A stretch of DNA of 64,000 bases from Brachyhypopomus gauderio (lineage: Eukaryota; Chordata; Actinopteri; Gymnotiformes; Hypopomidae), in contig NC_135223.1 in the NCBI RefSeq assembly GCF_052324685.1, positions 11,754,266-11,818,265 of the forward strand, given 5' to 3'. The translations under genes and the position numbers were made by a program. Below the pieces are notes generated by a model that saw nothing but the letters and a program-made list of their open reading frames with translations, did not search any database and was not told the DNA's origin. This document shows, piece after piece, positions 1-64,000 of this stretch (position 1 is its first letter; each line of letters starts with the position of its first letter).

Positions 1-26
1 TGTGTGTGCGTGTACGTGTGTGTGGG
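1..26. repeat. GT microsatellite tail
   Basis: Imperfect (GT)n run cut by the window edge. The 26-220 stretch after it is AT-rich and shows no gene. Confidence 0.6.
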
Positions 27-227
27 GGGCAGCAACAAATGAATGAATAGAATAATTTAGCATACCATAACATGATATGTATCAATATTTAAGACATCAT
101 ATTAAAATCATATGAATTTGTATAGCGTTGATTCTTAAATTTCGCAGTTTTGTTTAACTGCCCAAACACGTTTCAAATTGTTACGTTTTAAATCGCCTTT
201 AAACGCACGGCCAGCGTGCGCTCTCAG

Positions 228-314
228 CCAATCAGCAGCGGGGAAGCGGGATCCTGCGCGTCCGCTCATTGGTTGGTTTGAAAATTGCCGCAAACGTTCC
301 GCACACAGTTTAAA
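228..314 (+). promoter_or_regulatory. cdca3: cdca3 proximal promoter: two CCAAT boxes and CHR-like elements
   Basis: CCAAT lies at 228-232 and an inverted one (ATTGG) at 268-272. TTTGAA at 277-282 and TTTAAA at 309-314 follow. The second CCAAT box is about 37 bp from TTTAAA. NF-Y boxes placed about 30-40 bp from a CHR (TTTGAA or relatives) are the known design of G2/M genes bound by the DREAM/MuvB complex, which fits a mitotic gene such as cdca3. The motifs are seen; binding is inferred. Confidence 0.5.
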
Positions 315-324
315 TTCCCCCGTA

Positions 325-480
325 GACGCAGCTGTGTTGAGGTTTGGACCACCAGGCTGCGTGTCTCCACATATATCCGTGTAGGCGCTTCACAGTTTAC
401 AGTACGAAAAACAGAGTTTGCATAAAGGACGCCGAAGAAATAAAGTATTTGTACGGCTGGTGAACAACTTTTGTTCTAAG
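325..480 (+). other. cdca3: cdca3 5' non-coding exon (start approximate)
   Basis: A splice donor GTGGGTGAG begins at 481. The matching acceptor is AAACAG at 965-970, nine bases before the start codon. The transcription start is not visible and is placed loosely after the CHR-like motif. Confidence 0.4.
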
Positions 481-979
481 GTGGGTGAGGTTTGATAGTT
501 TAACTAGAAGGTAGCACTTGTTTGTTAACTAGTATAAGTATTTAAGTAGTTGCTAACTGGTTAACTAGCATTGTTAGTTAGATTAACGCTGTGTTGTTAA
601 TTAATAACTTGGCATTACAGGAACATACAAAATACCCTGAAGATTGAGAAATTCCATGTTTTGCACTTTAGGTAGCTACAAATAAGTCGCTTTAACAATA
701 TAAAGCTAACAATGTTAATGAAGTTAGAAGCTGAAATTTTGTCTCAGCTTTTGTTTTCCTATAGTCTCGTTGTCTGTTTGTTTATTTTTCCTAGTAAGTT
801 GGCTTTGCTTAATTTATTCTTGTGTAAAATGCCAAAAGAATACGTTAACCAGTTTTCATGAGCTTGTATATTTTTATAGGCACTCCCAGCGAGCTGGTAA
901 CTTTCCTGCTTCATTTAACACATTACATTATATTTTATCACTTTTTGAACTGTTTTGTGTTTATAAACAGATTCTTAAC

Positions 980-3355
980 ATGGGTACCAGTGAGAGCAAG
1001 ATGGCTGTGGCATCAACGCCTAAACCAATCCATCGACTTCCGAATCAGCGTATAGCGGAGCTCTCTGACCCACGGTCACCATCCTGTGGTATCGACCGCA
1101 CACCTATACAGGTAACTCCTAATTCAGTCTATCGAGATTGTCTCTGAAACATTTTCCTTTTCCTCTGTGTTTGCCTGCCTCCTTGTTGCAGTGAATGTGT
1201 TTATTCTGGTCACTGCTGTAGGTCGGTGGTGCGGTGTCCTGTGTCCATGTGGTCCAGGAGACCATTGGACCAGTGTGTGCTGACCCACGTTCACCATCAC
1301 CTGGTATCCTCCGCACCCCACTGAAGGACAGCATGAAGGGTGAGGCTGCAGGAATTCAGCTTGAATAAAAGCATGTTTGGGTGTCATTTGATCTGAGTCA
1401 TTAGCAGTGCGTTCTTGTAAATCCATTTTGCCAGATGTTACTCCTGTACCATCCCAGCATATTGATATGCTTGTCACATTATAAATCATTTCTACAATTA
1501 TAGAATTTAGGCTACACTATCCTCCCTGACTTGGACTCGTTGGTCCTGAAACCTATTTCTACACATCTTTGCAGTGACTGTCAGCTCGTTCGCTCGCCGC
1601 CTGAGTACGTTTTTTCTTAGCGACGTTGCATCGCGGGACTCCTCCTCTGCTCCACTGCTGCCTGCCCCCTTACCTAAATGTCCCAGTCTGCCTAGTGTGG
1701 AGCAGCAACCGGAGGAGCTTTGCTCTACAGAGCCCCTCCTCCCACCTCCCGCCTGTCTCGGTGGGCCTGCGGACACTGCGCCCACCCCGTCCACCCCAGC
1801 GCCCTGCGTCTCCTCCATGGGATATGGCTCTTTTGCCAGCAGCCCGTTCGTGCTGGTCGGTGAGGTGGAAGTGGACACTGAGGTGTCGCTGGAGGAGGCA
1901 GAGGAAGCCCTGCTTCTGGAGGAGTCTCCACTCAATAGGGAGATCAGCCTCAGCCTGCTTGCCTGCCGTGAGGGTGTGTACTCTCCCGAGTTCTACACCT
2001 CGCAAGAGGAGCGTCCCGCCACTCCTCTTCCTCCAGTGGAGGACACGCAGGACAGCGATCACAGCTACGCCTGCCCTCAGGTCTCCAACGAGCCCGTCCA
2101 GTCCTCTTCCACCATCCAGGCCTCTTCCCCTGTCCAGGAAGCCGTCGTGTGTTCATCAGATACTGCTCAGCCGTCTGAGTCAGAGGTGGGTTATTTTCTC
2201 AGAATTGACCCTCCTGGAAAACATATTTTGTGCTACAGATAGGATTTTGAAACATTTTTGCCTTGTGTGCACAGGATATCCCAGCTGAAGCCCCCATAGT
2301 ACCAGAGGAGGGCCCTGTAGAACAGGAGACACTTGAACCGGCTGTTCCTGGACCAGCTGCTTCTGCAAAGCCTAGCCTGAACCTTAATGTTCAGAAAGAA
2401 TCCCCCCTGACTGGTATTAGGTTCCCCAGGTTTGATGTGTGCAGCCCAAGCCAGGCAGTGTTTAAGCCCCAGTGGCTGGGTGTAGGATTTGGGGCGACAG
2501 GTGTCAGGGCTAGAGGGGTCCATACTCGAGGATCCTCCTCCCCACTGTCCACTCGGAAACCAGCAATCGACGAGAATGAGAATAAAGTGGTGCTCACCAA
2601 GCAGAAACAGAGAGGTGAGTTTCCTTGGTGATGTATGGAAGGTTTTGTGACACTGCTGTTTGTCTGCAGAATAGAGGCATGTATTTATTTTGAGTTTTAA
2701 ATGTATTTGGTTCAATCTAAATGTTCTTGAGTTGTCTTTCAATTTGTCTTTTTCCTCTGTTGCAGGCAAAGCTCTGATAAGTGAAGGGAGATCTCCTTTG
2801 CAGATCCTTAAGGAAACCAATTCTCCTAGAGCCCATAATGCACAGGTTTTGCTCTTGATCCCTCATTCTTTGTTTGTTTACTAGTTCACACATGAAAGGA
2901 TGCAGTTGTCTTGTAATCACAAAATACTGTCACTGCTTTCTAGATGAAGGCAGTTCTCTGTCCGTTGCACATTTATATTGCCAGATAGTGTTAGCACCAT
3001 AGTCTGTGTACTAGTACTGTAGTCTGTGTGCCTGTTGGGTATGAACTAGAAATGCCCCGTGTCGAACCAATGACTAGATGAAATGTGCATTTTAAATTCT
3101 ATTTCATGTTTGAGGTGGACATTTTAAAGAACAGTTAGTGAAACTTACATGCAACCTGCCAATCATTTGGAGTGATTGGTTTTCAGCTCTGTGATTGAAC
3201 AATTTTTTCCATTTAGTGGCGATCAAAAAGGCTTAATGAACCATTGTTTTCCCTTTATTCAGATGAAGCTCAAGGTTTCTACTCCAGAGAAGCAGAGGTT
3301 TGGCCAGATTGACAGAAGAGCACTTGTTCTCTCTCTCAATAAAGAGAATCATTAA
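980..3355 (+). CDS. cdca3: Cell division cycle-associated protein 3 (Tome-1)
   Basis: CDCA3/Tome-1 is an F-box-like adaptor that promotes mitotic entry, reported to act in Wee1 turnover and itself to be an APC/C-Cdh1 substrate. Six coding exons: 980-1111, 1222-1339, 1575-2185, 2275-2614, 2766-2845, 3263-3355. All junctions are GT-AG with consistent phases and give 457 codons plus stop. The N-terminus MGTSESKMAV and the twice-used DPRSPS-GI-RTP motif (residues about 31-41 and 65-76) are the family signature. The protein ends LNKENH, a KEN-box degron at residues 454-456, with an RxxL just before it. The large third exon is acidic and low in complexity and makes the protein much longer than human CDCA3 (about 268 residues), so the middle is poorly conserved. 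The start codon is the first ATG after the UTR intron. gnb3 follows tail to tail. Confidence 0.93.
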
Positions 3356-3487
3356 AGGAGAACTGGAGTTTGTTACCAACACTATGTACATACAGCTTTA
3401 ATTTTGTTTCTCAGGAAGCATCTTTAATGTAATTTAATCCTTTGTGTGTCCCTTTTCCTGCCATCTTTCTTTTTTTTTTTAACTGTA

Positions 3488-3697
3488 AATAAAATTAAAA
3501 TTATTTTTATCATTCAGCTCTGTTTGTTACGTTTGTACTTTGGAGAACTTTAGAGGTGAACATGTAGGTGGTGGGGATTTGGGGGAGCATCAGGATGTTT
3601 GACCATATTGATGTTATTGTACAGTGTACTGTAACTGAAGTTATGTCTGTAACATGAATTTTATGAATGTGCTGTCTAAATTATTTGGTAAAATAAA
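3488..3697 (+). terminator. cdca3: cdca3 polyadenylation signals
   Basis: AATAAA occurs at 3488-3493, 133 bases after the stop codon, and again at 3692-3697. Both suit 3' ends of cdca3; the choice between them cannot be seen. Confidence 0.6.
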
Positions 3698-3699
3698 AC

Positions 3700-4981
3700 A
3701 ATTGGAAGTCTAGTTTTGCTGTTCCTGTTGAATTTAAACCTAAAGGTGTTAATTACTCAACATTGGCCATGTTCTCTAGGAGTCCTGTGGGAACAGCCTC
3801 TCCCTATAGCACTGTCTGGGAGTTGTGCTGTAGTGGCATGTTGTCCACATTCAGTTCACTTCCATTGCATATTTAATGCTTTAGATGTGCCCTAATAATT
3901 CAGTGTTGGTGTGATGATCAATTGCCCTGCTGGCAAAATGCAGAGAGTAATGAATAAACCTAAAACCCCACTATATTCTCCTTTTAAACATGTACACAGA
4001 GCTCATATCTTTTACACAATTCCTGATTGGTTAATGTAGTGGGTTCCTGTTGAACTATTTAGTTCCTGATTGCAGCCACACAACAGAGCTAAGGGAAGTG
4101 ACCCCTCCCCCCAGTCTTCCCCAAGTTTATGTTAGCAATAGATATTAAGACATTATATTTTTGGAATAAGGTTGTATCATTTGGGATGGTGGTGAGTGAA
4201 CTCGAGTCATCAGTACTGTCCGGTCACCAATGTACTAGGTGTAATTTTCCTAGTAAAGTCTTCACAAACTGTCCAAACTTATGAATATCAGAAAGAAAGA
4301 CAAAAATGAGATTGGAGAATCACGACCTACAGTTGTTTAATGGTCCTGTGCCAGAGCAGTGGAAAATGAAAGTAGAGTCAGAGTGTCTAAATATACTATG
4401 GGGAGGAGAAAATGACCAACTCCATCAAAAGTAGCAAATACATAACATTTTTATACTTCAACCTCAAGTAAAATCAGATATATGATAAATATATCAAACC
4501 ATGTCAAAAAGTCAAGTCAAGAATCTGAATCATTGTGCATTTTGAAAATCCATCTGCCAAAACATTTTGGCCATTCCTAAATTATTTACATGTTACAAAT
4601 TTTTAATTATCTTTTGTTGGCATGAATCCATAAATTGCATTTTACACTAACATCTTTTGTCAAACCAACACTAAGTTGCTAATTAGTGACTTGGCTCTTA
4701 TGCAGTTACTCAGCGCACACTGGGCCCTGAAAGACTATCAGTTCATCTTGTTTCTGTACATTAATGTACTATTTCCTTTAGAAGAAAATTATACTGGCTA
4801 GCTTGCTTTTGAAAGATATTCTGTCTCGAGGCAACTCCCTTCTCAGACATGGCACAAAAACATCCTTTTCTCTTCCCCCTCTCTCCTATACCCTCTCCCT
4901 CCCAAGTTTCATAGCCACACAAGTGTTCCTCGGTCCGGTCTTTTTATGTTCGCTTTCCCTCTCTCTCTTCCAGATGGTGCA
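3700..4981. other. Intergenic stretch between cdca3 and gnb3 (convergent 3' ends)
   Basis: No exon, repeat or RNA gene recognised. It must contain the gnb3 3' UTR on the minus strand, but no clear minus-strand AATAAA was found near the gnb3 stop. Confidence 0.4.
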
Positions 4982-7008
4982 TCAGTTCCAGATCTTCAGG
5001 AAGCTATCCCACGATCCCGTGCAGCACGCCATCCCGTCAGCTGTCACCCCGATGCAGCTCACGCGGTTGTCATGACCTGCCAACACTCCTGTGAAGATAG
5101 CAGAGTTAATCACCCAGGGGGACGAGAACTTATGTAGTAGTTTCCTGGTGGTAATCTGAAAGACATCTGTGCACCTAAAACCAAGGCTGTTAGAATTACG
5201 ACACGAGGCCACCTAAACCAGGACCTTTGCTGTCTCGAATGTACTGATTCATTCCATCTCTTCTCCACCCTCTCCCCTCTCTACCTCTCCACCTCCTTAC
5301 TCACCCACTCTCTCAGCCTTCAGTGAATCCCAGATGTTGCAGCTGAAGTCGTCGTACCCAGCCAAGATCAGCCGTCCGGAGAGGGACGGGGCAAGAGAAG
5401 TCACCCCGCACATGATGCTGGAGTCCTGGTATGTGATCAGCTCCTGGTCCGCACGCAGGTCATACAGCTTGCAGGTGGCGTCGTCCGAGCCCGTGATCAC
5501 AGCGTTACCGTTGGGGAAGAACTGAGAAAGCCATGAGGCAGAAAGGGGAAGATGAGCACCATGGGAATGCTAACTCAAATGTATTCCGGAATATTCTGTA
5601 TGTAAGTTTAGCAGAGGTGGGACCAAGTCAGTGTTTTGCAAGTCTCAAGTAAGTCCAAGTCTTTATCCTCAAGTCCCGAGTCAAGTCTCAAGTAAAGACA
5701 GTCAACTCAAGTCAAGTCTCGAGTCAAGACAAGCAACCATCAAGTCAAGTCCCAAGTCTGAAACTTGGAATTTCAAGTCCTTTTGAGTCTTTTTTTTTTA
5801 CAGGCACCAACGCTTTACGAATGCTACGCTGATGCGTTTCTTTACTCGTTTTGTTGGTGTCCGCCAGCCAAAAGATGACAGATCATTTACATTTTATCTT
5901 CTCTTAATTACATAAATGTACTTAAACAAGAATGTTTCGTTACATCATTTTACACGAAAATAGCAAGCTTCATCGTAAGCAAGATGCTGTCATTACGAAT
6001 GGTTATTCTAAACATTTGGATAAAATGTTTAAATATAGACTAATAAAAGGTTAGGGTTATTTTTTCATTGTTTTCTGTTATTGTGGGGTCACGGTGTAGG
6101 CTACTATTGTTACCTGGAGATTCAGTGGGGTCACATATTCTGATGGCTGCCGTCAGAATTGGTGACCCCAGTTAAAAAGGCTCACCTGTACATCCCATTC
6201 ATGATTTCTTTGTTGGCTGCAATGGTGAGGGGATGGTAAATCTTGTTTAAGTACATTTATGTAATTAAGAGACGATAAATGTAAATATAAACATCTGTCA
6301 TATTTTGGCTCGTGGACACCAACAAAACGAGTAAAGAAAGTGCATCAGCGTAGTTTACGTAGCATTCGTAAAGCGTTTGTGCCTCTGGACAGAAACTGTG
6401 AAATAGCTCCCCCTGTGGTCACAAAACTCGACGGTCTCAGAATCTGGTGTAACGCCGGTCTGCGTCAGAAGGACGGAAATTAAATTAATGGGGCGCACTT
6501 TATAAATATTAATATGCGTTTTAAAATTTAGATTTGGGGTAAAAAAAATCAAGTCTTTGCAAGTAAACAGGTTCAAGTCCAATTCAAGTCCCAAGTTATT
6601 GGTGTAAAAGTCCAAGTCAAGTCTAAGTCTCTGAATATTTTTTCAAGTCAAGTCAAAAGTCTTAATATTAATGACTCGAGTCTGACTCGAGTCCAAGTCA
6701 TGTGACTCGAGTCCCCACCTCTGAAGTTTAGACTTTACACCTGACCCTAATCTGAGTCCTTGTACTGAAACAAATTGATACGAGGTATTCAGATGCAGAC
6801 CTCAAATCTGTTGCTGGACCTGTATTTACTGGTTGTGTAAAGGTGAGTGTAGCTGGTTGGACACTTTGTCTACACAACTGACTCCTGGATGAAGGATGGG
6901 GCTAATCTGGATCATGAAGTCATTTGAAAGTCTCTGATTTCTGCATAGTAACTGTGCCAGTGACTGAAGGTCATACAGCTGTGGAAGTCCTTTAAAGTAA
7001 GTGTGTGT

Positions 7009-7086
<78 letters not shown>

Positions 7087-8549
7087 CTTACTCCAATAGC
7101 ATTTATATCACTCTCATGGCCCCCAAATGTCTGTCTGCACTGTTCTTCTCGTATATCCCACAGCTTGGCTGTGTAGTCACATGCTCCTGAAATAAAAGTG
7201 TTAAAGTCTGGAGACACAGCCAGGGACATGCAGTCTCCCATGTGGCCACTGAACACGGTCTTCTGTGTGCCAGTCTCGATGTCCCAGAGAACACTACAGA
7301 GAGATGAAAGGTCATATCACATTGGGGAAGTAATTTGAGGGGTTTTGTGTTGGGGTTACACTAGTGCTGATTTGGGTGGTGTCACTGAATCGTGTTTTAA
7401 TTCTCCTGGTCAGCCGTGGTCTGAGCAGCTGAGGGAGTGACTGAGTCTTTACCATGTACAGTCTCCAGAGCTGGTGATGATCTCACTGTCACTCAAGAAC
7501 CGGCAGCATGACAGGTAGCCTGCAATGCAAAGAACAGTGACCGTGCCTATGTAAGAGAGCATCTGCCTTTATATTTGTGCAATCTGATGACCAAGTGCCC
7601 CCTTCCTCCAACTTTCATTTGAAAAGCGAATCCAAGTGTGACCCTAACCTTAGCACAGACCACACTGATGTCCTGTGAAATGAACTACCTACCTCCTTTT
7701 GGGCAAATCAAATCATTTTAGGACCAAGAGACCAAGACATTTTTTTGATATCCTGATAAAGCCCTAATATTCTAGTATGATTAAGGTGTCGGACGCATGT
7801 GTGTGTGCGCGCGCTTCTCCAACCTGTGTGTGCAGCCAGCTCCCGCATGACCTTCACGTTGCCGTCCTTGCCCTTCAGGTTGTAGATGGAGCACATGTTG
7901 TCCAGGCCGCCGCACGCCACCAGGTTCCCCGAGGGCGCGTACGCACATGTCATCACCCATGATGACTTCAGCGGGATGGCATTTACCTGGAAGGAGCGGG
8001 CCAAGGTTACGAGGGCAATCAGCATTTTGGTTCTTCTAAAGTGTTACGGATCCCTGTAAATGGGTTCAGACACAACTGTTCTGCCTTATGTGAAACAGCT
8101 ATTTCTGTGCCTTCCGGGGTACCAGAATACGTGTACCTACCTGACAGATCAAAAGACTGAGATTTACAAAGCGACTGTTTCTGAATACATGGAGTCTCCA
8201 GATCTGTCATGTATTTATAAAGTGTAGACAGGGTAATGAACAGGAAACGGGATAGACCCACCTTGTGGGCCCACAAAAGAAAACTACAGTGTGAGAAACA
8301 AGCATGAACTAAAAAAAAAAAAACAGTAAATTTAAGTGTAAAAGCAGATTTAATATGGAACAGGCTTTGTGCTCATGTTAAATTGTCCTTGCACATTTGA
8401 CCAGTAAATTGCACTGACTGTCAAAATGAGTCTTATATATTTATGGACACTCAATGAAGTGGCTTGATGTCGAGGCTCAGTACCTTGTTGGTGGAATAGC
8501 TGTCCCACACAATCAGCTTTCCATCCTGAGATGCACTCACACAGAGTCT

Positions 8550-8593
<44 letters not shown>

Positions 8594-8977
8594 AATCATT
8601 AAAAAATCCCTGAGACTGCAGAAGTGAGAAGAAAGTGTATTCAGACATTTCAAAATAGGCTACAGAGATTATAACAATGAATAGTGTGTACATGGACCAT
8701 AATCTCAGATGAAACTATTACTGCTAAGAGGAAATTTGTATGTCCTGTTCTACAAAACATATCCATCCGGCTGGTCTGATGGCTGATCTTAGATCTTAGG
8801 GAACAAGATCTCTTGTCTTGAGATGTCTTGAGCCAGTTCCTCAGTCACAGGTTGTTCATGAAGCCTTTTCAGATTCAGTAGACACATAAGATTAGAGGCA
8901 GGGGTCTGTGACCTTTATATCACAGTGTCATGGCGTGTATGGAGCAGTATTATGACCAGCCCAGTCTGTAGCTGTGA

Positions 8978-9023
<46 letters not shown>

Positions 9024-9515
9024 ACTTAGAGTCTGTGGACCAGTGCATGGCATAAATTTTGGCCAGATGGCCTCTGAGGGTCTTCCTGGCTTTCAGCTGG
9101 ACTCTGCCCACCATCGCGGTCCCTGAGACAGTGTCCTGGAGCGTGGCGTCCTGCACTGCTTTGCGGGCTGCCTGAAGAGGTCATAGGGCAGGGGGTCAGG
9201 GGGTCAGTTTGCAGACACAATCACGGTGGCAACAGTTACTGCTGAATGACAAGACTGCCAAATGAAACACATCTATTTGTTGCGCTCTATAAAAAGTGAC
9301 TTCAGGTTAGTTAGTGTTACATGAGGGAGACATGTGCTTGTGCGTGTATGTGTGTGTTTGTGTGTACAAAAAGAAACAAACTGAAATGCTGTGTCTTTTT
9401 ATCTTAGATCTGAATCTGTCATTGTGCTAGATGACTCGTTAGAGCTGGTGACACTAACAGTGATGTCATCCTTCAGATTCTCCGCCTCCTTGCGAAGCTG
9501 CTCCATTTCACCCAT
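4982..9515 (-). CDS. gnb3: G protein subunit beta 3 (cone transducin beta)
   Basis: G-beta-3 pairs with a G-gamma to carry G-alpha; in vertebrate retina it serves cone phototransduction and ON-bipolar signalling. Coding exons in transcript order: 9515-9459, 9171-9026, 8547-8484, 7986-7824, 7519-7453, 7293-7092, 5521-5305, 5088-4982. Lengths 57, 146, 64, 163, 67, 202, 217 and 107 give 340 codons plus stop, the exact canonical G-beta length. The N-terminus [17 protein letters not shown] is diagnostic of GNB3 rather than GNB1, 2 or 4 and forms the coiled coil for gamma. WD40 signatures are clear: [62 protein letters not shown] and the closing [11 protein letters not shown]. Exon 2 (146) equals the usual 39 and 107 nt exons joined without an intron. 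Fish have gnb3a and gnb3b; which one this is cannot be decided here. Confidence 0.96.
5612..6723. mobile_element. Non-autonomous hAT-type DNA transposon, 1112 bp
   Basis: The ends are inverted repeats, CAGAGGTGGG... and ...CCCACCTCTG, flanked by a perfect 8-bp target duplication AAGTTTAG (5604-5611 and 6724-6731). CAG...CTG ends with 8-bp duplications are the mark of hAT elements. The subterminal zones (about 5630-5790 and 6540-6715) are packed with degenerate CAAGT/AAGTC pentamers. The core carries a long inverted repeat (about 5801-5930 against 6242-6388). No transposase ORF is seen. It lies in a gnb3 intron, between exons 7 and 8 (5521-5305 and 5088-4982 flank a different intron; this one separates 7092 from 5521). 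Confidence 0.85.
6999..7085. repeat. GT/CA microsatellite next to a gnb3 splice donor
   Basis: About 43 GT dinucleotides with one interruption. On the gnb3 strand it is a CA run starting about seven bases after the donor GTAAGT of the 202-nt exon. Confidence 0.9.
8552..8589. repeat. GA/CT microsatellite forming a gnb3 polypyrimidine tract
   Basis: A (GA)n run. On the gnb3 strand it is a CT run that directly precedes the acceptor CTGTCAG of the 64-nt exon, so it serves as the polypyrimidine tract. Confidence 0.85.
8984..9021. repeat. GT/CA microsatellite next to a gnb3 splice donor
   Basis: On the gnb3 strand the donor GTAAAC of the 146-nt exon runs straight into (CA)n. Confidence 0.9.
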
Positions 9516-12359
9516 GGCCACAGTTGTCAGGTGCAGTCACCAAAGCAGGTTTGAGGTCAGGTGAGCAGAAGCAATGCTGGGTAAGAATTGTAAGAATATA
9601 TAGAGTAAAGTAAGAATATATACATATATAATCTACATATATATATATAAGCCCTCTTTTGAGCTAATAATTATTATTGAATTGAATTCATTATTCAATA
9701 GAAGGATCAGTGTTTATTTTAATGGGCGCTTCCTGCCTTCAAGGAGCATTTGCAATTCAAACTGCATTTGCAAATGCTCACAAATAAGGACTCTCGCAAA
9801 CGTATGATTACATAACCACATGTTTGTACATCCCATATGCACACGCAAGCCTACATAGACTCAAACATCTACATACACTCAAACATCTACATAAACTCAC
9901 ATGCACTCAGACATCTACATACACTCATACATCTCATTTGAGTTTTGTTGTCTGTTCTAAACTAAAAGTTTAAAAACAATGCTTTCAAATATCTAAAATC
10001 CATTTGTTCCACATACATATTTAAAAGGACCACAATATACTAGAACTAGACAACTTGCTGAATAAAATTGACTGAGTGTTGATTAAAATATGAGAAGTGA
10101 TTCCAAACTTTTAAACAGAAGTGTACTGTCCTAATTGGTACCAATCTAGAGGCTGTAAGAAAGCTGTGTGAGACTTCCTGAGTTTGAGCTTACAAATCAC
10201 ACACATACTTGTGAAGAAAGCTATCATTATTGTGTAACACGACTTAATACAAAGTGGTCCAACATGTTCAGCCGTGTGAGACTGATGATGTTTACGTCAA
10301 CAACACAATCATTTACACTAATCATCTTCAGTCATCTCCCCAACATATGATCTATTTTCTGCTTTAGTTACCCCTGTCAATCTGAGAACATTTCATATTT
10401 TTGCCAACAGAGTATATTATGAAAGTTTGTCATCCTACCCTAATTATTATAAAAGGTCTTACCTGGAGTCAGTGAAGATGGCAGATTTATGACCAATTGT
10501 TCTTGTATTGCTGATTAAATCTGTGTTAGTGACTAACATCATGTCTCTTATGACCAGATAAATTTGCCTAAAATTTGTTTAAGGAGGGTGAAATTGAAAA
10601 AGAACTGGGAGGGGGAGGGGGAGTCATGGAAACCAGTGAAATGCTTTCATATTATATTTTTCAGCAGGAATGCACTCCCTCATGCTGCCACTTTGTTGAC
10701 TTTTTTAGGGAGATGGAAAACACTGATTTGAAAAGGTCTAGGAGATACACGGAGTACCACAGGCACACAGAATGACCCTAAATTGTTGCTGGACCAATCA
10801 GAACCAATCAGAGAACGGGAATGGTACATGGATAGAGGCAGGAGAGAGTGAGCTTAATTCCAGGCTGCCAACATTTTAAAGGAGTCAAATCTGCTGTTAT
10901 CCGATTACAGACTGCTCTTTGCATCTGGATAAGCACTGGGGTGCAGGGCGGGGGCTGGAGAGAGGCGGTGGCACCTGGGGGGGGTGGCGGGAGTGTGGCC
11001 TGGACATCCTTTGAATGCTGGACACAGTTCTCACGTCAGATGACTTTACTGATGAAAATGTTACTGTTTGAGAGTTTTATCACTGTAGCCATCGAATATT
11101 ACTGGATTCTGGTCAAATGCTACACCCTTGTAAATGATACAAACCCTTATAGTCTGTATTTTAAAATCTTAATTTGATTACATTATTCTCATTGCATTAC
11201 AACTGCATTATGATCATTTTGAATCCTATCAATAATCTAGTGATGCACAGTGAAGTGTTTTAAGTGCAGATTTTGCACTTTTGTCTTTCACTTTTGTCTT
11301 TTTTCTTTTTTGCTTTTGTGTTGTACAAAAAGATTCAGGGAGGTAACTGGTCACTAATGTAATTATAACACCACTTTACCATATTTTAGTAAATGTAGAT
11401 TAAAGTTACCTTACTATGAATAAAAACAAAATGCCATCTTTTCTCATATAACTACATTATTATTAGAGCATATCAGTTATTATCAGTTATAATCAATGAT
11501 CAGTGCTAGCACTGATTCTAAATAGCACTGATTACTATATATCAGTCAGAATCAGTGCTAGAATAAGCACTAATTCATGCACGTAAGTGAGATAACTAAG
11601 AACATAACAGTATAGAAAACAACCCTAGATATCCATAGATGTTTTATTGTATTTGTAGATGCTTTTAAAATACAATCATAAAATGCATAGACCTATAAAG
11701 TTATCACTTACCCAGTCCTCCTGGATTATGTCCTCTTGGTATATTTGTTTGTTGTTTTTATTTATGTGATGGCACCTTCACAGCTGACCTCAGAGCTCCA
11801 CTTTTCCCCAAACTCTTCCTCTTCACACCAAACTCTTCCTCTTCACCCTCCTGATCTCGGGGGTTCCCTCTGTCCATGTACCTCTGTGACGCGCCTCTGA
11901 AATACAGATGAGAATGATAGGGCATGAAATGAGATGAGAGTTGAAGGGATAAAACAGAGGATGGAGGGAGTGAGAGGGAGGGAACTGGAAGAGGAGAGAG
12001 CAGTGGGGGAAGGAAATATGGAGTCTTGGTGTCACGATCAGAAACTATGGGGTCAGAAGAGGCTTTGGGGGGGTTTTGTTCATTTGCTAGGGCATTGGAA
12101 TTTAATACATGTTTAACAGATTAATTCACTTAAAAATACAACAAAAAGACAATTCTCTTCAATATGTGTCCATTTGACATTTGAAACTACCTGTTTAACA
12201 AATTTGTTAATTTGGTAAATGTTTTCATACAGTACAGTTGACTTCAGCTGGCTGTAGACTTTAAACTTATGTAAGAATTATCCTATTAATAATAATTTTT
12301 AAAAATATCTTAACACGAATGAATACTAATTACCAAGAGATTGGTTAGTGAATCTTTTT

Positions 12360-12382
12360 GGATTAAGGATTAATCATGATTA
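12360..12382. promoter_or_regulatory. Cluster of GATTA (Crx/Otx-type) motifs upstream of gnb3
   Basis: GGATTA at 12360-12365 and 12367-12372, overlapping TAATC at 12371-12375, then GATTA again. K50 homeodomain factors such as Crx and Otx2 bind TAATCC/GGATTA in photoreceptor genes. It sits 2.8 kb upstream of the gnb3 start. Function is a guess. Confidence 0.25.
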
Positions 12383-13019
12383 AGACTAGACCGGTCATTC
12401 TGAATCCCTTGAAGAGGGGGCTAATTAGTAGATCATTAAACTAAAATGAGGTTTAACAATTGAGGTTTTACTAAAATGTTTTGCTGGGTGGCCTTGATGT
12501 TGTCTCACTGAAGATGCGTGCTGTCCCTGCCACCGCCGTCAGGTTTGAAAGGGACTTCAGCTAGATGAACGAACTCTTTATTGCAAACTCTTTAAGAAGG
12601 TTCATACACAGCAAAAACAAGTAGAATGGGTTCAATCCAGGCCTAACACACACACTACACCTGGTTTACTTATGCACACACTTGTCGTTCCAAGAATACA
12701 ATGGTTGTATGTCTTCACTTGCACATATACATACTAACTTGGCAAAATATACACAAATACACTCCTGGCTATTAGTCTCCTACAAAAAATGATGGAATAA
12801 TCCCAATGGAATGACAGACATGGAGGAGACATATGAATGGCCCAAGGTATATTATGTCCAAAAGCATAGTAAGATTGTCCTTTTGAGCATCAGGTGAACC
12901 TTTCTTCTTGTTTTCTATGCTGTAGTAAGCTCATAAAGTCTGAGTTATGAATTTTCTACTGTATTATATCCTAAAAAGAGCCTTACATATTGCTGCACTG
13001 CATAGTAACTCATTATTCA

Positions 13020-13190
13020 CTGGCAGCCCCGTCGACAGGGGGGGACAACCGGGTCTGTTGTCCCGGGCCCCAGGGGACAACACACATGAAACTTTCTTGT
13101 CCCGGGCCCCAGCAAGACTGTCAACGGGCCTGTTCACTGGTATCGTCTGTGAAAGCCCGGGCACTGTACCACAGGGGCCCACTCTGCGGC
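13020..13190. repeat. GC-rich transposon-derived fragment
   Basis: The text around GCCCCGTCGACAGGGGGGGAC, with repeated TGTCCCGGGCCCC blocks, looks like terminal parts of a GC-ended hAT-like element common in fish. No matching ends or target duplication were found, so it is probably a fragment. Confidence 0.35.
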
Positions 13191-14150
13191 TCTGCGCTGA
13201 CTCTTACATCATTTTGTCGTGCTCTGTTCTCATGACAGGCCAGGTGGAGTAACAGAGATGACTGTTTATGTTTGTGGTTGGTGTGAAGCGATACAGTAAA
13301 GGCAGCCAAGGGGGATCTTTGTCATTTATCTAAGTGGTGTTTCCATGCATCTGCCATGCTCTTAAACACAGATTAACACTGCTTTATGGCCTGGAGGAAA
13401 TGTTGAACGTCCTCATCCGTTAACCTCCTTTGGGCTCCTGCTGTTGCTTCACAGATACATTAGATTCTAATACGCTGCAGTTATGAAAGGGTTAATGCCA
13501 CATACCACTCGATCCTGATTTTAGACTAAGGCCTAAGACGGCTTGGTTTTAATGGCAAAGGAATCGTAATGTGGTTTATTATGAGGAGGAATTGATCTGA
13601 ATGATTAAATGATCCTTGCATGGATTATTATTCCATATTCTAAATGGGAGCTTTGTGAGCTTCATAAACAAATGCGCTCGTTTGTGAGGGATTATCTGTA
13701 ATCTCGCTCGAGGCCCTCCCCACTGCACCCCTATCTCTCTGCTCACTCGTTCTGTCTGCCACTTTCCATCAGCTTAACGAATGTGGTCCCTCCCTCTCTT
13801 CCCCTCCCTCTCTTCTTTCTCTTTCTGTTTCTTTTGATGCGTCTAATACACAGATTGCTGTCTGGCTTCTTGTGCATTTAAACTAAACCACAGCAACAAA
13901 TATTCAAGCGCTGACTGAAGGGCTGATCAGTTAATCCCATTATTGTCTGTTTATTCTGAGAAAGAGATTTCACATAGTAAACCCCCAGACAGCAGTATTA
14001 AACAGCCTTTCACAGACACAAATCTGGATGAGACAAATATACACACAAACATTGACATCAAGGTATGTCAGGACTGCATACACAATGTTCCTAAACAGAG
14101 TGAAGATCCAAATTTGTGCTTGCAGCATGGGAATGGGTCTCTGATCTTTT

Positions 14151-16075
14151 TCAAAGTTCATCCCTCCCACTTGTTACTCTCTCCCTCTCTTTGCTCCTCC
14201 CCCTAGAGGCCTGGCTCCGCCCTCTCCGTGCTGGTGAAAGTTTGCTCTCTGGATCTTCTGCTTCGTCTTTTACAACGGCCAGTCCTTCTGCTGCCCACAT
14301 GACCTCTGCCTCCTCCCGTTCCTGGAACCAAGAACAACGTATAAGCACTTACATTTGCACCCCCACTGGTATCATTGTTCTAAAATAAATATCATTGGTG
14401 ATTAATACTGATATCTGTTGGCAATTCAGTCTGTACAAAATTGGACAGTGACACATGTTTGGCTATTTTTGCTGGTAGGCTAGAACATTTAATTTGAATT
14501 ATACAATGCTTTATACACCATGCTTCCATTGTATAGCATCAATTATTCATTGCTCTTGTGCAAGAGAATTAAAAAAGATGATGAGGACCAAAGAAATGTC
14601 ATTGTGAGTGAGCCATCATAGGGCGGGAAAGAAATGCAATAAATCAAACCTCACCGCTTCAGAGTAAAATCACCATTTAGACTTACACAACAAATGAATC
14701 ATAATCTTCGCTGGTTAAATGTAAAATTGCCACTTAGACCTATACCATTTAGTCCTACATCAAAAGCAGACACTGGTAGTTAAACCCTAATTTGCTGTCT
14801 TGCCAATTTGGATTTGTGATTTTAGAATGGGTCGCACGTTAACATGCAGAACAGTCTCTCACCATGTCCCTGTGATGCTTTTCCGTTGTAAACCAAAGTG
14901 CCAGCGTGCACCTGCGGCCAGCTGTAACTGCGGTAACACCATGAGGGTTGATGGGTCCCGATGTGAAACCAACAAGTCGCCCACAGGTGGGCTTGACGCT
15001 GGCCTATTGACAGTAAGCAGACATCATATATTTATGTACACTATATTGCCAAAAGTATTCACTCACTTTCCTTGACACACATATGAGCTTAAGTGACATC
15101 CCATTTCTAATCCATGGGGTTCAATATAACGTTGGTCCACCCTTTGCAGCTAGAACAGCTTCAACTGTCCACAAGGTTTAGGAGTGTGTTTATTGGAATT
15201 TTTGACCACAAATATTGGCGACCGTTTCGCACAATGTGCTTCTGCATCCGCTGACCCCGCTCAATCAGTTTACGTGGCCCACCACTTCGTGACCGAGATG
15301 CTGTCTTCCCAAACACTTCCATTTTCTTATAATACAGTTGACTGGAATATTTAGGAGGGAGGAAATTTCACGACTGGATTTGTTGCACAGGTGGCATCCT
15401 ATCACAGTTCCACACTGGAATTCACTGAGCTCCTGAGAGCGACCCATTCTTTCACAAATGTTTGTAAAAACGGTCTGCATGCCTAGGTGCTTAATTTTAT
15501 ACAGCTGTGGCCATGGAAGTGATTGGAACACCTGATTCCGATTATTTGGATGGGTGAGCAAATACTTTTGGCAATATAGTGTATACACATACATTTAGCA
15601 GGAGTATTTATGGATGTTTAGTATGTGGATATAAGTTTGACAGCGTTCATTGGTGTTAGTTGCATATCTCTGGACACCACACAGAGATGAAAGAAAGTGT
15701 CTTACTGTGAGTGTTTTGGCATCTCTGTCAGTGAAGAAGAGCTCCCCTCCTTCAAACCCATCATTCAGGTAGAGCACTGCACTGCAACAACACACTCACA
15801 CATTCAGGTCACCGTGCAAGATGTACACATATATACGCCATTCCTTTGGGGTGTACTTATGTAACGGATGTGTATTTATGTGTATGTGAGACCTTAAGTC
15901 TCTGTGGGTGAATGCAGGTAACTCTCTCCAGCACTGCCTAGTCTCTGGCTCCAGGATGCAGTTATCCACATGAACAGGGTGAGACAGGTCCAAGCGTCCC
16001 TCCTGATGTCCTGCACACACATGTACATGCATACATGAATTACTTTCCTGAAATGTATCCACGTGGGCAAGTGCA

Positions 16076-16114
<39 letters not shown>

Positions 16115-19100
16115 CTGGAATGGCTGAGCGACAAACTAGGTGCGTGTAGGCGAAGTACAGAATGGAGTGGCTCCTGAAATATGAGTGCATTAATGTTCTA
16201 ACTCTCTCTCCTATCTCATGCAACAGCCTGGCATCTGATTGGTTTACCATTCCGTCCTGGGCCAACTGGAAGAAGAAAAAAAAACTTTAAGAAGCATTTA
16301 CAAATATTATGGCTGAAAGCATCTTGATTATTTGAACTGGTATCATTTCATGGTCATGGGTTTTATGGCGTAAGTTGTAGTACTTCACCTTAAGAGCTTT
16401 TAGAACAGTCAGGCCTTCAAATTTCTCGTGAGGTGTGTGAGGAGAACGTCTTCCCTTGTAGCCGTCGCCAACTGATGCAGCAACCTGTAGATGCAGGATG
16501 TGAGGCAAGACCCTGTTGATCTTTCTGTCACTGGTGGGGTGTCGCTGTGGCCACAGCTGATAAGCCACGGCACTGTAGCTACAGCGAGTAACTGTACACT
16601 GATCCGCTTACACTGGCCAGCTGCATCATTGAGTCACATTCAGACGGCAACAAAACGCCATCCAACACAACGCGATTTGTTCCGTTCATGGCCTCGTCAT
16701 CCATTGTTATTGTAACACCGACCTGGGGAACTGGACCTCCTAATGGAGAGGAAGAGATAGAGAGATATAAAAAAAGAGAAGAGAGTTGAAGCAGACAAGC
16801 AGTGGATGATCTGACCAGTGTTCTCGGTGACACCTCGAAGGCACTCACCAGCATAGAAGCCACTGTCATCCACCTCTAACACCTTCTCTCCTTCCTTCAG
16901 TTTCTCATTGAGCTGTTCTCTCTGTTCTCTGAAAATGAGAAAGCGAAGAGCTCACATGATCAGCTCTTCCTCAGTGCAGCTGTACGTGTCTGGCTGTCTG
17001 TCAGGCACCTCCAGACACATACGCTCACCTCCAGTTCTCCCTTAAGGAGTCGGGCACAACCTCCTCAGGCGTCCAAAGATCCTGTCAGAGACAGTGTGGC
17101 AGATGTTGATTGGTTAGTTTAAGCATGGGGAAAGAGAGCAAACAGCAAAGACGTGAAGCTGTGAGGAGTGCTGTACCGGGTCGTTGAATTCGAAGTCCAG
17201 ATTTTCCATTCCAAAGTAGAGCAATTTCTTCTCTGCTAGAGCTCTGGTGACATAGCTGACAATCTCCTAAGAAGACAGACGTGACAAGCCTGAAATCTGT
17301 TGAAACTCATGATTGTGCAGCCCCAGAGACAGACATTACAAAGAGCTGAACTGCCTCGCATTCTACAGACTGCCAAGATTTTATTCAGCTAAGTGAACCG
17401 TGGTGTTGTGTTTGTCTAATGCATTTTCTGGTGAATTAATTTGCTTTTTTGTGTGGAAAGGTTTTACAAAGCTGCCTGCTCACAGAACACTGGCAGAGTT
17501 AGTAAAACTGCCAGTAATCACTCATCACCAAAATGTCAGAGTATGAGCATTATGGCACAATAGTAGATCTGCCTTTACCATCTGCACATCAAAACATTTC
17601 TACCCCCACCTGTCATCCTGCCACCCCATCCGCTCAACCATGTGCCCAGCCAGGGTAAAAACTACCTCAGAGTTATGTGTATGTGCAGCACAGTAGGTCA
17701 GCTTACTTGTGACGGGCCTGTGGCCTGAGCTTCAGCGTCACCCTCTAGAGACTCGGAGTAGAGCTGCAGGTTATTGAGTGAGTCAGCATCCTTCGGATAG
17801 AAAAGCAACAGGGAGCGTAGAGTCTGTACTGCCCCCTTCAGGTCCCCCGCTGACATTGCAAAAGTTGGGACAGAAAGACATTCAATTCTAAAATTTATAA
17901 TCTTTATCAGACTGATCGAATGACTATTTCTATGCTATGAAAGTATGTTTATATCACTGAAGTTACAAAAACAGCATGATCTTAATCACATCTTTAGTGA
18001 AAAAGCCACTTTAGTACTCCAGTATTGAGTAATATGTGCACATTTGTCCATCATTTGACAACTGGAGTATGTTATATCTCGATGACCTCTGACCTTTGTA
18101 CTGGGCAATATGAAGATGTTCCAGCTGCATTGGAAGGAAGTCCTCCTGGGGAGAAATTCTTCCAGGTCGTGTCGACACCAGAGACACACACATGTGTTTG
18201 CATGACAATAGTGAGAGAGAAAGTGCTGGGAAAAGAAAAGAGAAGTCAGGTCCCTCTGTCCATCACCACCAGATATGAACTGATCAATGTGCTGATTCCT
18301 TTCAAATCTCCACAGACATAGAAGCTTTGTGTGTAGTATAATGAGATTTTTAAATTAAATGTAAACAGCAAAATTTTACCAGTGATGTGTGTGGGTTCAT
18401 TATGTTTTATATTAATTTACTCTCTCCTATATATTAACTGCTTTTCCCCTCACCTGCAGCGTTTTCGTAGATTCCACGAAAGCTTTCCCTGTCCTCTGGG
18501 AGGCGCTGTGACGCCACCGCACACTGAGCCCTGCACTCGTCTGTCTGCTTTAGCGTCTCGTTCACGCACTCCTGCCACCTCTCCACTGCCCTGGACCAAT
18601 CAGAGGAGCCTTCGGCCAGGAGAGCTGCATCGTACACCTCCTTGAGGCACATGGAGGGGTTATGGATGGAGAACTAGGCCTGCTGATGGGGGTAATGTTC
18701 CTGAAAAACAGCGTATCTGTATCCTGACAGTAACTGAGTGGGCGGAAGATGGGAAAGTGGTCAAGATGAAAGAAAATTAGAGAGAGAGTGAAGGATATAA
18801 ATAAGTTATCCTGTTTTTAATTGAGAAGAATCACGTTTGTAGATGTGAAACTATAGAGGCAGATGAATCAGGAATGACAGAATAACTGATGGAAGCGGAT
18901 CAAACACAAAAGGCTGATTCATTGAATTTAAGAGAGGAAAACATTATGGCTGATTATTACATTATTGGCTTATTATTTTGTCTAAGGTGTAAAGGACTGG
19001 TCCAGTCACTTTTTCTTCTGTTTGTAAAGAAATTCAAATGCCCCTCGTGAATTGGACATGAATGAGACTGAATGAGAGAAATAACCAGAAATAAAATATA

Positions 19101-19726
19101 AAACTACAAAGAAAACAAACAAACAAAAAAACAATTCAGACACACCGTATAATTATGCATATGACAGAGCGGGGAAGTGAAGCACGTCTCTCCATGATTT
19201 ATCTTCTACTTCATTCCTTAAGTATGTGTATGTACGTGTGTTTGTATGTGTATATGTCCTGCCTCACCAAAACCTCTCCTCTTCCATCTTACCCAGTGCT
19301 TCTCTAGAGTTCCTTCCCTGTCACAAAACGCCTCCTCAGTAACTCCATCCATGCGCCGGTATTTCTCGATGTTGTTGCGCATCTCCAGGTGACTCGGGTT
19401 GGCCACGAAGAAGGTGTGCGCAGCCGAGGCGGCCTTCTGTGGCTTGCCCAGCTGTGCGAAACGAGAGCGTGAGTAAAGGGTGTCCATGTAATGATCTGGG
19501 ATGCAGACCACACTAGCAACACAGGGAATCACTCTACCTTATAGTAGGTGAGCTGCAGGAAGTTGTAAGGGTTGCGAGTGCCAAATTCATACTCGATGTC
19601 TGTTGACACGGGGAGCTGACCGGCAGGAGTGACCTCACGGCCCACGCAGAACTTCACGCACTCGGCTTGCTGCTGGATCCAGTCGAATGCCCACAGATCC
19701 CAGCTACTGCCTTTTTCTGTGTCTAG

Positions 19727-19770
<44 letters not shown>

Positions 19771-20434
19771 GTTTGCATGCACACACTGTAAGATAGTACA
19801 GCAACAATCAGGTCCTGATTTCTGGTCCTAAGATTTTTTTATGCGCCATAGTTTTGTTGGTGTACCAAATACTGTAAATGAAATTATCTACTAATGCTGT
19901 TCTGTGGGCTGACCCAGTGAAATTAAACGCATGAGCGCTTTAAAATGCAGTAAATATTTAGTTGGACAGTAATTTGTTGCTGTCGCTGATTTGAAATGAG
20001 TTTACAAGGAATAAAAGAATAACATAGCCTACAGTAATGCAGATTTTGTCAACATGCACAGACACACACGCACATAGTTTTGGGGCGTGCAAGTAGTCAC
20101 GCAAAGAACATCATTTATCCCCGTTATTAACAAATCTTATACCTAGTTTGGAAGCTATTTCGTGTCCCGTTGTTGAACACTCGTCATGACATTTTCGCCT
20201 AATCTTGTGAAGTGTTTCCTTGGTAGAGATCGACTTTTCAAGGTACTCCGCAGCTTTCTCCCATTCCTCCGTAAAATACGCTCGAACTCCCAAATAATAC
20301 AACTCGTCATATGGGGACAGAAGACTGGACAGAGACGCTCCTGTGCTGCCCACGGTAACGGCCACAAAGTCCAAAGTGAATAAGAATGCGACGTTCAGCG
20401 CCACGTATGCAGCGATGTTTGAGTGTATCGCCAT
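14151..20434 (-). CDS. p3h3: Prolyl 3-hydroxylase 3 (Leprecan-like 2)
   Basis: An ER 2-oxoglutarate/Fe(II) dioxygenase of the leprecan family, acting on collagen. Sixteen coding exons in transcript order: 20434-20143, 19722-19538, 19451-19293, 18640-18454, 18225-18094, 17849-17707, 17266-17177, 17081-17029, 16928-16849, 16739-16612, 16484-16389, 16265-16115, 16010-15893, 15781-15706, 15003-14863, 14321-14151. All phases agree and give 733 residues (human P3H3 has about 736). Residues 6-28 are a hydrophobic signal peptide. Four CxxxC motifs typical of the family sit at C82/C86, C119/C123, C248/C252 and C283/C287. The catalytic set is present: H579 and D581 in SHPVHVDN, H651 in INPHGV and R661 in AGRRC, with the expected 70- and 10-residue spacings. 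The protein ends SGRDEL, a KDEL-type ER retention signal. P3H1 and P3H2 are less likely, given the tail and the gnb3/cdca3/usp5 neighbours. Confidence 0.95.
15039..15581 (-). mobile_element. Tc1/mariner-like element fragment in a p3h3 intron
   Basis: Inverted ends CACTATATTGCCAAAAGTAT... and ...ATACTTTTGGCAATATAGTG are flanked by TA on both sides, as for Tc1 elements. On the minus strand, around 15320-15455, it encodes a Tc1 transposase N-terminus (MGRSQELSEFQCGTVIG, SREISSLLNIP), the helix-turn-helix part. Most of the catalytic domain is missing, so it is an internally deleted copy of about 540 bp. Confidence 0.85.
16078..16113. repeat. GT/CA microsatellite at a p3h3 splice donor
   Basis: On the p3h3 strand the donor of exon 12 reads GTACACACAC..., so the CA run begins inside the donor itself. 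Confidence 0.9.
19734..19768. repeat. CA/GT microsatellite at a p3h3 acceptor
   Basis: On the p3h3 strand a GT run lies just upstream of the exon 2 acceptor (...TATGTGTCTAG), in place of a normal polypyrimidine tract. Confidence 0.85.
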
Positions 20435-21387
20435 AGCGCCACAGAGAGCGCAGAGATTTAGGGAGCACAGTTAGAAACGGGTCTGAGGAAGAACAAGAAT
20501 GTTCCTCAGCAGTAAGAAGGGAGGAGTGAAATGAGATGGGTGGAGATGGAAGGGTTTCAGAGATCACACAGAGACCACTGAAATGAAAGACACACCCAAG
20601 TGTAATGTCTATGCAATACACTTACTAATAACACACCACCTGTTATTATTTCGGGTGGATGCAACAACAATTTAATAAAACACACATTACAGGGCCCAAT
20701 GGTGTGTTGCGTGCTTCTCTACCCCAAACCCGGTTATTCGTGTACAACACGTCCTCCTACCCACATGGGGGCTCTGCTGTCTTATATATAAAGCGTGGTC
20801 AGGTTTTCCGCGTTCTCGTCGTCAGTAATATTTCAAAAATACGCTCCTATAGTTGTTCAATTACATAAAAAGAAAATCCGGAGGAAATGTTAAAGCTAAT
20901 ATCAGGAGTACAAAAGAGTGCTATATATTTCTTTATCGAATTGTGTTTATGCCAGGATGAAACTAAAGCAAAAATTACGTTGATTTATGAAAACACACCC
21001 GTCCCGATGACTTTTCAGAATGTAATAATTTTTTTTTTGTTCTAGTATAATAATGATGGATTCGTACACACCAAATTCAAATTAAGTACAATCTAAAATA
21101 TTACGATATTAAAATGTACTGTCCGCCATTCCAAGTACCTAAAAAAGTACCTGCGCGTATATGTGGTATTTTACGTTGCAGGTCTCCGAGCGGCGGATCT
21201 GCAGCGCCGCTGCGGCCTCGCGTGGAATGGCGGAGCGCCGCAGTGGGAGCAGCTGAGCGCTTCACTGGAGCACGGCGAGCGGACGCGGGCCCGGACAAAC
21301 TGACATTTTGGGCAGGGGATTGTGCTTAGGGAGCAAACGCGAGACGGACGAGTGTGCGAAGGGAAATATCTATTTAGTGGGGGGAAA
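20435..21387. promoter_or_regulatory. Head-to-head p3h3/usp5 promoter region
   Basis: The p3h3 (-) and usp5 (+) start codons are 953 bp apart on divergent strands. A CpG-rich block at about 21170-21330 fits the usp5 core promoter and 5' UTR. The p3h3 side is AT-richer. No separate promoter for p3h3 could be pinned down, so shared control is possible but unproven. Confidence 0.5.
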
Positions 21388-23954
21388 ATGGCAGAGGTTA
21401 GCGAGATTTTGATGTCCGTTCTGTCCACAATTAGGGTTCCGAGGCCCGGGGATCGTGTCCATAAAGACGAATGCGCCTTGTCATTCGCCTCCCCGGTGAG
21501 TCCTGTGGCACTTCACGCCTTGCTCTGATAGCTATGCTATGCTAACTAGCTATACTATACTATACTACACTATACTATACTATACTATCTAGCAAGGTAA
21601 CGACGTAAACTAGCTAACAGTTCTCCACAATATCAGCTAGTAGCCACCTACATATGTTACAGCGGTTATTCGCCCAACGTTAATTAAACCCGTACGCGAC
21701 GCGTTTTTGCTAATGATGCCCTGCTTCGACAGTTAGCATCTCTGTAGCTAGCGTTAGCTGGTCTCATTCAGGAGTTTGAGGTGATTTCTACAAAATTAAC
21801 CCATGTTGTCTAGGTGGCTAGTCACATACTTGGTGTGCATTTAATTTCACCCTGTCTATCTATCCCGTTGCTTATCACACCGCGAGAATATATGTCCGAA
21901 AATACTGCTTCAGAAATACTAGGCTAGCTAGCTAAACAGCTAACGCCACTGCTGTACCGTCGACGTTAGCTAGGTAGCTAGCGAGCGGCTACATGTGTAG
22001 CTAGCTAGTTCGCTGAGTAATGTTCTGTCGGCGCCACTGGGCAAAGTATTGCTAACATTAACTATATAGTAACGGTAGAGCTCACGTAGATATGTTTTTA
22101 ATACTGGGTAACTATCAAGCTATTTAGTTTTATGAATATACGCGGTAGACTGCACTTGTATAAGCGAGGCTAATATTAACGGAATGTTATCCTGTGTGGT
22201 TGCGTGTGATGTTTCAGGAGAGCGAGGGTGGCTTGTATGTGTGCATGAACAGTTTCCTTGGGTTTGGAAGTCAGTTCGTGGAGCGGCATCACGCTCGAAC
22301 CGGTCAGAGAGCCTACCTGCACATTACCCGCACACGCAAGGCTCAGGTAAACCTTCTGGAAATAACCACGATCCAGCCTCCAGTCATGATCTTTAAGGTG
22401 CCCCCCCAGCTATCTAGGCCTGTCCAACTGTTAGAAGTTTTGAAGATTTATTAAGAATCATTATTGTCATACATGGAAATATATATAACCTAATTCAGTA
22501 TATAGCTAGTTCAGATCTTTTTACTGTTTTGAGAGGGTACAGATATTACATGTTTATTACTGCAGCCTTACATATGTCACCTGTACATACATCTATGTTG
22601 GTTTATGCGGTGACTGTATATGATAATACATTATTCGTTCTCTTTCAGAAAGAGGATGACAGCAATTCTGGGTCCGGTGATCCACCCAAGAAGAAACCCA
22701 CTCGACTGGCCATAGGTAAGACCAAAGCACTGTGTTTTTATATTATATTTATTGCAATTTAACTGCAATCAATCAATAAAGTGTTATCTTATCTCTTATT
22801 AATTGAGTTAACATTTTTTAATGTGTTAAATCACTTGTTGTCAGTTGATTACCTTTTTTCAGCCTTTTATTATGACGTGATAGAAAAATAACTGTGTCTA
22901 CATGCCATTAGATGCGTTGGAAATTATCAAAAAAGAGATGAAGACATGTGCATAACCTGTACAATTCTGTGGCTCAGTCTATAAATCAAATGTGCATATT
23001 CTGTCCAATTCTGTGGCTCAGTCTATAAATGAGTTAATAATTTTTGCAAAGTCTGAATTTTGGTCTTAGCCATGTAATATGAATGCTTCATGACGTTGTA
23101 AGAAATACATTGTGTGTTTACTTTCCCTCATGCACTATATTTTACAATTACATAGGCTGCCATTGTACGGGGGTATACTGTTTGGCAGAAATGTAATTTA
23201 ATATAAGAATTGGTAATTTATTGTCAAATAACAATGTGAACCCACCAAAATAGATGCTATGTAAAGGCTATACCAAAAGTCTGTGGAGAGCATTTTGAAA
23301 ATTTTTTCTATTTGTTTACTGGTATATGTTTGAGTATCCAAAATGTAGAGAGATCTTAAGATTAATCTAGGCTCAGAAGGGGAACATGTACACCTTGTAC
23401 CACTGTGTGGCGAACTGATAACAAAATAACAAAAAAGTCACTTTTGCTTTATAAAAACATTTGACTCCATTCTAATAATTTTTTTGAATTAGGAATTTGA
23501 TACTTTTTGTAGCAGTACTGTGTTAACATTCTGGATTCTGTTATATCTCAGGGATCGAAGGTGGGTTCGATGTTGAGCAGGAGCAGTATGAGGAAGAAGT
23601 CAAGGTTGTCCTTTTTCCAGACAGACAGGAAGTGACATCAGAGGACTTGGCCACTATGCCTGATGTAGTGAGAGAACGAGTAAGATGGTGCCTCATAGAT
23701 ATATTTTATACAATATCAAGTAGGTCCCATAAAAAAAAAACATGCCGTAAAAAGCTGCATAGTATTGGGCTATTTGATTGTACATATAAATTGTAATAGT
23801 TCTTAATTCAGAATTTTCAATGTTTAATTGTAATTTAAATGCAATGGAAATTTTACTTAAATATATGCATAATTATGATGTTATGTATCAGCAGTGATTC
23901 TTTAAATAGTTTTATAAAAAAAATTGTTATTCTGTGCAGATAAGTAAAAGTGCC

Positions 23955-23990
<36 letters not shown>

Positions 23991-26900
23991 GTGTCGCTCT
24001 CGATGGCAGGGCTGCTGGCTGCAGACTCGGTGTCTCACACTCTGCAGGTGCAGCAGTGGGATGGGGAAGTACGGCAGGAGTCCAAACATGCAGCTGACCT
24101 CAAACAGCTTGACAACGGACTTAAAATACCCCCCAGGTACACCCACCGAAGCATAGGAGTAGGACACTCACACTCCTAGCTCATTTAATCAAATGCATTT
24201 TCACAAAAAATTCTTCAGGTGCTAATCCCAAAATTCATATCAATTAATCGGTTTGGAAAGTCTTGAGTAAAAGTGCTGTGACTGTGTGTTACTCTTTACC
24301 GGATGCCCTCTGATCGGTCAGTGGATGGAAATGTGAGGTCTGCGAACTCCAGGAGAACTTGTGGATGAACTTGACTGATGGCAAGGTCCTGTGTGGGCGG
24401 CGCTATTTTGATGGCTCTGGGGGCAATAACCATGCCCTTCAACACTTCCAGCAGACTGGCTATCCACTGGCCGTCAAGCTGGGCACCATTACCCCAGACG
24501 GAGCTGGTAAGAACTGCAAGATTCATTCACATAAGTAGAGGCATTCACACTACTTGGGTGTGTCATCGCTGTACGCCATCCAGTGAAGAACTTGGGAGTA
24601 GTACCACATTAGTGAACGCTTGCTTATTTGTAAAGGTTGGTTTGAATTTATGTTATATATGTCAACATTTCAAAATAAACACATAAAATACCACCCAGTT
24701 CAAGCCTGCGAACCATTAATCTTGTTGATCTCTCGTAACATTATTTGTAAGCACATTTGAATTGAAGAATGCACTACTCCAATTAGAAAATAGAAACTTT
24801 AAAACTGAGTTTCATTTTTAGGGTGAGTTTTGAAACTGTTATGAAAGTCAAAAAAACTTCCGGATAAATCTATAAAATCTAAATAAAGGATAAACAATTT
24901 ATAAACAGAATTTATGCTGCATTATATAATATAATTGTGTTGCATTTTGAGGATGATGTAAAAAATGTCTTCCAGATGTCTATTCATATGATGAAGATGA
25001 CATGGTGTTGGACTTAAAGCTAGCGGATCATCTCTCCCACTTCGGCATTGATATGATGACCATGGAGAAGGTGAGATGGTGCCGGGGCCAGATGTTCAGT
25101 TTCAGCGGCCTGCTCTCTCTAGTGGAGGCCTGTGACTCTCAATCCATGACGCTTTGTTGAGAGAAGTTTGTTGAGCAATTTAGTTTCATGGCACTTGCTG
25201 ATTTCTCTGTGCTGCTTGGTCTCTGTCAGACGGAGCGTACCATGACGGAGTTGGAGATAGCGGTGAACCAGCGCGTGGGTGAGTGGGAGGTGATCCAGGA
25301 GTCGGGCACCACTCTGAGGCCCTTGTGGGGCCCCGGCCTCACAGGCATGAAGAACCTGGGCAACAGCTGCTACCTCAACTCAGTCATGCAAGTGCTCTTC
25401 ACCATCCCGGACTTCCAGGAAAAGTGAGTGTCTCTGCGGGTGTGGGCGTGTGTGTGTGTTCTCCAGTCTCTGTGTGCGTGTTCATCTTTTATTTCGCTGT
25501 AACAGCTGCAAATAACTCAATCCAGCACATTAAGCAATTTCAGCTGTACACCCTTTTCCTCTAACCCCTCTGACCAAGGACTGATCCATTGTAGTTTTAT
25601 GTATCAGCTTTGGGCACTGTCATTTGTTGGGGGTTTTTTAGTTGTGGTTGTTTATTTTTGAGCTTTAAACTCATGGTTTAAATTTCATTCATGCCAGAAG
25701 AGGGCAAGGCAGAACTCACTAATGGAATGTCTGATGTGAACTCAACTGTGGACTTAGGATGGCTTACGATTTGTACTGTGAATGAAATGTTTAGTGTGCC
25801 TGTGTGAGCACAGGATATATGGTTTTGGATGTTTTATGTGAAGTGGAATTTGGAGTGTTCAAGGTAGACTGGGCTTCTGAATATTTCTGTTCTGTATATC
25901 TGTATGTTAATGTATTTTTTTCTGAATAGATATGTTTCCAACATTGACAATATTCTTGATGAAGCTCCCAGTGATCCTACCCAGGACTTCAAAACGCAAG
26001 TGTGAGTATCTTTATAGCTGCATGTGTGAAACCACATTAACACAGCTGCGGGTAAACTTTATATACTTGTGTGAAATAATGTTTTAAGTATAACAGAAAA
26101 AACAAATGAGGGTTTTCAGGGATACTTTCATTCTCCAGCAGAGGGCAGTATACTATTGAGTTTCTGCCGCACTAGTTAAACCACCAGCAGAGTGAACAGA
26201 AGGCCAAATATTTGTCTCCTTGGTCTACATTTAAAAACTACTGAATGTCCTAATTACTTGTTATGGCTTATACACTAAAGCCAATGATGAACTATTTTTT
26301 CTTCATGATTGGGGGAATGAAAATCTTTTCTCTGAGAGCATGTTTCCTGCTTTTTCTTTGGCAGAGCCAAGCTGGGTCATGGTTTACTCTCGGGTGAATA
26401 CTCAAAGCCTGCACCGGACCCAGGGGATGACCCCAGTGCACCCTCTGAACCTAGGGTAGGGTGCAGCTGTGTGCTCCACTGCAGTGTTTTAGCAAAAAGT
26501 ATTCTTTGAGGTATAAGGAATTTAATTTACAGTGATGTGTTGCTACTGAATTCTGACGAGAACTCATGACATGTTGCCATGTTTTCTGTTAATTCGTTGT
26601 TTCTAATGTTTACTTGCAGGGGGACCAGGTTGGCATAGCTCCACGCATGTTCAAAGCCCTTGTTGGGCGGGGCCACCCTGAATTTTCCACCAATCGGCAA
26701 CAAGATGCCCAAGAGTTTCTTCTTCACTTTATCAACATGGTGGAGGTAATTATGTCCTCCATTTACTGTACCCCCCCACCCCATCTTTCTTTCTTAGCCT
26801 CTTGCTGACTTACTTGCTCTCTCCCTCATACAGCGCAACTGCCGGTCTGGTACCAACCCCTCTGAAGCCTTCCGGTTCCTGGTGGAGGAAAGGATTGTGT

Positions 26901-29863
26901 GCCAGCAGTCTCAGAAGGCCAAATACACCCAGCGTGTGGACTACATAGTTCAGCTACCTGTTCCCATGGACCAGACCACTAACACAGGTAATGTGCTCCG
27001 GGGAGATGTAGTATGTAGGTCCTGAGAGAATGTTCATGTTTTTCTGAGGTGCAGGGTTAAAGGTCAGAGCTGTTTAGTTTTAGCTTCTAATTGAGCAATT
27101 TAAAGACAAATTTGAATCAAAATCAATGAGTACTATAGTTGTGTGCGCGTGTGATTTTTATTAACATTTTTATTTAATTCTCATAGACGACGTGTCTGCT
27201 CTTTGCTGGTGTCTCTTGGACCTCATCCTTTGCCCTCTGTTCTTTCTATATCAGAGGAGTTGCAGGAGGCAGAGCGTCTCCGTGAGGAGGCGGAGTCATC
27301 CGGAACCCCGCCCCCCGCTGCTCCCCGAGCTCGGATCCCATTCTCCGCCTGCTTGGACGCTCTCAGTGAACCAGAGACTCTCACGGACTTCTGGAGCTCT
27401 GCAGTGCAGGGGAAGACTAGTGCCACCAAGTAAGCAGGCGTTTGCCCCTCTGAGCTGCTCTGGCATTCACATCCCGGGGGGATAAAGAGCAGTAACTCAA
27501 GCGCCTCTTTTATTTTTGCCTTTGTTCCAGGACCACACGTTTCGCCTCGTTCCCTGACTACCTTGTAATCCAAATTAAGAAATTTACTTTTGGCCTTGAC
27601 TGGGTTCCTAAAAAACTAGGTAAATATTTGTAAATTCTACACTGTGTTTTAAATCTTTGAAAATTGCTTTGTAACTTTTACCATTTTGTATATTTCAGAA
27701 AAATGTTGTGATTGAGTTGTCATTGTTAGTTTCTAATTGTTTTTTTTTTAATGAACTTGTATTTGTAAATGTCGAGAGAGAACATGAAGGCATGTTGAGT
27801 AGTCCAATTAAGTGTATTGTTTTTATATATAGTAAATAGTTTATATAGTTATTGATTATTGTCTGTGTAATTATCAACCAGATGTCAGCATCAACGTTCC
27901 TGATACACTGGATCTGAGTGCACTGCGGGGGACAGGACAGCAGCCAGGGGAGGAGCTTCTGCCAGAGGTGGCACCGCCCCCTCTCATGACCCCTGACGTG
28001 GAGGTCAAAGGTATCCTGGGCTCCCACGGCAACGAGGAGGACGACTCTCTCTACTCCCCACTGCTGTGTCAGTCTGTCTGTCTTTCTCTTACTCCCTTAT
28101 CCAGCCATCCACCTGTCTGTCACCTTCACATCTTGCTTTTCCTTTTCCTCTTATTTTATGTTGCCCGATTTGCAAGGTTATGGTTGATTTAGTGCTGGCC
28201 AAAAAATATCGTTCTGAAATTCTCGTCAGGGATCACGGTGTCCGTCTAGTCCTGACAAAATAAGCTCCAGCATTAGCGTCGGATCTTTAGGCGGCTGCGT
28301 GGTGTCTGGCTCTAGTTCACTGTACAGCCTCCGGGTGCTGCACGTGTCAGCCAGGAAGCTTCGCTGATGCCCACGTCACAGCACTCCGCTTTCTGTTGCT
28401 CTAAGAAAACCCCAAGATGAACGTGGTTGCAGACTTGCATACACCGCTTCATGCTGTATACTTTTCATATCTGTTGTAGAGTGGTTACATATTCCACCTG
28501 ATGATTGTGTGTGACTAATATGATAATAGCTGGATAACAATCTTAACGATATTAGTAAGTGATCTTCTCTTTTGAGAATGCAGTCTTCTATATTTTCTCC
28601 ATAAGTTCAGTTTTTAGTTTAATCGTATAATTTAATCATTTATACATTATTATTATTTTGTCACTGAACTTGTGGTTATGACTCATAGTGACGTGATCTG
28701 TATAATTGGTTTCTCTTTGAGCATGTCTAGAAGTGACTATCTAAGAGACATCTTCCTGTCTGCCTCTCAGCGCCGGTGCTGGACGACTCCACCGTGTCTC
28801 AGTTGTGTGAGATGGGCTTTCCCCTGGAGGCCTGCAGGAAGGCGGTGTACTACACGGGCAACACGGGCATCGACGCCGCCATGAACTGGGTGATGGGACA
28901 CATGGACGATGCAGGTAAGCATGCGCCTTACGCAGTGGAAACCAGCACAGCCTCATGATTGGTTTGGATGACCCTGTCAGATTTCGCCGACGACATGCCT
29001 GTGATTGGCCGCAGACTTCTCCGCCCCCCTGGTGCTGCCCGGCTCGAGCTCCGCCCCTGGATCTACTCCTACAGAGAGCGTGCCCGAGGAGCATCTGGCA
29101 ACCATAGTTTCGATGGGATTCAGCCGAGATCAAGCTACGCGTGCTCTCAGAGCTACGGTGGGCCAGCGCTCCTTGTCACATAAGCGTTTGTAAGCTCTGG
29201 TGTTGAAGGATGTAAACCCACTGTTCCACTTTAGGCTCTTCTCTCACAGTGAGCTCCGTCTTCTGTCTGCGTGTTCCACTTCCTCTTCATTTGGAGCGGA
29301 CCTCTTCTGTGCAGAATAATGTTCTGGAGCGAGCAGTGGACTGGATCTTCTCTCATCTAGACGACCTGGAATCTATGGAGGTGTCGGAAGGCGGGCGCTC
29401 GGAGGCGGGCAGCGAAGGCAGCAGGGAGCCCCCGCCTGGCCCACGTGTTCGGGACGGACCAGGGAGTGAGTGTGTTTCATTATTGTGCTTCTGCGGCTGG
29501 ATGGAGGTGATACAGGAGCTTTGCCTGGGCCTCTCGCCTTGGACGCCTCTGAACCTCTGGTTCTGTGTCCCGCAGAGTACGAGCTGTTTGCTTTCATCAG
29601 TCACATGGGCACGAGCACAATGTGTGGTCACTATGTCTGCCACATCAAAAAGGACCAACAGTGAGTCTGGCCCTCTGTCTGCTTCAGTTTCACATTGTTC
29701 ATGAGCAGTGATCAAAGTGTGTTCATTTCAGGCAATGAAGTCTGACGGTTTGTCTTTTTTCTGTTGTAGGTGGGTAATCTTTAATGATCAGAAAGTTTGT
29801 GCCTCTGAGAAACCACCTAAGGACCTGGGATACCTGTACTTTTACAGAAGAGTGCCAGAGTAG
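21388..29863 (+). CDS. usp5: Ubiquitin-specific peptidase 5 (isopeptidase T)
   Basis: USP5 cleaves free, unanchored polyubiquitin chains and so recycles ubiquitin. Twenty coding exons: 21388-21495, 22218-22346, 22649-22715, 23552-23679, 23991-24136, 24322-24506, 24976-25070, 25230-25423, 25930-26001, 26365-26455, 26620-26745, 26834-26987, 27255-27429, 27531-27619, 27882-28067, 28771-28914, 29015-29157, 29315-29465, 29576-29660, 29770-29863. They give 853 residues (human long form about 858). The start [18 protein letters not shown] matches USP5. The ZnF-UBP domain has C197, C200, C217 and H230 and reads the free ubiquitin C-terminus. The Cys box LGNSCYLNS has catalytic C333, and the His box MCGHYVCHI has H813. 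Two UBA domains lie at about 650-692 and 718-760, inserted in the catalytic fold as usual. Paralogue USP13 is less likely on start and synteny. Exon 15 ends on a weak donor (GTCAGT). Confidence 0.96.
23958..23989. repeat. GT microsatellite abutting the usp5 exon 5 acceptor
   Basis: The run GTGTGTGTAG ends directly at exon 5 (23991), so this acceptor has a GT run where a polypyrimidine tract is expected. Confidence 0.9.
28001..28067 (+). other. usp5: usp5 candidate alternative 5' splice site (long/short isoforms)
   Basis: Exon 15 can end at 28067 (long) or at 28010 before GTATCC (short). Both leave phase 1 and join exon 16 in frame; the difference is 57 nt, 19 residues, just before the first UBA domain. 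Mammalian USP5 has long and short forms differing by 23 residues at the same place. Confidence 0.5.
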
Positions 29864-30292
29864 AAGACATCTCACACCCATACACATGTGTGCACGTGTG
29901 CGCACATACACACACACACACCTGTCTTAGCTGCTGAGGGGTGTGTGGGAGGGGCCATCAAGCCTCTCAACTGACACACAAGGTTTTTTTTTGTTTGTTT
30001 TTTTAAGTTGTTTGTTTTTGGTTTTTATTTTGTTTAAGGAGTCTTGGCACTTCTTCCTTGCGTAATGCCCACAACCATGCAGAGGAGAGGATGGCAGGTT
30101 AAGTTATGCAGGAGGAGTGGAATCAGCCCCGCTGAACTGCCCGTGGATGGCCCAGGTCTCACGCCACCCCTCTCTCCTCCCTGGCTCTGTGGTGCTACCG
30201 TGAGGCCATCGCTTCTAGAGCCACGCTCTAGTCTCTGGCTCCCCCATGTGTTCCAAAACTAGGGTTGGCGATTGATATTACTATGTCACAAA

Positions 30293-30443
30293 AATAAACA
30301 AACATTGTATATTGCAAGGAGGGTGAGAGGAAGTCGAAGCACCGTGAGCCTGACGTCCCTGTCAGGTGTTGCAAGAGTGTCAGTGGAGGGGGGGGGTTTC
30401 TCCTTTTTGGGGGAATTTATTTTGTTCTTTCTGCTTAAATAAA
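30293..30443 (+). terminator. usp5: usp5 polyadenylation signals
   Basis: AATAAA at 30293-30298 and 30438-30443, about 430 and 575 bases after the stop codon. Confidence 0.6.
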
Positions 30444-30498
30444 AAAAATGCATCTCTTTAACCTCGAGTCTATTGGTTTGTCATTAAATGGAGATATA

Positions 30499-31723
30499 CA
30501 CTCATCGGCCACTTTATTAGGTACTCCTTGCTAGTTCCGGGTTGGACCCCCTTTTGCCTTCAGAACTGCTTTTATCCTTCGTGGCATAGATTCAACAAGG
30601 TACAGGAAACATTCCTCAGAGAGTTCGGTCCATGTTGATATGATAGCATCATGCAGTTGCTGCAGATTTGTCGGCTGCACATCCATGATGTGAGTCTCCC
30701 GTTCCACCACATCCCAAAGGTGTTCTAATGAATTGAGATCTGGTGACTGGAGTCCATTTGAGTACAGTGAACTCATTGTGTTCAAGAAACCAGTCTGAGA
30801 TGATTCACGCTTTATGACATGGCACGTTATCCTGCTGGAAGTAGACATCCGAAGATACACTGGTCATAAAAGGATGGACAAGGTCAGCAACAATACTCGG
30901 GTAGGCTGTGGTGTTAACACGATGCTCAATTGGTAATAATGTTTAATAATAAAACTTTATAAATAAAAATAATAAAGTTTATTTGTATAGTGCTATTCAC
31001 AACACATGTCAAATCTTGTATTGATCAATATTGAGCCTGTGTGAATTGTAGCCTCAGTTTCCTGTTCTTACCTGACAGGAGTGGCACCCGGTGTAATCTT
31101 CAGCTGCTGTAGCCCGTGTTCAGAGATGCTCTTTGGCCTGCCTCAGTTGTAACAACTGGTTATTTGAGTTACTATTGTCATTCTATCGGCTCGAACCAGT
31201 CTGGCCACTGACCTCTTGCATCAACACGACATTTGTGCTCACAGAACTGCCGCTCACTGGATATTTTCTCATTTTCTGACCATTCTCTGTAAACCCTAGA
31301 GATGGTTGTGCGTGAAAATCCCAGTAGATCAACAGTTTCTGAAATACACAGACCAGCCTGTCTGGCACCAACAACCATGCCACATTCAAAGTCCCTTAAA
31401 TCGCCTTTCTTCCTCAGTCTGATACTCTGAACTGCAGCAGATTTTCTTGGCCATGTCTACATGTCTAAATACATTGAGTTGCTGCCATGTGATTGGCTGA
31501 TTCGACATTTGCGGCAATGAACAGTTGGATAGGTGCATCCAGGGCCGGAGTGGGACACTTTTTCAGCCCGGGAGTTTCATGCCCAAATCCGGCCCAAAAT
31601 TATTTTTCCCTCCCAATCGGCCCAAACTAGAGACTGACATGAGCCGGCCCATCGGGAATCCTCCCGAATCTCCCGATTAGCCACTCCGGCTCTGGGTGCA
31701 TCTAATAAAGTGGCCGGTGAGTG
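30499..31723 (-). mobile_element. Tc1-like transposon copy, degenerate, with nested MITE
   Basis: Ends CACTCATCGGCCACTTTATT... and ...AATAAAGTGGCCGGTGAGTG are inverted repeats; TA precedes the left end. Minus-strand reading gives Tc1 transposase pieces: the HTH part (GFSRTTISRVYREWSE, near 31260-31330) and the C-terminal part (SLEHLWDVVERE, near 30690-30730; MPRRIKAVLKAKGGPTR, near 30535-30590). The middle is lost or replaced, partly by a short piece of a fish repeat (about 30950-31000). A 155-bp MITE is inserted near its left transposase end (31540-31694). The copy is not functional. Confidence 0.85.
31540..31694. mobile_element. 155-bp hAT-type MITE, copy 1 (inside Tc1-like element)
   Basis: Ends CAGGGCCGGAGTGG and CCACTCCGGCTCTG are inverted repeats. 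A perfect 8-bp target duplication GGTGCATC flanks it (31532-31539, 31695-31702). Near-identical copies lie at 43127 and 47551. Confidence 0.92.
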
Positions 31724-32389
31724 GATGTAAATGGAGATATAAGCCACTTTTGCTTATCTTTGTCAACAAACTTTAAGCTTTGCACAAGTTAGATGTGCTT
31801 TTGACAAACTTTGGAATGCAAGTCATACATCAAACAGGAAGCACAATGAGTTGTACTAGATGTAGTATTTTATCAAGGCAGACTCAAAAAAGGAATGTTG
31901 ATAGGTGGGATGTTTTGATATACCTCAAGATAACTGTCCATGGGGGGTTCAACACTGGAGATTTCATACTTTTGAACCTCTAGTTTTATCCTCAGTTATG
32001 AAATTCTAGTTAGTTACAGGATTTAGTTACTTCTGCAATTATCTCATAAATAAAGAAAACAAATCAGAAATGTTGTTGACATGGCATTATAATCTGAACA
32101 CACAAAATGGTCAGATAGTTATCTTCACAGTTGGTAGCATACCATAACTGCTTAGCCTGTGCTGGCAAGTGACTCCTTCATGCTCATTAGAATACTTGGT
32201 GATTAGGGTTTCAAAATGAACATGATTCATTTTGATTACAAAAATGAAATGTTGGACAATAAATGTGATTTGAATTTCTTTCACTGGTGTCATGCAAGTC
32301 GTATTTTGCAGATTTACTCCGCAGAAGCACGTCGTTATTGATGAAAATCGCCGTCGCTAATTGTTAAAAAAAAGTTTAACACTGCCAGT

Positions 32390-32559
32390 TTGCGCGTCAT
32401 TTTGCTGTCTTCCGTTTTCTCGACCTTATTTTTCTCGTTTCGTGCTCCATCTCATCCTTTATGGCTTTGCAGAAGACCGCAGCTGTGCTATGAAAGAGGA
32501 TCACGCGCTACCGTACTGAAGGATTTGTGGGCGCACAGACTCTTTAACTTAACTCATTT
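32390..32559 (+). other. cd4-1: cd4-1 5' leader exon and promoter (start approximate)
   Basis: The sequence AACTCATTTGTAAGTATC at 32551-32568 carries a strong donor (GTAAGT at 32560). It closely matches the region 46951-46968 upstream of cd4-2, which ends in the same donor. The next acceptor is TTATTTCAG ending at 33064. The transcription start cannot be placed. Confidence 0.5.
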
Positions 32560-32583
32560 GTAAGTATCAGAAAGGCCTAAGGG

Positions 32584-32585
<2 letters not shown>

Positions 32586-32673
<88 letters not shown>
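32586..32673. repeat. TA microsatellite
   Basis: About 44 TA dinucleotides in the first cd4-1 intron. Confidence 0.95.
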
Positions 32674-32677
<4 letters not shown>

Positions 32678-32742
32678 TATAACTTATATAAACTTATATA
32701 TAAAGTGTATATATAACCGTGTATACACTGTGATGTGATCAG

Positions 32743-32903
32743 CATGGACGTAATTTTGATTTCAAAAGTGGGGGGGACATGGATTTGTCGTTATTTAAAT
32801 ATATTTGGTTTTAACCGTAAAAACTGGGGGGGACCAAAGCCGGCTTTTGAAAAAGTGGGGGGGACATGTCCCCCCCCGTCCCCCCCCCAAAATTACGTCC
32901 GTG
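32743..32903. mobile_element. G-tract MITE, copy 1 (161 bp)
   Basis: Ends CATGGACGTAATTTTG and AAAATTACGTCCGTG are inverted repeats, flanked by a perfect 8-bp duplication GTGATCAG (32735-32742, 32904-32911). The body has several GGGGGGG tracts on one strand and CCCCCCC tracts near its right end. The duplication length suggests hAT. A second copy lies at 54731-54903. Confidence 0.9.
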
Positions 32904-33092
32904 GTGATCAGAATGTGCAAGATGAAATAAAAGGCATAAACATGAAAAGAACTGTAATGAAAAAAAATCTACAAGGAAAGACAAGACATTTTCAATATAA
33001 GAAAGCAGGAAAATTTCACATCATATTTGATGCTATGAGTACAATATTGTTTTTATTATTTCAGATGTTGGCCAAAGCCTGAATGGCAAAAC

Positions 33093-36000
33093 ATGTCTAC
33101 ATCAAAAATCTATATATGGCTTATTTTGGGTGAGTAAAATGACAAAGTGATTATAAAGTAAATTTGTTTTTAAACATACGATTGTGCAAATGTGAATGCA
33201 TTTATGCCTCTAACTTTTATTAGATATTAAAAAGTTTTATTATAGATACTATTATTATTATTATGTTGTTGTTGTTATTATTTCTGAGGTTTAATTCCAT
33301 TCAAGATGTGTTGCTTTTTTGAAAGAGTGCATACACATCTTGTCCTTGCTAAACTTGTTCCCTCTATATATCTCTATGTATTAGTTATCAAAATGTCATC
33401 ATTCAACATGCAGAAACAAACATGCTATGGTAAATACTGATGACACTGATAGAGCGATTGCTTCATCGGAAGGAAAGCCACGCCCTTCGGGGACTAAAAC
33501 AGCAACATTTGCAAGGGAGTCAGTGGGAAATTGCAGGATAATGTGTCTTGAAACAGCCCATGCATGGCTAGTCAACAATGATTTTTTTTGGCTTTGTTTC
33601 GCATCTTAAAATCAAGTAAATCCTTAGTAAGAGTTTTTAATTTTATTTGTGTAGAACAACATGCAACAGCTTTTTGCCATATTTGAAATTTAGTTTAAAG
33701 CCAATAAATGTAAGTGTGCAATGCAAATCAATGGAAAGTGCAAATCTGTATACCTCCATGGTCTGGGTGTGGCTAGCTAACTTTTGTCTATTTAGCTCTT
33801 TGTGCAGCCAAAGGTGGATGTGAAGTGTTCTACAAGAAAAGAGGACAGAATGTGATCATGAGCTGTGGAGATGCAGTCCAGAACTACGATGTGGAGTGGA
33901 AACATAACGAGAGGCTAATTTTACGTATTCTGGGCAAATCTGGACGAAGGATAAAAGGTATCAACTGTGCTGTTCGATTACTTCTCAACCTTTGTTTCCA
34001 TGATGGGACTTAATTAAACAATGTGCTAACTTTTCTATTTAGATTTGTAAAGTTCACTTTTGTGATCTGCTTTTGATTGGTAAGGGATGTCTGGTGTTAC
34101 TAAGAAAGCAAAGATAACAGGAACCGTCATGGAGATTCCCTCATTGGGCACTGAGGACGCTGGTGTCTACAGCTGTACTGGATACAACAAAAAAGGGGAA
34201 AAAACCACGATGCAACATACACTGCATATTGTGTCAGGTGAAACGAAGAGTCATTTCATAGGACCTAAAAAAAAACACGTTCCCGAAATGGGAGGAAAGG
34301 CCGAGAGCAATGTGTCAGAATGTGTTACAGTTTGAAACGATTGGGTGGTGCTAATGTGCTAGTTATTTTGCATTAAACGTTCCTTTTTTAATGTCAACAG
34401 ACTAGACTTGTGTCTAAGCCAATGTTTAATTTTCATCCAGATAGAAAACATAGAAAGCTACCATTTTGTCATCATCTGTGAACAAGGCAAGGTAGTATAT
34501 GTATGGTCTTCTCTCGCTCTCTCTCTCCCTCCCTTCCTCCCCCCCTCTCTTCCTCTCCCTCCTCACTAGTGATTACTAGCCCTGCAGATGTTGTACTCTA
34601 TTCCACTGAGGTAACCCTGACATGTGACATTCCTGAAGACTCAGCGGTAGAAGTTCAGTGGTTGAGGCCACCAGAGCTTAAACCTTTCAGACACCGTGGC
34701 AAGACTGTGACACTGAATTCTGTGAACGTGACTGATGCTGGACACTGGGCCTGTCAGATCAAAGATGAAATGGGGGTGGAATTAAAGATATCAGTGGACA
34801 TCACTGTTGTCGGTTTGTTTCCATAGTAGTACAACTAATGCTTACTTTTATGACACTGATTCTTTTCTTCTTGTAAAAAGTATTTTTGGTATTTATTCCT
34901 TTATAACCAAAGACAACAATAATGACATTGTGTAATAATAGTACTTAATATTACTATTACTAATATTTTAATATCTTTTGTTTTGAACTATGAATGTTTT
35001 GGTCATTCCATTGCACATTTCAGGTCCTCTTAAGTCTGAAGACATTGTAGTTCTTCCAGGCGATACAGCACAGCTGCCATGTTCCCTGCCTAACGCAAGC
35101 CGTCTACCTATAATTGGAGGAGGTTGGGTTCGTGATCCCCCTAATGGCACTGAGCTTCTAAATTTAGGAACACACGGAAAGAACCTACACTGGATTAGCA
35201 ACATGTCTAGAATCATGCTGAGTGAACAACATCCCAGCACAAACTTTGGTGTGATGCTGACAAATGTGAGAACCAGTGAGGCTTGTTCATATTTGATTTG
35301 CTGTCTGTTTGGTTTTGCACTGTAAAATGAATTTCATCCTTGGGCTTCAGTTGTGTGTGTTCCACCTGCCTGCTGTCTGCTTCTCTCAGGTGCAGTCTGC
35401 TGATGCTGGTGTGTATATGTGCACTCTGACGTTTGAGGGTGGAAATAATCTGAGTGCAAGGTTGAATCTGAAGGTCGAGGATGAAAGCAATGCTGATGTT
35501 CCTGGTAAGCACAATAGCTGGTGACTTTTAGACCAGCTGACTGTCAATGAATCTTCATCAGTATCATATATATGGGCCAAAGTTACACAAGGATACCTTC
35601 TAGTCAACAGCATATTCAGCCAACCCTCCTATGTTCTCAGACTATGTTCCCACACTAGACTTACAGTTCACCTTTGAGTACCTAAATCTTCTGTGGTCCT
35701 TTGTTGACAACAGTATCACCATGTCATGCACTGGAGCTCCCTCTCCTAGTAAGCAGTTTTTATATGGATTATCCAAGTTAATATGAGTGGTCAATACTGG
35801 CAGTTTAAATAGATTATGGTTAAAGAAAACCATCTTAGAAATGTGAGTAAAGCAAGACTTTAGAACCACCATTGTTAATGAAAGGGGTATATTCTCACGG
35901 TCAGAACCGGCCCTTATTAAAGTACAAGTGTTGAAGATTAGTGGGGAGGTACCAGAGAGAAGAGGTAGGCAAAACTTGACATGAAAAATATGGATGGAGC

Positions 36001-37646
36001 AACCTGTACCAGAAAAATGTATAACAAGAGGTTCTTCAAGAGAATAATGCCGTTCATGCTAGCAGAAAACATTTGAGAAAGCCTTGCAGATCCATTGTCT
36101 TCTCAAGGTTGATTGCTTGTTAATGAGTTTCTTCAGACAGACCTATCACCATACTGTGCTATAGCTGAATGCAGACCTCTCAGGCATCCAGGTTGCTGCA
36201 GAAAGAGATTCAAGTTGCAGGAAGTGTATGCAGCCACCTAGAATGACTGCAAAGTGCAGACAATATCTACAACTCCAACATGCCTGTTAAGCAGTGGTTG
36301 ATGTTACCAAATCTGTGACCAAATAGGGAAAACCTACTCTTGTGCTGTAAGGTGATAGCAAAGACAGAGGTCTAGGAATCACCTTGATATCAAATGCTGG
36401 GCTTCTAGGCAGATTTGGAAGATTACATACTCCATAAGCCATCCATCTGCTACTACCAAGTATGTTTTGGATTTTATTAATTTGCAAATGTCAGTAGTGA
36501 TTTTTGTAACAGGAAACATGAAAACCTCAAAACATCAGCCTCCAAATCGTGACTGAAATTTCCCATGCCGATTCAAACCTTGTTGCTCGTTTCCTTTTGA
36601 TATGTTTTTTTAATGCATTGTTGAATGTAGCACAGGAAACAACATCACCTGTTGTGTTGTGCCTATCTGTTTATGTCTGTAAATACTACACCATTTTTAT
36701 TGCTATCCCAATTTTCTCTTCAATTAGATTTATTCACACAACCTACCACATTTTAAACACAAATAACACCCTTAATAACAATAATAATCCCCAACAATTT
36801 ATTTCATACATAATGAAGTAATATTTCTGCTCTACTCTTCAGATCCTCTGGTGATTACAGCTTCTTCTGGGGGCACTGCAGAACTTCCATGTTCACACCC
36901 TGGTGCTGGTCATCCACGTGTAGTAGGAGGGAGGTGGACTCACAAACATCAGGATCGTTTTCAGTTCCCTGTCTTAATGAGCACACAATCCAAAGGTTTA
37001 CACTGGAATGGCACAGGCGTCCTTATGTCGAAAGTCACGTTCACCGACAAGCAACTTAACACCAACTTTAACGTGACCCTGCATAACGTGAGAATCAGTC
37101 TTGGTCCATTGTCAGCGTGGTGTATATCTTCAGAACATATGGGATTCTTCCTTTCCAGGTTTGTGAGTCAGCTGCTTGGTCTCTCTCTGGGTCTCTCTCA
37201 GGTGGGATCTGCTGACACTGGTGTGTATGTGTGCAGTCTGATGTTTGAGGATGGAAAGATTCTGAATACTAAACTGAATCTGAACGTGGTTGAGGAGGAT
37301 GTTCAGGTTGCTCCTGGTAAGCAGCTAGGTCCTTCAAACATTGCTCTGAGTTGCTTGCCAGTGAATATTAAGCAATATCACGCAGTTTAATAAAGAATAT
37401 GTTGTCGTTTAATTTTCATTTAACCTTGTACTCTGTGTGCGTGTGTGTGCTGATGCTACTCATCAGATGTAAGGCAAACTTCATTCCTCATGGAATTTTG
37501 GCAGAGGCCTTTGCTGGGTGTATCAATGTGGGTGTGGGCTGCAGCAGCTGGAGGCATCATCCTTCTGAGTGCTGTAGTCATTGTCATTGTGCTGATTCAG
37601 AAGAAAAGGAAGAAGAGCAAGAACAAACTCATGAGGGTGAGTGAAT

Positions 37647-37688
<42 letters not shown>

Positions 37689-40559
37689 AAGCTCTATATT
37701 AGACACATCTTTCTTAATAGTAGTGCACCCTCATCACTGGCTTCAGTTTCTATGCAAATGACCAGTGCTGACTGAACATGCAGGCAGCCGGCCACTCTCA
37801 ACACAGCATTTTAAACATCATTTGTTATTTTTCAATATTCCAACATGACACTAACGCCTGCAGCTTGAATGTGTAAATATTACCTGTCACTAACCACATA
37901 ATACCTGATCAAAACTCATTACATTGCATGTTTAAGCCATATAGCAGAGACTACAGGCTAACTTGATTATCTTACTAAACTGCAGTGTTCAAATAACCAC
38001 CAAAAACCTCGTTACAAAAGCCTTTAACAATGTTAGTTATGCTCATCAGGAGGGCAATGGGAATCAATGAATACATGCTCATAAAAGTGTTAAAATTGAC
38101 TATTAAATTATTGTAAGTTAGATAAAACCAACAATTACTGATATGTTACTCTTCTGGAGAAAGCTTTTCAATCACAGTCAATCACAAAACTAGGAGCCAT
38201 CAGCCAATAGCATTCATTGACAGACATGGCCATGAGCCCGCCCTCAAACTGTTAACACAGAGCACAGAGCAGCTCAAAGTATTGCAGTTGGCCAGTGAGA
38301 ACAGCTCACATCACCAGAGAAAAATACAAAGAATGCCAAACATAGCTTGAGTACATATGATGACATACAGCACAGTTCTGCTTTTTGTTCTGCTTTTGGT
38401 TCTCGTGAGAGGGATTTATACACACATTTACAGTTTTCACACTGTGTTTTTGTGTCCTCTATTTGTGACATTAATGTGATTGCATAAACATCACCTAAAT
38501 ATCAGAATGACTAAATAGTGCATTTTTTCTTGTATCTGTCTTCATTTTTGCTAAAGATTGCATGTGAAATAAAAGGTAATTGAGCCTTTTCTTCCTCAGC
38601 AAAAAAGGGAAACAACTAAAGTCCATTCAACAACTACCAACACCCAGCAATTACTGCGGATGCAACATGAGGTACCATTTCATATCTGTTATCACAATAC
38701 ATGAGGTACCATTCTCTTATCTGTTATTATGAATACATGAGGTACCATTCTCTTATCTGTTATTATGAATACATGAGGTACCATTCTCTTATCTGTTATT
38801 ATGAATACATGAGGTACCATTCTCTTATCTGTTATCATGAATACATGAGGTACCATTCTCTTATCTGTTATCATGAATACATGAGGTACCATTCTCTTAT
38901 CTGTTATCATGAATACATGAGGTACCATTCTCTTATCTGTTATCATGAATACATGAGGTACCATTCTCTTATCTGTTATCATGAATACATGAGGTACCAT
39001 TCTCTTATCTGTTATCATGAATACATGAGGTACCATTCTCTTATCTGTTATCATGAATACATGAGGTACCATTCTCTTATCTGTTATCATGAATACATGA
39101 GGTACCATTCTCTTATCTGTTATCATGAATACATGAGGTACCATTCTCTTATCTGTTATCATGAATACATGAGGTACCATTCTCTTATCTGTTATCATGA
39201 ATACATGAGGTACCATTCTCTTATCTGTTATCATGAATACATGAGGTACCATTCTCTTATCTGTTATTATGAATACATGAGGTACCATTCTCTTATCTGT
39301 TATCATGAATACATGAGGTACCATTCTCTTATCTGTTATCATGAATACATGAGGTACCATTCTCTTATCTGTTATCATGAATACATGAGGTACCATTCTC
39401 TTATCTGTTATCATGAATACATGAGGTACCATTCTCTTATCTGTTATCATGAATACATGAGGTACCATTCTCTTATCTGTTATTATGAATACATGAGGTA
39501 CCATTCTCTTATCTGTTATCATGAATACATGAGGTACCATTCTCTTATCTGTTATCATGAATACATGAGGTACCATTCTCTTATCTGTTATCATGAATAC
39601 ATGAGGTACCATTCTCTTATCTGTTATCATGAATACATGAGGTACCATTCTCTTATCTGTTATCATGAATACATGAGGTACCATTCTCTTATCTGTTATC
39701 ATGAATACATGAGGTACCATTCTCTTATCTGTTATTATGAATACATGAGGTACCATTCTCTTATCTGTTATCATGAATACATGAGGTACCATTCTCTTAT
39801 CTGTTATCATGAATACATGAGGTACCATTCTCTTATCTGTTATCATGAATACATGAGGTACCATTCTCTTATCTGTTATCATGAATACATGAGGTACCAT
39901 TCTCTTATCTGTTATTATGAATACATGAGGTACCATTCTCTTATCTGTTATCATGAATACATGAGGTACCATTCTCTTATCTGTTATCATGAATACATGA
40001 GGTACCATTCTCTTATCTGTTATCATGAATACATGAGGTACCATTCTCTTATCTGTTATTATGAATACATGAGGTACCATTCTCTTATCTGTTATTATGA
40101 ATACATGAGGTACCATTCTCTTATCTGTTATCATGAATACATGAGGTACCATTCTCTTATCTTTAATCACAATGTTTTTCTAACTATAACGATTATATAT
40201 ATTTAATGGTGTTAGACCCACATATACATCATATATGTCCTCCCAGTCTATGGTATGTGATTTACGCTTAATGGTAATGTAACTGGAAAATAACCCTAAT
40301 GTGTTTTGTTTGATTTCATAATAATTTCTGTAAAACACTACATTTCATTTGCAGCATACTGTTTCATTATGCCTTCAACAAGTGCCCTATACAATGGTCC
40401 CATTGTGTACCAGTATGTACTTTGACCATTTTCTTCCAAATGTTTTCTCCCTAAAAGACTGAGAGGCAGCCACGCCCAGGACGAAGACAGAGGCCAGCTC
40501 CTCCTCCCAGGACACAATACCATAATGTAAGACAGGGTCAGAGAACTAATAATTGTTAA
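33093..40559 (+). CDS. cd4-1: CD4-1-like T-cell co-receptor, four Ig domains
   Basis: CD4 binds MHC class II and recruits Lck to the T-cell receptor. Eleven coding exons: 33093-33129, 33796-33957, 34085-34237, 34570-34812, 35024-35265, 35390-35504, 36843-37087, 37202-37316, 37467-37636, 38600-38671, 40458-40559; 551 residues. Exon 1 gives the signal peptide (MSTSKIYIWLIL). D1 (to about 117) is split by an intron, as in mammalian CD4, with Cys in IMSCGD and VYSCTGY. D2 is one exon (TLTCDI, WACQIKD). D3 and D4 are each split by a phase-0 intron (LPCSLPN with YMCTL; LPCSHPG with YVCSL). A transmembrane helix (about 459-481) is followed by KKRKKSK. In the phase set by exon 9, exon 10 does not read as the CxC motif, which lies one frame over; exon 11 returns to the family frame (TERQPRPGRR). 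Calling it CD4 rather than LAG3 rests on the split D1, the cd4-2 neighbour and synteny. Confidence 0.85.
37649..37685. repeat. CA microsatellite
   Basis: A CA run twelve bases after the exon 9 donor of cd4-1. Confidence 0.9.
38667..40164. repeat. 36-bp minisatellite, 40 full units, in cd4-1 intron 10
   Basis: Forty units of exactly 36 bp fill 38701-40140, with a partial unit after and a 34-bp diverged unit (38667-38700) before. Units start ATGAGGTACCATTCTCTTAT and are almost identical; the main variant is C or T in TTATYATG. The diverged first unit begins inside exon 10: its ATGAG are the last five exon bases and its GTACCA is the splice donor. The array is open in one frame on each strand, because 36 is a multiple of three and the unit lacks stops there; this is not coding evidence. 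Confidence 0.97.
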
Positions 40560-41214
40560 GAAGAGCATAAATTTGTACACTGAAAAGGAAAAAAAACAGC
40601 AAGTAAAAAAAAGTTCCACTTTTTTCAGAACTAGACAAGCGAACACATCACAAATATTTACAACACAAAAACATTTGTTAACGATGCCTTCTGTACACTG
40701 TAAGTTTAGTTTTAAAAACATGTTTAACGTTAGAGCACCAGCACTTTTGTTAAGTGTTCTTGTGGTCTTCTGGTTACGGACCCAATGTGCAAAAGGGAAA
40801 AGATCTGTTAAAATTAAACTTTTTTAAAATGACTGCATGTCTTGATCTAAGAGAAAAGGGAATGCATTTTGTTTTATGTATTTGCTGTAGCTTTGTATTC
40901 TTGTTATTCTTGATTTGTAGTCTGGAAAGTCCTGATGTTTTGCCTTATTACTGAGATGCTGGTCACTGAATTACTTTAACCCCTCAGGTTCACCGTGTGA
41001 TAGACACTGATGTAGCAAGTTTTCATACGGAAAACTGTACTCTGAGCTTGTGATTAGGCGGGCCCAGCTCGTTGGAACTGGTTAGAAAATAACAGAAGAA
41101 AAAGTGAAACAGAAAATAACATGAGTAACAATCTCAATGAAATTTAAAAGCTTCTAGTTTTGATATCAGTTCATATTTTGGCTATATATTAATGCTAATA
41201 AGTCTTATTAATAA

Positions 41215-41844
41215 CACAGGTCAACAAAAAAAATAAAAAAATTACTGGTGTCCAAAATATTTTAATGAATTTGGGGTATTTTTGGTGTGCTGATTCTGAA
41301 TATGCTATCAGTTTTGCCAGATTGGCTCAAGTTTTTGAGATTTTTGGTATCTTATTTATAGCACTTGTTGGTAAATGCGACGCATCATCTCATTAATTTC
41401 TTGGGATTAGTACTTGAACTGAGCAGTTCTCAATATAGTTTTTTGTTAATTAGTGTTCTAAAAGTTTGTTCATAGCTTGATTTTTGCACAAACTTTATGT
41501 TGTTGTCTGTTTTCCAGTGAAAAGCATGAACTCATCAAGAAGAAGTTGTCTTAACGATCCAGACACATTCTGTTACATTTGTGGTGAATATACACTGCAA
41601 AAACATAGAAGAAACATAACAGACTTCATAAAAAAAGTGTATTTGGCCTATTTTAAATAAAATAAAATAAAATAAAGTTAATGCGCGTGTAGCAAATTAC
41701 GTCTTTTTTTTTTACACATTTCACGAAAAATCTCAAAAACTTGAGCCAATCTGGCAAAACTGATGACATATTCAGAATCAGCACCCCAAAGTTACCCTAA
41801 ATTCGTTGAAATATCTTTGGCCCCAAAAATGCTGTTGACCTGTG
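41215..41844 (+). mobile_element. Long-TIR DNA element (630 bp) with a 44-codon ORF
   Basis: About 145-bp imperfect inverted repeats start CACAGGTCAACA and end TGTTGACCTGTG; TAATAA flanks both sides (41209-41214, 41845-41850). Between the arms, after a TTTTCCAG acceptor-like site, an ORF at 41526-41660 encodes NDPDTFCYICGEYTL and NITDFIKKVYLAYF. I recognise this as the start of an uncharacterised multi-copy protein seen in many animals, with a CxxC; I cannot name the superfamily. The ORF stops after 44 codons, so the copy is truncated. Confidence 0.65.
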
Positions 41845-43126
41845 TAATAAGTCATTTATCAGTCTTTGTGATTACCCTATATTTGGATTGTTGATTTTTG
41901 ACCAGATAGCAAGGGATATAGGGATGTGTGCATCTGGCATATAAATAAAGTATTTTTCTTGAGTTTTTCTTTAGTCTTTATGTTGTCATGTACCATTGAG
42001 GGTTCCAGATATCTTTTTCCTATATTTAGTGACCATCTTTAACTTTGATTTTATCTTTGACTTACTAGGGCTACTAAAAGAAAACTTGTAATACAGTTTT
42101 TCTCAGTCGATTTGGTACATCTCTCACGTCATGGGTTAATGTGAGAAATACAAACTTACACAGAACACAAAGTTACACATCACTGTATGTGGGTGACTGA
42201 TAGATAGAAATTGGAATGGAATCGAATTTGTACAGCAATATTTTGTGACTGTATTGTTCACACTGCAATTTGTTGACAAAAACAAATCTGATTGAAATTC
42301 AGAAAAAGACAGACAGCTGACTGGAAAAACTGCAAAATTAAAAACTTACTCTACACATTCAACAACCTGAGCACATACAACCTCCTTGTTGAGGTGTCTA
42401 CCCAGGTAAGTAAAAGCCTGAATTTTACACTCTTACTCTTTTAGTCAGATGGCAATTGATAATGTAAAAAACAACAGACAATCGTCCATGTACATTTGCA
42501 AAATGTACAAAAGCATTTGCAAAATGTTAAACACAATGAGAAATACAATTATGATGTGCACAAGTGACAAGGATATGTGGAGATTGAATGAACAGTTTTG
42601 AGAATTTCAATTCTGATCTGAGAAATGAACCAAATCAACTGAGAAAAACAGTAAAAAAGAATGAATAGCAGACTGAAACCCAATACATTATCATACTAAC
42701 ATGGGGTTCCCAATAACATTTTTGTGTCCTTTGTCTCAACATATACAGACAGCATATACAGACAGACAAACAATCGTCTGGTGTCGGGTATCCTAATGGG
42801 CCCCGGCCACCTGGGGGACAAACATGATTCAACAGCAAGACAACACGGAGGCAGCCAGCAAGGCGGCCTCCGTACCATGACACAGATACTTTTATCAGAT
42901 TCCTGCCATTTTGGAAATGTGGAGGTCACATGAATTTGTCAATGTTTTCTAAAGTCTACATTTTCCATTATTTTCACTATAACACTCAATATGATGCATT
43001 TTGGACAGTGGATGTGAGAAGATGAGTCTTTATTGGTGAAAACTACATTTTAGTTTGAATGAGTAGTAACTAGTACTTTATGACCTTTGCCCCTAACTCA
43101 CTGAGTAATCAACAATATACTCTAGC
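41845..43126. other. Intergenic, nothing recognised
   Basis: AT-rich spacer downstream of cd4-1. No exon, RNA gene or repeat structure I can support. Confidence 0.4.
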
Positions 43127-43281
43127 CAGGGCCGGAGTGGGACACTTTTTCAGCCCGGGAGTTTCATGCCCAAATCCGGCCCAAAATTATTTTCCCCTCC
43201 CAATCGGCCCAAACTAGAGACTGACATGAGCCGGCCCATCGGGAATCCTCCCGAATCTCCCGATCAGCCACTCCGGCTCTG
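43127..43281. mobile_element. 155-bp hAT-type MITE, copy 2
   Basis: Same ends as the copy at 31540, flanked by a perfect 8-bp duplication ACTCTAGC (43119-43126, 43282-43289). Almost identical to the other two copies, so a recent insertion. Confidence 0.92.
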
Positions 43282-43320
43282 ACTCTAGCCCCAAATACTG
43301 AAACTGTCTAACAGTGTAAT

Positions 43321-43810
43321 GTGTTTGTGTATGTGTCTTGTGTGTTTGTATATGGACTTTATCTCCCATTACAATTCTGCACATGACAATTCAAAAGATT
43401 TAAACATTTGGTGAATGTCCTATATGGGGGTAAAACTGTGTTGCCATTGCATCCTCTGCCCTTCTGATCATGCTGTTTGTCATCATCATAATTGTTCATC
43501 GCAGGAATAAGCAAATGTGGCTAAGGGCAAGGGTAAAGTGTATTCTAAAGACACAGTGAGTGAGTGGGAGAGTGTGTGTGTGTATGTATGAGAGAGAAAA
43601 ATAAAACGTGAGAGAAAGTGAGTCACTAGGAAAACACATTGATGAGATTTTTCAGCATCTTTCTTTGATGAATCTTTGCGAGATTAGCAACAGCGTGATT
43701 TTGTTAATGTATTTTTCTGAAATTTTATAGACAAAAATAAAAATTTGATTTGAACCAATCTACATATTATTAGGAAAATATGAATTCTCTGAATTTTCTG
43801 GTTGTATAAC
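43321..43810 (+). pseudogene. Relic of a third CD4 (cd4-2-like) gene: transmembrane exon and 3' UTR
   Basis: 43321-43545 follows the cd4-2 region 50130-50375 closely: the lead-in TATGGACTTTATCTCCCATT, then the transmembrane exon (CTTCTGATCATGCTG, CATCGCAGGAATAA). 43610-43810 follows the cd4-2 3' UTR (CACTAGGAAAACA; ACATATTATTAG). The part between, which in cd4-2 holds the CxC exon and the last exon, is missing, and the transmembrane exon has lost its reading frame. No Ig-domain exons were found upstream. Confidence 0.75.
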
Positions 43811-44593
43811 AGCGATGATTTGCCTCTCCTAACTGTACTCCCAAGTCTTTGCACTAGATGAGGGTGTTCAAAGAGCTATTCTGTTTAAAGGTTACAACAC
43901 GTATCTTTCCTCCCTTAGATTGTCTATTGTTTATTTTTTAAATCCCTTTCTTACTACAAATGTAGATACTTATGTCACCACTTATGCTGTAAATATAAAC
44001 TTAACCTCACAAATATATCAATGTACGATGTCTCTGACACACTATAATAAGCAAAGAGACTGATTTTATATAAAAGATGACTGTCGCAGAATGAATGAAG
44101 GAGAAGGAAGTGAGCCTAGTAAAGGCACGTAGCGATAAACAAACAGAACCGGTAGCGCAGTGCACAAGCAGAAATGTACAGACAAGCGCTAAAAGCGCAG
44201 GCAGTCTATGAAATAGTGAGGAAGGCGTCGCTGCTCAAACAGCGCGTCTCCTCTCTGGCCGTCTTAGTAGCAAATAATGCACAGCACTAGATGGCAGAGG
44301 GAATAGAGAACAGGTGTGAGTGATAATGAGTGGGTGTGTCAATACGAAGGTGATTGGGACCGGGGAGTGTCCGACATGAGGGTATGAGAGCATCGACTTC
44401 ACATCACATTCTTGCTGCTGTTTTTTTGTTGTTCTTTTATGAATCCGTAACATCATGCAACCAAGGACAACATTTAGTAGCATCATATATGGCACAATAT
44501 TCCACCAGAAATCCATCCGCATTTTTGAATAAGGAAATATGTTACCTCGTCACTGTTTGCTGATAATGTGTAGTGTACTAGTGTAGTAATATG
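43811..44593. other. Intergenic, probable repeat-derived sequence
   Basis: About 44090-44400 is GC-richer than its surroundings and looks transposon-derived, but no ends or family could be supported. Confidence 0.3.
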
Positions 44594-44994
44594 TGTCACG
44601 GTAGGCCGGGTCCGTTCCACAGGGGAGCCGCCCACCTTACATCACTCCGCCTCTGGTTCACTCCCTCGATCACAATCACCCACTTACTGATTATCACGCA
44701 CCTGTCCCTCATTTCACTTACACCTTATACGGCCGCAGGTCACGGCAGTCCGTGCTGTGCGTCCGACCGGCGCGGTTCGGGAGTGAGACCTGCGTGTGAC
44801 GTCATCCGCTGCCTTCTCTTCGTACGCCAGGGCTAAGTGACTCTTACGCCTTTTGCGTATATTTTGCTAAAAACCTCGGGCGTGCTACGCTCCTTTAGTG
44901 AGTGTGAGCTGTGCTTGGTTGTCTTTACGGAACCTGACATTAAAGAACACACGGGAATATTCATTCCGTCTGCTACTTCTGTGAACCCGTTACA
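44594..44994. mobile_element. Solo LTR of a retrotransposon (about 401 bp)
   Basis: It starts TGTCACGG and ends CCCGTTACA, with a 5-bp target duplication ATATG on both sides (44589-44593, 44995-44999). TG...CA ends, the length and the 5-bp duplication fit an LTR of Ty3/Gypsy or related type. No internal region or second LTR is nearby, so it is a recombination remnant. The intact duplication suggests it is not very old. Confidence 0.7.
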
Positions 44995-44999
44995 ATATG

Positions 45000-46217
45000 T
45001 TTTATGGATTTGTCCTGAGTGCATTTGAGACGGACTCAACTGTCTATACTAATTGGAGATCGACTTTCATCTTGGTGATCATCTGCTCTGAAAATGTATA
45101 ACCCAAAATGTCAGTGCAGTTAGACTTGAATAGATTTCCAAATCTGTAGTGCACTATTTCCAAGTTCTGCAATTAACTAAGGTGGTGATTAATACATTTC
45201 TGTCTAACTTGCCTGATATGATATAATGGTAATGTGGTTAGATTCTGATTCATACTTCATAGCAGATGCTCCTTAACTTCCTGCCTCTTCACAAGACAAG
45301 GATGCTGTCTGCAGAACATCAGTCATAATACTTCACTGTAGTTATTTCTTTTTTAATTATTTAATTAAAAAATTCTTAACACTTCTGTCATTCTTACCAA
45401 ATGTCTTGGAAGACAATTATTCCTTCAACTAGTTGAGGATCTCCAATCACCATTATTGCCTTGTCTCTGTTTTATCCATCTCGGTTGACGTCTTCACCCT
45501 CTCTAAATTTGCAGGTCTGAGAAACTCCACTCGCTAAAGCCCACTACACTGTCAACTGTTCTGCTCTTGTATCACAACGCTGATGACGTTTTAATTCTGG
45601 TCTTTTAATTCTTTTGTAGCTGCTTGACTTCCTTGCCTGTTCAAGCAAAGAAGCTGCCTTTCTTTTTTTTTTCCTCACCATTTTCTCTGTTGGTGCTATT
45701 CAGCATGACAGTACGACACTAAGGCACTGCAGGACCACGTGGGAGTCACAGCTCAGATGTCTGCACATTCTCACCGGTTACTTTTTCCATAATTTCTGTG
45801 CTTTTTTGTCGACAGCTTCTCGAAAATGGTCAGAAAACTCTAGTGTAATCAAATCACAAAAACTGTGTTTTCCAGTTTACTCATGTATTGTGGACTATAA
45901 GCCAAAGAGATGAATACATTGTAAATAATCTGGATTCTGTCTGTAATTCATGTGGATTCAGTAAACCCACTGCAGGTACTCCACCTTTTATCAGAGAGAT
46001 TATCTTCAACTTTACTACTTAAAGGCATATAGGATCAATCCACTGCCCTGGCCCCTCTCACCAGATTCTCCCCTGCTATGACTGTATCTCCATGGCCCTG
46101 GACTATTACTGACCATCAAGAAGTCTAGGACTCTTAAGAATTACATAGAGAACACATGTATATAAGTACACAAAACAATGAGTATTACTTATCATTTCCA
46201 TCACTTTGTTTATGTAT
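45000..46217. other. Intergenic, nothing recognised
   Basis: AT-rich spacer between the solo LTR and the cd4-2 promoter region. No exon or structured repeat supported. Confidence 0.4.
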
Positions 46218-46340
46218 TATTGTTGTCATGCTCTTAGGGAGTTTTACCTTGCCACTGTCACCCTTGGCTTGCTCATTGGGGCCTTGGACACGGACACTAG
46301 TAAAGCTGCTTTCAACAACTGTATTATACAATTATTTAAA
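46218..46340 (+). repeat. Common fish interspersed repeat, fragment
   Basis: GGGAGTTTTACCTTGCCACT, GGCTTGCTCATTGGGG and AAAGCTGCTTTCAACAACTG match, in reverse, the repeat at 58475-58640. Probably the 3' part of a non-LTR retroposon; family not named. Confidence 0.55.
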
Positions 46341-46779
46341 GGCATTACATTTTATATATATATATATGAGAAAATCAGAATAGATAATCTATATGTTAGA
46401 GTAACTAATAACAATGGATCCAATATTAAGTGCACAGGCAAACAACTGCTATTGCCACATATATAGCAAGACATGGCAATGTGTCTACATGCTTATTTGA
46501 AAGGACACACAATGCAAACAAAGCATGGCTTAATTTAGCAAATATGAATGTCCTACACGTGTGGTAAATGTTCTTTATGTTTGTGGAAGCCGACGGGCTG
46601 TCCAATTCTTTCGTTCATCTAGCTCGTAACGGGGAGGAGGCGGGCAAATGTTTTAAAAAATTGAGAATCCACAAGGGATGCCGGCTTCAACAGAAAGCTA
46701 GATGTCTGTAGGTTCAATAAATGTTCAGATTGTTTCGTGTGTTAATGGTTCGTTACTGTAATTTTTTTTATCTTTCATT

Positions 46780-46960
46780 AAAACGTGTTTATCGTAATGT
46801 TCTTGCGCTTCACGGGTCGAAGTTTTTTCTGACTTCCGCCTTTAGTTTTCTCTTTCTCATACGCTCTAGTTTTGTAGACAACTACATCGGCTCTGAGAGT
46901 CACAGTTCTCCTCCAGTGCGAAGGAGCTTGTAAACGCGACCCGTTCAGCTGAGCTCGTTT
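46780..46960 (+). other. cd4-2: cd4-2 5' leader exon and promoter (start approximate)
   Basis: GAGCTCGTTTGTAAGTATCA at 46951-46970 carries the donor GTAAGT (46961) and resembles the cd4-1 leader exon end at 32551. The next acceptor is GTAACAG ending at 48275. Confidence 0.5.
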
Positions 46961-47550
46961 GTAAGTATCAAAATATGACAATCGTTTTACGGGAAGTTAT
47001 ATTAAGATTTAATATTGTGTTGCATGTTCAACGACTGCAACAATGGTAGCCTATAATAAATTGAAACAAAATATATCCCCTTCAGTTTTGATTCCACGAC
47101 TTAATTTAAATATTAAAAAAACATAATGTTGAATATTCAAAATTGAATATATATTGAATTAAATTATTTAAATACATAACCTTTTCTCTTAAATGTTCAT
47201 GCGGGCCATTTTGGCATTTTTTCTTCTGGGTTACTCTTAGTTTCCCTAAACGCAACCTATGCTACAAAAATGGTCGAAGAAAGATTAAGTGTAACTCTAT
47301 TTGCCTATAATAATAATAATAATAATAATAATAGCGAAGATCTCATTTTAATACGGAAAAGGTAAAGTATTCCATATTTCAACGGTTTGAAAGAAAGTTA
47401 TGACATTTGCACATTGTTAGTTTTTTTTTTTTTTATCAAATAGTAGTTTTTATCAAGTTAAAAGATAAGAGGAGGTAACGGCTTTTTAAAAATTAGGGTG
47501 TTAGTAACTAGTTTTTGGTTGGATTTGTAATTTATTTCTACAGAAAAGTG

Positions 47551-47705
47551 CAGGGCCGGAGTGGGACACTTTTTCAGCCCGGGAGTTTCATGCCCAAATC
47601 CGGCCCAAAATTATTTTCCCCTTCCAATCGGCCCAAACTAGAGACTGACATGAGCCGGCCCATCGGGAATCCTCCCGAATCTCCCGATTAGCCACTCCGG
47701 CTATG
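47551..47705. mobile_element. 155-bp hAT-type MITE, copy 3 (cd4-2 intron 1)
   Basis: Same ends as the other copies, except the last bases read CTATG. A perfect 8-bp duplication GAAAAGTG flanks it (47543-47550, 47706-47713). Confidence 0.92.
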
Positions 47706-48292
47706 GAAAAGTGTACATATTGATACAACTATACATTTGATATCCGATTGTTTAATGTGTTATGATTGTATATGGAATATTTGGATCCTGAATAAAAAAT
47801 TACTTTGACTTGGCAGTTTGTTCAGACAGGAACATGCCAATACATCTGAAAATCTGATATGCTCCTATAATTCATTGTTTGGAATCATTTAGTACTCTTG
47901 TGAAATTATTTAGTAATAAAGTGCTTGAGCATCACATGCTGCATGGTTTACTTTTTTTCAAATCATGATTTGTTGTACTATTCTGTCAAATATAATTGCT
48001 CATGCTCCCATAAGAGAGATGAGAGATATGAATAGAAAATGCTTTTGTAGCATTTTTTTTTTGCTTTTGTATTTCCCTTTAGAGCAATATGAAAATTATA
48101 TATTGAAATTTTAAAATGGGTTTTGTGGTGTTTACAGAGAAAACACAATTTGTGTTTATTTTTGTAAATCAAAATAATTAATAATTAAATAGTTTATCTA
48201 TTTACCAATTATCAAATGTCTTTTGTAATGCTTTATAATTTAAAGTCTTCTTTTCTTATCTACAAAATGTAACAGAGCTTGAATGGACAGAA

Positions 48293-49356
48293 ATGTCCGT
48301 GACTCAAACACATTTTTGGATAAGTTTGGGTGAGTACAAAAATGATGCTTCAAACAGAATAGAGCCAATGATCGCTGGACGATTCTTCCAAAATATAAAG
48401 TCTTTATGGTGACTCCAACTAGCTATACGTTTCTCTTTTTTCAGCTCTTTGTCTAGCTACAGGGGGATCTGAGAACATCTATGAGAAAAGTGGAAATGCT
48501 GTGACCTTGGACTGTGGCGATGCATTATCGAATAAGGATATAGACTGGAAACACAATGATCAAGTCATCACAAAATATTACAGCAAAAGTGGAAGAATTT
48601 CCAAAGGTTTCAGGCATTATCTTTATTACTTCTTATTTGCTGTGACATGAAACATTTGGTACTAATGCAGAGTAACAACGGCCAAATAACATATGAATTT
48701 AAGTGAAGGCACAGTATAAAAGTAGTAACCCTACCTGCATGATTTTCATTTTAAAGGTAGTGCTGCTGTTACTTCAAAGGCAAAATTAATTGCACCAAAC
48801 CTGCAGATTTCCTCATTGGACCCCCAAAACAGTGGGCTCTACAGCTGTACTGGATATGACAACAAGAACAGCAAAATCACAAAGCAATATTCACTAAGTA
48901 TTGTGTCAGGTGAGAGAAAACAAAAAGATCTTTTTGGAGGACAGAAAGAAACAGAGGGATGTGGCAGCTAGAGAGTCATGATAGAAAATGAATTTTCATC
49001 CTGTAAATTTCATCCTGCAACTGTAATTACATTTTACTCTGTATGGCAATTTAAACTTTCTGCCTGTTCTTTCCCCCAGTCACGGGAGGCACTGCAGCTG
49101 TGGTCCACTCCGAGTTAACCCTGACGTGTGACATTGCTGGGGACTCTCAAGCAGTCGTTCAGTGGCTGCGACCAGATTCTAAACTATTTGCACCTGGAAA
49201 AGAACTTAACATAAAATCTGTCTCCCTGGATGATGCTGGAAAGTGGACCTGTCAGATCAAAGATAAAGAGCAGGAGAAAAAAAAGATAGAAGTGGACATC
49301 ACCGTTGTTGGTTTGTTTATTGATATGCATTTCTATTGCTCTTTCAAACATGTAGA

Positions 49357-49432
<76 letters not shown>

Positions 49433-50410
49433 TTATATATAAATAATATATAACAATATATATAGTTTTAAGTTTTACCTGCATTTTCTAAGAAAGCCAC
49501 ATTTACACTATCTACCTCGTTATAACTGAACAAAGACAACAATAAAAGCAAAGTTTATATTGAATTTAATAAATGATTTTAAAATGCTATTCTGATCTTC
49601 AGGTTTTCTGGAGTCGTCAAAGGAACTGTCGGTTAATCTAGGGGGCGATGTAGAGCTACCATGTTGCCTCTCCAGTCAAAGCAGCCTTCGTGTAGTAGAA
49701 GGGGGTTGGGCGCGAGACCCCCCCACTAACTACCTCCTCACCTTAGACACAATGACCGGCCTTCGCTGGAATAGCACCCAGGCTAAAACATCTAGGTTCA
49801 AATTCCAAACTCAGACCCTCAGCACCAACTTCAGTGTGAGGCTGACAAATGTGAGATCCATGGTTTGCTATTACAGAGTGTTTTGGGTTCTTGTTTTCCA
49901 GCTGTGCTCTAGTTGTGTGTGTTCCACCTGTCTGCTCTCTGCTTCTCTCAGGTGCAGTCTGCTGATGCTGGTGTGTATATGTGCACTCTGATGTTTGAGG
50001 GTAAAAAAACTCTGAGTGTAAGCTTGACACTGAAGGTTGTGGGAAAGGCTGTCTCTGGTATGCAGTAAGCAAAGTATTACTTATTATATTCAGAGTCACC
50101 AACATAATACATGAAATTCTAACAATAATCTGTGTTTGTGTGTTTTTGTGTGTATGTGTTTGTGTATGGACTTTATCTCCCATTAATTTTCTGCCCATGG
50201 CAATTCAACAAGTAATTCCACAAGGCAAAACATTTTGGGAGATGTCTGTAATGGGGGTGAGTTTACAGGTCTGGGTTGGCATAGTAACAGCCTCTGTCCT
50301 TCTGATCATGCTGATTGTCATCATTGTGATTATTCACCGCAGGAATAAACGAATGAAGGTAAGAAAAGGTCAAAGAAAATTAGAAACAGAGAGTGAGAGA
50401 GTGAGAGAGT

Positions 50411-50451
<41 letters not shown>

Positions 50452-50728
50452 CTTGAATGTGAGAGTGAGTGAGTGAGAGAGACTGAGTGAAACAGCGACA
50501 GAGAGAGAGAGATTGAGTGTGTGTGTGAGAGAGAGAGAATGAGGGAACAAAAAAGACAGAGGTTCATGAAATCTTTTTTCTTTTTCAGAGGAAGGTAAGA
50601 AAACTAAAATCTATGCGGGAGCCTCTTACACCCAGGAATTACTGCCAGTGTAATAGGTAAGTTTCAGTTTCCTCTTTTTCCTTTTTTTTTTATTTTTCCT
50701 CTATTTTTTTTTATTTTAAATATTCCTA

Positions 50729-50804
<76 letters not shown>

Positions 50805-50948
50805 TTCTTACTATAAATATTAATTAATTTGGGTAGCTTGAACCATGTACTGCTTTCTCCCCAAAGGACTGAGAGACAACCCTGTGCAGGCAGGAGAGAG
50901 AAGCCACCTCCTCTTCCAAGGACACAGTACTATCGTGTTGACACTTAA
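48293..50948 (+). CDS. cd4-2: CD4-2-like T-cell co-receptor, three Ig domains
   Basis: Nine coding exons: 48293-48329, 48445-48606, 48757-48909, 49080-49310, 49603-49850, 49952-50057, 50213-50358, 50589-50656, 50867-50948; 410 residues, all phases consistent. Signal peptide MSVTQTHFWISL. D1 (to about 117) is split by an intron with Cys in TLDCGD and LYSCTGY. D2 (118-194) has TLTCDI and WTCQIKD. D3 (195-312) is split by a phase-0 intron with ELPCCL and VYMCTLMF. The transmembrane helix is about 332-353, followed by HRRNKRMK. The cytoplasmic exon reads TPRNYCQCNR: C380 and C382 are the CxC zinc-clasp motif by which CD4 binds Lck. Exons 1-3 have the same lengths (37, 162, 153) as in cd4-1, showing a tandem duplication. 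The three-domain form fits teleost CD4-2, as described in catfish. Confidence 0.9.
49359..49429. repeat. TA microsatellite
   Basis: TA run in cd4-2 intron 4. Confidence 0.95.
50393..50450. repeat. GA microsatellite
   Basis: Imperfect GA run in cd4-2 intron 7; GAGT/GAGA-rich sequence continues to about 50540. Confidence 0.9.
50733..50800. repeat. TA microsatellite
   Basis: TA run in the last cd4-2 intron. Confidence 0.95.
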
Positions 50949-53689
50949 TCACTTTAGTGAGACAGGGTCAGAGAATGGAGGAACAGTAAGATGTAGAGTG
51001 GGGTTGTGTTTGTATAGTCACTAGGAAAACATGTTGATGAGCAGATTTATCAATTCATCTTTCTGTGAATAATCTTTGATAGCTTAGTGTGATAGCAGCA
51101 ATCATATCTATGCGCTTACAATACAAAGCGTACATCACAGTACAAAGCATACATCACAGTACAGATTGCTAGAGAGCTTTGCCAAAATTGTTCAATCTTT
51201 CAAACATTGCAATGTAAATAATATTTTTTTCTGAAATTGTATGAACCAAAGGTAACATAATGATAGATTTGCATATATTTACATATTATTAGAAAAATGT
51301 GAATTTTTAGAATTCTACTGTTGTGTTGTGTAAGAAATGTTTAATCTTGACTATGCATATTTTAATTTGATACTGACTGATCTAATGAACATGTTACAGT
51401 TTATGTCTTCTGTTACAATTAAACCACTAAAATAGATAATTTGTGAGTGAATGTGCATGTGTGTTTCTCCACATTTTCACTAGCCCATTTTATATCACAT
51501 TGCATAGCTGTATGGGGACTGATAGATCCACACTACTGTCCATGCACTCACATGTACAGCTGTGAAGTGGATTATCACAGTACATAGTGCATCGAGCACA
51601 CATGGGCTACAGGACAGCATGGAGTAGAGGTGAAAAAGTCACATCAATAACAGATCAGCCTAACTTACTGTATACGCCATGTTCCACTGCACGTACACTA
51701 GGTGTATAGGGGCATACTGAAGGTGACCTGAGTGTGGTGGAGGCTAAGAATGAGAAATACATTGTAAAGACACTGTAAAAATACTGTATGGATGTTCTAC
51801 GGTGTGCACCCGTAGAGTGTAAGGTTAACCTCTAAAAATGTTTAGGCTTGTGTAGCTATTACCAATAAGTGACATTATTTTGTATCAATTAAGGGTCATT
51901 TAGTGACTACCCAAACTAAACTGAAAGACATACAGAGAGAGTAAATGAGAGTATTTTATAGCAGGACCCAGGAGCAGGTCTTTATAGTGTTAGAGGTTAA
52001 AATGCTAGGGGTGGTCTGGCGGGGTGGAGACTTTGGTAGAAAAGTGTAGAGAAAGCAGCAAAGACAAAATATTGACAGAGGCAGTGAGGCAGAGAGAAGC
52101 AGATGACACTGTTTCCTGTGTGTGCTGCAGTGACATCGGAGGATGTTAATGTGAGTGTAGGTCACTGAGCTTCTACTGGAGGAAACACCTTGTGTCCTCA
52201 CTACTGTAAGTACAACGTTTTATGCTAGACAATATTTTAGCATGCTTCTCTTCATAATATATATCAACATTGTGTGGGTCAAGGTTTTAATTAATTTTGA
52301 TGATTTTGTTGCTGGTTATCCAAAACAACTGCTGAAAGGAAGCGATGTCCATCAGTTAGATTAAGAGACTAACTTTTTAAAGTTGCTGTTGTCTATAAGG
52401 CATAGTTAAGCTGCCTGTATTACTATAGAAAAAGCTACTTGATAGCATATATAGAATCTTGTTTGGTTCTGATGTTTGTATTGGCAATTGTGAAGGGCTA
52501 TATTCATTAGTGAGATAATAAAAATAATTAGATGAATAATAATGAATAAATGATGAATAAAGATTAATCATTCAATGAATATTACAATTGCATGTAATTA
52601 TGTAGGTAGTATACATTTTAACATATGTCACACAACATGATCATTTTTGCATACTGTTAATGTGTGTAGGCCTGAACATGGTTAGTAGAATATGAACATG
52701 TACCACTCTGATACAAAAATGATTCTTGTATGAATGAATAATCCACCCTGATTCAGTCCTGGAATGTTGTGTGTATATTTATTAGTTGACAATGATATTT
52801 CAAAATGAGAATTATTTTAGGTATTCCATATTTTAGGAGCATACCACTGGAAGTCAATGAATTGCTTATTGAATTGACGTGAAAATATTATTGACATACA
52901 GTTGTACATCTAAATACAATGGAAAGCTGATACTGTAGTAAACGAGTAGTGTAGTTGTATCTGTAAGTTGAGACTGATGTTTACATAGTTCACAGTGACC
53001 CTTAAAAATACCTGTACATGTCCCGATCTCAAAGTTTATTGGGTACATTCCACACAAAGGGAGCTGAGACTGAAGGAGTCATTTGGCATTGCATGGTTCA
53101 AGCATCAAATAATTATTCCCCACTTCAGCTTCATCATGATGACACCTGAATTACTCTGTCATTTGTAATCTTACGTTTCTTTTCTGTTATTAATTAGGTA
53201 ATTCTAAATAATACAAAATGTACTAATATGTTTACATTTTTATGCATAAAACAAAATGTGTAGTTACAGACGTTCTGAATAATTCATGGATTATGGACTA
53301 TTTACATAAGGGAAACACACATCCTTTAATATGTTTATTTGAAGGTACTGTGGCAACATACACCTACAAATAACATTCTCATCATGCAACTTGAGATATG
53401 TACTTTTGTGTAAGGCCGTTGCTGTTGAATATCGTTATGTTGAAATACAAAGAAACCTCTCAGTGCCATAAAAAGTGCAGGCCAAAAACCACCTACAGCA
53501 TGCTAGGTACATCGGTGGCCAATGATGGTTGAGTGTGAAGGGTGTACTAAAATGCAGTTGGATTGACTAAAAGGTTTCACCGGTATCCCACACATGATTT
53601 GAAAAAAGTTTGACATTTTACTGATAAATTAATCTTTTAATATACCTTGTAAAATATAGAATATCTCAGTATACTGACGTTAGGGAGTC
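50949..53689. other. cd4-2 3' UTR and intergenic spacer
   Basis: The first few hundred bases are the cd4-2 3' UTR; ATTAAA at 51418-51423 may be its polyadenylation signal. A possible 5' exon ends near 52205 (CACT then GTAAGTAC), but nothing coding follows. The rest shows nothing. Confidence 0.35.
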
Positions 53690-53900
53690 CAGAGTGTCCT
53701 TCTGGGGAAACAGTTTAGGAAAGATTGTGTCGTCTCCCTAAGCAGGGATGAGGAAAAAACCTCAGGAGGACCAAAACTTAAAAGGGAACCCATCCTCCAC
53801 TGGACAGCCCATGTAGTAGCAGTCCATATTTATAGTTCTATATATAGGCAGAGCAGTCCCTCCAACGTGGATGCTGGGCCTCAGGGAGGTGACAGCGTCC
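53690..53900. repeat. Common fish interspersed repeat, diverged fragment
   Basis: GATGAGGAAAAAACCTCAGG, AAAGGGAACCCATCCTCC and the surrounding text match the body of the repeat seen at 58475, strongly diverged. Confidence 0.45.
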
Positions 53901-54730
53901 ACGTATTTATGTCACTGACATAAATGAGAAAGATGATACGCTTAATTGTTCTTTACTGTTTTACTTGACTAAAGTTCCTCCTGATTATGTGACCTTGCTC
54001 TTAGGAAATTATAGCATAAAAAGTGAAATGTTCTAATGTGGGGAACATTACATTAAATTTAGAATACGTTTGAAAAATGTACTAATATGTCCGTAATATG
54101 CACTTGTTTGCTTAACTGATCAAATAGCCAAAAAAGAAAAAAAAATTATAATTTGGAATGTTTTCTTAAAGGGTATAACAATAGTTACTCTACTATGCAG
54201 TACTTTTATATGTCAGCTAATTTTAAAAACTGATGTTTTGATTATTTGATTCCCAGATGCATAATATAGCCTATAGCTTTGTATCATGAAATATAATTAT
54301 GAGTCCTCAGTCAACTAATCAATTAATAATACCCTGCATAGATTAATACCCAAGGAAGCTGACAGTGACATAGGTTTCATTTTAACTTTGAAGGGGACAC
54401 TGTTCAAACAACTGACCTAACATATTAAATGAGTAGTGTGAGCAGTTATTGAGGGGACTTGTGCGCTGCACTCCCCCTAAAACTACACCTATAATATCAA
54501 TGACTGCATGTTGGCCTCCACCTAGTACAGTTTTAAAATGGTAACCATGTAAGTGTTTACCTGTATTTTTTATTGAGCCACATCTTTAGTTCAGTGAGGA
54601 ACTAACAAATTGTCTGTAATGTCTACTTGCAAAAGACATGGCAGCATTGTGTGTGTGCATGACATAAATGACGGGCTAACACACATCATATTTTTATTGC
54701 TGCATTTAGGAAACATGAAAGACCTCAAGT

Positions 54731-54903
54731 CATGGACGTAATTTTGTAATAAAAAGTGGGGGGGGGGGGGGGGGGGGGGACATGGATTCGTCGCTATTTA
54801 AATATTTGGTTTAAACTGTAAAAACTGGGGGGGACCAAAACCGGCTTTTGAAAAAGTGGGGGTGACATGTCCCCCCCGTCCCCCCCCCCAAATTACGTCC
54901 GTG
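54731..54903. mobile_element. G-tract MITE, copy 2 (173 bp)
   Basis: Ends CATGGACGTAATTTTG and AAATTACGTCCGTG, with perfect 8-bp duplication CCTCAAGT (54723-54730, 54904-54911). It differs from the copy at 32743 mainly by a longer G run near the left end. Confidence 0.9.
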
Positions 54904-54927
54904 CCTCAAGTACTTTATAGTGATTAC

Positions 54928-54948
54928 ACACACACACACACACACACA
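54928..54948. repeat. CA microsatellite
   Basis: Short CA run just right of the G-tract MITE. Confidence 0.8.
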
Positions 54949-55498
54949 TTTATATATTTATTTGTAAGACATCAAATAATTTATAGTGAGTACAGATATA
55001 TATTTGTAAGTCACAGCAACTGTGCTTAAAGCATCCATAAGCATACATTATATATACATACTTATACTGAAATAACGAGATGATATAAGCGTGTGTAATT
55101 CTTTGTAATTTTCTTTTTCTTTTTGTAAACTAACTGGTGGAATTAGTGTAACAGTGATAAAGGTAATATTTCAGTGATATGGTTACAAAAAGCATTTGTA
55201 ACAAGGTGAAACTTTAATTGGCAGTAGTGTTCACTAATCATTCACAGACACCGCAGGGTCAAAACCTTACCATCATGTGTAACCGACATTTCCTTACCTG
55301 TCTTACATACATGTATAAATGCTTTTCATACTGAGACTAGGATTCCCTCTTTCACAAAGTGTGTCATAGACATATTTCTTTCCTTTTCACTCCAACACTA
55401 TCCCACACATATACCACACGTTTTGTTTACATGTGTTCCTACACCTTCACATTTTCTTTCAGAAAAGGGCATTTGTTTCAGTCAAGGTAGACTAGAAT

Positions 55499-55575
55499 GT
55501 CAAGTCAACAGTTGTATTTTTGTAGCACTTTTTACAAATTATGTTGTCACAAAGCAGCTTTACAAAAGCATTAAA
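55499..55575 (-). repeat. Common fish interspersed repeat, end fragment
   Basis: GTATTTTTGTAGCACTTTTT and GTTGTCACAAAGCAGCTTTA match the end of the repeat at 58475 in the same orientation. Confidence 0.5.
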
Positions 55576-56195
55576 GTCACACCATGTGTTTGAATGTGTT
55601 TGTGTCTGTTAATAGAGGAAGAGGCCGTAAAAAGTTTGAAGGTCTTGTATTTGGTCTATATAGAGGTTTCACCATCCATGTGTTCTATGTAGGGTGAAGG
55701 AAGAAAGCCAGTAACAATAGTCATATAAATAAGTGAAAGCTTTGGTCACTAACCGGTGCCAAGGTTAATGTACTCACCTTCACAAATGATTCTTGATGTG
55801 TTCCTGATTCCTGATCTGTTTGACACTGAATAAATATTTTGTTGAGTTCTGAGCATAAACTTGATAATAAGGTAAAGATAAAATTGATCATGGTGGTTCT
55901 CAGTTTTGGCTACAATTTTCTTGAACAGCTATGAATAGTTTTACATGTAAAGTTTCACATGATTATGACCTCAGACTGTATTAACCAGTCCCAGCTATTT
56001 ATCTTGCTTGATTTTATGTTGTGAACTAGCTGTTACGCGCAGTATAGATATAATACAGTCCTGGTGCTTCCAGTTACATCTTTGTTCATCTGTTAGGTTT
56101 TCACTGAACTTAAGATCTGAACTTAGAAGAGTTTGGTGGAGAATCAGAATCTTTAGTTTCTTTGACCTTGGAAAGTTCTATATTCTGTATTCTTT

Positions 56196-56336
56196 CTACT
56201 CCCTGCCATCTTAGGGAGTCGCATCTGGCATGCTCATTAGGGATCTGGACCCATACTATTGTAAAGCTGCTTTGTGACAATATGTTGTAAAAAGTGCTAT
56301 ATAAATAAAATTTGACTTTGACTTTGATTTTGACTT
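56196..56336 (+). repeat. Common fish interspersed repeat with GACTTT tail
   Basis: GGCATGCTCATTAGGGATCT, AAAGCTGCTTTGTGACAA, AAAAAGTGCTATATAAATAA, then a simple tail of GACTTT units. A microsatellite tail at the 3' end is typical of non-LTR retroposons. Confidence 0.55.
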
Positions 56337-56401
56337 TATTCGTGGCATTGTGATATAGTGAGAGAGGTGAACTATTAGTGTTCTCCTGAGCTTTAAAGTC
56401 A

Positions 56402-56515
56402 TCTGAGAAGAGCATGTATGAGTTCTCCTTGCATCGGAGAAGAGCATGTATGAGTTCTCCTTGCATCGGAGAAGAGCATGTATGAGTTCTCCTTGCATCG
56501 GAGAAGAGCATGTCC
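56402..56515. repeat. 32-bp tandem repeat, about 3.5 copies
   Basis: Unit GGAGAAGAGCATGTATGAGT plus TCTCCTTGCATC, copies nearly identical. Confidence 0.85.
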
Positions 56516-57238
56516 AAGATTTTCGACCTTCCAGATTTTTTTGTTGTGAATCAGACTTGAGTGTTTACTAAACTACATCAACTGCCTAACTTGAATGTGT
56601 TTTTCTCATGCTTCAAAAGCATTTATTAAATTACTCCTGATGACTGAATGCCCATTAAAAGTTCCCCTGCATGCTAAAAAAGTGACACCTGCTTCTAACT
56701 TTGAAGTCTTGGAAGAGAAAATAGTGTCAGAATGTTCGGCCTAGTGCAAAGAAGCGATTCCTCATCAGCCGATGCTCAGTATTGATGCAGTCTCTGGGGC
56801 TCACAGTTGTGCTCCACTCTGGCCAAATGGAACGTCGTTGGTCCATTTGCATTTATTTACACAAAGAGAAATCTATAAATATTCTAACATTTTTAACATT
56901 TCTGTCCGAACCCCTGCAGAACGAAATGAAAAAAGACGTGAATAGAACTTCAGAGTGACGTGCAACATCACAGAAGGGAACATCAGAACATGATGGTCCT
57001 CCTACACAAGCTTATTTTAAACAAAACACTTTTCAAGGATGTCTCCTTTTGATTTGGCAGGGTTAAGGTACGTTTCATGATGGCCAAATATGTAAATTCC
57101 ACAGGCATACAGTAAGAGGAATTCACAAACATGCTGAAATTCTGATGAAGTGCCAAGCAAAATTATTAGGGGATTTTTAGGACTCCTTTATGCTACAAGA
57201 TTTGTCTCTTGTAGAATGAAATTTGTGTGTTGGTGCTA

Positions 57239-58416
57239 CACTCATCGGTCACTTTATTAGGTACACCTGTCCAACTGCTTATTAATGCAAATGTTGAATC
57301 AGCCAATCACATGGCAGCAACTCAATGCATTTAGGCATGTAGACATGACTAAGACAATCTGCTGCAGTTCAAACCGAGCATCAGACTGGGGAAGAACGGT
57401 GATTTAAGTGACTTTGAACGTGGCATGGTTGTTGGTGCCAGTCGGGCTGGTCTGAGTATGACAGAAACTGCTGAGTTTTTCACACACAACCATCTCTAGG
57501 GTTTACAGAGAATGGTCCAAAAAAGAGAAAATATCCAGTGAGCGGCAGTTCTGTGAGCACAAATGCCTTGTTGATGCCAAAGGTCAGAGGAGAATGGCCA
57601 GACTGGTTTGAACTGATAGAATGATAACAGTAACTAGTTACAATAAAGGCATGCAGAAGAGCATCTCTGAACGCACAACATGTCGAACCTTGAGGCAGAG
57701 GGGTTACAGCAGCAGAAGACCACACCGGGTGCCACTCCTGTCATCTAAGAACAGGAAACTGAGGAACAGGAAACTGTACAATTCATACAGGCTCACCAAA
57801 ATTGAACAATAGAAGATTGGGAATTTCTCGATTTCTGCTGCAACATTCGGATGGTAGGTTCGGAATTTTTTGTCAACAACATGGATCCATCTTGCCTTGT
57901 ATCAAAGGTTCAGGCTGGTGGTGGTGGTGCAATGGTGTCAGGGATATTTTCCAGGCAAACTTTGGGCCCATTAGTACCAATTGAGCATCGTGTCCATGCC
58001 ACAGCCTACCTGAGTGTTGTTGCTGACCATGTCCATTCCTTTATGGCCACAGTGTACCCATCTTCTGATGGCTACTTCCAGCAGGATAACGCCATGTCAT
58101 AAAGCACTAATCATCTCAGACTGTTTTCTTGAACACGACAATGAGTTCACTGTACTTGAATGGCCTCCACATTCACCAGATCTCAATCCAATAGAACACC
58201 TTTGGGATGTGATGGAACGAGAGATTCACATCATGGATGTGCAGCCGACAAATCTGCAGCAACTGTGTGATACATGTCAATATGGACCAGACACTCTGAG
58301 GAATGTTTCCAGTACTTTATCGAATCTATGCCACAAAGGATTAAGGCAGTTCTGAAGGCAAAATGGGGTCCAACCCGGTACTAGCAAGGTGTACCTAATA
58401 AAGTGGCAACTATATG
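57239..58416 (+). mobile_element. Tc1-like transposon copy, near full length but degenerate
   Basis: Left end CACTCATCGGTCACTTTATT after TA; right end about ACCTAATAAAGTGGC, decayed beyond that. It encodes most of a Tc1 transposase in broken frames: GMQKSISERTTCRTLRQRGY and SSRRPHRVPLLSSKNRKLR near 57645-57760, the DDE-domain parts GPLVPIEHRVHATAYLS and SSDGYFQQDNAM near 57965-58100, and SPDLNPIEHLWDVMEREIHI near 58170-58235. Same family as the copy at 30499, opposite orientation. Confidence 0.88.
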
Positions 58417-58474
58417 ATTCATGACTGACCAGTCCACAGTTCCAGATAACATGGATACCTGAGTGATTACATTA

Positions 58475-58640
58475 TCAATCAATCAAACTTTATTTGTATA
58501 GCGCTTTTTTCAACAGTTGTTGTCACAAAGCAGCTTTACAAGTGTCCGAGTCCAAGCCCCCAGTGAGCAAGCCAAGGACGACAGTGGCAAGGAAAAACTC
58601 CCTAAGGGCATGAGGAAGAAACCTTGAGAGGAACCAAGAC
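58475..58640 (-). repeat. Common fish interspersed repeat with ATCA tail
   Basis: Starts with ATCAATCAATCAAACTTTAT, then TGTATAGCGCTTTT, CACAAAGCAGCTTTACAAG, and GGCAAGGAAAAACTCCCTAA. The simple tail at the left suggests minus orientation of a non-LTR retroposon 3' end. Related fragments lie at 46218, 53690, 55499 and 56196. Confidence 0.6.
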
Positions 58641-58687
58641 TCATTAGTGTGGCATTAGAAATGAGAAGTACAGAAGCAGAAGCTTTA

Positions 58688-58813
58688 TGGCTGTTCCTGG
58701 AATGGAAAGAGAGAAATCTGAATCTCTTTAAGGCTGTTCCTGGAATGGAAAGAGAGAAATCTGAATCTCTTTAAGGCTGTTCCTGGAATGGAAAGAGAGA
58801 AATCTGAATGTCT
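58688..58813. repeat. 43-bp tandem repeat, three copies
   Basis: Unit begins GGCTGTTCCTGGAATGGAAA and ends GAATCTCTTTAA; three adjacent copies. Confidence 0.85.
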
Positions 58814-58869
58814 GCCAAGTTCTTATAGCAGTAGCTGTCATGTCCAGTCCTGAGAACACCATCAACTTC

Positions 58870-61800
58870 CTAACAGCCCTTAGCTGAATCATGTTTAAAA
58901 TAGTTTACAGTGTGTAGTTAAAGGGTTGAGGACAACTGTGATATGGTGCGATGCGATAAACACATTTGGGTCATTTCAGTGATTGAACCGAACTGGATCC
59001 TAATGTATCTTCTTATAGATATCAAATAAAACCAGATTCCATTAATAATGGCAAAATATCTAATTTATAAAAGATCTTGCTAAACTACAGAACATTATTA
59101 TATTATGTCAGTAATTTGCAAACATCACATGTTGCAATGTTTCTGGAAAGCATAACATCAGCCAGTAGTTCATAAATTGTTTGAATGTTTCTGACTTACA
59201 ACGCTGTTATCAAATTAGGCAAATGCACCCTGGCATCCTGCAAAAGTTTAAAGCAGTTTAACAGCTCAAGCAGACACAACAATTCAAACATTCGTATGTT
59301 TGAGAGTTCTGATAGACAAAAAAAATTAAATGAGAAAGTATCTTGCAAGCTGTGGAAGCCTAAATATTGTGTTCTTCTTTTCTTTGTTCTTCTGCTTTTG
59401 TCTTGATTTGGCACCTGTTTAAAGCTTTCTAGGATGCGTTTACAGCATTTTGTCTCTTTCAGGAGTGTACATCTTGCATAATAATCCTTATCTTAGAAAT
59501 AACCCCCAATGCCCCAATGCTATTAAGTTCAGACTGAAAGCAGTAGCGGAAGATACACACAATCATGGAAACAAGTGTCACATAGCTCAGCTTTCTTATT
59601 TCCATTGACATTTAATGGTATTTACGTTTTAAGCCTACAGGTTTACATCACTGAGTGGATGTGATTTAAAATCAAAGAACCACAAATAACACACAATAAG
59701 CATTTTACCAGAATTTGCACTCCAAAGTTTCTGCCATAGCACTGACTGTAAATGTGTCTGGCCTAAGAACAGTTTTGCTGAGTCTCTGGCTATCTATTAG
59801 GTTATTTTAGATCTTCTGTGGTCTAGTTGTCAGTTATGTGCAGGCCCTAAATAAGCATTCTCTGGGAATATTTGAGAGTTTGTGATAAGAAAACAAACAT
59901 CCTTGTATCTGTGAGGGATCCCCTTACTGAGAGAGAGTACAGGTTAAACAGTCATTACATAGGTGGTGAAGAGTGGGTGATGACTGTTCTCTCTTGCATA
60001 TGCCTGTTGAGCTAATTTTAGTATTAAGAGAATCTACCTGGATTAAACAAAATGGCTGACCACAAAGCAAATATTCTAAAATGTGTGCTTTACTTAAACA
60101 TATACAATTGTTGAAGGTTATTTTTACATATGTGGTCTGGAAGAGAGTGAGAGAAAAAAATCTTGAAACAAAAATGACTCGAAAAATCATTGCCTACTCC
60201 TTCCTCCATTCCTCTGTCTCTTTTAGTCTTTCAGTAATGGTTGTGCTTTCTCGCCCTCTCAGTCTAGATGACTAATGAGGAATCCCTCACAAATGGGTCT
60301 GTCCTCTCAAAACAACCCCGTGACATATCCTGCAATGATGAATCAGACATTCATTCTGTAGCTCCCCCGAGAACTGCTTTCTGGTTGGAAACATTTCACA
60401 TATAATCTATATTTTATTATACACATCAGTATAATCGTTCACATATGCACGTCGAAGTAGGTGTGAGCAGTGTGAGGAAGATTTCACCATCTTGAAGATG
60501 AACTGCATGAGGCAGGAAGAGAGAATGAAAGAAGGGTGAAACCTCAGAGACAGATGTGAGGCAGCAGACATGTTTGTTTCAACCTTCATGTGGTTCCCCT
60601 TAGTAAACCACCCATGTCCTACAGAAGCACACTGCTCTTCCACTGTAGATTGTCTCTCTCTTTCTTTCTCTCGCTCTCTTTGACTCTATCCACTTGTCTG
60701 TACTCCTGTATATCTATACACAGGGGGTCCAGGATTGCATTTGTAATACTGGAAGTCTATACTGGGAGTGACATATTTGTTGAAAAAGATGGACAAAACA
60801 AACTCATTTATACTAATTAAGAATTTGTTTGCTAACCAGTGAAGTGTGTATGTGGCTTACCACATGCTGTATGTTTGGCATGTCTCACATGGACATTGCT
60901 TATGGGACAAAATGATTTGCAATATATTACAAACATCATGAGATTTGAACAATTAACATTACATAATGTACATTAAAATCAATATTTCTTCTTTACTTTC
61001 CACAATTTCATGGGAAACATGAAACTTGAACGTGGAACTGGAAACAGCAAAACTTCACTGATTGAGAAATTTCTGTTCCTTATTCTTTGCCTGATCCGGA
61101 ACTTTTCATTCCTTGTTCTTAAAAGTGTCTGAAAATGCTTGTCTGCAGATATACTGTGCTTAAAAATTCATTGATATTATAGATGTTTGACATGATCTGT
61201 TGAAACTTGAGGAGAATCCAAAGTCTCATCTGAAAAGAAAATTGGAATTGAGATTTTAATTTATTTTATTTTATATGCTGCATATTTTCTAGATTATAAT
61301 GTCTTGAAGCTGGCATAGCTTCAAAGTATACAAAATGTTGCGAGTTGCAGGCCGGTCATTCCACAGTCATCTACCGAGACCTGGTGCAGGCAGCATTGGC
61401 CATTTTAACTTATTAATTCCAAACAGTTTTAATCCATTAGTCTCATCCAATCTTCAATGGAATGTACATGGATTACAATGGCATCGTTTATTCTATGTAC
61501 AGGAAAATCCTGATTGGGGATTTTAGGAAGGCGCATTTTAAAAGTACATTTTCTGACCAATTCTAAAATGGAAAAGCAGACAAATGCCAGAAGCAAGCAA
61601 GTGTACTAAAAGGATATAACCAATTCAACAGCAGATTTTTTGACATCTGTATTTATTTAGACTCTATTTACTATGGCTCCCAGACAGTACGAAGATAATT
61701 TCATGGCAGTGATGTATGCGCTATGCTGTATGTACGTGTGTGTTTCAATGGAGTATAGTTACATGATCATGACCAATGAAACAAATCCAAATGTATCAAC

Positions 61801-64000
61801 ATATAGAAATAGAAAATACTATATTTTAATATATGATCATGTACAGCCTTGTAATTGACATGCTTGAAATTCCCTTGGAGAATTTGATTAATTTGCACTT
61901 ATGAATTCGTTTATGTAAAGAAATGATAGCTCAAATCCAGGTTGTTACTGTAAATGTAATCTAAATTACAATGCGGTACAGTGATATGCTGGGGACGGGC
62001 TTTACACAAAATGTAACTTTTATTTTATTGTTCTCTTTCTGTAACTTTAACATCATTCCATTTCAACATTATATGTGGAAAAAGTCTCTACAGTGGCGCT
62101 GTCCTTCTTAGATATTCACCTACTAGTGAAATATATTCCTACAGTGTTATGTTACAAAGAAAACAGTCAAAGGACTATTAAGTAATCATTATGTACTATA
62201 GGTAACTATTATGCTACAGCGATGGTTACAGTTAATGTGTGAAAAAAATGTGTGGAAAAAATCTTCTAATGATTTGTAAAGAAAAATATATTTTAAAAAA
62301 ACGTGATCGAAAAGAAAATTATAAGCCATGGAGATGCAGACATGTGCTCATTCTTATTGTTGTGTATTGTTGCATACAAGTTATTTATATGCAATTGAAC
62401 TTTAGATGTTTCCAGGTTCCATCGGTGTCATTGCTGTACACACGTTTCATTAAAACCCATTAAAATCCAGTGCTGACCTGATGGTCTGTAGTTTTAAGAA
62501 ATCCTTTTGATTGTTTTGAACACCAGCATAATCATAAAAACCTATGAGAATGTATACATTAATTATTACTGTATTCAACACATTGACCCATTTATGGGAG
62601 AATCTGTAATTTTTTTATGCATGGCCATCAATAATTATCAACATCATTCTGTTTCTTCAACCAATCAAAAAAGAAATATCAGATTTTAATAATTCTTGAA
62701 TCTCTAAACCAATAACTGGACATTTTGTTTTACCTATTAGGCCAATGAGCTGTAAGGGAGGGGTCAATTGACTTTACATCAGAACTTTCACCCTGCAAGA
62801 CGGTATATCCGGAGAGGACGATTGAGAGAAGCAACAACCATCCGACAATCAAGTACTGAGTATCCAATCTCTGGTACAGTCTTTTTTTAATAGCTTCAGT
62901 GTATAATTGAATCATGTATTATATTTACCATAGTAATGCATCATATGCATAATAAACGTAATTAGCTTGCATATGCATTATAAAATGTTGAGTCTGTAAG
63001 TTCAAAGTGAACCACATGTCATTTACTTTTTAAAGTTTTATTGATTTAAGGTAGACAAAATGCCCTATAACCTATACAGATGGCCTCAGAAAGACACCGT
63101 TGGCAGAAATACGCAGACATGTATCTGTGCAGTTGATTTTGATAAATCGCAATTTGGTACACACTGAAACGTAAACATCACGGAATCTGAAGCAAAATCA
63201 TTTTTTGTGTGAAAAATATGTGTCCTTCAGGATAACAACACTAAAATGTCAATGTAGGTCATTATAATAATAGTCACACCACTAAATTATAAATATTTTT
63301 ATTATTTACTTTTTTAGACTTAATTTTAGACTTAATTAAGAAAAAGATTTAATTGAAATATTTGATCTTAATTTTTACAGATGTTTAACATTTTGACATA
63401 TTAAATGGAATTTGGCTTTGACACGAGAAAAGTTTGCAATATTAAAAGTGTGGAATATTATTGCTTATATTATTCAATTACATAAGTAAAATATCTGTCA
63501 TTGCCTGCCTGTTCAGTATCATGTCTAAGAATCATATGTCAGTGCAAGTTAACATTTAAGAAAAAACATTTTGTAATTTAGAAATGTATAAACCCTCTGT
63601 CAACTTTTCCTGCTTTTCCTCCTGCATCTTAGTTTTCTGTTGAACCTCCACTCTGACCACAGCCCTGATCATCTGTCTTTCTGGGTCGCCTCCTCAGGTG
63701 CAGCCTCTGTTCTCTATCTCTGCATCTCGCCTCTTCTCCGCTGTTTCTTCTTTCTTCGCACTTTTGGTTCTGTGCCTCTCTTGCAGTATAAAGGCAAACA
63801 GCTGACACCCAATTAGCTGATGCTTTTTTATGAAAATATTGTATGTTTATATTCAGAATAGGAAATGAAAATAATGTCAAATGAATTTCTCTCTAAAAAC
63901 AGTGTATTTCTTTCCCCCTAATGATACAGTATGCATGTCACAAGACAATTGTGATGATGAAAGTTATCCTGATGCACATGACGCAGAATGTCCCATATAT
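58870..64000. other. Long spacer with no supported gene
   Basis: AT-rich, many short chance ORFs, none resembling a known family. Around 62740-62878 a CCAAT box (62741-62745) is followed by a GC-richer stretch ending in CTCTG then GTACAG, which could be a 5' exon of a gene outside the window. Around 63620-63790 the minus strand is rich in Arg/Lys/Glu codons; it may be a chance ORF or an exon, undecided. Confidence 0.3.

Follow-up and report, generated by a model that had tools for sequence, protein, structure and literature searches.

A third CD4 gene in the Brachyhypopomus gauderio genome, of the CD4-2 lineage and with its CxC exon predicted to be read out of frame

The CxC motif of the CD4 tail and the CxxC motif of Lck form a zinc clasp (PMC10768021), and a CD4-like gene whose CxC-exon homologue is read in another frame raises two questions: which CD4 is it, and can its product still dock Lck? 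Such a gene lies in the window, i.e., the whole 64,000-nucleotide stretch analysed (C13:11754266–11818265, from a genome assembled into 840 contigs with 797 Mb in total). Both CD4-like genes of the window, gene 1 (33093–40559) and gene 2 (48293–50948), each on the plus strand, were rebuilt exon by exon. An earlier note on this DNA had labelled gene 1 as CD4-1.

From its predicted signal exon to the stop, the frame of gene 1 is open over 1656 nt including the stop codon, or 551 residues. The start/signal exon (MSTSKIYIWLIL, 33093–33129, 37 nt, phase 0 to 1) was picked among candidates by its length and its TGG|GTGAGT donor, both of which match those of gene 2, and the joined frame is open. It is followed by domain D1 (33796–34237), formed by exons 33796–33957 and 34085–34237; D2 (34570–34812), of the C2 type with the WxC motif (WAC); D3 (35024–35504), of the V type, formed by exons 35024–35265 and 35390–35504; a further V domain in the place of D4 (36843–37316; exons 36843–37087 and 37202–37316), which has YVC and not WxC; and the transmembrane exon (exon 9, 37467–37636). 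The tail is completed by the former CxC exon, exon 10 (38600–38671, 72 nt; acceptor 11.5 bits, donor 2.5 bits, all splice-site scores here being in bits from an approximate weight matrix), and by the last exon, exon 11 (40458–40559, TERQPRPGRRQRPAPPPRTQYHNVRQGQRTNNC and the stop), the acceptor of which is displaced by one base.

CD4 differs from LAG-3 by an internal phase-1 intron in D1 and by several exons encoding the tail after the transmembrane segment (PMC10768021). Gene 1 has both: its first 37 and 162 nt bring the frame to phase 1 inside D1, and exons 10 and 11 follow the transmembrane exon. When the ectodomain was compared with solved structures, CD4 chains matched D1–D2 (best 2.1e-9) and LAG-3 chains matched D3 (best 1.7e-11); since an antibody heavy chain ranked first and 1599 sequences reached E 1, these matches indicate a CD4/LAG-3-like Ig protein and nothing further.

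The divergence of CD4-1 and CD4-2 has been dated to the origin of ray-finned fishes, and CD4-1 has the domain order V-C2-V-C2 with WxC in both D2 and D4 (PMC10768021). The order in gene 1 is V-C2-V-V, D4 being a copy of D3: it is identical to D3 of the same gene in 47 out of 115 positions (z 19.6) and to D3 of gene 2 in 45 out of 113 (z 20.2), whereas its similarity to the two D2 domains amounts to z 3.7 and 4.5; it also matches the Pfam V-set profile over nearly the full length (5.3e-10), and it is split between two exons in the same way as D3. Gene 1 is 48–54% identical to gene 2 in D1–D3 (50/104 positions, or 48%, in D1; 41/76, or 54%, in D2; 56/113, or 50%, in D3), with dS 0.66 and dN 0.39 over the three domains, and 21–27% identical to the CD4-1 gene predicted downstream. 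In the transmembrane exon, identity between the two genes falls to 31% (15/48), far below that of D1–D3. The D1–D3 identity, the split D3 with the same intron, and the dS value place gene 1 in the CD4-2 lineage as far as the genes of this genome are concerned. The C-terminal motif of CD4-1 in ray-finned fish, P(K/Q)P(K/R)(A/G)FY(H/K/R) (PMC10768021), is absent from gene 1, which ends in PPPRTQYHN..., and is of no help here, since its exact form is missing from the local CD4-1 model too, making it a weak criterion taken alone; as an unspliced DNA pattern it had no matches in the whole genome, and its reversed control had one.

The CD4-1 gene is modelled just past the window end, at L022:2090–8877 (window-equivalent 66024–72811). 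An earlier regular-expression scan of the flanks missed it, and it was found by profile search through D4 (E 7.9e-6) and D3 (2.9e-5), D2 reaching only 0.086 and D1 not being found. The model has the V-C2-V-C2 order, WIC in D2, WKC in D4, D3 encoded by one exon, and an in-frame CxC exon (TRFCCCK, where CxC reads CCC) running from phase 0 to 2 like that of gene 2. In the matching D1–D3 domains it is 19–30% identical to genes 1 and 2, and its D4 is similar to the two D2 domains (z 8.2 and 8.5) and hardly so to D4 of gene 1 (z 2.2). As D1 was not found by the profile and is barely alike to D1 of gene 1 (z 2.1), the identification rests on the layout, the WxC motifs, and the tail. The predicted last exon of the model (NTQPGQKKQRLFSC...) does not contain P(K/Q)P(K/R)(A/G)FY, and the donor of its transmembrane exon scores low, 1.4 bits. 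A search of the genome with the Pfam CD4 tail profile PF12104, the control for which gave matches in three out of 14 unrelated genomes, yielded four matches, all below the cut-off and with short surroundings that were not CD4-like. One more V-set match, at C13:12158269, was rejected as a CD4 candidate, as it belongs to a cluster of repeated V-set exons (C13:12158–12162 kb, L033–L035, ~340 kb downstream), which we take to be of the B7/butyrophilin type.

Gene 1 thus resembles the CD4-1 model in having four Ig domains and a multi-exon tail and differs from it in the domain order, in D4 (WKC in CD4-1), in D3 (one exon in CD4-1), and in the CxC exon, which is in frame in CD4-1 (FCCCK). With canonical CD4-2, for which gene 2 was compared, it shares the D1–D3 sequence, the exon layout, the CxC-exon homology, and the last exon, whereas canonical CD4-2 (gene 2; also channel catfish and zebrafish) is V-C2-V, and gene 1 adds the second D3-type domain and has the CxC exon out of frame. 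The label given in the earlier note had to be abandoned: the D3-like D4 with YVC, the 48–54% identity to gene 2, and the separate gene in CD4-1 order with an in-frame CxC predicted downstream rule out gene 1 as CD4-1. Judged by these sequence comparisons, gene 1 belongs to the CD4-2 lineage and adds a third CD4 gene to CD4-2 and CD4-1.

To the second question, the frame of exon 10 is central. The exon 9 donor, AGG|GTGAGT at 37636, leaves phase 0, and exon 10, flanked by ttcctcag on the acceptor side and by gtacca on the donor side, in this phase reads QKRETTKVHSTTTNTQQLLRMQHE, i.e., TNTQQLLRMQHE (QKRETTK...LLRMQHE); the CxC reading KKGKQLKSIQQLPTPSNYCGCNM, ending in TPSNYCGCNM, begins one base further on. 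The earlier description of exon 10 as a CxC-exon homologue read one frame off is hence confirmed, as is the entry in phase 0, and with the strong acceptor gene 1 has no in-frame Cx(C/H) tail of the kind found in Lck-coupled CD4. No other CxC exon was seen in gene 1: a scan of the plus strand of 33093–40559, which misses CxC without a preceding Y, F, or H, gave a sole YCxC reading, at 38652. Searched against the 797-Mb genome, the exon 10 stretch gave a single match at E ≤ 0.001. As the CxC exons of gene 2 (50589–50656, 68 nt) and of CD4-1 both run from phase 0 to 2, the phase 0 to 0 of the gene 1 exon is derived. The stretch with the A run is unlike that of gene 2 (CAAAAAAGGG vs. AGGAAGG), and gene 2 cannot show which base is extra, so that the added A proposed in the earlier note finds no confirmation there.

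Such a shift could be an error of the assembly or of base calling at the A run, exon 10 in reality keeping the CxC frame and the acceptor shift altering the last exon only. Runs of six A are prone to indel errors, the CD4-2 last exon varies among fishes (PMC10768021), and the past selection on the CxC frame described below would suit this explanation as well. On the other hand, of the 15 coding homopolymers of at least five bases listed in genes 1 and 2 (the gene 1 signal exon excluded), the 14 besides the exon 10 run keep the frame, and so do all five of the others that are at least six bases long; with the 551-residue frame otherwise open, this makes a base-calling error unlikely. Moreover, the assembly in 840 pieces, the 24-Mb size of the piece considered here, and the spanning of a 1.5-kb minisatellite suggest long reads, and a CxC tail would carry a foreign C-terminus, the family C-terminus being lost. 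The previously expressed view that a simple sequencing error is improbable also stands in that the family arrangement can be restored only by two separate changes. The reasoning from two offsetting changes proved weaker than claimed, since exon 10 has two shifted frames, one of which is stop-free by chance, and since exon 11 in phase 0 restores the frame upon exon 10 skipping whatever exon 10 holds. Overall, we regard an error at the A run as unlikely; the CxC loss could be such an error or the allele of one individual.

Exon 11, which reads TERQPRPGRR, begins at 40458 directly behind ctaaaAG, while its counterpart in gene 2 (50867–50948) has the acceptor ccaaAG|G at 50867. Comparison of these sites bears out the proposal that the gene 1 acceptor lies one base further in than that of CD4-2 and that the family frame is resumed there, the shift being caused by a substitution. 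Gene 1 also does not have the ~20 bases that hold the gene 2 stop, and its C-terminus continues into sequence common to the 3′ UTR of gene 2. The acceptor-like sites 40511 (10.0 bits) and 40355 (8.1 bits) outscore the modelled exon 11 acceptor (5.8 bits), and so the C-terminus may itself vary; acceptor 40355, if used, would swap it out, according to the sequence read by eye.

As exon 11 begins in phase 0 after the one-base acceptor shift, exon 10 may be skipped in frame, giving the predicted tail LMR|TERQPRPGRR..., in which CxC is absent; in gene 2, the CxC exon of 68 nt could not be skipped without a shift of the frame. Inclusion of exon 10 via its first donor and skipping of exon 10 are both predicted to produce tails that share one C-terminus and lack CxC. 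Since the acceptor shift keeps the C-terminus in either case, no insertion in exon 10 is needed to explain it. The main tail of gene 1 is, in this prediction, devoid of CxC.

The 3′ end of exon 10 coincides with the start of a 36-bp minisatellite (38665–40169, 41.9 units according to TRF), the first seven bases of the repeat being the last seven of the exon. The 5′ splice-site sequence ATGAG|GTACCATT is present in 42 copies, with the first spacing of 34 bases and the other 40 spacings of 36. The minisatellite also carries open frames on opposite strands, 511 codons on the plus strand (38671–40206) and 495 codons on the minus strand (38692–40179), which is explained by the 36-bp unit being equal to 12 codons. 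The exon 10 donor scores 2.5 bits vs. 11.0 for the donor of the gene 2 CxC exon; since even lower scores (−0.1, 1.9, and 2.1) occur in three out of 16 other donors scored in genes 1 and 2, the low score alone does not predict exon 10 skipping. The RNA structure around exon 10 is unremarkable (z 0.11).

The multiplied donor allows one to ask whether the CxC tail is retained by alternative splicing, as the earlier note had suggested. Of the nine AG sites in 38500–38672, only 38622 leads into the CxC frame. As for the exon 9 donor, which scores 10.0 bits, the eight other GT sites in 37560–37720 reach at most 1.4. Six acceptor/donor combinations were tried: the three that use acceptor 38622 contain CxC, and the three that use the strong acceptor do not; with the normal acceptor and the second or third donor, the frame stops within the repeat. 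The only combination with both CxC and the retained C-terminus is acceptor 38622 with the second minisatellite donor, 38705, which would place SIQQLPTPSNYCGCNMRYHFISVITIHE before TERQPRPGRR. Because of the phase change introduced by the 34-base first spacing, this 84-nt exon has no stop and joins in frame at either end; donors 38671 and 38705 score equally, and past selection on the CxC frame is also consistent with this form. However, acceptor 38622, at −6.7 bits, is not preceded by a pyrimidine tract, a strong AG (11.5 bits) stands 22 bases upstream of it, and chance alone would bring about one third of such combinations into frame. Thus, a CxC tail is possible via acceptor 38622, the case for it is weak, and we consider retention of CxC by alternative splicing very unlikely. 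A broader possibility, drawing on the 42 equal donors, the out-of-step first unit, and the shifted last-exon acceptor, is that the minisatellite made Lck coupling of the duplicated CD4-2 splicing-controlled, with uncoupled (exon 10 included or skipped), truncated, and rare CxC tails tuned by the repeat length; to this, too, we give a very low probability.

The CxC frame was compared with gene 2 over 22 of the 23 whole codons of gene 1, the extra ATG being omitted. The sequences share 11 out of 22 residues and differ at 24 nucleotides, distributed over codon positions 1, 2, and 3 as 3, 7, and 14, respectively, an excess at the third position (P 0.0016 under random placement); 12 differences are synonymous and 12 nonsynonymous, and the synonymous distance is saturated. 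The amino acid identity itself, a weaker test, is not significant upon column shuffling (1594 out of 20000 shuffles reach 11/22). In exon 11, the codon-position test is not significant (0.11), and the identity test is (529 out of 20000 reach 16/24). According to these patterns, selection probably acted on the CxC frame during much of the period after the duplication, and thus either the CxC loss is recent or CxC is kept in a rare isoform; the selected frame would fit continuing CxC use as well, and two sequences cannot separate recent loss from occasional use.

The neighbourhood of gene 1 bears on a further explanation. Gene 2 is a canonical V-C2-V CD4-2 with an open frame and an in-frame CxC, the acceptor of its transmembrane exon, at 50213, being uncertain. 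Between the two genes lies a relic of a further CD4-2 copy (43294–43795), which matches the transmembrane-exon region and the 3′ side of gene 2 (71.5% identity to 50106–50411, 79% to 51016–51087, and 73% to 51219–51314) and does not have the ~560 bases that hold the CxC and last exons. With a relic adjoining it, with dN/dS ~0.6 over D1–D3 relative to gene 2, indicating fast protein evolution, with changes in the tail, and with a repeat within an exon, gene 1 might itself be a decaying pseudogene, open by chance. Against this, the start, both D1 exons, D2–D4, the transmembrane exon, and the stop are open over the whole 1656 nt, and dN is lower than dS in all six stretches compared between genes 1 and 2 (D1, D2, D3, the transmembrane exon, exon 10 in the CxC frame, and exon 11); we consider decay unlikely, in about the same degree as the sequencing error or slightly more so. 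A 155-base element occurs in the region in three copies ~98% identical to each other (31540–31695, 43127–43281, and 47551–47706), one of which directly precedes the relic and another of which lies upstream of gene 2; it may be a mobile element situated close to the points of duplication.

The explanation that we favour, and hold to be probable, is that gene 1 is an Lck-uncoupled CD4-2-lineage duplicate, the CxC exon of which was disabled. A local tandem duplication would have been followed by the copying of D3 within gene 1, yielding V-C2-V-V; a one-base shift near the start of exon 10 would have disabled the CxC exon; the minisatellite would have overrun the 3′ end of exon 10, leaving a low-scoring 5′ splice site in 42 copies; and the one-base move of the exon 11 acceptor to phase 0 would allow this exon to join either exon 10, through its first donor, or exon 9 directly. 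The order of these events and the splice form used are our suggestion. The product would be a membrane receptor with CD4-like D1–D2, its tail being basic next to the membrane and ending in the old C-terminus. As the tail would have no CxC zinc clasp, the receptor is expected to bind its ligand without recruiting Lck and may serve alongside CD4-1 and canonical CD4-2 as a decoy or modulator.

CD4-2 duplicates without the motif have been described in two other fishes. Zebrafish CD4-2.2 has five Ig domains, D4 and D5 apparently duplicated from D1 and D2, and no intracellular region (PMC10768021; PMC4470515; PMC5073357), and its transcript is enriched in CD4-1+ T cells (PMC4470515; PMC5073357). In sterlet CD4-2f, the second cysteine is replaced by phenylalanine, turning CxC into CxF (PMC10768021). 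Gene 1 is similar to zebrafish CD4-2.2 as a third, non-canonical CD4-2-lineage gene without the Lck motif, beside CD4-1 and CD4-2.1 in that species, and differs from it in having V-C2-V-V domains and in retaining the membrane anchor and the tail. Likewise, it is similar to CD4-2f of the sterlet sturgeon as a duplicate CD4-2 with a disabled CxC; there a motif residue was replaced, whereas gene 1 combines changes of frame and splicing with a minisatellite. In the partially surveyed literature, including PMC6323851, PMC11426453, and PMC10362645, these were the only CD4-2 duplicates without CxC, and no report of the present case was found.

Our data do not show clasp loss in CD4-1 itself, a result that would have been the greater surprise. 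Gene 1 is rather a further example of a known trend than a new system, its unusual feature being the repeat-laden splice site. If the proposed explanation is true, it would be the third case, by a third route, of a CD4-2 duplicate losing its Lck dock, after CD4-2.2 and CD4-2f. Three such cases would suggest that CD4 receptors without Lck coupling have repeatedly been selected for or tolerated, perhaps as decoys for MHC class II.
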